Positions 1 through 27,339 of a stretch of 27,339 nucleotides of DNA are shown one piece after another; the stretch's first letter is position 1, and each line of letters starts with the position of its first letter. The notes below the pieces were generated by a model. That model worked only from the letters and a program-made list of their open reading frames with translations, was not told where the DNA came from and searched no databases. The stretch comes from a virus. The DNA is taken from positions 1 through 27,339 of IMG/VR virus record IMGVR_UViG_3300008516_000110; one strand, 5' to 3'. The position numbers were made by a program, and so were the translations under genes.

Positions 1-99
1 CCCTTGATCTTCCTGCCGATGCTAAAGATTTTGTATCCCGCCGCTTCAACTTTATCTTCGGCGGCCTGTATTGTGAATGCTTCAACGGTGAGTATGGTT
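1..99. repeat. Terminal direct repeat, left copy (circular overlap)
   Basis: Bases 1-99 are identical to bases 27241-27339. The repeat lies inside an open coding frame that continues across the join, so it is best explained as the overlap left when a circular molecule is assembled, giving a true length of about 27,240 bp. A genuine terminally redundant linear genome is the alternative. Confidence 0.93.
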
Positions 100-575
100 G
101 CACCGCTACCTTCCCGCACCTTCACGTTGTATAGCTTCGGGGTAAAGTATGCGTCAATGACGGGATCGCAATAGCCGCCTTTGGTACCTATGGCCAGGGC
201 TTCCTTACGGCTTGCTATTTCATCACGGGTAAGTCCAATAGCGATTTTAACTTTGGGGGCCGTGGCACTAATAGGTGGCAAGTTGCCACTGATCATAGCT
301 TCTATGTCGGGATCGGGTATACCGTACTTCCTGCCAAGTTCCCGGGCAGCGTCCATGGAATCGGCATTCTTTATTCGCAATAGGTTGATTTGGGATACAT
401 TGCCAAGGTGCCTTGACCAGGCAGTTGTGTTGAACGATATTTGAGGGCTAGGCGTAGGGGGTGGTGGTGGTGTAATATCATCATCCTTTTTCAAGAAGGC
501 TTTGATAAAGGTTTTCCCCGCTAGCTGCCTTCTTGCGTGTGGTGTTTCAGGCCGTACGATTCGTTTCAGTGCCAT
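1..575 (-). CDS. Giant basic repeat protein, N-terminal part (gene crosses the circular junction)
   Basis: This is the 5' part of a minus-strand gene that continues at 27240 and ends at 24600. I read the frame from 575 to 1 codon by codon and found no stop; 575 plus 2,641 nt gives 1,072 codons (1,071 residues). The ATG at 575-573 follows a strong ribosome binding site (AAAGGGGGTGAACC), which decides the start; the TTG at 27200 is internal. Residues 1-191 begin with a basic segment (MALKRIVRPE), then a Lys/Asp stretch and a proline-rich linker (DDDITPPPPPTPSP), then a compact alpha/beta-looking region ending near GYKIFSIGRKIKG. There is no signal peptide. It lies 19 nt downstream of the 595-1293 gene and is probably co-transcribed with it. 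The function is not recognised. A large, partly hydrophobic, very basic protein at the end of the structural operon suggests a virion or genome-associated component. Confidence 0.9.
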   Translation of the reverse strand, partial: MALKRIVRPETPHARRQLAGKTFIKAFLKKDDDITPPPPPTPSPQISFNTTAWSRHLGNVSQINLLRIKNADSMDAARELGRKYGIPDPDIEAMISGNLPPISATAPKVKIAIGLTRDEIASRKEALAIGTKGGYCDPVIDAYFTPKLYNVKVREGSGATILTVEAFTIQAAEDKVEAAGYKIFSIGRKIK

Positions 576-594
576 GGTTCACCCCCTTTGGCTT

Positions 595-1293
595 TTACGT
601 TTCCTGCGATTGTCTATGATCTTCAACCATTCTCGTTATTCCCAGTATGAATAGTAACAGGCCAATGCCCATTAACGGAAGCCCTATCCTGGGATCATAC
701 GATACCGAAGACGCCCCCCAGGTTATTATGGCGATCGAACAAATAACCCGAAGCCATGTCTTCTGCCATACTGCCAGGACGCATAAGAGAATGATGAAAA
801 GAAGCTGCAATACTGTCATATCGCCACCCCCTATGGTGATATTGAAGAACCCGCCGAAAGTGGCGGTATCGGTGTAGTCACTCATGTTGGCACCCCAGAT
901 TGAATCAGGATCAATGGTAGCTTCTACGGTAGCATTTACTGTGATATTGCCGGTGAATTCTTCTATAACATGAAGTTCCGTAGATCCATAACACGTAGGA
1001 TTGGATGATGTTACTTCGGCTACATATACGCCCAGTTCCGATGGCACGGTGAAGTCATATTCGTACAATCCTTCACTAGCAGTAATATAATCCATGCTAA
1101 CGCCGTCCAGTTCCTTGTTGCCGTCCGTATCCCATAGCGTTAGCAATACAGTTGCATTGTTAACAGGCGAGCCCGCCCCATCTAGCACCTGGGCGTAGAA
1201 CGTTGCATCTTCATCCGGGTAATAGTCCCCCGCCAGTACCACGGTAGGTACTAGAACTAGGATTATCGCCAGGACTACCAGTAAATATTTCAC
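595..1293 (-). CDS. Secreted Ig-like protein with C-terminal membrane segments
   Basis: The 232-residue product has a signal peptide (residues 1-21, ending VVLAG), a beta-rich ectodomain that reads like an Ig or carboxypeptidase-regulatory-like fold (about 25-112; AQVLDGAGSPVNNATVLLTL is typical of such folds), a linker, and three hydrophobic segments (about 160-176, 180-197 and 203-221). It has five N-x-S/T sequons. The start is a GTG at 1293 whose first bases overlap the TGA of the upstream gene (GTGA), preceded by GGGGATCAA. Signal peptide, ectodomain and clustered C-terminal helices recur in the 7442, 8536 and 10919 genes, suggesting a shared envelope architecture. It is probably a minor envelope or surface protein of the particle; an exact family is not recognised. 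Confidence 0.88.
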   Translation of the reverse strand: MKYLLVVLAIILVLVPTVVLAGDYYPDEDATFYAQVLDGAGSPVNNATVLLTLWDTDGNKELDGVSMDYITASEGLYEYDFTVPSELGVYVAEVTSSNPTCYGSTELHVIEEFTGNITVNATVEATIDPDSIWGANMSDYTDTATFGGFFNITIGGGDMTVLQLLFIILLCVLAVWQKTWLRVICSIAIITWGASSVSYDPRIGLPLMGIGLLLFILGITRMVEDHRQSQET

Positions 1294-3116
1294 TTGATCC
1301 CCAAAAGTTCCTTGATCTTGGCTACATCATTTTGTAGTGCTAAAATATCTTCCTGCTGCTGTGCTATCGTTGTTTGTTGTTCCTGGATTATAAGGTAAAG
1401 TTCTCTGATGCCCTGTTCGTTTTGGGATATTCTACCGCCCATGCTAATCCCGCTACACCCTGGGATAACATCGTTCTTTTCTTCTGAAGTTAAGGTGTTA
1501 TAGAATTCATACGGTGTTATGTCAGATGATTCAAACCGTTCCAACAGGTATTTGGGGAAGTCATAGCCAGTTACCTTCACACCTTCCATGAAAGTGTCAT
1601 AATCAGGTGCCATCTTACCGCCAGGTGGCAGTATTCCTTCATGCCGCATGATTTCCTCAAGGGCTGAACCGCTAACATTTTCATCCCAGTAATGCGTGTA
1701 TTCTATGACGTCATGGCAGTAAATATAGCCGTCAACTGTGCCACCACAACTACCCAATCCGTTATCAACACACAAGGCACCATCATAAATCTCCATATTA
1801 TTGTAATCATCAAAGTGGAATCTAACAGAACCGGTATTCTGAAAGTTCAAATCTCCATCTGAATCAACCCCTAGCTCCCACCCTTCAGTTCCACTCCATT
1901 CTTGTATCCCGATCGCTTCCCCCCCGGAATCTGTTTTAACGAACAATGGTTCTAGCGGGCTAGCGTGTCCAATGCCTACTCGATTGTATGCACCATCTAC
2001 AAAAAGAGTGATCCCATCTATTCTAACGTCGTCGTCCGGGCTGATATAAATGTCATCATCCGCTTCAAGGTATAAATCACCGGCAGATTCGTGTATCCTT
2101 GTATTATCATTCGCAAAAGAAATATCGCCCCCGGCAACTAGCAGTATATCCCCATCAACTCCTACCGTAAGCTTCGTGGCACCCGCATATTGAAGCCTAA
2201 ATAGGTTTGTTCCTGTCTGTGGTGCAGCAACATTTATTCTAAAGCCGGAGACTTCACTTGTGGTTGTTACTGTCAGAACCGGGGCCCTACCGTATAAATG
2301 AAGATCAGAAGCGGGGCTATCAGTTCCAATGCCTACATAGCCACTTGTGTCCATAACAAGCCCGTTGTTCCAAGTTACAGCGTCGCCAGCGGCTATACCA
2401 CTATCATACCTAAATTGTAATAAATCGCCAATCTTATAGATTTGGAAGTTAGAACCAACATCAGAACTCCTCCAAGCCCCATCATAATAGGCATCGAAAC
2501 TTAAACCTGAATTATCGTGGCCCCAATGAATTTGTTGAAATACGGGATAATCATCAGAATCTACGGTATACTGGATATGAGGACCAGCCGCACTGGCAGC
2601 AGGGCCCTCTATTGCAAACTTAGCATACCCAACTCCACCGTGAGGAATAGTTGATGTCCCAATGCCTACCTTGCCAGCGTCATCAATTACCATTACTTCC
2701 GAACCGGCGGTATCAAAGCGTAGTATATCTTCATCGGCCGATTCTTCCGTTTGAATGCCTGTGTCTGTATCTGCATCCCAAATTGCAGATACCGTGGCTA
2801 CAACATCTGTGGTTTCCCATTCCCCGGCTACATCATTCCAGGTTATCACTTGCCCATCCGTGGGGCTACCCGCATTAACATCGTCCAGATCATCCAGGGA
2901 TAGCACTAGAATATAGTCTACCCACATTGCCGCGGTCCCATTCCAAACCAGGAAGGCACCATTACCCGGGGAACTGGCGTCAACGTCCGTTAGATCGTCC
3001 AGGGCAGGATTAGGCCGGACAATCACAACGTCTTTGGCCAGTACCGGTATTGCCGATGCTAGTACCAGGCTTATCAGTAGTAACGCTATTGCTATAAAAT
3101 GCCATTTAATTCTCAT
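1290..3116 (-). CDS. Secreted tail-fibre-like / adhesin protein
   Basis: The 608-residue product has an N-terminal signal peptide (1-27) and no obvious membrane anchor. Two copies of the phage-fibre linker repeat occur near 38-66 and 73-101, the second reading LDDVNAGSPTDGQVITW. At least three VGIG motifs (VGIGTSTIP, VGIGTDSPASDLHLYG, VGIGHASP) follow, which mark beta-helical or trimeric tail-fibre shafts that sit upstream of intramolecular-chaperone regions. The C-terminus (about 565-605) is a Gln-rich coiled coil ending KIKELLGIK, suited to trimerisation. The ATG at 3116 overlaps the upstream TGA (ATGA). A fibre with a secretory signal is unusual for tailed phages, whose fibres assemble in the cytoplasm; it fits a particle assembled at the membrane. 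Receptor binding is inferred. Confidence 0.88.
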   Translation of the reverse strand: MRIKWHFIAIALLLISLVLASAIPVLAKDVVIVRPNPALDDLTDVDASSPGNGAFLVWNGTAAMWVDYILVLSLDDLDDVNAGSPTDGQVITWNDVAGEWETTDVVATVSAIWDADTDTGIQTEESADEDILRFDTAGSEVMVIDDAGKVGIGTSTIPHGGVGYAKFAIEGPAASAAGPHIQYTVDSDDYPVFQQIHWGHDNSGLSFDAYYDGAWRSSDVGSNFQIYKIGDLLQFRYDSGIAAGDAVTWNNGLVMDTSGYVGIGTDSPASDLHLYGRAPVLTVTTTSEVSGFRINVAAPQTGTNLFRLQYAGATKLTVGVDGDILLVAGGDISFANDNTRIHESAGDLYLEADDDIYISPDDDVRIDGITLFVDGAYNRVGIGHASPLEPLFVKTDSGGEAIGIQEWSGTEGWELGVDSDGDLNFQNTGSVRFHFDDYNNMEIYDGALCVDNGLGSCGGTVDGYIYCHDVIEYTHYWDENVSGSALEEIMRHEGILPPGGKMAPDYDTFMEGVKVTGYDFPKYLLERFESSDITPYEFYNTLTSEEKNDVIPGCSGISMGGRISQNEQGIRELYLIIQEQQTTIAQQQEDILALQNDVAKIKELLGIK

Positions 3117-4264
3117 ATCGTTTCACTCCCTGTCGGTATCGTTTCACCTTCTGTCGGTTTTGTTTCACCCCCTGTCGGTATTGGTTTGGCAATTTCGATC
3201 ACGTTCTGCCCGCGGTCTATTCTTGCCAGGTAACCCTTGCTGTCGGTTGCCAGTTTATCAAGGTTTCTGATAAGTTTTTCCACACCCTTCAGTTTTGTTC
3301 TTGTCAACTTGCCCATCCCCTTTTCGAGTTCGTGTATTGAAATCACCCACTTGTTAGGCTGATCCTCCAAGATCGCTTTGCTTCCCTGGGCAAAGTCTAT
3401 GAGATTGTTGCCCCAGGCACGGTATTCGGCCTTTAGCAACGTATTGAATTGCTCTATTTCCTTTTGTTCTAGGGCTAGGTTGTGTTCACCACTGGTATAC
3501 ATCTTCTTGTCGTCCATATCGAACACCATCTTCCCCCCAACTATTTCCACCTTCTTGGCCCACTGCCAGGGATCGAATATCTGATAGGTATTGTATAGCG
3601 GCCATAATTTGTGGGCCATGCCGATGGCTTCAGGCCATACCTTCCCCCGCCAACCGGTGAATATACCGCTATTATCCTTGCACTGGTAGAGGAAGTTAGT
3701 TCCCTTGTATACTTGGTGGTCCCTGCCCCATTCCGTCCAGTACGAATCCTGCGACCACACCATCAGATCAACCTTGTTCAATATGACAGTGGGCAAAGTC
3801 GGTGATTGTGTGTCCAATAAGACACGAAGGCCACGCTTACGCAACTGGCTTAAAAACTTTTCAACCATTATATTACTGGTACTCATGGCACGTTTCCGTT
3901 CAATCCAGGTGTCTACTTCGCCAATGCCAACCACGGCTTCTTGTAACGAACTGTCAAAACTCAATAGAAATTCCAGGTCCAGTGGTCGTGCCTTATTATC
4001 GCATCCTATTTTTTCGGGATATAGTTCGTAATTGGTAAAAACGTGAAGCCCTGCCTTCAGTGCCTTCAGTAACTTACGAGCCACCCTTACGGATTTGCCA
4101 CCACCCCGGGGACCTAACACCAGTTCAACGTATTCGCGGGGGAAGTAAGTACGTAGTCCTTCGGGCAACCCCACGGTTTCCTTTGTCATAGCTTCAAGGA
4201 AATCATCGGTTTCAACCGGTTCTTCATCGCTACGATCAATTACTGCTCTACTTGATTCATTCAT
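3113..4264 (-). CDS. Zot-like P-loop assembly/packaging ATPase
   Basis: The frame is open from 4354, but the ATG at 4264 is preferred because it follows AAAGGGGGAAG and overlaps the upstream stop by only 8 nt; this gives 383 residues. Walker A is GPRGGGKS (51-58). A Walker-B-like strand ends in acidic residues (EAVVGIGEVD, 109-118), followed by a conserved-looking arginine segment (ERKRAMS) and a sensor-like LLDTQSP (149-155). This order matches the Zot/gpI family, inner-membrane ATPases that drive extrusion of filamentous phages; related FtsK/HerA-type ATPases package DNA in other viruses. I see no clear C-terminal TM helix, unlike classic Zot. The C-terminus carries three 7-residue PTGxET-type repeats encoded by a 21-bp tandem repeat. 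It is the best candidate motor for particle assembly here. Confidence 0.85.
   Translation of the reverse strand: MNESSRAVIDRSDEEPVETDDFLEAMTKETVGLPEGLRTYFPREYVELVLGPRGGGKSVRVARKLLKALKAGLHVFTNYELYPEKIGCDNKARPLDLEFLLSFDSSLQEAVVGIGEVDTWIERKRAMSTSNIMVEKFLSQLRKRGLRVLLDTQSPTLPTVILNKVDLMVWSQDSYWTEWGRDHQVYKGTNFLYQCKDNSGIFTGWRGKVWPEAIGMAHKLWPLYNTYQIFDPWQWAKKVEIVGGKMVFDMDDKKMYTSGEHNLALEQKEIEQFNTLLKAEYRAWGNNLIDFAQGSKAILEDQPNKWVISIHELEKGMGKLTRTKLKGVEKLIRNLDKLATDSKGYLARIDRGQNVIEIAKPIPTGGETKPTEGETIPTGSETI
3121..3183 (-). repeat. Three 21-bp tandem repeats, each with a Shine-Dalgarno-like core
   Basis: Units at 3121-3141, 3142-3162 and 3163-3183 encode the PTGxET-type repeats at the end of the ATPase. On the minus strand each unit contains an SD-like core (GGGAGTGAAAC, GAAGGTGAAAC and GGGGGTGAAAC). 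The unit nearest 3116 is the ribosome binding site of the fibre gene. Confidence 0.85.
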
Positions 4265-4655
4265 CCGGTTGTCTATCTTCCCCCTTTGTTCCTCTTTTCG
4301 CCGGGTTAAGCAGTTGTTGCCCATTGTGCTGTGAAGGCATTGCTGTGGGGACAAGCATACGTGATAACCCCATTAGAAATTCATTCCTGGCGAACCCACC
4401 TTCACCTAGCCCTGCACCCATCATGTTGATTACGAATGCCTGGCCCTGGGGGTTATCCCCGATCAGGGTTGCCGCAAGTCCATAATACCCGCGTAGCTTT
4501 TCCTGAATTCGGGACCTGATAAGAGTTCCTGCCAAGGGTGCTAGTTTTTCAGCTTCCGATGGTAGGCGTATAAGTTCCTTTTCGGAACCCGAACCCCCGA
4601 GGGGGGCAAAGGTTCCCAGTTCATCTTGTTTTCCCCATCCTCTATTCACTGACAT
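4257..4655 (-). CDS. Unrecognised cytoplasmic protein upstream of the ATPase
   Basis: The 132-residue soluble protein has no signal peptide or convincing TM helix. Its middle (about 35-100) contains amphipathic helices and a Gly-rich stretch (MMGAGLGEGGFARNEFLMG); the tail is polar and Glu-rich. The ATG at 4655 has GAAAGGATACAACT in front of it. It overlaps the ATPase start by 8 nt, so the two are probably translationally coupled; a partner or adaptor of the ATPase is possible but unproven. I do not recognise a family. Confidence 0.8.
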   Translation of the reverse strand: MSVNRGWGKQDELGTFAPLGGSGSEKELIRLPSEAEKLAPLAGTLIRSRIQEKLRGYYGLAATLIGDNPQGQAFVINMMGAGLGEGGFARNEFLMGLSRMLVPTAMPSQHNGQQLLNPAKRGTKGEDRQPDE

Positions 4656-4667
4656 AGTTGTATCCTT

Positions 4668-5174
4668 TCATGCCATCGACATTACTATCAGGAAGATCAC
4701 GAATACACAGGCTACGATTGCTATTGTTGGCGTCATGATTTTTTTCGCCTGGTCTATCAGGGATGGTTTGGGCAGGGTTTCCAATTCGATTATCTTTTCA
4801 ATAGTCTGTGCCAGGGTAACGGCCAGGGAATACAATTCCATGGAAGACATACCCATTTCCCCTTCCTTCGGTCCGGGATCGGGGAAGGTAACAGGGCTAT
4901 ACCCGCCGTTGCCGGTGTTGACAGCAACATATACTGGTCGGCCGCTTTCATAGAATGTGTAGGGCCCATCCCCATCCGTTGTATTCTTTGTGCCTTCCTG
5001 TATTGCCTTAATATCTTTTGCGGCATCGGCACCTTCCAATATTTCAAAACCTGTTTTCTTGACCAGGTAGATTCTGCCTATAAGGGTATTGAGTTGTTCC
5101 CCGGCGGTAAGAACCGCTTTCTTCTTAACTTCCTTGGTTTCTGCCCTTGGGTCTTCCTTCGTTTTTACTGCCAT
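4668..5174 (-). CDS. Tail-anchored membrane protein
   Basis: The 168-residue protein has a charged, Lys-rich N-terminus, a polar domain (about 25-130) and one hydrophobic C-terminal helix (about 148-167, TPTIAIVACVFVIFLIVMSM), giving a tail-anchored topology with the bulk in the cytoplasm. The ATG at 5174 follows GGAAGGTGATAC, a near-ideal ribosome binding site. It forms a pair with the next gene upstream (5178-5642), which has the same soluble-domain plus C-terminal-TM design. Between the putative coat gene and the ATPase, these two may form a membrane assembly complex or minor virion proteins. The family is not recognised. Confidence 0.83.
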   Translation of the reverse strand: MAVKTKEDPRAETKEVKKKAVLTAGEQLNTLIGRIYLVKKTGFEILEGADAAKDIKAIQEGTKNTTDGDGPYTFYESGRPVYVAVNTGNGGYSPVTFPDPGPKEGEMGMSSMELYSLAVTLAQTIEKIIELETLPKPSLIDQAKKIMTPTIAIVACVFVIFLIVMSMA

Positions 5175-5177
5175 GTA

Positions 5178-5642
5178 TCACCTTCCAAATATTTTCTCAA
5201 ACAAACCAGTTTGCAGGGCGTATAGCAACCCCAAGAATATCACCCCCGCAACGGCTATTAGCAGGATTGTAGACATTTTATCGAAGCGGTCTAGTAAATC
5301 TAGCCGTTGAACTGCCTTGGAACATCCTTCGCTAATTGCCCCTTCCTTGATCTGATCCTTCTTATGTTCTACTTTCGCCCATGTTAGGGTGCTTAAACTA
5401 AACGGCCTGGCCATGTTTTCGTATAATAGGGTAGTCAAGCCCTGAAATTTCAGTTTCCCCCTTCTGAACCTGATGAAGTTCCCCATACATTGCGGGAAGG
5501 AATCGTATCCCAGTAGGTTCTTGGCGTCTAGCAGGAATGTCCCCGTTGATTCCAGGTTACGGTGCATCAGGTTTTTATCTTCACCAAGAACTATGCAGTG
5601 GATATTAAAACTTTCCTTGTTCTTCTTATTGAAAAATCCCAT
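5178..5642 (-). CDS. Tail-anchored membrane protein
   Basis: The 154-residue protein has an N-terminal soluble domain (about 1-110, with FNIHCIVLGEDKNLMHRN and later KLKFQGLTTLLYEN), a charged helix, and one TM helix (about 127-146, MSTILLIAVAGVIFLGLLYA) followed by a short basic tail. The ATG at 5642 is preceded by GGAG 8-9 nt upstream. It ends 3 nt before the start of the 4668-5174 gene. A perfect hairpin at 5683-5724 separates it from the coat-like gene upstream, so its expression may be stepped down relative to that gene. Function unknown. Confidence 0.82.
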   Translation of the reverse strand: MGFFNKKNKESFNIHCIVLGEDKNLMHRNLESTGTFLLDAKNLLGYDSFPQCMGNFIRFRRGKLKFQGLTTLLYENMARPFSLSTLTWAKVEHKKDQIKEGAISEGCSKAVQRLDLLDRFDKMSTILLIAVAGVIFLGLLYALQTGLFEKIFGR

Positions 5643-5682
5643 TTGTTCTACTCCATTTCATCTTTCATATTCCTTAAATACA

Positions 5683-5724
5683 GAAACCCGGCTTTAGGGA
5701 AGCTTGTACCCAAAGCCGGGTTTC
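5683..5724 (-). terminator. Perfect 13-bp hairpin after the coat-like gene
   Basis: The arms GAAACCCGGCTTT (5683-5695) and AAAGCCGGGTTTC (5712-5724) are exact inverted repeats around a 16-nt loop. The hairpin sits 30 nt past the stop of the 5754-6251 gene and before the next start. It lacks a clear T-tract, so it may be an attenuator or an RNA-end stabiliser rather than a full terminator. Filamentous phages place such an element after the major coat gene; the same role here is inference. Confidence 0.65.
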
Positions 5725-5753
5725 ACCCATAGTACCTCACGCCGCAACTAGAT

Positions 5754-6251
5754 CTAGAATCTGCCGCGTACTGCCTTGAACCCGACCATGCCGGTTATGA
5801 AGGTAATACCCAGGACGTATAGTAATGGTACTAGTCCTAGGAACGCGGCCAAGCCGGTATATGAAGCTATGTCGGCACGGGCAAGCAGGGTGCTTGTTTG
5901 CGTAATGACCAGTGGAAGCATTATAACGGCCACAATTACCACAACGGTCGTAAGGATAGTACTCTTCACATCCATCGATTCGCCCCGGTAACCAATCCAA
6001 ATCAGTACACCGCCGAATAGAACCAGGCTGATCATCATCAGCAACGGGAACAGAGTAAGGATTGATTCACCGCCGGGATAAAGTGTCCAGTTAACGGCTG
6101 AAGCCCCACCGGTAAGCAACGGGCTTACGGTGTCCATGGCAATGCCCAACATGATCAGACCAACCACAATGGATATAACACCAAGTATGATCGTCTTCAG
6201 ATTGGCAGCACCACCACTCATGCCACCTACACCTTGTCCTTTTCTTGACAT
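5754..6251 (-). CDS. Four-TM protein with internal duplication; candidate major coat/membrane protein
   Basis: The 165-residue product is very hydrophobic, with TM helices near 19-38, 63-87, 97-117 and 133-155. The two halves align with each other: LKTIILGVISIVVGLIML (18-35) with VKSTILTTVVVIVAVIML (95-112), and a second helix ending IGYRG with one ending KAVRG. It is therefore a tandem duplication of a two-helix hairpin. Small hydrophobic helical-hairpin proteins are the major capsid proteins of spindle-shaped archaeal viruses and the membrane proteins of pleolipoviruses; filamentous coats are also short helices. The ATG at 6251 follows AAGGGGGTGTAAG. Its place second in the operon, followed by a hairpin, fits a highly expressed coat protein. 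Major-coat status is inferred. Confidence 0.82.
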   Translation of the reverse strand: MSRKGQGVGGMSGGAANLKTIILGVISIVVGLIMLGIAMDTVSPLLTGGASAVNWTLYPGGESILTLFPLLMMISLVLFGGVLIWIGYRGESMDVKSTILTTVVVIVAVIMLPLVITQTSTLLARADIASYTGLAAFLGLVPLLYVLGITFITGMVGFKAVRGRF

Positions 6252-6285
6252 TCTTACACCCCCTTAAATTGGTGTATGACTAAAT

Positions 6286-6335
6286 CCCTGTCGACCATCA
6301 GGGACGGTTTTAACCCGTTCCTTCTTGGAACGGTT
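6286..6335 (-). promoter_or_regulatory. Two small hairpins in the 92-nt gap before the coat-like gene
   Basis: One hairpin pairs CCCTG (6286-6290) with CAGGG (6299-6303). The other pairs CGTTCC (6316-6321) with GGAACG (6327-6332) and extends through a bulge to 6312 and 6335. They lie between the stop of the 6344 gene and the start of the 6251 gene. They may partly terminate transcription or shape the leader of the coat message. No T-tract is present. Confidence 0.45.
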
Positions 6336-6343
6336 GCACCCAA

Positions 6344-6793
6344 TTAACCACGCCGACTACTTTTGACCGACGAAAACATCGACCACAACCCCATAACAAA
6401 CAAGCCGACAACTAATAGAAATGGCATGACACGGTAGAAACCGGACACACCAACGAATTCCTGATGTTCTGTTCTAACGTAACTGATGGTAAGGATTCGC
6501 GATGCTGATGGTTCTAACCCCGTTACCAACACATCGTAATCATCTTCTTCATAGGAAAGCACCACCGGCGTATCGTTTCCGTTATCGGAAGAAGCTGTGA
6601 GATCGGTCAAGTCCTGATACCAGTGTTCAAACGATAGGGTTTCCGTGGTATTTGTCACCCCCGCCCCGGTTGAAACGCTAAAAGGTTCGGAATAATCTTC
6701 GGTTAGGGCATCGGAAGTTGTGGGAATTAGCATATAAACAATCAGGAAAAGCCCCACCACCATACAAACCACGGCCATCAGGACGTTTTTCAT
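6344..6793 (-). CDS. Two-TM protein with beta-rich ectodomain; paralogue-like partner of the coat protein
   Basis: The 149-residue protein has TM helices near 4-24 and 118-141 flanking an 85-90-residue polar domain with beta-strand character and two sequons (NTT, NDT). Its ends resemble one hairpin unit of the 5754-6251 protein: the first helix followed by IPTTSDAL resembles the helix followed by MDTVSPLL, and FYRVMPFLLVVGL resembles FLGLVPLLYVLGI. This suggests the same hairpin with a domain inserted in the loop. The ATG at 6793 has no Shine-Dalgarno; a TATA-like box lies 22-29 nt upstream, so the message is probably leaderless. As first gene of the minus arm it is probably an abundant envelope or coat component. 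Confidence 0.82.
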   Translation of the reverse strand: MKNVLMAVVCMVVGLFLIVYMLIPTTSDALTEDYSEPFSVSTGAGVTNTTETLSFEHWYQDLTDLTASSDNGNDTPVVLSYEEDDYDVLVTGLEPSASRILTISYVRTEHQEFVGVSGFYRVMPFLLVVGLFVMGLWSMFSSVKSSRRG

Positions 6794-6884
6794 ACAATAA
6801 TAGTGTTACATATGAATATATAGGTTTCCATACCCAGTTTGGTTGGGTATGGAAACCTTTTATTTAATGATATATAATAATTAC
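6794..6884. promoter_or_regulatory. Divergent promoter region between the two arms
   Basis: This 91-nt gap drives both arms. Leftward, a TATA-like box (TATATATT on the minus strand, 6822-6815) lies 22-29 nt before the ATG at 6793. Rightward, a T/A box (6858-6867) lies 18-27 nt before the ATG at 6885. Each box is directly preceded by GGAAACC, like an archaeal BRE next to a TATA box. Neither first gene has a Shine-Dalgarno sequence. A bacterial reading is possible (TATAAT at 6873-6878), but no convincing -35 is in place. Confidence 0.68.
6822..6858. promoter_or_regulatory. Perfect 15-bp palindrome, candidate operator
   Basis: The arms AGGTTTCCATACCCA (6822-6836) and TGGGTATGGAAACCT (6844-6858) are exact inverted repeats around a 7-nt centre. 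The outer ends of the arms supply the BRE-like GGAAACC on both sides, so a protein bound here would block both promoters at once. The adjacent HTH gene is the obvious candidate ligand (inference). Confidence 0.75.
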
Positions 6885-7184
6885 ATGGTAATGCCTAGGG
6901 TTAACACCGGTGGCAAACCATGTGTAGTAGCCGTTATTCCATTCCGTAATGAAAGGAAGGTATCGCTAGTTTCTGAATTCTATGATACCTGTGAAACCTT
7001 CCGCTATCCCGAAATCTATGCATTGAGTAGGGCTTTGAGAATAAGCACTAGCACAGTGGAAAACTGGAAATATAAAATTACCTTCCCTAGATGGGACATA
7101 GCAATAGACGTAATCGAATGGGTAAGGAATGGCAAACCGATGGTTAAGATGTCACCTGTTGAACTGGCAACTCCAATAATGTAG
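6885..7184 (+). CDS. Small HTH DNA-binding protein, likely regulator
   Basis: From the ATG at 6885 the product has 99 residues; a second ATG at 6891 is equally possible. The frame is open from a TTG at 6843, but that lies inside the operator palindrome and is unlikely. A helix-turn-helix is visible at about 43-65 (EIYALSRALRISTSTVENWK), followed by FPRWDIAIDVIEWVRNGKP, a layout seen in small Xre- or MerR-like regulators. There is no Shine-Dalgarno, so the transcript is probably leaderless. It is the first gene of the plus arm and lies next to the palindromic divergent promoter, so it probably autoregulates and sets the switch between the two arms. The target is inferred from position only. 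Confidence 0.78.
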   Translation: MVMPRVNTGGKPCVVAVIPFRNERKVSLVSEFYDTCETFRYPEIYALSRALRISTSTVENWKYKITFPRWDIAIDVIEWVRNGKPMVKMSPVELATPIM

Positions 7185-7185
7185 T

Positions 7186-7464
7186 ATGGAAAAGAACAAG
7201 CTAGTGAACCCGGAACGGCAATGGATTAGGCTTCAGGAAATCGGACTATGCCTAGTCCTGTCAATACCAATTATTATAGCAACCATTGCATATTTCTTTG
7301 GTTACACCATCCGAGGGTCCACCGCAATCAACATTATCAATATAATGATTGTGCTTATTCTATTACTTGGTGCAGGAGGGTTAGCCTGTATTCAATATGG
7401 TGCTGATGAACGTCAGAAGCTAAAAGATAAGAGGTTAGAAGATGAAAAGATGCAGGAAGTGTGA
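7186..7464 (+). CDS. Small two-TM protein
   Basis: The 92-residue protein has a charged N-terminus, two hydrophobic helices (about 19-42 and 47-68) and a Lys/Glu-rich C-terminal tail. It starts 1 nt after the stop of the regulator gene without its own Shine-Dalgarno, so it probably depends on coupled translation. Its 3' end overlaps the next frame by 23 nt. It could be an envelope or holin-like membrane protein; nothing in the sequence decides this, and I do not recognise a family. Confidence 0.72.
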   Translation: MEKNKLVNPERQWIRLQEIGLCLVLSIPIIIATIAYFFGYTIRGSTAINIINIMIVLILLLGAGGLACIQYGADERQKLKDKRLEDEKMQEV

Positions 7465-8539
7465 TCACAAAGGTGTCGACCGACTAAAGGATCCTAGTTA
7501 TGGTGCTTTAACGGTCGATCAATGCCCTGAATGCGGCCACTTTGCAGTTGAAATAAAGCAAGGGGGGGGGCTATTGATTAAACGGTTATTAGTACCGGTC
7601 CTGGTTGCTATATTATTGCTACTTGTTAACCCTGCGAGTGTAGCGGCCCTAGAACCACAACCGGATACTTTATCAATTCAGGGAATCGTGGCCTATCAAA
7701 ACGCCAATGAATCGGGCGATCAACTCTACATAATAACTTACGAGATAGTCGGCAACTATACCCAAAATGCCGACCAGTTGTTTCTATTCAGGATCCGTGA
7801 AGGAACCGATGAACTGGATACCACCACGCCCTTCCCATTCTATGAAGGAGGGTACGGCCTTGGTGTTGTATCCTTCTACTTTGAGCCCGGTGACACACCA
7901 ACCTGGGAAGGCGACATATCCGTGGAAATTGTCGGTAACCCCCTGGTGGATTGGGACGGGGTTGTGCCTAGCACTTCCCTGGACTTCATAACATGGAACA
8001 CCGGTACAACTGCCGAAGTGCAGGAACTAATCGGGGCTAGGATACTTTACCTGGCAACCATCCTGGGGCAGGATTGGGGCGTTGAACTGGTCACCACGGT
8101 TCAGGGTATTACTTCGTTAACCAGTGCAGGGGCTTCGTATTTTCAGGTAGTGGTTCCCTTTGCCCTTGAAATGGTGCCGACCATCTTCGGACAGTATATC
8201 TTCACCCCTGATTACCCCATCGACCCCAAACCGCCTTCTAATGATTATGCCGATGAACTGATGGAAGGCGTACGTGGTACCATTTTTGACTTGGGTCCGG
8301 GGGCCAGGGAATGGGGCATGAGTACCGGGGCTTTAAGTGCGTTCCTGTGGTATAGCTTCTTCATTGGCTTATTCATTATGCTAATGCAAAGAAGGAAGCT
8401 AAACCGGGGAACTATATTGCTATTCTGGCCGATAGTGGTGGCAGGGATGTTCTTCGGGGTACCGTTAACCGTAACAATCATAGCTGCCTTCTTCTGCCTG
8501 ATAAGCAGCGTTTGGGTATTCTACAAGGGGACGACATGA
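7442..8539 (+). CDS. Zinc-ribbon frame joined to a secreted three-TM envelope protein
   Basis: As written, one 365-residue frame runs from ATG 7442. Residues 4-33 form a zinc ribbon (CRKC near the N-terminus, CPEC at about 28-31). Nine consecutive G then lead into a second N-terminus with a signal peptide (LLIKRLLVPVLVAILLLL, cleavage near SVAALEP), a beta-rich ectodomain with sequons (NES, NYT), and three C-terminal TM helices. A zinc ribbon ahead of a cleavable signal peptide is improbable in one protein. The likelier reading is two genes: a small zinc-ribbon protein, and a secreted protein starting at TTG 7574 right after a G-rich ribosome binding site (321 residues). One base more or fewer in the G-tract would end the zinc-ribbon frame at once. 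The 3' end overlaps the spike gene as ATGA. Confidence 0.7.
   Translation: MKRCRKCDHKGVDRLKDPSYGALTVDQCPECGHFAVEIKQGGGLLIKRLLVPVLVAILLLLVNPASVAALEPQPDTLSIQGIVAYQNANESGDQLYIITYEIVGNYTQNADQLFLFRIREGTDELDTTTPFPFYEGGYGLGVVSFYFEPGDTPTWEGDISVEIVGNPLVDWDGVVPSTSLDFITWNTGTTAEVQELIGARILYLATILGQDWGVELVTTVQGITSLTSAGASYFQVVVPFALEMVPTIFGQYIFTPDYPIDPKPPSNDYADELMEGVRGTIFDLGPGAREWGMSTGALSAFLWYSFFIGLFIMLMQRRKLNRGTILLFWPIVVAGMFFGVPLTVTIIAAFFCLISSVWVFYKGTT
7562..7570 (+). other. Nine-G homopolymer: ribosome binding site and possible slippage site
   Basis: Nine G lie 3 nt before a TTG (7574-7576) that begins a signal peptide. In the present length the zinc-ribbon frame and the secreted frame are fused. With 8 or 10 G the first frame stops within a few codons. 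It may be a very strong ribosome binding site, a phase-variable tract or an assembly error. Confidence 0.6.
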
Positions 8540-10911
8540 GAAAAGCATTACTGGGGTTTTGCCTGGGCATCTTTTTAGTCACCGTCATGGTGGTGCCCGT
8601 CCTAGCAGCATATTACGCTTATATCAACGTAAGCGAAGATGAAGGCAACAGTTATGACGACCTGGCCGTTACTTGCCCTGCCAATATAGACGCCCTTCTT
8701 CAGGGCGGGTACATAACAACAACGGCACTTGACACCAGGGTATTGACGGGTAGCGGGGAAGCCCTGCCCCACATGGTTGCTGAAGACAGGGTACTGTTTA
8801 TCACCGACCTGGACGCCTATGAAGATAAGTCGCTAATATTCTATACTGGGGCCGCGTCATTGAGTAGCTTTCCTATAATAGTGGGCTATGATGGTTCACT
8901 CACAACATTGGATGATGCCGACCTGGAACATAGCATGGTATCTGAAGTGCTAATATCCGGGCTATTTGATTCTTCAGGGGGGGCAGATCGGAATATTCTG
9001 TATAAGGAAGAAGCGTACCAAATCGACGTTGACGATGCCGATACTCTTACTGTGGCATGGTTAGAAGCCGGGGACACTGCACAATGGGAACTGGAATATG
9101 GCAGTTACACGGACGGGGCTCACACGATCTACGTATTTACAAACGGGCTTGTTGCCTACCTATACGTGGATGTCTTCGACGTGGCCAAGGATACTGAAAA
9201 CCTATTTGACAAGACTTCGTATCAAATACTTAACAAGTTGGTTACATACCCGGCTTGCTTCTACGATGAAGGATATTACTGGGTATTCTACCGGTATAAC
9301 AGTTCCAATATCGGATACATGACTTCCCCTGACGGGGTAACATGGAGTGGCGAAAATACCGTTGCCGTTGCCGGTGGGGATTCCATGGCAGAGTGTGACT
9401 TTACAATGCGTGGCGAATATATCTATATTGGTTATCGCGACACTGCCGGTGACGACAACATAAGATATAGAAGGGGGGATTTAACATCTGCCCCAGGTAT
9501 AACCTGGAGTGACGTTTGGCAAACGGCAGGGACGGAAACTACTATTGGCGGTGCTATACTCATAACAGTTGATTCCAATGGCTACCCATATATTACTTAT
9601 GAAACAACTAACAACCGTGGCTATATGACGAAATCTTCCGCTAATGATGGCACCTGGGTAACTGATGGCGGCTATCCCTGGCAGATATATTACACTGGCG
9701 GCAATCCTTCTAATCCTATGGACTTTGACTATTATCCTGATAGCAATAAGCTGCTTTTTGTGTGGCATCAAAGGAATGTTTCCGGGTATTGGACGAATAC
9801 TTTTGCCAGGTACTTCAACGGTTCTTCGTGGGAATCGCAGGATGATATTAGTAGTTACACTACCGGCATGGGTGCGGCAACCTTGGCCGCAGATGCGAAC
9901 GACAATATGTATATCGGTTGGTGTACTACCCTGGGCGTTGGCGGCGATGATCCCGATCAAACCGTAACGGTTCGGTATTCTAATGAGACTTACGAAGAAA
10001 TACCCTTGAATGAAGACGGCGACCATACACCCCAGTTATGCTATAACGAAAATACCGGTGTGCTTTATATTCTGTACGGCTATCGCAATGGTGCCGATTG
10101 GGTGTATTGTGTTACTTTGGATACTATCGCTATGGAACTGAATGTCCCGGTGCAAATGACTGAACTTCTTGGCAATGGCCCCTTGTACGGTGTTGCCCCT
10201 TACGAAGACCATATCGGCTTTCTGATGGATGATCAAGTTAACACATTCCATAATACGATTGACCTTACTTATTATACCTGGAATGACAATTCTAACAACT
10301 GGACATGGATGCAAAACAACGTCATGCCCTACGCCAATGAATTCCAAATGGCGATCGACGGCGTTTTGCAGTTGCAATATATACCCAGTTCTATCATCGT
10401 TGATGATACGCTACCTGATGAAGAATCAGACCACGACGCAATATTCAACTGGGGGACTAACCCCACGGGCGTTTTAGCGTCCATGGGGCCCTTACAATCC
10501 GAAGAAGCCTATGATTCGTCCTATTACTATCAGAACCTTCAACCTGAACCACAGGACATAATCAAGCCCGAGCCCCCGGTTGCCAGTGGCGACGTGGACA
10601 TAGAAGGACTACGTGACAACCCGATGTATCCCCTAGTCGCTATTATGAGTGGAACGCCACTACTCACTGAACGTCTATCTTGGCTTCTACTGGCATGGTT
10701 CATAGTGGTAGCGGCCATGATAGGGGTACACCTGGGGTTTGACACAAGGCCTGATTCGGCCAAGCCACAACACTTTATACTAACAACCGTAACCGGGCTA
10801 GGGCTTTCGATACTATTCTATTCCATGGGCATCTTCGCCTGGCCAGTGATCTTGCTAATGGCTTTTGGGCTAACGGCAGCGATAGTATGGGAACGACAAC
10901 CGGTAATGTGA
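8536..10911 (+). CDS. Beta-propeller spike protein with C-terminal membrane anchors
   Basis: The ATG at 8536 overlaps the previous TGA (ATGA) and follows AAGGGGACGAC, giving 791 residues. Residues 1-25 form a signal peptide. About 80-200 is beta-rich. From about 230 to 600, repeated strands resemble BNR/Asp-box or YWTD-like propeller blades: YWVFYRYNSSNIGYMTSPDG, YIYIGYRDTAGDDNIRYRRG, YPYITYETTN, NKLLFVWHQRNVSGY, NMYIGWCTTLGVGGD, VLYILYGYRNGADW. Three TM helices follow near 714-734, 747-766 and 766-785. At least six sequons are present. I see no obvious sialidase catalytic set. It is the largest envelope protein with a propeller head, so it is the likely attachment spike, paired with the fibre on the other arm (inference). 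Confidence 0.87.
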   Translation: MRKALLGFCLGIFLVTVMVVPVLAAYYAYINVSEDEGNSYDDLAVTCPANIDALLQGGYITTTALDTRVLTGSGEALPHMVAEDRVLFITDLDAYEDKSLIFYTGAASLSSFPIIVGYDGSLTTLDDADLEHSMVSEVLISGLFDSSGGADRNILYKEEAYQIDVDDADTLTVAWLEAGDTAQWELEYGSYTDGAHTIYVFTNGLVAYLYVDVFDVAKDTENLFDKTSYQILNKLVTYPACFYDEGYYWVFYRYNSSNIGYMTSPDGVTWSGENTVAVAGGDSMAECDFTMRGEYIYIGYRDTAGDDNIRYRRGDLTSAPGITWSDVWQTAGTETTIGGAILITVDSNGYPYITYETTNNRGYMTKSSANDGTWVTDGGYPWQIYYTGGNPSNPMDFDYYPDSNKLLFVWHQRNVSGYWTNTFARYFNGSSWESQDDISSYTTGMGAATLAADANDNMYIGWCTTLGVGGDDPDQTVTVRYSNETYEEIPLNEDGDHTPQLCYNENTGVLYILYGYRNGADWVYCVTLDTIAMELNVPVQMTELLGNGPLYGVAPYEDHIGFLMDDQVNTFHNTIDLTYYTWNDNSNNWTWMQNNVMPYANEFQMAIDGVLQLQYIPSSIIVDDTLPDEESDHDAIFNWGTNPTGVLASMGPLQSEEAYDSSYYYQNLQPEPQDIIKPEPPVASGDVDIEGLRDNPMYPLVAIMSGTPLLTERLSWLLLAWFIVVAAMIGVHLGFDTRPDSAKPQHFILTTVTGLGLSILFYSMGIFAWPVILLMAFGLTAAIVWERQPVM

Positions 10912-10918
10912 AGGAACT

Positions 10919-11503
10919 ATGGGACATAGATTACTAATAACGGCACTGATCGTATTCATAGGGTGTTCCATCCTAGCATCTATACTTCAGGGGGGTGGCG
11001 GCATCGTTTCAACCGTACTGGCCGAGAATATCACAAGCAATTCCACCACGGTCACCGTCGATAGTACCGAATTATTCACCAATCAGGACATAATACGGAT
11101 CGGTGACGAAAAGGTACTCTATTCTTCAAAAACGGACACTACGTTTACGGTCGGGGACCAGGGCCGCGGGTACGATGATACTACTGCCAGTGACCATGAA
11201 GCCGGACGCCAGGTGTATAGCACCGAAGCGGGGGTGCTGAATGACGCCTTCGGGTTCAACCTGGGTGTAAGCGTTGAAACCGGTGGCGTTTGGGGTATCG
11301 TAATGTTGCCGATCAACTTCTTCATCCACACGCTACCACACCTGGCCGTTCTTAATGCCAACCTTCTTGTAATTCCCGAGTTGGCCGTTATCGGCATATT
11401 TTGGTGGGGATTCGGCATTGCCCTGATAGTGGTAGCGGCCAAGGATCTAGCACCAATCGCAATCAGTATAGCGTTAGGAGTATTCGGGCTAGTCAGGCGA
11501 TAA
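10919..11503 (+). CDS. Membrane-anchored protein with phage-type beta domain
   Basis: The 194-residue protein starts at an ATG preceded by AAGGAACT, 7 nt after the spike gene. It has an N-terminal hydrophobic helix (about 4-24, signal or anchor), then a compact beta domain (about 38-105) of the type seen in phage structural proteins: strands around TVDSTELF, IIRIGDEKVLYSS and TFTVGDQGRGY, then a TTASDHEAGRQVY turn. Two to three hydrophobic helices occupy about 122-192. Sequons NIT and NST are present. It probably accompanies the spike in the envelope. The domain resemblance is from memory, not a search. Confidence 0.82.
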   Translation: MGHRLLITALIVFIGCSILASILQGGGGIVSTVLAENITSNSTTVTVDSTELFTNQDIIRIGDEKVLYSSKTDTTFTVGDQGRGYDDTTASDHEAGRQVYSTEAGVLNDAFGFNLGVSVETGGVWGIVMLPINFFIHTLPHLAVLNANLLVIPELAVIGIFWWGFGIALIVVAAKDLAPIAISIALGVFGLVRR

Positions 11504-11521
11504 TATATAAAGGGGGTGAAT

Positions 11522-11689
11522 ATGAACTTGGAGTTTATTTTTATACTAGGTTGTCTTGCTGCGGGGTTTGTCGTAGTGTTTGCCTTCCTATGGAGTGTTA
11601 TACACGCTGAAGAAGCGGATACCGAAAGGTGGATTGAAGAAGGACGCGAAGCACTTCGGGCGATGGGGACGTTGGCCGACGCTGATTGA
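11522..11689 (+). CDS. 55-residue single-TM protein
   Basis: The ATG at 11522 follows AAAGGGGGTGAAT, one of the strongest ribosome binding sites here. The product has one TM helix (about 4-26, EFIFILGCLAAGFVVVFAFL) and an amphipathic acidic C-terminal half (HAEEADTERWIEEGREALRA). The size and helix-plus-amphipathic-tail design recall minor or major coat proteins of filamentous phages. The position between spike genes and the coiled-coil gene fits a virion role (inference). Confidence 0.8.
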   Translation: MNLEFIFILGCLAAGFVVVFAFLWSVIHAEEADTERWIEEGREALRAMGTLADAD

Positions 11690-11728
11690 CAAGCATGACA
11701 TTATAGCTATAAGAAGGGGGTGATCAGA

Positions 11729-12775
11729 ATGGCAGTAATTGTTGGAGAACAGGCAGGGGCATTGGGTGTATCCCAAAAGGTGCATACACAGAAAAGCACC
11801 GGCAAGGCAGTGACGGGCAGCATGGACGCCCAGGTAAAGCTACAAGACGCCCAGGAAGAAGCCAGGGAAGCCAAGGAACAAACCGAAGAAGTCAAGGAAG
11901 AAGCCCAGGAACTGAAGGGGATACTAGGTACATTAAGCCACGAAGATGCTGCTGAACTGTTAGCAGGGCTTGGTCTGCGAACTGATAAGCTAGAAGAACG
12001 TGTAGACGAAGGCCAGGCAACCCTTGAGACTATGAAGGAAAGCCTGAATCCTGCCATTGCCAAGTTAACGGCACTGATCCCAACAACGAAGGAAGGTCGT
12101 AGCGAAATTACCCACATCACCAAAGGCCAATACAGAAAAGTTTGGGGCAGAGATCCGCGACAGGAAATATTGACCAAAGATGGCAAAAGCGTCAGATGGG
12201 AATATGCCCTAGATGAAGTTGCCCAAGAACTCCACCTAGAAGACAAGGCCAGGACCGAAGGAAAGAACCCTGACGAATACCTGAAGAACCTGATTGAAGA
12301 AGCCAGGGACATGAAGGCGTTGGTCAAGGCGACCGAAGCTGAATTAGAATCGGATGAACAAACGCTTAAAGCACTTGAACGACTAAAAGGGGCTATCAAG
12401 GCTAGGTCTACAAAGCAAACTACCGGTCCCTTGCTACGCAAGATAGCACAACCCAAGATCAAACCGTCCGTTAAGCCTAGGCCTACTACCCAGGCAAAGA
12501 AGATTCTAGCCAGTGTCGCACAGGAATTGATACAGAGAACCCAGGCTAAAAGAAGCCCTAGGGCTATTGCCATGGACAACCTTCTACTTGCCAAGAAGAT
12601 ACACCCCCTAGTGAATGCAGAAGCCTGGGCCAAAAGTCCGAACCGAACCGATATACGTGGTGTTGACACCCCCGGCAGGGGCAAGATAGTTTCCGGCGTG
12701 GCCTATGCCGACAAGGGCAAGAAAAGATTATCTCGAAAACGTCACCGGGGGTTCAAAAAAATCCGATATACATAA
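11729..12775 (+). CDS. Basic coiled-coil protein, possible virion/DNA-binding protein
   Basis: The ATG at 11729 sits 6 nt after AAGGGGGTGATC, almost a full complement of a 16S 3' end; the GTG at 11720 within that site is rejected. The product has 348 residues. About 30-70 and 80-105 are heptad-like coiled coil (LQDAQEEAREAKEQTEEVKE). About 130-200 is a mixed domain (HITKGQYRKVWGRDPRQEIL, then VRWEYALDEVAQEL). About 205-240 is a second coiled coil. From 240 onward it is Lys/Arg-rich, ending KKRLSRKRHRGFKKIRY. The tail could bind nucleic acid, as a nucleocapsid-like or scaffold protein. It closes the structural half of the plus arm. The family is not recognised. Confidence 0.82.
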   Translation: MAVIVGEQAGALGVSQKVHTQKSTGKAVTGSMDAQVKLQDAQEEAREAKEQTEEVKEEAQELKGILGTLSHEDAAELLAGLGLRTDKLEERVDEGQATLETMKESLNPAIAKLTALIPTTKEGRSEITHITKGQYRKVWGRDPRQEILTKDGKSVRWEYALDEVAQELHLEDKARTEGKNPDEYLKNLIEEARDMKALVKATEAELESDEQTLKALERLKGAIKARSTKQTTGPLLRKIAQPKIKPSVKPRPTTQAKKILASVAQELIQRTQAKRSPRAIAMDNLLLAKKIHPLVNAEAWAKSPNRTDIRGVDTPGRGKIVSGVAYADKGKKRLSRKRHRGFKKIRYT

Positions 12776-12885
12776 AAGAGTGCCCACAATTATCCATAAT
12801 AGCTGTAAAGCATCCCCGTTTTTCAGGTTCATTCACGTATAACCTCTTGACATATCTTATCCATAACAGTTATTATGTATATAAT
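12776..12885 (+). promoter_or_regulatory. Promoter region of the accessory block
   Basis: This 110-nt gap holds TTGACA (12847-12852) and TATTAT (12871-12876) 18 nt apart, a good bacterial sigma-70-type pair whose start point would fall at about 12883, just before the ATG at 12886. No Shine-Dalgarno precedes that ATG. A 13-nt direct repeat, TTATCCATAATAG at 12790-12802 and TTATCCATAACAG at 12857-12869, flanks the -35 and could bind a regulator. An archaeal TATA box is less clear here. Confidence 0.55.
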
Positions 12886-13131
12886 ATGGGAAGAGGAAAA
12901 GCAGCCACTGGCTACCCGATTTATAAATGCCGTATTTGCAACGAACAATTCATACCCAAAGGGCTTAAACGGGTGATATATCGGTCTATGGCACCCCTGA
13001 ATCCCTTCAAACCGACAGTCATAACAATCTTCGACGGTGAAGTTTGGCACGACATACCATTGTTAACAGACCATCGCTGCCGGGAATACTCTCTTATGGG
13101 CGTTGCCGACCTAATTGGCTTATCATTATGA
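12886..13131 (+). CDS. Small zinc-finger-like protein
   Basis: The 81-residue product (ATG 12886; the frame is open from 12847 but that start lies in the promoter) has CRIC near residues 15-18 and a second Cys/His cluster further on (DHRCREYS near 62-69), an arrangement able to hold one zinc ion. The N-terminus is basic (MGRGKAATGYPIYK). It is the first of many small Cys-rich proteins in this part of the genome and is probably leaderless. Function unknown; nucleic-acid or protein binding is possible. Confidence 0.7.
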   Translation: MGRGKAATGYPIYKCRICNEQFIPKGLKRVIYRSMAPLNPFKPTVITIFDGEVWHDIPLLTDHRCREYSLMGVADLIGLSL

Positions 13132-13157
13132 ATATCTCGATCCTCCTTTCCTTAATA

Positions 13158-13192
13158 TTGGTGGGGGAAGCCTGGCTAACTTCCCCCACCAA
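13158..13192. terminator. Perfect 13-bp GC-rich hairpin between two small genes
   Basis: TTGGTGGGGGAAG (13158-13170) pairs exactly with CTTCCCCCACCAA (13180-13192) around a 9-nt loop. It lies 27 nt after the 13131 stop and 15 nt before the ATG at 13208. No T-tract follows, so an attenuator or RNA-stability element is as likely as a terminator. It also argues that the frame open from 13115 is not coding before 13208. Confidence 0.6.
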
Positions 13193-13207
13193 GGGGCGAT
13201 TGTTAAA

Positions 13208-13495
13208 ATGATAATTAGTTCATGGATAATTCGGGCAACGTTTTGTAGGTTGACAGGCTTTAGGGAGTGGAATTCCCCAAAGGGCTTTAGGGACCTACGA
13301 TCGTGGGCATTATGGGTGTGGAATGAATACGACGATTGGCTATTTGACGGAATCCATGGCTTTAGGGTATTTGGCTTCGAGTTTTCCACCGAACCAAAAT
13401 GGCTAGACAAGTTATGTTGGAAGGCTTTGCCTTTGATAAGGCAATATGTTATTCGCCGTCTTCCAGTTATTAGGTATATTGAGGATGAAGGCTAA
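13208..13495 (+). CDS. Small Trp/Arg-rich protein, unrecognised
   Basis: The frame is open from a TTG at 13115, but the ATG at 13208 is preferred: it has GGGG 11 nt upstream (AAGGGGCGATTGTTAAA) and lies beyond a strong hairpin. The 95-residue product is rich in aromatic residues (eight Trp, many Phe and Tyr; for example LRSWALWVWNEYDDWLFDGI) and basic residues, with no TM helix or Cys cluster. The function is not recognised. The next gene overlaps its 3' end. Confidence 0.6.
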   Translation: MIISSWIIRATFCRLTGFREWNSPKGFRDLRSWALWVWNEYDDWLFDGIHGFRVFGFEFSTEPKWLDKLCWKALPLIRQYVIRRLPVIRYIEDEG

Positions 13496-13976
13496 TAGCA
13501 CACAGGCAGTAAGATTAGGCGATGCTCAACTTTGCCCGGTTTGTAATGGAACTGGCAAGGCCACTAATAACCAATGCCATGGCTGTCAGGGCATTGGTTG
13601 GATTGTAATATGGCGTGACTTAGCCCCTGTCATAAAGTCAATACCCGCTATCAAATCAATGCTAAGTCCTGATGGTTCTAACCCCTATGCCGATACCGAA
13701 AGCCCGCTATTTGCTCACGGACCACCACCACCCATACTCCATGAAGGCTGTCCCCCAGGGTGCCATACAGGGAAGCATACCCATCATACTACCGTACCAT
13801 GGCTATATGGCGATCCTTACAAGCATACTTGTACACGATGCGGGTATGCAGCAGGGGGGCTATCGTTCGGAATGAAAGGCATAATCTACTTATGTGATTG
13901 TTGTTGGGAAGAATGGGGGCAGATTTATAAATCATCCCGAATTGAGAAATTCATTTTCGAAGGGGGAAAAGGATGA
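13446..13976 (+). CDS. DnaJ-type zinc-finger protein
   Basis: Two starts are possible: ATG 13446 with AAGG 4 nt upstream but a 50-nt overlap with the preceding gene, or ATG 13485 with GAGG directly abutting it. I use the first, giving 176 residues. About 30-52 carries two CxxCxGxG-like motifs (CPVCNGTGK, then CHGCQGIGW), the zinc-finger signature of DnaJ and of many small phage proteins, but there is no J domain. A His-rich middle (HTGKHTHHTT) and a second Cys cluster (CTRCGY near 131, CDCCWEEW near 151) suggest further metal sites. It may be a chaperone-like or scaffold zinc protein; the role is unknown. Confidence 0.72.
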   Translation: MLFAVFQLLGILRMKANSTQAVRLGDAQLCPVCNGTGKATNNQCHGCQGIGWIVIWRDLAPVIKSIPAIKSMLSPDGSNPYADTESPLFAHGPPPPILHEGCPPGCHTGKHTHHTTVPWLYGDPYKHTCTRCGYAAGGLSFGMKGIIYLCDCCWEEWGQIYKSSRIEKFIFEGGKG

Positions 13977-14170
13977 AGCATACCCACCACTACGTTATCA
14001 CCGCATTCGCCACGCCGACATTAATAGGATCAGGAGTTGCAATCATGGAGTTTGGTAATTGGTTCATGGGCCTTATTGCTGTAATAGCCGGAATATTATT
14101 AGCCTTGTCTACAATTAAGCTGATAAAGGCAGGGGTATTCAAGGGTGATAACCCCAACCAATATTGGTGA
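13973..14170 (+). CDS. Small two-TM protein
   Basis: The 65-residue protein has two hydrophobic helices (about 7-25 and 29-52) with a short polar tail. Its ATG overlaps the preceding TGA (ATGA) after GGGGGAAAAGG, so it is translationally coupled to the DnaJ-like zinc-finger gene. Function unknown. Confidence 0.7.
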   Translation: MKHTHHYVITAFATPTLIGSGVAIMEFGNWFMGLIAVIAGILLALSTIKLIKAGVFKGDNPNQYW

Positions 14171-14177
14171 TAAGGAA

Positions 14178-14387
14178 ATGAGTTATAACACTCTAAACAG
14201 TTACCAATATTTTAGGCGAATAACCTATGATGGGTGGCAATTTATTCCCGTATGCCCTGAATGTGGGCGATTTGCAAAAGCTGATGATGCCATTTTTGTA
14301 AACGGCCTGGGGGAATATAAAGACCAACCTAACGCTACTTGTAGTAAATGCGGCAGGGTTTCGATGCCTTGTGAAGGGTGTGTCTAA
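14178..14387 (+). CDS. Zinc-ribbon microprotein
   Basis: The ATG at 14178 (after TAAGGAA) gives 69 residues; the frame extends upstream to 14145, but that start has no ribosome binding site. CPEC and CSKC pairs about 29 residues apart, plus a terminal CEGC, form a zinc ribbon or treble-clef-like site. It is probably an adaptor or nucleic-acid-binding microprotein; the partner is unknown. Confidence 0.7.
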   Translation: MSYNTLNSYQYFRRITYDGWQFIPVCPECGRFAKADDAIFVNGLGEYKDQPNATCSKCGRVSMPCEGCV

Positions 14388-14388
14388 A

Positions 14389-14577
14389 ATGAGTAGGCTT
14401 CGAAAGTTCCCAAATGATAAACGGTGTGAACAGGATTTAGGCTATGACGCTAATGAAGATTATCGTGGCTTTTGTGCTGAACCCGCCGTTATTCGGTGTA
14501 ATGCCTGTGGCAAATACTTCTGTGAAGGGTGTTGGCAGGACCACCTAGAAATGACGGTAGTGAGTAGCCATTCCTGA
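14389..14577 (+). CDS. B-box/treble-clef-like zinc microprotein
   Basis: The ATG at 14389 lies one base after the previous stop, with AAGGG 11-12 nt upstream. The 62-residue product has Cys at about 13 and 29, then CNACGKYFCEGCWQDH (about 38-53), a cross-brace-like C-C-C-C-H layout resembling B-box or FYVE-type fingers. Such folds usually bind proteins. The function here is unknown. Confidence 0.7.
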   Translation: MSRLRKFPNDKRCEQDLGYDANEDYRGFCAEPAVIRCNACGKYFCEGCWQDHLEMTVVSSHS

Positions 14578-14607
14578 AAGAATGAACAAAAAGGGGGGAT
14601 AGAGAAA

Positions 14608-14919
14608 ATGCCAAAGGTATTCAATAGGCGAATTGATAAAGTCCCAGTAGAAGCTATTTATGTTGGTCGACCGAGCAAGTGGGGGAATCCGTTTAGAATG
14701 ACTGATCCTCTATTATATGGCTTGCCAAAAGAAGAGAAGCGGCGATTGGTGGTAGCTGAATATCGTAAGTGGCTGCTAGGTGATACAAGTTTGATAAGGC
14801 AATGTGGCGAACCGCCAAATGTAGTTGAATTGGAAGGCAAGGATCTTGTATGTTGGTGTTCTCCCTTACCTTGTCATGCTAACGTGCTTTTAGAATTGGC
14901 TAATTGCTCAAAGTTATGA
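14608..14919 (+). CDS. DUF4326 family protein
   Basis: The 103-residue protein shows both hallmarks of DUF4326: an N-terminal IYVGRPSKWGNPF (17-29) and a C-terminal GKDLVCWCSPLPCHANVLLE (77-96). The family is widespread in phages and bacteria, is full length at about 100 residues and has no established function; the CWC..PCH cluster could bind metal. The ATG at 14608 follows AAGGGGGGATAGAGAA. It overlaps the nuclease-fold gene by 4 nt, suggesting joint expression. Confidence 0.85.
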   Translation: MPKVFNRRIDKVPVEAIYVGRPSKWGNPFRMTDPLLYGLPKEEKRRLVVAEYRKWLLGDTSLIRQCGEPPNVVELEGKDLVCWCSPLPCHANVLLELANCSKL

Positions 14920-15839
14920 AGGCAGAAGATTTAGTCAATTTAATAAGACGGAAATACCCGCTTGATAGACCGGATGGCCGTCAATCCCATGTGGTGTTAG
15001 AACAAGTGCCTGATGGGACAGGAACGTATCTTGGGCATTGGATAGATGCTGTGGTATTTAGCCTTTGGGCGTCAAAGGGGCTTACTAGGGCAGCCTTTGA
15101 AGTAAAGGTAACTCGATCTGACTTTATCAGTGAACTACAAAATCCACTAAAGCACAAATGGGCGTTAGATTGTTTCCACGAACTTTGGTTTGTTGCCCCC
15201 CAGGACGTAATTCAACTTGAAGAATTGCCACCTAACATCGGGTGGTTGTGTCCTCGCGGTAGCAAATTGGTCACCAAGCGACAGGCTGTGCGAAACCCTA
15301 ATCCTAAATTGGATGATGTTTTACTGGCAGCCTTTATGAGAGCAGCTTCTAAGGAAATCACCAAGGTAAGCCGCACTTCAGCCACGGATATACTTGAAAA
15401 CAGTGAGGAATATCGCAAAGCCAAAGTATATCAGGATGCAATAACGCAATTTATAAATCAACGGGGCAATACAGAATGGTTGGATCCCAAAACCACAGAC
15501 GACGTAATTAAATGGCTAGACGATGCTACGATGGACAAACAGTTGAAGCAAGATAGAGAACATTTGATTGGAATTGCATCCCATTTCCAAAGGGAAATCG
15601 TAAGTATGCTAAACCTATTTTTAATCATAGCCAATAAGAGTTTAATAGCTCGGGATAACCTGGGCAAACATATCGTTAGTGCTTATGGCGGCCATGATGA
15701 TGATTCTATTGAAATGCTGAAAGGATTGGCCCAAGATTCGAAGGCCCTTGATATACAAAGGCGATATGCTGAAACAGTAGAGTTAATAGTGAATTGGGAT
15801 AGGGAATTTAAGGAAAAAGTCATTGAAAGTAGATTATAG
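14916..15839 (+). CDS. MmcB-like PD-(D/E)XK nuclease-fold protein
   Basis: The ATG at 14916 overlaps the previous TGA (ATGA), giving 307 residues. The N-terminal 125 residues contain the restriction-endonuclease-fold core: an acidic residue in WIDAVVF (D44), then AAFEVKVTRSDF with the E-x-K pair at E62 and K64, and a downstream WFVAPQDVI strand. This matches MmcB-family DNA-repair-associated proteins and related phage nucleases. The remaining 180 residues are helical and not recognised; they include a LysM-free, charged region ending KEKVIESRL. It may repair, process or cut DNA; the active-site residues appear intact. Confidence 0.75.
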   Translation: MKAEDLVNLIRRKYPLDRPDGRQSHVVLEQVPDGTGTYLGHWIDAVVFSLWASKGLTRAAFEVKVTRSDFISELQNPLKHKWALDCFHELWFVAPQDVIQLEELPPNIGWLCPRGSKLVTKRQAVRNPNPKLDDVLLAAFMRAASKEITKVSRTSATDILENSEEYRKAKVYQDAITQFINQRGNTEWLDPKTTDDVIKWLDDATMDKQLKQDREHLIGIASHFQREIVSMLNLFLIIANKSLIARDNLGKHIVSAYGGHDDDSIEMLKGLAQDSKALDIQRRYAETVELIVNWDREFKEKVIESRL

Positions 15840-15996
15840 GAGTGGTGAATATATTTGTTCCTATTGTGGTAGACGTTTCCCTTGCTTTGTGGCGAAGAAA
15901 GGGCCACCTGGATTTATAAGAACAATGAGCAGAAAATTATCAGGTGCAGCGAATTTTTATAGGCATGAGGATGCTTGTGCCAAGCGGCATTCCTGA
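15823..15996 (+). CDS. 57-residue C2HC zinc-finger protein (TTG start)
   Basis: The frame begins at TTG 15823, 6-9 nt after AAGGA inside the end of the previous gene, and runs to TGA 15994-15996. The product contains CSYCGRRFP (about 12-20) and YRHEDACAKRH (about 46-56), a classical finger spacing with His and Cys as the second ligand pair. No ATG start gives this finger, so the TTG is preferred. It may bind DNA or protein. Confidence 0.62.
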   Translation: MKVDYRSGEYICSYCGRRFPCFVAKKGPPGFIRTMSRKLSGAANFYRHEDACAKRHS

Positions 15997-16013
15997 AAGA
16001 ATGTGAGGTAAGC

Positions 16014-16508
16014 ATGGAAAATGGGGCTAGGTTTTCATCTGACAGGATTTATAGATACCGCTTGTGGCGAATATGGGATAGAAGGAAGGGGCTTGTATTA
16101 TTTATTGGGCTTAATCCATCTACTGCTGATGAAAATGTAAATGATCCTACCATAAGACGATGTATTGGGTTTGCTATGAATTGGAGCTACGGTGGAATGT
16201 TGATGGGGAATATTTTTGCGTATAGAAATACATATCCCGAGACATTGAAGATATGTAAGATTGATCCGGTTGGTGAAGATAATGATGGTGAACTTCATGC
16301 CATGAATACAGAAGCTAAATCGACTGTCCTATGTTGGGGGAATGGTGGAGTTTATAGAGGGCGTGGCAATAAAGTATCTTGTGAAATGTTCCCCGGGGCT
16401 AGGAGTTTTGGATATACAAAACAGGGGCAACCCCTACACCCTCTATATTTGCCGAAGGATAAGTTGCTAGAACCTGAAAGGGTTTGTCCCAATTTACAAG
16501 ATTGGTAA
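16014..16508 (+). CDS. DUF1643 family protein
   Basis: The ATG at 16014 after GAGGTAAGC gives 164 residues (the upstream extension to 15975 overlaps the zinc-finger gene). It carries the DUF1643 pattern: YRYRLWRIWD (13-22), LFIGLNPSTADE (29-40), DPTIRR (44-49), a GNIFAYRNTYP strand, CWGNGG, and GQPLHPLYLP near the end. The family is common in phages and bacteria and has no firm biochemical role; the conserved polar motifs suggest an enzyme or nucleotide-related fold. The length is normal for the family. Confidence 0.87.
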   Translation: MENGARFSSDRIYRYRLWRIWDRRKGLVLFIGLNPSTADENVNDPTIRRCIGFAMNWSYGGMLMGNIFAYRNTYPETLKICKIDPVGEDNDGELHAMNTEAKSTVLCWGNGGVYRGRGNKVSCEMFPGARSFGYTKQGQPLHPLYLPKDKLLEPERVCPNLQDW

Positions 16509-16515
16509 ATGAAGA

Positions 16516-16638
16516 ATGAAGAACGGAAAGCGAAGAAAAAGAACCAAGCAAAAGCAAAAGGAAGGGCGTATGTACCGAACCGCAAGGAAAGGGAAGGATC
16601 CTTCCCTGAATAGAAAAATAATAGGTATTACGAGGTAA
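16516..16638 (+). CDS. Possible 40-residue Lys/Arg-rich peptide
   Basis: ATG 16516 to TAA 16636-16638 encodes a very basic peptide (begins MKNGKRRKRTKQKQ). An alternative frame from ATG 16509 to TAG 16611-16613 encodes a 34-residue basic peptide. Neither has a strong ribosome binding site. The 130-nt gap is A/G-rich, so both frames could be chance. Confidence 0.3.
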   Translation: MKNGKRRKRTKQKQKEGRMYRTARKGKDPSLNRKIIGITR

Positions 16639-16640
16639 AA

Positions 16641-16907
16641 ATGGATAACAATGAATTATTTACAGAACCAATAGCGTCAAAGCTAGAAGGCATGAGAGCA
16701 ACCGCACGGACAAAACGCCGTATAACATACGACTGCCTAAATGCCATTGTTACATCCGATAGGGTTAAATGCCGATGCAATCACTTCTTCAAGCGTCCTG
16801 GTGCCATGAATGGCGATGGTTCCACTGATTTACACGCTGTATTGAAAGGACGGTCACCGCTAATATGTGCTAAATGCACGGATTACGACCATAGCAAGGA
16901 CGAATAA
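16641..16907 (+). CDS. Small Cys-rich protein
   Basis: The 88-residue product (ATG after GAGGTAAAA) has a basic helix (GMRATARTKRR) and two metal-ligand pairs, CRCNHFF (about 54-60) and CAKC (about 76-79), consistent with a zinc finger. It lies 15 nt before the Gp37/Gp68 gene. The family is not recognised. Confidence 0.7.
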   Translation: MDNNELFTEPIASKLEGMRATARTKRRITYDCLNAIVTSDRVKCRCNHFFKRPGAMNGDGSTDLHAVLKGRSPLICAKCTDYDHSKDE

Positions 16908-16922
16908 AAGGGGGTACTAGAC

Positions 16923-17864
16923 ATGGGCAGAACTAACATAGAATGGGTAAAGAACCCTGACGGTAGCCAGGGCTATACTTGGAATCCTATCACTGGCTGT
17001 CTTAACCACGACAACGGACTATGCAAAGGCGGTAACTTCCCCTGCTATGCCTACAAGCTAGCGAATGGGAGATTGAAGCCTTTGTATTTGGCGAATGATA
17101 AAGTAATACTCCCAATATCAGGAGTTGATTTTAATGAGTTGGCCGTCTGTCTTAAAGACCCCTTCTATCCCCGCTATTGGCAAGAGAGGGTTAGAGAAGA
17201 ATTTGGGGCATGGACAGCAGGGGCTATCCCCAAAGGTATATTCGTCTGTGATATGGGCGACTTATTCGGTATCGGTGTGCCTGAACAATGGACACGAAGG
17301 GTATTAAGCCATATTGGTATGTCGTGGTATAGCGAACACCGCTTCTATATCCTGACGAAGCAAGCCCAACGACTCCCCGAGTTTAGCCCCTTCCCTGATA
17401 ACGCATGGATAGGGATTACTGTCACGAATCAGCAAATGATGGCAGATGCTTTATTCGCACTACATAAAATTGAAGCTCGCGTTAAATATGTTTCCTTTGA
17501 ACCTTTATTAGGCAGGATAGCTTTCGATATGCATAAGAACGCACCTGTTTGGTTCAGAGAACTTGATTGGATAATCATCGGGGCTTGCACAGGCACTTTG
17601 CCCGACATGGCATTGCTAGCCGAGAAGTATCCTGATTTATGGCTGGCTGGACATGATAACAAGATAACAGCACAGCCTAAGATCGAGTGGGTGCGAGAGA
17701 TAGTCAAAGCTGCTGACAAGGCGGGAGTAAAGATTTTTCTGAAGGATAATCTGATGCCCTTATTCAAAAGGGGTGATATATGGGCAATTCCCGAATGGGC
17801 TAGCTTCAATGATTGGACAAGACAAGATATTGGCACAACTTTAAGACAGGAGTTTCCCAGGTGA
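16923..17864 (+). CDS. Phage Gp37/Gp68 (DUF5131) family protein
   Basis: The 313-residue protein starts at an ATG after AAAGGGGGTACTAGAC. It begins TNIEWV and has WNPITGC (20-26), then Cys34 and PCYAYKLANG (40-49), the N-terminal Cys cluster of the Gp37/Gp68 family. Later strands match it too: KGIFVCDMGDLFG, FYILTKQAQRL, WIGITVTNQ, VKYVSFEPLLG, WIIIGACTG and a C-terminal VKIFLKDNL. The family has been suggested to be radical-SAM-related because of the Cys cluster and barrel-like strand order; the reaction is not known. It is full length. It sits in one operon with the recombinase and a clear radical SAM gene. Confidence 0.87.
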   Translation: MGRTNIEWVKNPDGSQGYTWNPITGCLNHDNGLCKGGNFPCYAYKLANGRLKPLYLANDKVILPISGVDFNELAVCLKDPFYPRYWQERVREEFGAWTAGAIPKGIFVCDMGDLFGIGVPEQWTRRVLSHIGMSWYSEHRFYILTKQAQRLPEFSPFPDNAWIGITVTNQQMMADALFALHKIEARVKYVSFEPLLGRIAFDMHKNAPVWFRELDWIIIGACTGTLPDMALLAEKYPDLWLAGHDNKITAQPKIEWVREIVKAADKAGVKIFLKDNLMPLFKRGDIWAIPEWASFNDWTRQDIGTTLRQEFPR

Positions 17865-18154
17865 AACAGCTTTGGACAGAAGGATTACACTACGAAGGCG
17901 GGGTTGCCATCGAACGGTTGGCGATCCGAACCCCGGTTTGGGACGGCAAAAGGGTGGGCATAGCCGTCTTCCGGGCCCACCGAAGCAACATTGTAGAAGT
18001 CAAGATATTATACAGGATCAAGTCGGGGAAGAACCTGATACCCCCAGTTCTAACGATGCGATCTAACAGGGTGTTAGAATATCAACGCCAAGTAATGAGT
18101 GGCGTTGAATTATGCCTGGTGCCGATTGCCGACTTTCAGGAAAAGAAGCAATGA
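17861..18154 (+). CDS. Small unrecognised protein
   Basis: The GTG at 17861 overlaps the preceding stop (GTGA) with AGGAG 8-9 nt upstream; longer starts lie inside the Gp37/Gp68 gene. The 97-residue product is basic, with a probable alpha/beta core (RVGIAVFRAHRSNIVEVKIL, then VELCLVPIADF). There is no TM helix or Cys cluster. Function unknown. Confidence 0.72.
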   Translation: MKQLWTEGLHYEGGVAIERLAIRTPVWDGKRVGIAVFRAHRSNIVEVKILYRIKSGKNLIPPVLTMRSNRVLEYQRQVMSGVELCLVPIADFQEKKQ

Positions 18155-18306
18155 AGATAAAGGACCTCACATTAAGCCAGTGGTTTGTAATCGTGTTCGT
18201 GTTAGTTCCCCTGGCAATAATACTAGGGCTAAAAGACACATTCGCCCCTAAATTCATAAACCTACTGGATAAGATAGAAGACAAGGCATTATCAAAGATT
18301 AAATGA
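18151..18306 (+). CDS. 51-residue single-TM protein
   Basis: The ATG at 18151 overlaps the previous TGA (ATGA) after AGGAAAAGAAGC. One TM helix (about 10-29, WFVIVFVLVPLAIILGL) is followed by an amphipathic Lys/Asp tail (LLDKIEDKALSKIK). It is coupled to the recombinase downstream by another ATGA. Function unknown. Confidence 0.7.
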   Translation: MKIKDLTLSQWFVIVFVLVPLAIILGLKDTFAPKFINLLDKIEDKALSKIK

Positions 18307-18878
18307 AAACAAAGATCAGAACCATAAAATACTTATCCCAGGACGAACTTAAACGATTGTTCAAGGCTATCGACAAGAAGCGTGACCGTGCAATATTCCT
18401 GATTGCCTATCGCCACGGGCTTCGGGCATCCGAAGTCGGGATGATTCGCATGGAAGATGTAGACCTGTCCCAGGGAAGGATCAGAATCGAACGGTTGAAG
18501 AATTCCCTGGGCGGCGAACACCCGCTACAACCGGATGAAATGCGAATACTGAAAGCCTGGATGAAGAAACGCCAGGATACCATGCCCTGCCTATTCCCCG
18601 GGGCCCGGGGGCTTCCGATCCACAGGCAAACCCTGAACTGGCTTATGAAACGCTACGGAAAGAAGGCGAATATTCCGGCAGATAAACGCCACTTCCACGT
18701 ATTAAAGCACAGTATAGCCACTCACTTGCTAGATGCGGGGGCAGATATAAGGTTCGTCCAGTATTGGATCGGGCATAAAAACATTATGAACACCGTGATC
18801 TACGCCCAGTTAAGCCATCCTACCCGGGACACCATGGCCAGGCGATTGTTTGCAAGCACTGACATTGTGGGGATGTAA
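18303..18878 (+). CDS. Minimal tyrosine recombinase (catalytic domain only)
   Basis: The 191-residue product holds the full catalytic set of a tyrosine recombinase: R41 (HGLRASE), K66 (ERLKNS), H132-x-x-K135 (HVLKHS, with Lys replacing the usual Arg), H158 (IGHKN) and the nucleophile Y167 (VIYAQL). It lacks the N-terminal SAM-like core-binding domain; typical phage integrases are 300 or more residues. The ATG overlaps the previous stop (ATGA), so the short form looks genuine. It may integrate the element, resolve dimers or invert a segment. No attachment site, tRNA fragment or inverted-repeat pair was seen nearby. R-to-K in the HxxR box occurs in some family members, so activity is plausible. 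Confidence 0.88.
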   Translation: MKTKIRTIKYLSQDELKRLFKAIDKKRDRAIFLIAYRHGLRASEVGMIRMEDVDLSQGRIRIERLKNSLGGEHPLQPDEMRILKAWMKKRQDTMPCLFPGARGLPIHRQTLNWLMKRYGKKANIPADKRHFHVLKHSIATHLLDAGADIRFVQYWIGHKNIMNTVIYAQLSHPTRDTMARRLFASTDIVGM

Positions 18879-18880
18879 TT

Positions 18881-19726
18881 ATGAGTTGGGCAAAGTCAAT
18901 AGTCCACTGGCAGGATAGCGGACGGGTTTTCATTTCAGTGCCATTTACATGGTATTTGCCCAAGGCCAAAACGCTATGCACCTGGTACAAAGATGCGGGT
19001 TACTACGTATACGCCGGGGGGCCGGCAGTTGACCTAATGCCCGAATATATCCGTGGGGTAGCCGACCAGGTTGGTGGTGAATTCCACCCGTCGCCGCTGA
19101 AGCGACACAACCCCCACGCCACGTTCACTAGCCGCGGTTGCATTCATAACTGCGGATTCTGTGCCGTGCCGAAGATTGAAGGCGAACTCCGAGAACTACC
19201 CCCTGATAAATGGATCCCCGCCCCTATCGTTTGCGACAACAACCTATTGGCCACTAGCCAACGCCACTTCGATCTTGTCATTGATAGATTGAAGGGGCTA
19301 AAAGCCGTCGATTTCAACCAGGGGCTAGATGTTCGGTCACTTAATGAACACCACATTGAACGATTGCAGGAATTATGGTTGCCCCAGTTAAGATTTGCGT
19401 TCGACCATACCAACATGGAAGCCAGGATTGTGGACGTTTTTAGAATGGTTCTGAACGCCGGATTCGCGAAACGCCGATTAAACTGCTATATAATGTACGG
19501 CTACCACGATTCCCCAACCGATGCTTTGCACCGTGCTAACGTAATTAAAAGCCTGGGGATTAAATCATTCGTGCAAAGATTCCAACCGATCGAAGGCGAA
19601 CACGCCCTGGTAAAGGATTCCTGGGTTGGACCCGAGTGGACCGACCAAGAAATGCACCGGTTCCAACGATACTGGTGTCGGCAAGCCTGGTTGAGCAAGA
19701 TTCCGTACGCCGAATTCACGGGCTAA
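18881..19726 (+). CDS. Radical SAM protein
   Basis: The 281-residue protein has the canonical radical SAM cluster C87-x3-C91-x2-C94 (TSRGCIHNCGFCAVP) that binds a [4Fe-4S] centre. The first 75 residues (with YYVYAGGPAVDLMPEY) resemble a shortened B12-binding-like Rossmann region seen in MiaB/B12-type radical SAM enzymes, but the cobalamin-binding motif is not evident. Downstream strands (VDFNQGLDVRSL, QLRFAFDHTN, LNCYIMYGYHDSPTDALHRA) fit the SAM barrel. It starts 2 nt after the recombinase stop, preceded by GTGGGGATG. The substrate is unknown; nucleic acid or a virion protein are options. It is uncommon for a small element. Confidence 0.88.
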   Translation: MSWAKSIVHWQDSGRVFISVPFTWYLPKAKTLCTWYKDAGYYVYAGGPAVDLMPEYIRGVADQVGGEFHPSPLKRHNPHATFTSRGCIHNCGFCAVPKIEGELRELPPDKWIPAPIVCDNNLLATSQRHFDLVIDRLKGLKAVDFNQGLDVRSLNEHHIERLQELWLPQLRFAFDHTNMEARIVDVFRMVLNAGFAKRRLNCYIMYGYHDSPTDALHRANVIKSLGIKSFVQRFQPIEGEHALVKDSWVGPEWTDQEMHRFQRYWCRQAWLSKIPYAEFTG

Positions 19727-19733
19727 TATAGTA

Positions 19734-19749
19734 CGAAAGTTTTTATTTA
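19734..19749 (+). promoter_or_regulatory. BRE/TATA-like promoter
   Basis: CGAAAG (19734-19739) directly followed by TTTTTATTTA (19740-19749) looks like an archaeal BRE plus TATA box. The predicted transcript start is near 19771, just before the 27-bp palindrome and the gene at 19828. No bacterial -35/-10 pair with proper spacing was found. Confidence 0.5.
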
Positions 19750-19777
19750 TTATGTAAACCGTACTCTTGGTGTGAAC

Positions 19778-19804
19778 ATAGGTATACTGTTACAGTATAC
19801 CTAT
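19778..19804. promoter_or_regulatory. 27-bp palindrome, candidate operator
   Basis: ATAGGTATACTG (19778-19789) and CAGTATACCTAT (19793-19804) are exact inverted repeats around 3 nt. The A/T-rich perfect symmetry fits an operator for a dimeric repressor better than a terminator. It lies between the TATA-like box and the 19828 start, so binding would repress the replication-side genes. The sequence differs from the 6822-6858 palindrome. Confidence 0.68.
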
Positions 19805-19827
19805 TAAGGAAAAGGGGGTAAAACATA

Positions 19828-19998
19828 ATGGCGTTAGCACTACCTAGATTACTTTGTAACCGATGTGGGTATGGATGGATCCCACGCCATGATAAGGTGA
19901 AACGATGCCCGTCGTGTGGTTCACCCTACTGGGATCAGCCAAGGAAAGCATCGAATTCTAGGCAGGATGCCCTTCAGAACGTCAAGAAGGGGCATTGA
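19828..19998 (+). CDS. 56-residue zinc-ribbon protein
   Basis: The ATG at 19828 follows AAAAGGGGGTAAAAC. The product reads LLCNRCGYGWIPR (8-20), then CPSCGSPYWDQPRK (27-40): a two-CxxC zinc ribbon with conserved Trp and Arg, a type I recall as frequent in archaeal and Chloroflexota genomes and mobile elements. The basic tail suggests nucleic-acid binding. It is first in the right-hand block, behind the palindromic operator, so a regulatory role is plausible but unproven. Confidence 0.8.
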   Translation: MALALPRLLCNRCGYGWIPRHDKVKRCPSCGSPYWDQPRKASNSRQDALQNVKKGH

Positions 19999-20072
19999 CG
20001 CTATGGGCATGGCACTTTATATTTTCAAACCCAATTCAACCCCTGTTTTGAAACTCATTAAGGGGAAACGAA

Positions 20073-20264
20073 ATGATCACTGAAGAAAAGATACAGTTTC
20101 AAAAGGATGAAGTCTTTGTCAAGGCCATAAATGCACTGGCAGGGTATAAATTCCTGATGTTCGGCTATTGGGCAGCAGAATGGGTGAAGTTGAACAAATG
20201 GTCTACTAACAAAGAACATAACCCGTTCAAAACGATAGTGCGATGGGCCAAGGACAACCGCTAA
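20073..20264 (+). CDS. Small unrecognised protein
   Basis: The 63-residue product (ATG 20073 after AAGGGGAAACGAA) is a mixed helical protein with aromatic residues in the middle (KFLMFGYWAAEWVKLNKW) and a basic end. There is no signal, Cys cluster or clear TM helix. Function unknown. Confidence 0.65.
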   Translation: MITEEKIQFQKDEVFVKAINALAGYKFLMFGYWAAEWVKLNKWSTNKEHNPFKTIVRWAKDNR

Positions 20265-20283
20265 CATAGTCATAGGGAAGAAG

Positions 20284-20565
20284 ATGAAAGATATAAATAA
20301 GCAACAAGTAGGCTTCAAATTTGGCACAAACCCAACAAAGTTAATCGATACTTGTGGGGAAGTTTCTTACAATGGCAGGAAGTATAGATTAGTCATGGTT
20401 GAAGCTAGTGGCTTGCTTTATTATTCTTTGCGGCTATACAACGCAAAGGGGAAGTTTATCAAGCAATTTATGTTTGAACCCGGCATATTGAATGATATTT
20501 TGAATCTATTTTTTAACGCGGCAGCACAACGACGAGTAAGTATACAAAATATAAAAAGGGGGTAA
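20284..20565 (+). CDS. Small unrecognised protein
   Basis: The 93-residue product (ATG after AGGGAAGAAG) reads as a beta-rich fold (YRLVMVEASGLLYYSLRLYN) followed by a C-terminal helix (EPGILNDILNLFFNAAAQRR). No known motif is visible. About 70 nt of A-rich sequence separates it from the next gene. Confidence 0.68.
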   Translation: MKDINKQQVGFKFGTNPTKLIDTCGEVSYNGRKYRLVMVEASGLLYYSLRLYNAKGKFIKQFMFEPGILNDILNLFFNAAAQRRVSIQNIKRG

Positions 20566-20638
20566 TAAATAGGCAAGACGGTGTTAACAGATTGAAGTTA
20601 CAAGAAGAAGCAAAATAAAACAAGGGGGTAAAACAAAA

Positions 20639-21025
20639 ATGCACAAAGAGTTAAAAGAAGTCGATATTCAAAGGATGGCCAGGTCAACATGGGAAGATTA
20701 TTTTAAGACAAGGTTTCATCCCAGGGTTAAGACGCCCTATCTAATCGCCCTGGTAACGTTCCTTGTATCCCTTGCCCTAATCTTCGCCGTAGCCGCCGAT
20801 GCCATCGGTTCAACGGCGTCTACCACCGGACCGGGCGTGACCGTGATCGCCGTGGTGCTACTCCTAACTGCCGCCGCGTTATTTCTAGTAGGGATTTTTA
20901 GAACTACGGGGGAACGGGACAGGTACATTGAACACGCCCAATCCGAATGGGAAGTAGATGAATGGCTACCGGATAACGAACAGGTCAAAACATTCGTAAT
21001 ACGCCGAAGCCAGGTAGATCAATGA
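20639..21025 (+). CDS. Two-TM membrane protein
   Basis: The 128-residue protein (ATG after CAAGGGGGTAAAAC) has a charged N-terminus, two TM helices (about 33-56 and 66-88) joined by a short Ser/Thr/Gly loop, and a cytoplasmic-looking acidic tail (RYIEHAQSEWEVDEWLPD). The strong ribosome binding site suggests good expression. It could be an envelope or host-membrane protein. The family is not recognised. Confidence 0.75.
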   Translation: MHKELKEVDIQRMARSTWEDYFKTRFHPRVKTPYLIALVTFLVSLALIFAVAADAIGSTASTTGPGVTVIAVVLLLTAAALFLVGIFRTTGERDRYIEHAQSEWEVDEWLPDNEQVKTFVIRRSQVDQ

Positions 21026-21333
21026 TAATACCAGGGGGATCAACGAAAGAACAACCCGGTCCCTGGGTAAGGGGACCCGATTTGCGGAAGGAAAAAGGAC
21101 CAGAACCAATAGTAACGCAACTGGTACCCCTGGCGTTTGAAAACTACGGGTACTGGTCGCGGGAAGATTCCGACCATACGGTGATTGTTGGCTACAAAGA
21201 TGAACCGATAGGAACATTCCCAATATCCGAAAACACGTTTGAAGCCGTTTTGAACGGAATCATTGAACATTTCATCAGGGCAACGGTAGCCGCGGCATCA
21301 ATGTTAAGCGAACAAACCAAAATACCTGAATAA
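21022..21333 (+). CDS. Small unrecognised protein
   Basis: The 103-residue product starts at an ATG overlapping the previous TGA (ATGA). The N-terminal 35 residues are Pro/Gly-rich and flexible; the rest suggests strands (HTVIVGYKDEPIGTFPI) and a long helix (AVLNGIIEHFIRATVAAASM). Function unknown. It directly precedes the methyltransferase. Confidence 0.72.
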   Translation: MIIPGGSTKEQPGPWVRGPDLRKEKGPEPIVTQLVPLAFENYGYWSREDSDHTVIVGYKDEPIGTFPISENTFEAVLNGIIEHFIRATVAAASMLSEQTKIPE

Positions 21334-21339
21334 TGAACA

Positions 21340-22428
21340 ATGCTATCACACCTAGACTTATTTTCCGGTATTGGCGGTTTTGCCCTAGCAGCGAACTGGG
21401 CAGGGTTCACGACCGTGGGGTTCGTGGAAATAGACAAATACTGCCAACGGGTGTTAGCGAAGCACTGGCCAGGCGTTCCGATAGTGGGGGATATTAGAAA
21501 TGTCGAGAATATCAGGGAAATTGTTGCCAACGCCACAAGAGGACGATTCGAGCAATGTGAAATGTGGGGAAAAACGCCGAATGACACTGGCGAAGTGGAT
21601 AAAAACACCCGAAGAAGAACAGGTAACCCAATCCAACCAGTTACCCTTATTACAGGGGGATTCCCTTGCCAACCTTTCAGTCTTGCCGGGAAGCGACAAG
21701 GCACGGCAGATAACCGCTACCTCTGGAATGAAATGCTTACCGTTATCGACGCCATCAAGCCCACTTGGGTACTTGCTGAAAACGTTGGTGGAATCGCAGG
21801 AATGGAATTCACAGATAGTGCTTCTGACCTGGAAGGTAAATCCATTGAAGAAGTGGAAATTGAGTTATCATCAGTCCTTGACCGAGTGTGTTCCGACCTT
21901 GAAAAAATCGGTTACGCAGTCCAACCGATTATTATACCGGCTTGTGGCGTCAATGCCCCACACAGACGCGACCGAGTATTCATTATGGCATACGCCCCGA
22001 GCAACGGAAACACTGGAAGATCCAAAGAAGTTCGTGGATCGGAATGCCGATCGGGGTTACCATTGCACTCCGAACCTGACAACCCAGGTCATGTGGCGAA
22101 CGCCACACGGGGAAGAAAAGAACCCTGGCCCGAAGGGTGGGCATCTGACAAGCCAGGTGAAACAACTACTACCAACACCCAAAGAACGGGATTGGAAGGG
22201 GCAGACACAGAGGGGGACCGACCAAACTACACACGGAGGGTTGCCAAATCTGGACAAAGGGGATGGCAAGCCGATTGGTGGGCAGTTGAACCCGAACTGG
22301 GTAGAATGGCTAATGGGATTCCCAATAGGGTGGACCGACTTAAATGTTTAGTCAACGCAATCGTGCCGACCGTGGCCTATCAGATATTGAATATCATAGC
22401 GAAAATAGAATCAAATAAGGGGGTATAA
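21340..22428 (+). CDS. dcm-like: DNA cytosine-C5 methyltransferase (Dcm-like)
   Basis: The 362-residue enzyme methylates C5 of cytosine in DNA. Motif I is LDLFSGIGGFALA (5-17, SAM binding), motif IV is GGFPCQPFS with nucleophile C110, motif VI is ENV (147-149), motif VIII is HRRDRVF (208-214), and motif X includes NAIVP (339-343). A target-recognition-like region (about 220-310) lies between VIII and X. The segment 62-105 between motif I and IV is longer than usual and low in conserved character. VANATRGR occurs twice (62-69 and 252-259). The ATG at 21340 lacks a clear ribosome binding site. Nearly 80 percent of the gene also encodes a second protein in the +1 frame. No cognate restriction endonuclease is adjacent, so it probably protects or marks the element's DNA. 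Confidence 0.92.
   Translation: MLSHLDLFSGIGGFALAANWAGFTTVGFVEIDKYCQRVLAKHWPGVPIVGDIRNVENIREIVANATRGRFEQCEMWGKTPNDTGEVDKNTRRRTGNPIQPVTLITGGFPCQPFSLAGKRQGTADNRYLWNEMLTVIDAIKPTWVLAENVGGIAGMEFTDSASDLEGKSIEEVEIELSSVLDRVCSDLEKIGYAVQPIIIPACGVNAPHRRDRVFIMAYAPSNGNTGRSKEVRGSECRSGLPLHSEPDNPGHVANATRGRKEPWPEGWASDKPGETTTTNTQRTGLEGADTEGDRPNYTRRVAKSGQRGWQADWWAVEPELGRMANGIPNRVDRLKCLVNAIVPTVAYQILNIIAKIESNKGV
21500..22351 (+). CDS. Second protein encoded inside the methyltransferase gene (+1 frame)
   Basis: A 283-residue frame lies wholly within the dcm-like gene, shifted by +1. ATG 21500 has GGGGG (21486-21490) 9 nt upstream, a better ribosome binding site than the outer gene's. The protein is not random: GKLLPTPQEDD near the start, LLTWKVNPLKKW near the middle, then LWHTPRATE, MWRTPHGEE and LLPTPKERDWKG, a GGLPNL motif, and LNPNWVEWLMGFPIGWTDL at the end. 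I recall this set (LPTPTxxDxKG, LTWK, LNPxWVEWLMGFPxGWTDL) as a recurring phage protein of unknown function, found with cytosine methyltransferases. The same DNA encodes motif X of the methyltransferase in the other frame. Two conserved readings of one stretch indicate genuine overprinting. A role linked to the methyltransferase is inferred. Confidence 0.72.
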   Translation: MSRISGKLLPTPQEDDSSNVKCGEKRRMTLAKWIKTPEEEQVTQSNQLPLLQGDSLANLSVLPGSDKARQITATSGMKCLPLSTPSSPLGYLLKTLVESQEWNSQIVLLTWKVNPLKKWKLSYHQSLTECVPTLKKSVTQSNRLLYRLVASMPHTDATEYSLWHTPRATETLEDPKKFVDRNADRGYHCTPNLTTQVMWRTPHGEEKNPGPKGGHLTSQVKQLLPTPKERDWKGQTQRGTDQTTHGGLPNLDKGDGKPIGGQLNPNWVEWLMGFPIGWTDLNV

Positions 22429-22433
22429 ATAAT

Positions 22434-23117
22434 ATGTATGGAAGTATCATAGACAAAATACCGGATGAACTAAAGCCCGACCGGGAAGGTTGGGCCCATA
22501 TCGCAATGGCAGCACTGATCGCTATACTGTTTAGTTCCCTGATCGTGTTGGCCCTATTGCCGGGCAAGGCTACCACTGCCGATGTAGGCAGGATAGACAA
22601 TGCCCTAGAATCCCAGGCACAGGATATTGTCACCCTGGAAAATGCGGGGCCTTACGCCACCGCCGAAGACCTGGGCAACGTTAACATCGCCTTAACCAGC
22701 TACGCCCTGGATGTAATCGATCTAGGTTGGCGTGTCACTGCAAACGAAAACATCCTAGCCGGAATAATCGCTTCCCCGTATGAATGGCAGTTGGCCGATG
22801 AATACCAACTCCATATCAGTGGCAACGGCACGTTCACTGCCAATATACACCTATGCTTTGATCCAATGGTGTCTACAAATGCCACATCTTACGGCGAAGC
22901 GGTCGCGGCCTTCTATGCTTCGATAAACTGGGTAACGGCGAACCATGATTACATCCCGGTGGTCACTTACGATGGCACGGAATGGTCGGTCGCCCGGGCG
23001 TGGTTCAGCATCGAAACATTCACTGTGGCCACCGAAAAAACGATTGACCTAACAGTTGCAGGGTTGAATTCGACCTATGCCGTGGGGTACACGTACGCCG
23101 AGGTATACAGGTTATGA
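22434..23117 (+). CDS. Single-TM protein with coiled coil and beta domain
   Basis: The 227-residue protein (ATG after AAGGGGGTATAAATA) has a short cytoplasmic N-terminus, one TM helix (about 23-43, signal anchor), a coiled-coil-like stretch (about 47-105, with VGRIDNALESQAQDIVTLEN) and a beta-rich C-terminal domain (about 112-227). Sequons NGT, NAT and NST are present. This type II topology, with an exposed stalk and head, resembles a viral surface or attachment protein. It lies far from the structural operon, so it could also alter the host surface. The family is not recognised. Confidence 0.78.
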   Translation: MYGSIIDKIPDELKPDREGWAHIAMAALIAILFSSLIVLALLPGKATTADVGRIDNALESQAQDIVTLENAGPYATAEDLGNVNIALTSYALDVIDLGWRVTANENILAGIIASPYEWQLADEYQLHISGNGTFTANIHLCFDPMVSTNATSYGEAVAAFYASINWVTANHDYIPVVTYDGTEWSVARAWFSIETFTVATEKTIDLTVAGLNSTYAVGYTYAEVYRL

Positions 23118-23314
23118 ACATAAAACCGATCTACGCCATATTGATAGGGGCAGCGATTGTACTAGGCTTTCCAATTATAGTGGGTTTAATCGCTGCCCAC
23201 TTCACCGGAATAGAAATTGGGGTAGCCACCGGCCTGATTCTGTTAGTTATAATTTTAATCATGGGGCATCGCTACATGGTGAAAATTAGAAACGACAACC
23301 GGGGTGATAAATGA
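23114..23314 (+). CDS. Small two-TM protein
   Basis: The 66-residue protein starts at an ATGA overlap with the stalk protein gene. It has TM helices at about 6-28 and 33-51 and a basic tail (HRYMVKIRNDNRGDK). It probably partners the upstream membrane protein, or is holin-like; there is no decisive motif. Confidence 0.75.
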   Translation: MNIKPIYAILIGAAIVLGFPIIVGLIAAHFTGIEIGVATGLILLVIILIMGHRYMVKIRNDNRGDK

Positions 23315-23739
23315 ACTTGGAAGGTGTTTTATCAGCACAATCGTACAGCCTTGACTACATTGGCATCGGGACAGGCGTACCCCATCGGCAATACTCTAGC
23401 AAACGATGTCGCGAATGTGGCGAACGCTTGATCATAGACGATTTTAATAGATCCTACTACGTCCTATTATGCGATAACACTAAATGCCACATATTCCGGC
23501 AATCACAGGGGAATATAGCGAAGGATCACGATCAACCAGGCGTATTGCGACAAATTATAACTTACCCTCATACTTATAGGCCCGGTTATGCTCTCGAAAA
23601 ACATCAGAAGAAAATCAACTACCATAAATTACGTGACCTTAAAATCCCTTGCCGAGTAGCCGCACGTTGTTGTAGTAAGAAGCTAACCGACTTCCTTCTG
23701 AACCAGTTAACCCCACCACACGATGCAAAGGAAAAGTGA
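23311..23739 (+). CDS. Zinc-finger protein
   Basis: The 142-residue protein starts at an ATGA overlap after AACCGGGGTGATA. CRECGERL (about 33-40) and a second pair (CDNTKCHIF, about 54-62) form a zinc-ribbon-like site. The C-terminal half is basic with a CRVAARCC cluster. DNA or RNA binding is likely, the target unknown. It lies two genes upstream of the candidate origin. Confidence 0.72.
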   Translation: MNLEGVLSAQSYSLDYIGIGTGVPHRQYSSKRCRECGERLIIDDFNRSYYVLLCDNTKCHIFRQSQGNIAKDHDQPGVLRQIITYPHTYRPGYALEKHQKKINYHKLRDLKIPCRVAARCCSKKLTDFLLNQLTPPHDAKEK

Positions 23740-23742
23740 AGA

Positions 23743-23961
23743 ATGAGTAACAAAGAGATTGACGAAGCTATTAGAGTTAATAAAATACTAGAAAGCAATC
23801 CGTTTGATGTGAAATGGAAGAAGTCAATTCAGCTAGGGATTGAAGCACTAGAACGATTGAAGGAAACCCGTGATTCAAATCCCGAAGCAATGCCTAAAGT
23901 CGCCTATCATTCATATTTACAGTTATTGCCTAGCGAAACGGAAGCCAAATCCACCACCTAA
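23743..23961 (+). CDS. Small helical protein
   Basis: The 72-residue product (ATG after AAGTGAAGA) is predicted mostly helical and charged (MSNKEIDEAIRVNKILES, then GIEALERLKETRD). It has no Cys cluster or TM helix. It directly precedes the repeat-rich candidate origin. Function unknown. Confidence 0.68.
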   Translation: MSNKEIDEAIRVNKILESNPFDVKWKKSIQLGIEALERLKETRDSNPEAMPKVAYHSYLQLLPSETEAKSTT

Positions 23962-24105
23962 AAAGAGAAAAGAAGCAAAAGAGAAAAGAGATCAGATCAG
24001 ATCAGAAGAAGAATAGAATAGAATAGAATAGAGAGACAACAACAAAAGTTACAAATAAACAGTGTTATTTGTTACAATGAAAGTTACAAGGAATAGGGGG
24101 ATAGT
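23962..24105 (+). other. Purine-rich, iteron-bearing intergenic region; candidate replication origin
   Basis: This 144-nt region contains a nearly pure A/G tract, three tandem GATCA units (23990-24004), four tandem GAATA units (24011-24030), and then three GTTACAA copies (24048-24054, 24071-24077, 24083-24089). An inverted repeat, ACAAATAA (24051-24058) and TTATTTGT (24065-24072), surrounds 6 nt. Iterons plus an easily melted A/T-rich stretch directly before a replication-organiser-like gene are the usual make-up of a theta-type origin. The gene's ribosome binding site (AGGGGGATAGT) ends the region. Confidence 0.55.
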
Positions 24106-24603
24106 ATGACTAGACAACCAAGGCGATGGGTAAAGCTATATTGTTATGAACGATTGCACGGTAGCGTGAGTTACCAGTTAACCGAAGCGGAACAGTCGAT
24201 ATGGGATAAGTTACTATGCCTGGCCGGACTTTGTGGCAACGATGGCATTATTGCCGACCACGACTTACGCCCGTACCCCCGGGAATTCGTAATTCACGAA
24301 CTCCATGCCGATCCCGAGGTATTTGAAACGACCATGCAGAAATGTATAGACGAAGGGCGAATAACTGAAGATGGGCAGGGCATCCGTATCACCAACTGGA
24401 ACAAATATCAATCAGAATATGATAGGCAGAAGCAATACAGGGATAAAAGGGATCCCCACTTATATGTTGGGCCAGGCCGGGCAGAACAAATAAAAGCTAG
24501 TGTTGAAGCCGTCAATACTGAAGAACATATGAAAGCCTGGGAAGATGCCCACCCAGGCAAAACGCATCCGGCAAGGGAACTCCAAAAAAGGACGGAGGTT
24601 TAG
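24106..24603 (+). CDS. Replisome-organiser/DnaD-like replication protein
   Basis: The 165-residue protein (ATG after AGGGGGATAGT) resembles the N-terminal winged-helix domain of phage replisome organisers: RRWVKLYCYERLHGSVSYQL, then a helix with SIWDKLLCLAGLCGNDGII, an EVFETTMQKCIDEGRI helix, and the strand-turn IRITNWNKYQ followed by a charged YDRQKQYRDKR. Such proteins bind origin iterons and recruit the host helicase. It lacks the C-terminal DnaB-tail region. It lies directly downstream of the iteron region, which supports origin binding. Its TAG stop overlaps the stop of the converging giant gene by 4 nt. Assignment is by pattern only. Confidence 0.65.
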   Translation: MTRQPRRWVKLYCYERLHGSVSYQLTEAEQSIWDKLLCLAGLCGNDGIIADHDLRPYPREFVIHELHADPEVFETTMQKCIDEGRITEDGQGIRITNWNKYQSEYDRQKQYRDKRDPHLYVGPGRAEQIKASVEAVNTEEHMKAWEDAHPGKTHPARELQKRTEV

Positions 24604-27339
24604 CGTTGCCTTCTGCCGTTAGTCCTACGCCTTTTGCCGTTAGTTCTACGCCTTACGAACGATAGCGTCCGCCCGTGCTTGATCCGTGCAGTGGTAACCC
24701 CCATAGGTACTTCTATTAGGGGCGGGATTCTGCCCATTGCTCGAAGCGTTCGCATTGGTGCCCTTCTACCCTTCGCAATCAGGGACGCATAACGTGGGCG
24801 TTTCCTAGAATATACAACATCCGCACCCGCCTTTCCCCCCTTCTTGGTTCGGAACGGGGGGAATACGCTAACCCAGTATAGCCCTTGCTTCCAGGTCGCT
24901 AGTGCAGGACCTTTGCGTATAGCTTGCTTCTCTGATTTTATTTCACCCTTGCCAAGCCGTGACCTTGTTATCTTTGTTGGCTTGAATAGCCGTTCTATAC
25001 GTTCTAGCCGTTCTAACCGTTCTAGCCGTTCTAACCGTTCTAACCGTTCGCCCCGTTCTGCCCGTTCGCCCCGTGCTGCCCTGTCGGTACGCACTGCCCT
25101 GTCGGTACGCACTGCCCTGTCGGTACGTGCTGCCCTGTCGGTACGTGCTGCCCTGTCGGTACGTGCTGCCCTGTCTTCCCTTCTTGCCCTGGTTGCTACC
25201 TGGGTTCTGGCCGCTACCCGTTGTGCTGCCCTTGTTGTCCTTGCTCTACCAGTTAACAATATGGGTGTACCCTGCCTGGCCCTGAACCCTGCCCGAGTTC
25301 CACCCAGTACCCTTATTCCTGATCGTGCCACTGCTGCTGACAAACGCCGACCGCTACGTGATAGTTCGTATGCCCTTTGTAAGCCCTTTGCTACGTCGAC
25401 ATTTTCGGTAGCTTTGAGTATACGAGCCAATTCATCTATTTGCGTCTTGTTTAGCCCCTTTGTTACAGACTTAATCTTCAGGGGTGTTCTGAATGGTTGC
25501 CTGAATACTTCGGCAATGCCTTCAAGTTTTAGCCTGGCAATTTGCCTTGCCTTTAGCGGCCGATCAAGCCATATTTCAACCCTTATAGCTTCAGGCCCAA
25601 TGTATGTATAGAGCTTCTGCACCGGTGGACTGATCTTTGTTCCTACTGCAAACTTGGCTTCTATTTCTGCTGCACCGCGATAGGACTTGCCGGTTGCAAT
25701 GATTTCCTTGGCCTTATCAGGGCTAATGATACGGAACACGGGCTTGTACGCTTCCACCGTTTGCTGTAAAACATCGGCAGCTTTTACGTTGCCGCTACCT
25801 TTCAGAGCATCTACTAGCCGTGCAACCTTCTTGCTACTTAAAGCGCTTATCTTTTCCGGGTCGCCAATCAGCTTGGCCTTTGTAAGGGATCTATATACGT
25901 CTGTGGGTAGTCTACTATCCAGGTTGATGTGAACGATCTGATTGTACCCGATCTTTGTTTTAACCATTTCCCGGCCGGCCCCGGCCGGTCTGATTTCAAT
26001 GGGCAGATTGAAGGCAGTTTGGTTGGCGAACCGGGGTAGTGGTTCGTGGGCTACGAATAGCCCTTGTTCGGTTATACCCACGCCTGGTTTCCCCTTCACT
26101 ACCATTGGTTTTCTGAAAGTGCCACCCCAGGGTGTGGTGTGTACCACCCCACCTTTAACTTCCCTCATTAAAGGTGCTGTATTCAACTGCAATTCGGCCA
26201 CAACCTTGCCCGCCTTGTTCCTTAATTGCACTATCGGGGTATCACCCGAAGCGGCCAGTTTCATTAGCTTGTCACGGGCCCGTAGGAAGTCGTCGGCACT
26301 GGAAGCTGATGTTAGCTTTAGTCGCACAGTTGATTGGGTAGTGCTTAACACTACGTCGGGAATCTTCTTCCAATCCCCTATGTTAGTAACGAAGCTACGT
26401 AAGTCTTTGAGCCCTTGTTTGGTTGTAGCGATAGGATGCATTAAGGTTGTTATTGGCCCCTTCGCCATAGCAATCAATTCTTTGCCAACACCTTTAGCAG
26501 CCCCAATAACCCTGGCACCCCTAGTTATACTGATAGCACCCCGAGCCCCCCTTACTGCACTAGCAGCCATTGGCAATATGAACAGGGCAATGTCTGCCGC
26601 TACCCAACCTATGCGTTCACCCAGGGATAGGTTATCCCAGTTCCTTGATACATAGAAGAAGGGAACTAGAACATCCCCCGCTATCAATCCCACATCTTTT
26701 GATGTGATGCCAGTTTTCTGATCCTGTGTTGGTTCGTACTTCATGGCCCTTTCAATAGCATCTTCAGTGAACAGATCTCCGGCTTGCGTCTTGGTGATTT
26801 TACCTTCGTGCAGTGCTTCCGCTAACCTGTATCCTTCGTCGGTTTTATAGGGTTTGAGGGCTTCGAGGGTATCCGATACATTCACTGCCCAGTTGTAAGT
26901 GTCTTCACCGAATATTTCCTTCAGTGGGGCATTCGGTATGTGCCTGTCCTGGACGATAGCCAATACATCGTAGTTGCCTTCCTTATCCTTGTAATGATCC
27001 AGGGTAAGGTATAATCCCCTTTGGCTAATAGCCCGATTCACGGCATCGTTATTGAATATTTCTTTTAGTACCCGGGGCTTAATATCATCTAGCATCCTAA
27101 CAAGGTCCAAGCCGTCACCGGCTATGTATTCGTTGTTCCACTTGCTGCCTTTGTCCGTTAAGTAGTCCTTTGCCATCCTTTGATTGTCGTTAAGTCCCAA
27201 TACGTCCGCATCCTTGGCGTTGGGTGTATCATCGGTGATTCCCTTGATCTTCCTGCCGATGCTAAAGATTTTGTATCCCGCCGCTTCAACTTTATCTTCG
27301 GCGGCCTGTATTGTGAATGCTTCAACGGTGAGTATGGTT
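24600..27339 (-). CDS. Giant basic repeat protein, main part (continues across the junction to 575)
   Basis: This encodes the last 880 or so of 1,071 residues; the frame is open to the window edge and joins 1-575. About 248-263, 296-311 and 344-358 hold three degenerate copies of an LKEIFxxDxxNxAV-like unit. About 374-389 and 401-420 are hydrophobic and could span or insert in a membrane (LVPFFYVS; AADIALFILPMAASAV). About 420-870 is a long mixed domain. About 875-945 is low-complexity: RAARTD/RAVRTD hexapeptides, then RLE tripeptides. The C-terminal 120 residues are Arg/Lys-rich with an ordered core (WKQGLYWVSVFPPFRTKKGG, then LIEVPMGVTTARI) and end in RRRTNGKRRRTNGRRQR. The family is not recognised. 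A large structural protein contacting both membrane and DNA, or a polymorphic virion protein, is the best inference. Confidence 0.88.
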   Translation of the reverse strand, partial: TILTVEAFTIQAAEDKVEAAGYKIFSIGRKIKGITDDTPNAKDADVLGLNDNQRMAKDYLTDKGSKWNNEYIAGDGLDLVRMLDDIKPRVLKEIFNNDAVNRAISQRGLYLTLDHYKDKEGNYDVLAIVQDRHIPNAPLKEIFGEDTYNWAVNVSDTLEALKPYKTDEGYRLAEALHEGKITKTQAGDLFTEDAIERAMKYEPTQDQKTGITSKDVGLIAGDVLVPFFYVSRNWDNLSLGERIGWVAADIALFILPMAASAVRGARGAISITRGARVIGAAKGVGKELIAMAKGPITTLMHPIATTKQGLKDLRSFVTNIGDWKKIPDVVLSTTQSTVRLKLTSASSADDFLRARDKLMKLAASGDTPIVQLRNKAGKVVAELQLNTAPLMREVKGGVVHTTPWGGTFRKPMVVKGKPGVGITEQGLFVAHEPLPRFANQTAFNLPIEIRPAGAGREMVKTKIGYNQIVHINLDSRLPTDVYRSLTKAKLIGDPEKISALSSKKVARLVDALKGSGNVKAADVLQQTVEAYKPVFRIISPDKAKEIIATGKSYRGAAEIEAKFAVGTKISPPVQKLYTYIGPEAIRVEIWLDRPLKARQIARLKLEGIAEVFRQPFRTPLKIKSVTKGLNKTQIDELARILKATENVDVAKGLQRAYELSRSGRRLSAAVARSGIRVLGGTRAGFRARQGTPILLTGRARTTRAAQRVAARTQVATRARREDRAARTDRAARTDRAARTDRAVRTDRAVRTDRAARGERAERGERLERLERLERLERLERIERLFKPTKITRSRLGKGEIKSEKQAIRKGPALATWKQGLYWVSVFPPFRTKKGGKAGADVVYSRKRPRYASLIAKGRRAPMRTLRAMGRIPPLIEVPMGVTTARIKHGRTLSFVRRRTNGKRRRTNGRRQR
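24985..25170 (-). repeat. 9-bp and 18-bp tandem repeats in the giant gene
   Basis: An 18-bp unit (core GTGCTGCCCTGTCGGTAC on the plus strand) repeats about five times around 25075-25170, encoding RAARTD/RAVRTD. A 9-bp unit (CGTTCTAAC or CGTTCTAGC) repeats about six times around 24995-25050, encoding RLE. Copies are nearly identical, so expansion is recent and the copy number is probably variable and hard to assemble. Confidence 0.88.
27241..27339. repeat. Terminal direct repeat, right copy (circular overlap)
   Basis: This is identical to bases 1-99. It should be removed when the circle is closed. A 99-base overlap equals a k-mer size used by common short-read assemblers, which supports an assembly origin (inference). 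Confidence 0.93.

Follow-up and report, generated by a model that had tools for sequence, protein, structure and literature searches.

The open reading frame at positions 5754-6251 (minus strand) raises the question of whether a coat protein of a spindle-type virus may carry two copies of its helical hairpin in one chain. It lies in a stretch of DNA of 27,339 nucleotides, referred to here as the window, which comes from a virus record of IMG/VR. The two ends of the window form a perfect 99-base direct repeat (1-99 = 27241-27339), and therefore the virus genome is very likely a complete circle of about 27.2 kb. An earlier reading of the sequence alone had proposed that this frame encodes a coat candidate formed by internal duplication of a two-helix hairpin, and its coordinates are correct; the gene starts with the ATG at 6251 and encodes 165 aa. 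The reading that we prefer, with a probability of roughly two in three, is that a spindle-type virus, probably of an archaeon, has this protein as its major coat protein, and that the ancestral hairpin of two membrane helices (VP1/His1 type) was duplicated in tandem within the gene. Two conserved proteins, each with a single C-terminal membrane helix, are encoded downstream of the gene on the same strand (154 aa, 5178-5642; 168 aa, 4668-5174), and the same minus-strand block contains a P-loop ATPase resembling Zot/protein I (3113-4354; Pfam Zot, E 0.007; PHROG 20922, E 4e-4).

The internal repeat is borne out at the sequence level. The two halves of about 75 residues each align collinearly with one 4-residue gap; half A, or the first hairpin, spans residues 16-92 (5976-6206, minus) and half B, the second hairpin, residues 93-165 (5757-5975, minus). 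Their sizes, 77 and 73 aa, correspond to the length of mature VP1 and of His1 VP21 (73 aa), as had been claimed for a single spindle-virus-type capsid protein. The helix starts match as proposed (LKTIIL, residues 18-23; VKSTIL, residues 95-100). The proposed agreement of the half ends exists in the window (GYRG and KAVRG) but is weaker than had been stated, the corresponding ends being GYKG and KSVRS in one close relative and GYKG and RAVRS in the other. When the two halves are aligned to each other, the BLOSUM62 local score is 76, above all shuffles (mean 32, z 7.9) including those preserving the hydrophobic pattern (mean 34.5, z 6.3), and none of 2000 shuffles reached this value. Because membrane helices all resemble one another, a natural null was added, consisting of 200 two-helix membrane segments taken from other ORFs of all loci; the trimmed halves score 72, and the maximum among these segments is 57. 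The repeat is kept in both close relatives. Homologues lacking it, which would have counted against the duplication had they been close, are found only among the distant VP1 and VP3 of the SSVs and His1 VP21, single-hairpin coats of the kind that a duplication predicts.

The assignment to the spindle-virus type of capsid protein, also made by the sequence-only reading, is supported by matches to the fusellovirus VP1 profile in both halves, each taken by itself. The PHROG profile of this major capsid protein was run over whole genomes in six frames with a limit of E ≤ 1. In the window it gives exactly two matches, back to back in one ORF (5769-5987 and 5997-6212), with genome-wide E-values of 0.006 for half A (profile positions 65-132) and 4.5e-6 for half B (positions 63-135). 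Two adjacent matches in one ORF are likewise found in each of the two relatives, while His1 gives one match, to its ORF21/VP21 capsid gene, SSV19 gives two in the separate VP1 and VP3 genes, and the STSV1 genome gives none. At the same limit the profile also matches 4 of 14 large control genomes, and therefore a single weak match means little; matches of that kind do not explain adjacent pairs within a single ORF in each of three genomes. Searches in the other direction agree. With the whole coat protein as query, the PDB yields SSV19 VP1 (7xdi_A, E 5e-4, via the second half) and the PHROGs yield family 11172, annotated as virion structural protein (E 9.5e-5). The latter is also matched by half B alone (E 6.5e-4) and, marginally, by half A alone (E 0.11), for which it is the sole family matched among 38,880. 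Profiles of either half, run over 722 ORFs, rank the VP1/VP3 genes at the top after the tandem proteins themselves. Neither the window nor its relatives contain a match to the His1 capsid family (PF25665) at E ≤ 1. When the ATPase and the coat protein of the window were compared by tblastn with phage records including about 60 fuselloviruses, no match was obtained, and of the fusellovirus families, whose shared core genes include the D355 integrase, the B251 ATPase and VP4, PHROG scans of 20 window proteins identified VP1/VP3 alone.

The coat protein shares with fusellovirus VP1 (SSV1, SSV19; PDB 7xdi) and VP3 the predicted two-helix hydrophobic hairpin of about 73 aa, the VPLxY motif with which the second helix begins and the adjacency of coat genes, at about 20-30% identity. 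In fuselloviruses VP1 and VP3 are separate genes, whereas the two hairpins of the window virus are in one chain. The window protein carries an N-terminal Gly-rich stretch where VP1 has a cleaved leader, and the turn of half A contains an N-W-T sequon (residues 54-56; 6084-6092, minus), kept in all three viruses, just as VP1 turns carry N-X-S/T; the turn of half B has no sequon. VP21 of His1 (Halspiviridae, PF25665) has the same hairpin and is matched by the VP1 profile, but it is a single copy, unlike the tandem. The host, as judged from this coat type, is probably an archaeon; scans of the relatives and of genome contigs gave no host link.

The search for relatives yielded two IMG/VR contigs, L002 and L003, and no others. 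Searches of viral contigs with the coat protein (both alone and aligned), the ATPase, the 194-, 168- and 154-aa proteins, VP1, and VP1 combined with half B recovered only these two and fuselloviruses, and scans of genome contigs and tblastn against phage records gave no further relatives. Identity of the coat protein to its counterparts is 85% and 81%, higher than for any other gene compared in the three viruses; the six others range from 49 to 66% (63/62% for the ATPase and 66/58, 62/65, 58/56, 58/54 and 49/51% for the rest). In both halves pN is 0.04-0.13 against pS of 0.54-0.80, which shows strong purifying selection on each, and half A is more conserved than half B. This conservation and the low pN make it very unlikely that an assembly error or a recent accident lies behind the tandem.

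AlphaFold2 with 17 sequences predicts four long helices in two hairpins with low confidence (mean pLDDT 62; 54 with three sequences). The predicted helices comprise residues 18-48 (6108-6200), 62-88 (5988-6068), 95-125 (5877-5969) and 132-162 (5766-5858), all on the minus strand, and the fourth contains VPLLYVL, corresponding to the VP1 signature VPLFYIL. Foldseek/VIA-align searches of the models (pLDDT 54 and 62) against PDB and BFVD returned generic helical bundles only and no capsid protein, an outcome that counts neither for nor against the coat reading. The hairpins of spindle viruses are taken to have the turn outward and the ends inward in the shell, as described for relatives (PMC10866085). 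If each half is one such hairpin, its ends would point toward the virion interior and its turn would lie outside. The two predicted helices per repeat put both ends of the repeat on one side, so that the 6-residue linker RGESMD (residues 89-94; 5970-5987, minus; KGQQMD and KGTQMD in the relatives) would suffice to connect the halves. With the chain remaining uncut, this short inner linker would connect adjacent hairpins, which in SSV19 belong to different molecules, without altering the shell, and the coat lattice would consist of covalent pairs of unlike hairpins occupying two unlike positions.

Whether the chain does stay uncut bears on the maturation of VP1. The N-terminal part of SSV1 VP1 is removed by a cut in front of a conserved glutamate, which follows K/R and G/A (PMC5748691). 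The junction of the two halves aligns exactly with this point, the mature N-terminus of all SSV VP1 with its (K/R)(G/A)|E pattern, and reads RG|ES in the window and KG|QQ and KG|TQ in the relatives. A polyprotein precursor might thus be cut at the junction in the manner of SSV1 VP1 to give two single-hairpin coat proteins in a 1:1 ratio, and the absence of the glutamate from the relatives need not prevent this, since SSV1 with the E66Q substitution in VP1 still yields infectious virus (PMC5748691). However, where the window has the maturation-site glutamate, a feature of the Fuselloviridae, its relatives have Q and T; a membrane hairpin would in any case be expected to carry basic residues at its inner end, and in the window proteins covered by the Pfam and PHROG scans no protease was recognised. 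We regard such processing as unlikely, and the uncleaved pair is favoured because the key glutamate is not conserved in the relatives.

The origin of the tandem was addressed with a tree of half A, half B, VP1, VP3 and His1 VP21, based on 75 columns and with long branches. Half A groups with half B (support 82/64) and VP1 with VP3, and therefore the tandem looks like a separate duplication. The alternative is that pre-existing paralogous genes of VP3 type and VP1 type were fused; VP1 adjoins VP3 in fuselloviruses, half B is nearest to VP1, and with hhalign half A gives a slightly better alignment to VP3. In the tree, however, forced groupings of half B with VP1 and of half A with VP3 are marginally rejected (AU p 0.041 and 0.048; about 75 columns, hence weak), and half A is scored higher by the VP1 profile than by the VP3 profile. 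The fusion of two genes is accordingly judged improbable, and a duplication within this lineage, independent of the fusellovirus VP1/VP3 pair, is weakly favoured by the tree. A further reading, in which the gene encodes a common type of membrane protein with four helices (a holin, a transporter fragment or the like) and the halves are alike as all membrane helices are, would suit the high hydrophobicity of the protein, weak Pfam matches to unrelated membrane families and a low-confidence model that looks like generic helical bundles, but this reading is already disfavoured and very improbable, as the repeat score exceeds that of the natural membrane segments, the half profiles place VP1/VP3 genes first and the VP1 profile matches the tandem ORF only, and twice, in each genome.

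Immediately upstream of the tandem coat gene lies the gene for a 149-aa membrane protein (6344-6793, minus), a candidate second coat protein. Its single pair of helices is interrupted by an insertion of about 90 residues in place of a short turn. Its homologues are matched weakly by the profile of half B (16.3 bits, in L002) and by that of VP3 (16.0 bits, in L003), and a combined profile of VP1 and half B gives E 0.0035 in the L002 contig. These similarities suggest that the neighbour is probably a second, decorated single-hairpin coat protein beside the tandem one; a second VP1-like gene would then adjoin the tandem coat gene, as VP3 adjoins VP1 in SSVs, and its product could be a minor coat protein with the role of VP3 in SSV1. 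The two genes are separated by a structured leader (6252-6343, minus) with two conserved stem-loops and a strong ribosome-binding site, which has homologues at 6205-6304 in L002 and 7848-7946 in L003. An invariant GGTCGA loop is flanked by CCCTG/CAGGG, and compensatory changes occur at two pairs; Rfam gave no credible match for this RNA. The proportion in which the two coat proteins are made may depend on this leader. The full model, in which the shell is made of covalent hairpin pairs (or an obligate 1:1 unlike pair) together with an externally decorated single-hairpin partner encoded adjacently, in a new virus family whose tandem arose independently of VP1/VP3, is put forward tentatively, at somewhat less than even odds.

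The earlier description of a tandem-fused coat subunit as an unusual building block holds, with one precedent on record. A contig of the Candidatus Odinarchaeum LCB_4 assembly encodes a tandem-duplicated His1-like capsid protein (Tamarit et al. 2022, PMC9246712, Extended Data Fig. 3 legend); the idea of a tandem in one protein is the same, but that protein is His1-like and not VP1-like, and the two are likened here by description only. The dual-MCP spindle viruses of ANME-1 (Itzamnaviridae) have two coexisting MCP genes, and the text of that paper mentions no fusion (PMC9894754); they share with the window virus two divergent coat hairpins per virus, but theirs are described as two genes. Beyond PMC9246712, no other tandem-fused spindle coat is mentioned in the searchable papers, which cover few subscription journals. 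The tandem coat idea is thus not categorically new, while the virus group is otherwise unrepresented in the collections searched. A central problem for spindle-shaped viruses is how hairpin coat proteins can make a shell that changes its diameter. In a fused pair the chain itself determines which hairpins lie side by side, and the lattice has two unlike positions, which constrains packing models; the shell may consist of fused pairs rather than single hairpins. Fusellovirus VP1/VP3, the window tandem and the His1-like tandem near Odinarchaeum point to more than one duplication of the hairpin, apparently on independent occasions, which is comparable to the history of single and double jelly-rolls in other capsid proteins.

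Several other features of these genomes were observed. A replication gene of the phage replisome-organiser/DnaD type (24106-24603, plus) belongs to a family known from bacterial phages and offers a lead on the host or on gene exchange. An 866-aa protein (24600-27200, minus) contains a low-complexity region in which RAARTDRAARTDR and RLERLERLER units recur, and a DNA repeat lies within its gene at 25000-25193. A C-terminal two-helix membrane anchor (LWKxGWIRxILSxCxIxWGAF...) is common to surface proteins encoded at 598-1293 (minus) in the window and at 11116-14922 in L003, and the latter contig also has a stand-alone 82-aa copy of this anchor (14886-15134).

Follow-up and report, generated by a model that had tools for sequence, protein, structure and literature searches.

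In C5-cytosine DNA methyltransferases, motif IX normally anchors the recognition domain to the catalytic domain. The recognition units of the multispecific Bacillus phage enzymes are ~40 residues long, and the small subunit of M.EcoHK31I is read from an alternative frame inside the large-subunit gene. M.EcoHK31I carries motifs I-VIII and X in its larger subunit and motif IX in the smaller polypeptide, and its predicted recognition domain was placed in the larger subunit (PMC3404938). In M.AquI, a C5 enzyme that occurs naturally as two subunits, the small subunit holds motif IX and a portion of the recognition region (PMC3404938). The multispecific C5 methyltransferases of Bacillus phages SPR, phi3T and SPbeta have a series of small recognition units lying side by side between motifs VIII and IX (work cited in PMC12707154 and PMC4081073).

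We analyzed a virus record of 27,339 bases (the window), in which an outer ORF for a methyltransferase wholly contains an inner ORF (ORF listing). By its described layout M.EcoHK31I is similar, because the window also has motifs I-VIII and X in the large chain and motif IX in the small one; unlike in that enzyme (PMC3404938), the recognition cassettes and the constraint lie in the overlapped small subunit. A partition similar to that of M.AquI was found in the related loci L204 (Brevibacillus borstelensis) and L066 and in actinophage gene pairs. M.AquI has motif X in the small subunit as well, whereas the window has it in the large chain and its genes are nested; motifs IX and X were both in the small subunit in L204 and L066 and not in the window. 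The cassette array between motifs VIII and IX resembles that of the Bacillus phage multispecific enzymes, but these are single chains in one frame, the WPTP cassettes are a different sequence type, and the multispecificity of the window is putative. The actinophage "DNA methylase" has a C-terminal half or a second gene homologous to the inner protein (phrog_1008), whereas its parts, motif X included, lie in one frame or in adjacent non-nested genes. Redbud g51, from a Paenibacillus larvae phage, shows the same nesting as the window, and its record gives no function or mechanism. Literature searches on methyltransferase overlap found no paper describing or explaining the nesting.

Catalytic and putative recognition parts in two frames

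A preliminary description of this DNA had placed the outer ORF at 21340-22428 and the inner ORF at 21500-22351, both on the + strand, and these positions were exact. The features of the locus are as follows.

21340-22428, + strand: outer gene (alpha), putative C5-cytosine methyltransferase catalytic subunit, 362 aa (PF00145, phrog_363, AF2 model)
21340-21999, + strand: outer catalytic domain, motifs I-VIII, residues 1-220 (AF2, invariant residues)
21486-21491, + strand: probable ribosome-binding site of the inner gene, GGGGGA, 8-9 nt 5' of the ATG
21500-22351, + strand: inner gene (beta), recognition cassettes and motif IX, +1 frame, 283 aa (phrog_1008)
21521-21604, + strand: extra N-terminal cassette-like unit of the inner protein (LLPTPQEDD...), approximate boundaries (alignment)
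21617-21982, + strand: conserved N-terminal inner part (TATSGMKC...LLTWK...RLLYRL), overlapping outer motifs IV-VIII (alignments)
21664-21672, + strand: catalytic PCQ, outer frame
21983-22090, + strand: recognition cassette 1 (LWHTPRATETLEDPKK...LTTQV; module split)
22009-22293, + strand: outer frame across the recognition region, residues 224-318, predicted disordered filler (AF2), kept open
22091-22165, + strand: recognition cassette 2 (MWRTPHGEEKNPGPKGGHLTSQVKQ; module split)
22166-22285, + strand: recognition cassette 3 (LLPTPKERDWKGQTQRG...DKGDGKPIGGQ; module split)
22286-22342, + strand: motif IX, inner frame (LNPNWVEWLMGFPIGWTDL; alignment to Dcm and actinophage methylases)
22327-22374, + strand: outer motif X region (RVDRLKCLVNAIVPTV; oX profile, 85 bits)

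The outer protein matched PF00145 (E = 2.2e-37) and phrog_363 (E = 3.6e-73). The inner protein matched the profile of phrog_1008, annotated as DNA methyltransferase, over residues 123-282 (E = 1.1e-25), and had no match of weight in Pfam and NCBIfam. The inner gene had been said to have its own strong ribosome-binding site, and this was borne out: the anti-SD duplex was −8.4 kcal/mol at the GGGGGA of the inner ATG (21500) and +0.4 kcal/mol at the outer ATG.

We consider it very likely that the gene encodes a two-subunit C5-cytosine DNA methyltransferase, with alpha and beta subunits read from its two frames. Alpha would fold the AdoMet-binding and catalytic domain (motifs I-VIII) and be closed by motif X, with disordered filler between. 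Beta would be initiated independently at the internal ribosome-binding site and provide the parts that alpha lacks, namely the target-recognition region (an array of ~40-residue WPTP cassettes) and motif IX. We infer that the two chains would assemble as one active enzyme methylating phage DNA, probably at several sequences with one target per cassette, and that this methylation would protect the phage DNA from host restriction.

The AF2 model of alpha had pLDDT mostly >90 in residues 1-220, outside inserts near 70-100 and 155-180, and its best Foldseek match was M.HhaI (E = 3e-13), with M.HaeIII and DNMT1 also matched. Residues P109, C110, E147, N148, R210 and R212 were invariant in all 88 aligned sequences. 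Alpha carries the C5 methyltransferase motifs I-VIII, including PCQ and ENV, and a confidently modeled motif X helix (GN...P) with Val in place of Gly338. This residue (22351-22353) was Gly in 87 of the 88 aligned homologs; the Val may mean that the alpha of the window itself is weakened or impaired, or it may be a sequencing difference. At residues 224-318 pLDDT was <50, so alpha is predicted to be disordered where the recognition domain should sit. Disorder-type residues made up 74% of the outer recognition stretch across loci, and phmmer alignments against the PDB were limited to the catalytic part.

The outer chain lacks a folded recognition domain and motif IX. The statement that the outer frame keeps all core motifs therefore held for motifs I-VIII and X, and motif IX was found in the inner frame instead. 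Dual coding of motif X at the 3' end, which had also been claimed, applied to the RVDRLK lead-in. The inner frame terminates (stop codon 22349-22351) just as the outer motif X core begins (VNAIVP from 22351), so this core is encoded by the outer frame only.

Inner motifs that had been listed, LPTPxxxD, LTWK and LNPNWVEWLMGFPIGWTDL, were all present. E. coli Dcm has LTPRECARLMGF as its motif IX, and the inner C-terminus, LNPNWVEWLMGF, aligned with it, as it did with the in-frame motif IX of actinophage methylases. phrog_1008 matched Bora gp5, a separate C-terminal subunit, at E = 4e-41 and, in the single-ORF Fancypants gp73, the C-terminal half at E = 1e-48. Because this profile is common to nested inner proteins, Bora gp5 and the gp73 half, beta is homologous to the recognition-plus-motif-IX half of a methyltransferase. 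Motifs IX-X in split C-terminal subunits were assigned by PHROG profiles and direct Dcm alignment; Pfam did not recognize them in these subunits, except weakly in L066. An AlphaFold model of the inner chain alone (109-sequence alignment) had pLDDT 58 and no Foldseek match, and such a poor model was set aside as evidence for or against any fold.

The inner product had been suggested to be an inhibitor, a specificity partner or a protein of unrelated function. The evidence points to the specificity partner, since beta has cassettes and motif IX that are absent from alpha. If beta were instead a separate regulator or inhibitor that arose from a recognition domain and was not required as a subunit, it would also be co-encoded with the methyltransferase and share a region with it. 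We regard this as very improbable, because alpha is without motif IX and a folded recognition region while beta has both, and because split relatives are partitioned identically.

Two further observations concern the rest of the window. Antisense ORFs of 325 and 351 aa at 11707-12684 (−) and 11720-12775 (+) overlap almost completely, and no convincing family match was found for either. Located 5' of the methyltransferase are a DUF5131 protein (16923-17864), an integrase-like C-terminal fragment (18303-18878) and a radical-SAM-like gene (18881-19726).

Selection on both frames

To measure constraint on the inner frame, we shuffled outer synonymous codons while keeping the outer protein and codon usage. 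The inner frame of the window acquired a mean of 9.3 stops and was open in 0 of 400 shuffles. Across 185 non-redundant loci (<70% identical), the inner frame was stop-free in all 185, compared to a mean of 6.2 stops and 1.9 open loci expected from shuffles; these loci were picked as nested, and the outer-selected set described below is the cleaner sample. A held-out inner profile scored a mean of 189 bits on 144 real loci compared to 59 bits on shuffled ones. The real score was above all 50 shuffles in 141 of the 144, and the remaining 3 had no profile score, real or shuffled. In the converse test, inner synonymous codons were shuffled within the recognition region. The outer frame was open there in 185 of 185 loci compared to 16.3 expected, and is thus also kept open.

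We then compared substitution rates at outer codon positions 1/2/3 in 54 disjoint pairs. Upstream of the inner gene the rates were 0.125/0.059/0.368, and downstream of it 0.135/0.095/0.370 (position 3/position 1 = 2.95 and 2.75), the pattern expected of one outer gene alone. Over catalytic motifs IV-VIII they were 0.130/0.067/0.210 (ratio 1.61), and in the recognition region 0.294/0.145/0.120 (ratio 0.41). Substitutions in the recognition region therefore favor outer position 1, which is inner position 3, and the inner frame is constrained there. These rates support constraint that is shared over motifs IV-VIII and falls mainly on the inner frame in the recognition region, where the outer frame is kept open as predicted filler.

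An internal start with an SD site (duplex −5 kcal/mol or better) before the inner homology was present in 84% of loci compared to 37% of shuffles. This enrichment favors independent initiation over programmed ribosomal frameshifting, by which the recognition region and the catalytic domain would be joined in one chain encoded partly by each frame. Single-ORF actinophage methylases do carry these parts in one frame, and the two frames overlap in the order that the domains need. However, a chain shifted into the inner frame would stop short of motif X, and a second shift would be required to include it; we consider frameshifting very unlikely.

The proposal of overlapping genes under dual constraint is well supported by inner-frame conservation, the openness of both frames, internal starts and codon-position substitutions. 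The suggested check on synonymous codons gave the same answer, with the inner frame open in 185 of 185 loci (~2 expected) and rates inverted in the recognition region. Outer-protein-preserving shuffles still reach 59 bits on the inner profile, as they might if the inner frame were open only as a side effect of outer-protein conservation and codon usage and yielded no product. The stops, profile scores, start sites, codon-position pattern and loci L204 and L066 contradict this explanation, which was rejected by synonymous shuffling and has almost no probability in our assessment.

Homologs and other layouts of the same parts

Searches with the inner protein returned 77 phage records and 205 viral-contig stretches, and the inner alignment found 281 genome stretches from many phyla. 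In every inner-selected case (the best 80 viral loci and six phage regions), the inner homolog was read in the +1 frame with respect to the methyltransferase. We used the outer protein and the outer alignment as queries to obtain a sample without selection on the inner protein, which comprised 86 viral loci and shares a few with the inner-selected set. In 84 of these 86 an intact outer ORF contained the inner homolog in its +1 frame, although 2 of the 84 outer ORFs end before motif X at a contig end. The exceptions were L130, which is nested but whose outer frame is broken and whose motif X is read in the inner frame, and L163, where the inner match belongs to a second, downstream gene. Genome loci were nested in 76 of 80 (the best 80 of 281); with the best 80 loci taken per search, these prevalence figures apply to relatives of the enzyme rather than to all phage methylases.

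The preliminary description had proposed searching the inner protein against phage proteins, and homologs do overlap methyltransferase genes (84 of 86 outer-selected). The opposing case that it named, a broken inner frame with an intact methyltransferase, was not seen in those 84 of 86. No inner homolog without a nearby methyltransferase was found among the best 80 genome or viral loci; relatives of the inner protein were nested in, split from but adjacent to, or fused to a methyltransferase. Both frames are often annotated in Paenibacillus larvae phages (Redbud g51 is a CDS labeled "g50 internal gene"), and many other phage records annotate one of the two products. The nested arrangement is present, mostly unannotated, in hundreds of phages and prophages.

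Other arrangements of these parts were also found. In Fancypants gp73 and Graduation gp47, one ORF holds motifs I-VIII, IX and X in a single frame. Adjacent pairs split between motifs VIII and IX were observed in Bora (gp6/gp5), PeaceMeal1 (gp76/gp75) and Gmala1 (gp28/gp29). In L204 and L066 the inner frame continues through motif X, and the outer frame is full of stops in the recognition region, where the inner frame is open; the outer frame is no longer needed past motif VIII. This layout is what the split-enzyme model would predict. L066 has a stop in its PCQ motif, which makes L204 the cleaner case.

Several individual loci showed further variation. L254 (1-1692; Streptomyces phage Darolandstone gp38) is a methylase in one ORF that keeps motifs IX and X in frame. 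Across the recognition region, however, its +1 frame is free of stops and codes for about six LPTP cassettes, a putative third arrangement with the cassettes alone in the other frame. An in-frame stop at the outer PCQ was found in four distant homologs (L018:4048, L199:3021, L235:3027 and L066:4042). Three of the four have a 6-nt insertion at the site (TAGCTG, TGACTG, TGATCG), and an HNH-endonuclease-like segment lies just 5' of the stop in L018 and L235; this looks like a homing-endonuclease or excision history at the catalytic site. In L163 (133-1952) a complete methylase ORF (133-987) is followed by an inner-type gene (912-1952) whose catalytic frame is apparently broken, possibly a tandem duplication with one copy decaying. 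L250 (2682-3730), with one motif IX read in the outer frame and its motif X in the third, looks like a recombined or decaying copy. The Roseovarius sp. chromosome OX638333.1 carries five nested loci with identical match scores (L227-L231), including two adjacent pairs ~46-47 kb apart, which suggests repeated or tandem prophages, or an assembly effect.

Putative recognition cassettes

In the inner recognition region, units beginning with [LM]WPTP follow one another in a row. We counted 612 such units with a median of 40 residues, mostly 2-4 per locus and up to 7. The window has three cassettes before motif IX, giving several recognition units between motifs VIII and IX, and one extra unit at the N-terminus, which has a similar extension in L035 and L007. 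Its last unit, cassette 3, is resembled by units in L088 and L016. Each cassette is predicted to recognize DNA.

Six related viral loci with 83-99.8% identical catalytic DNA differ in cassette order: A-B-C-D (two loci), B-E-C-F-D, B-E-G-C-H, B-E-C-I-H and A-B-J-C-K-H. The same cassette in these six loci often had an identical inner sequence and a different outer reading. In addition, 255 cassette pairs that are at least 70% identical sit in enzymes with catalytic domains <65% identical, down to 35%. Exchange of cassettes has occurred among near-identical enzymes, and distant ones (catalytic domains 35-65% identical) have cassettes in common. Because the cassette gene is nested in the catalytic gene, swapping would have to keep both frames open.

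On balance, we think it likely that this widespread phage enzyme family uses nested second-frame cassettes of ~40 residues as a reusable alphabet of cytosine-methylation specificities across distant enzymes. The locus offers an unusually clear natural example of dual coding, with the constraint passing from one frame to the other along the gene. It belongs to a large two-product gene family for which many records annotate one product, and the missing half would set the methylated sequence. If the cassettes are independent recognition units, matching them to methylomes would yield a modular code of cytosine-methylation specificity and account for how phages could rapidly change their methylation pattern and escape restriction.
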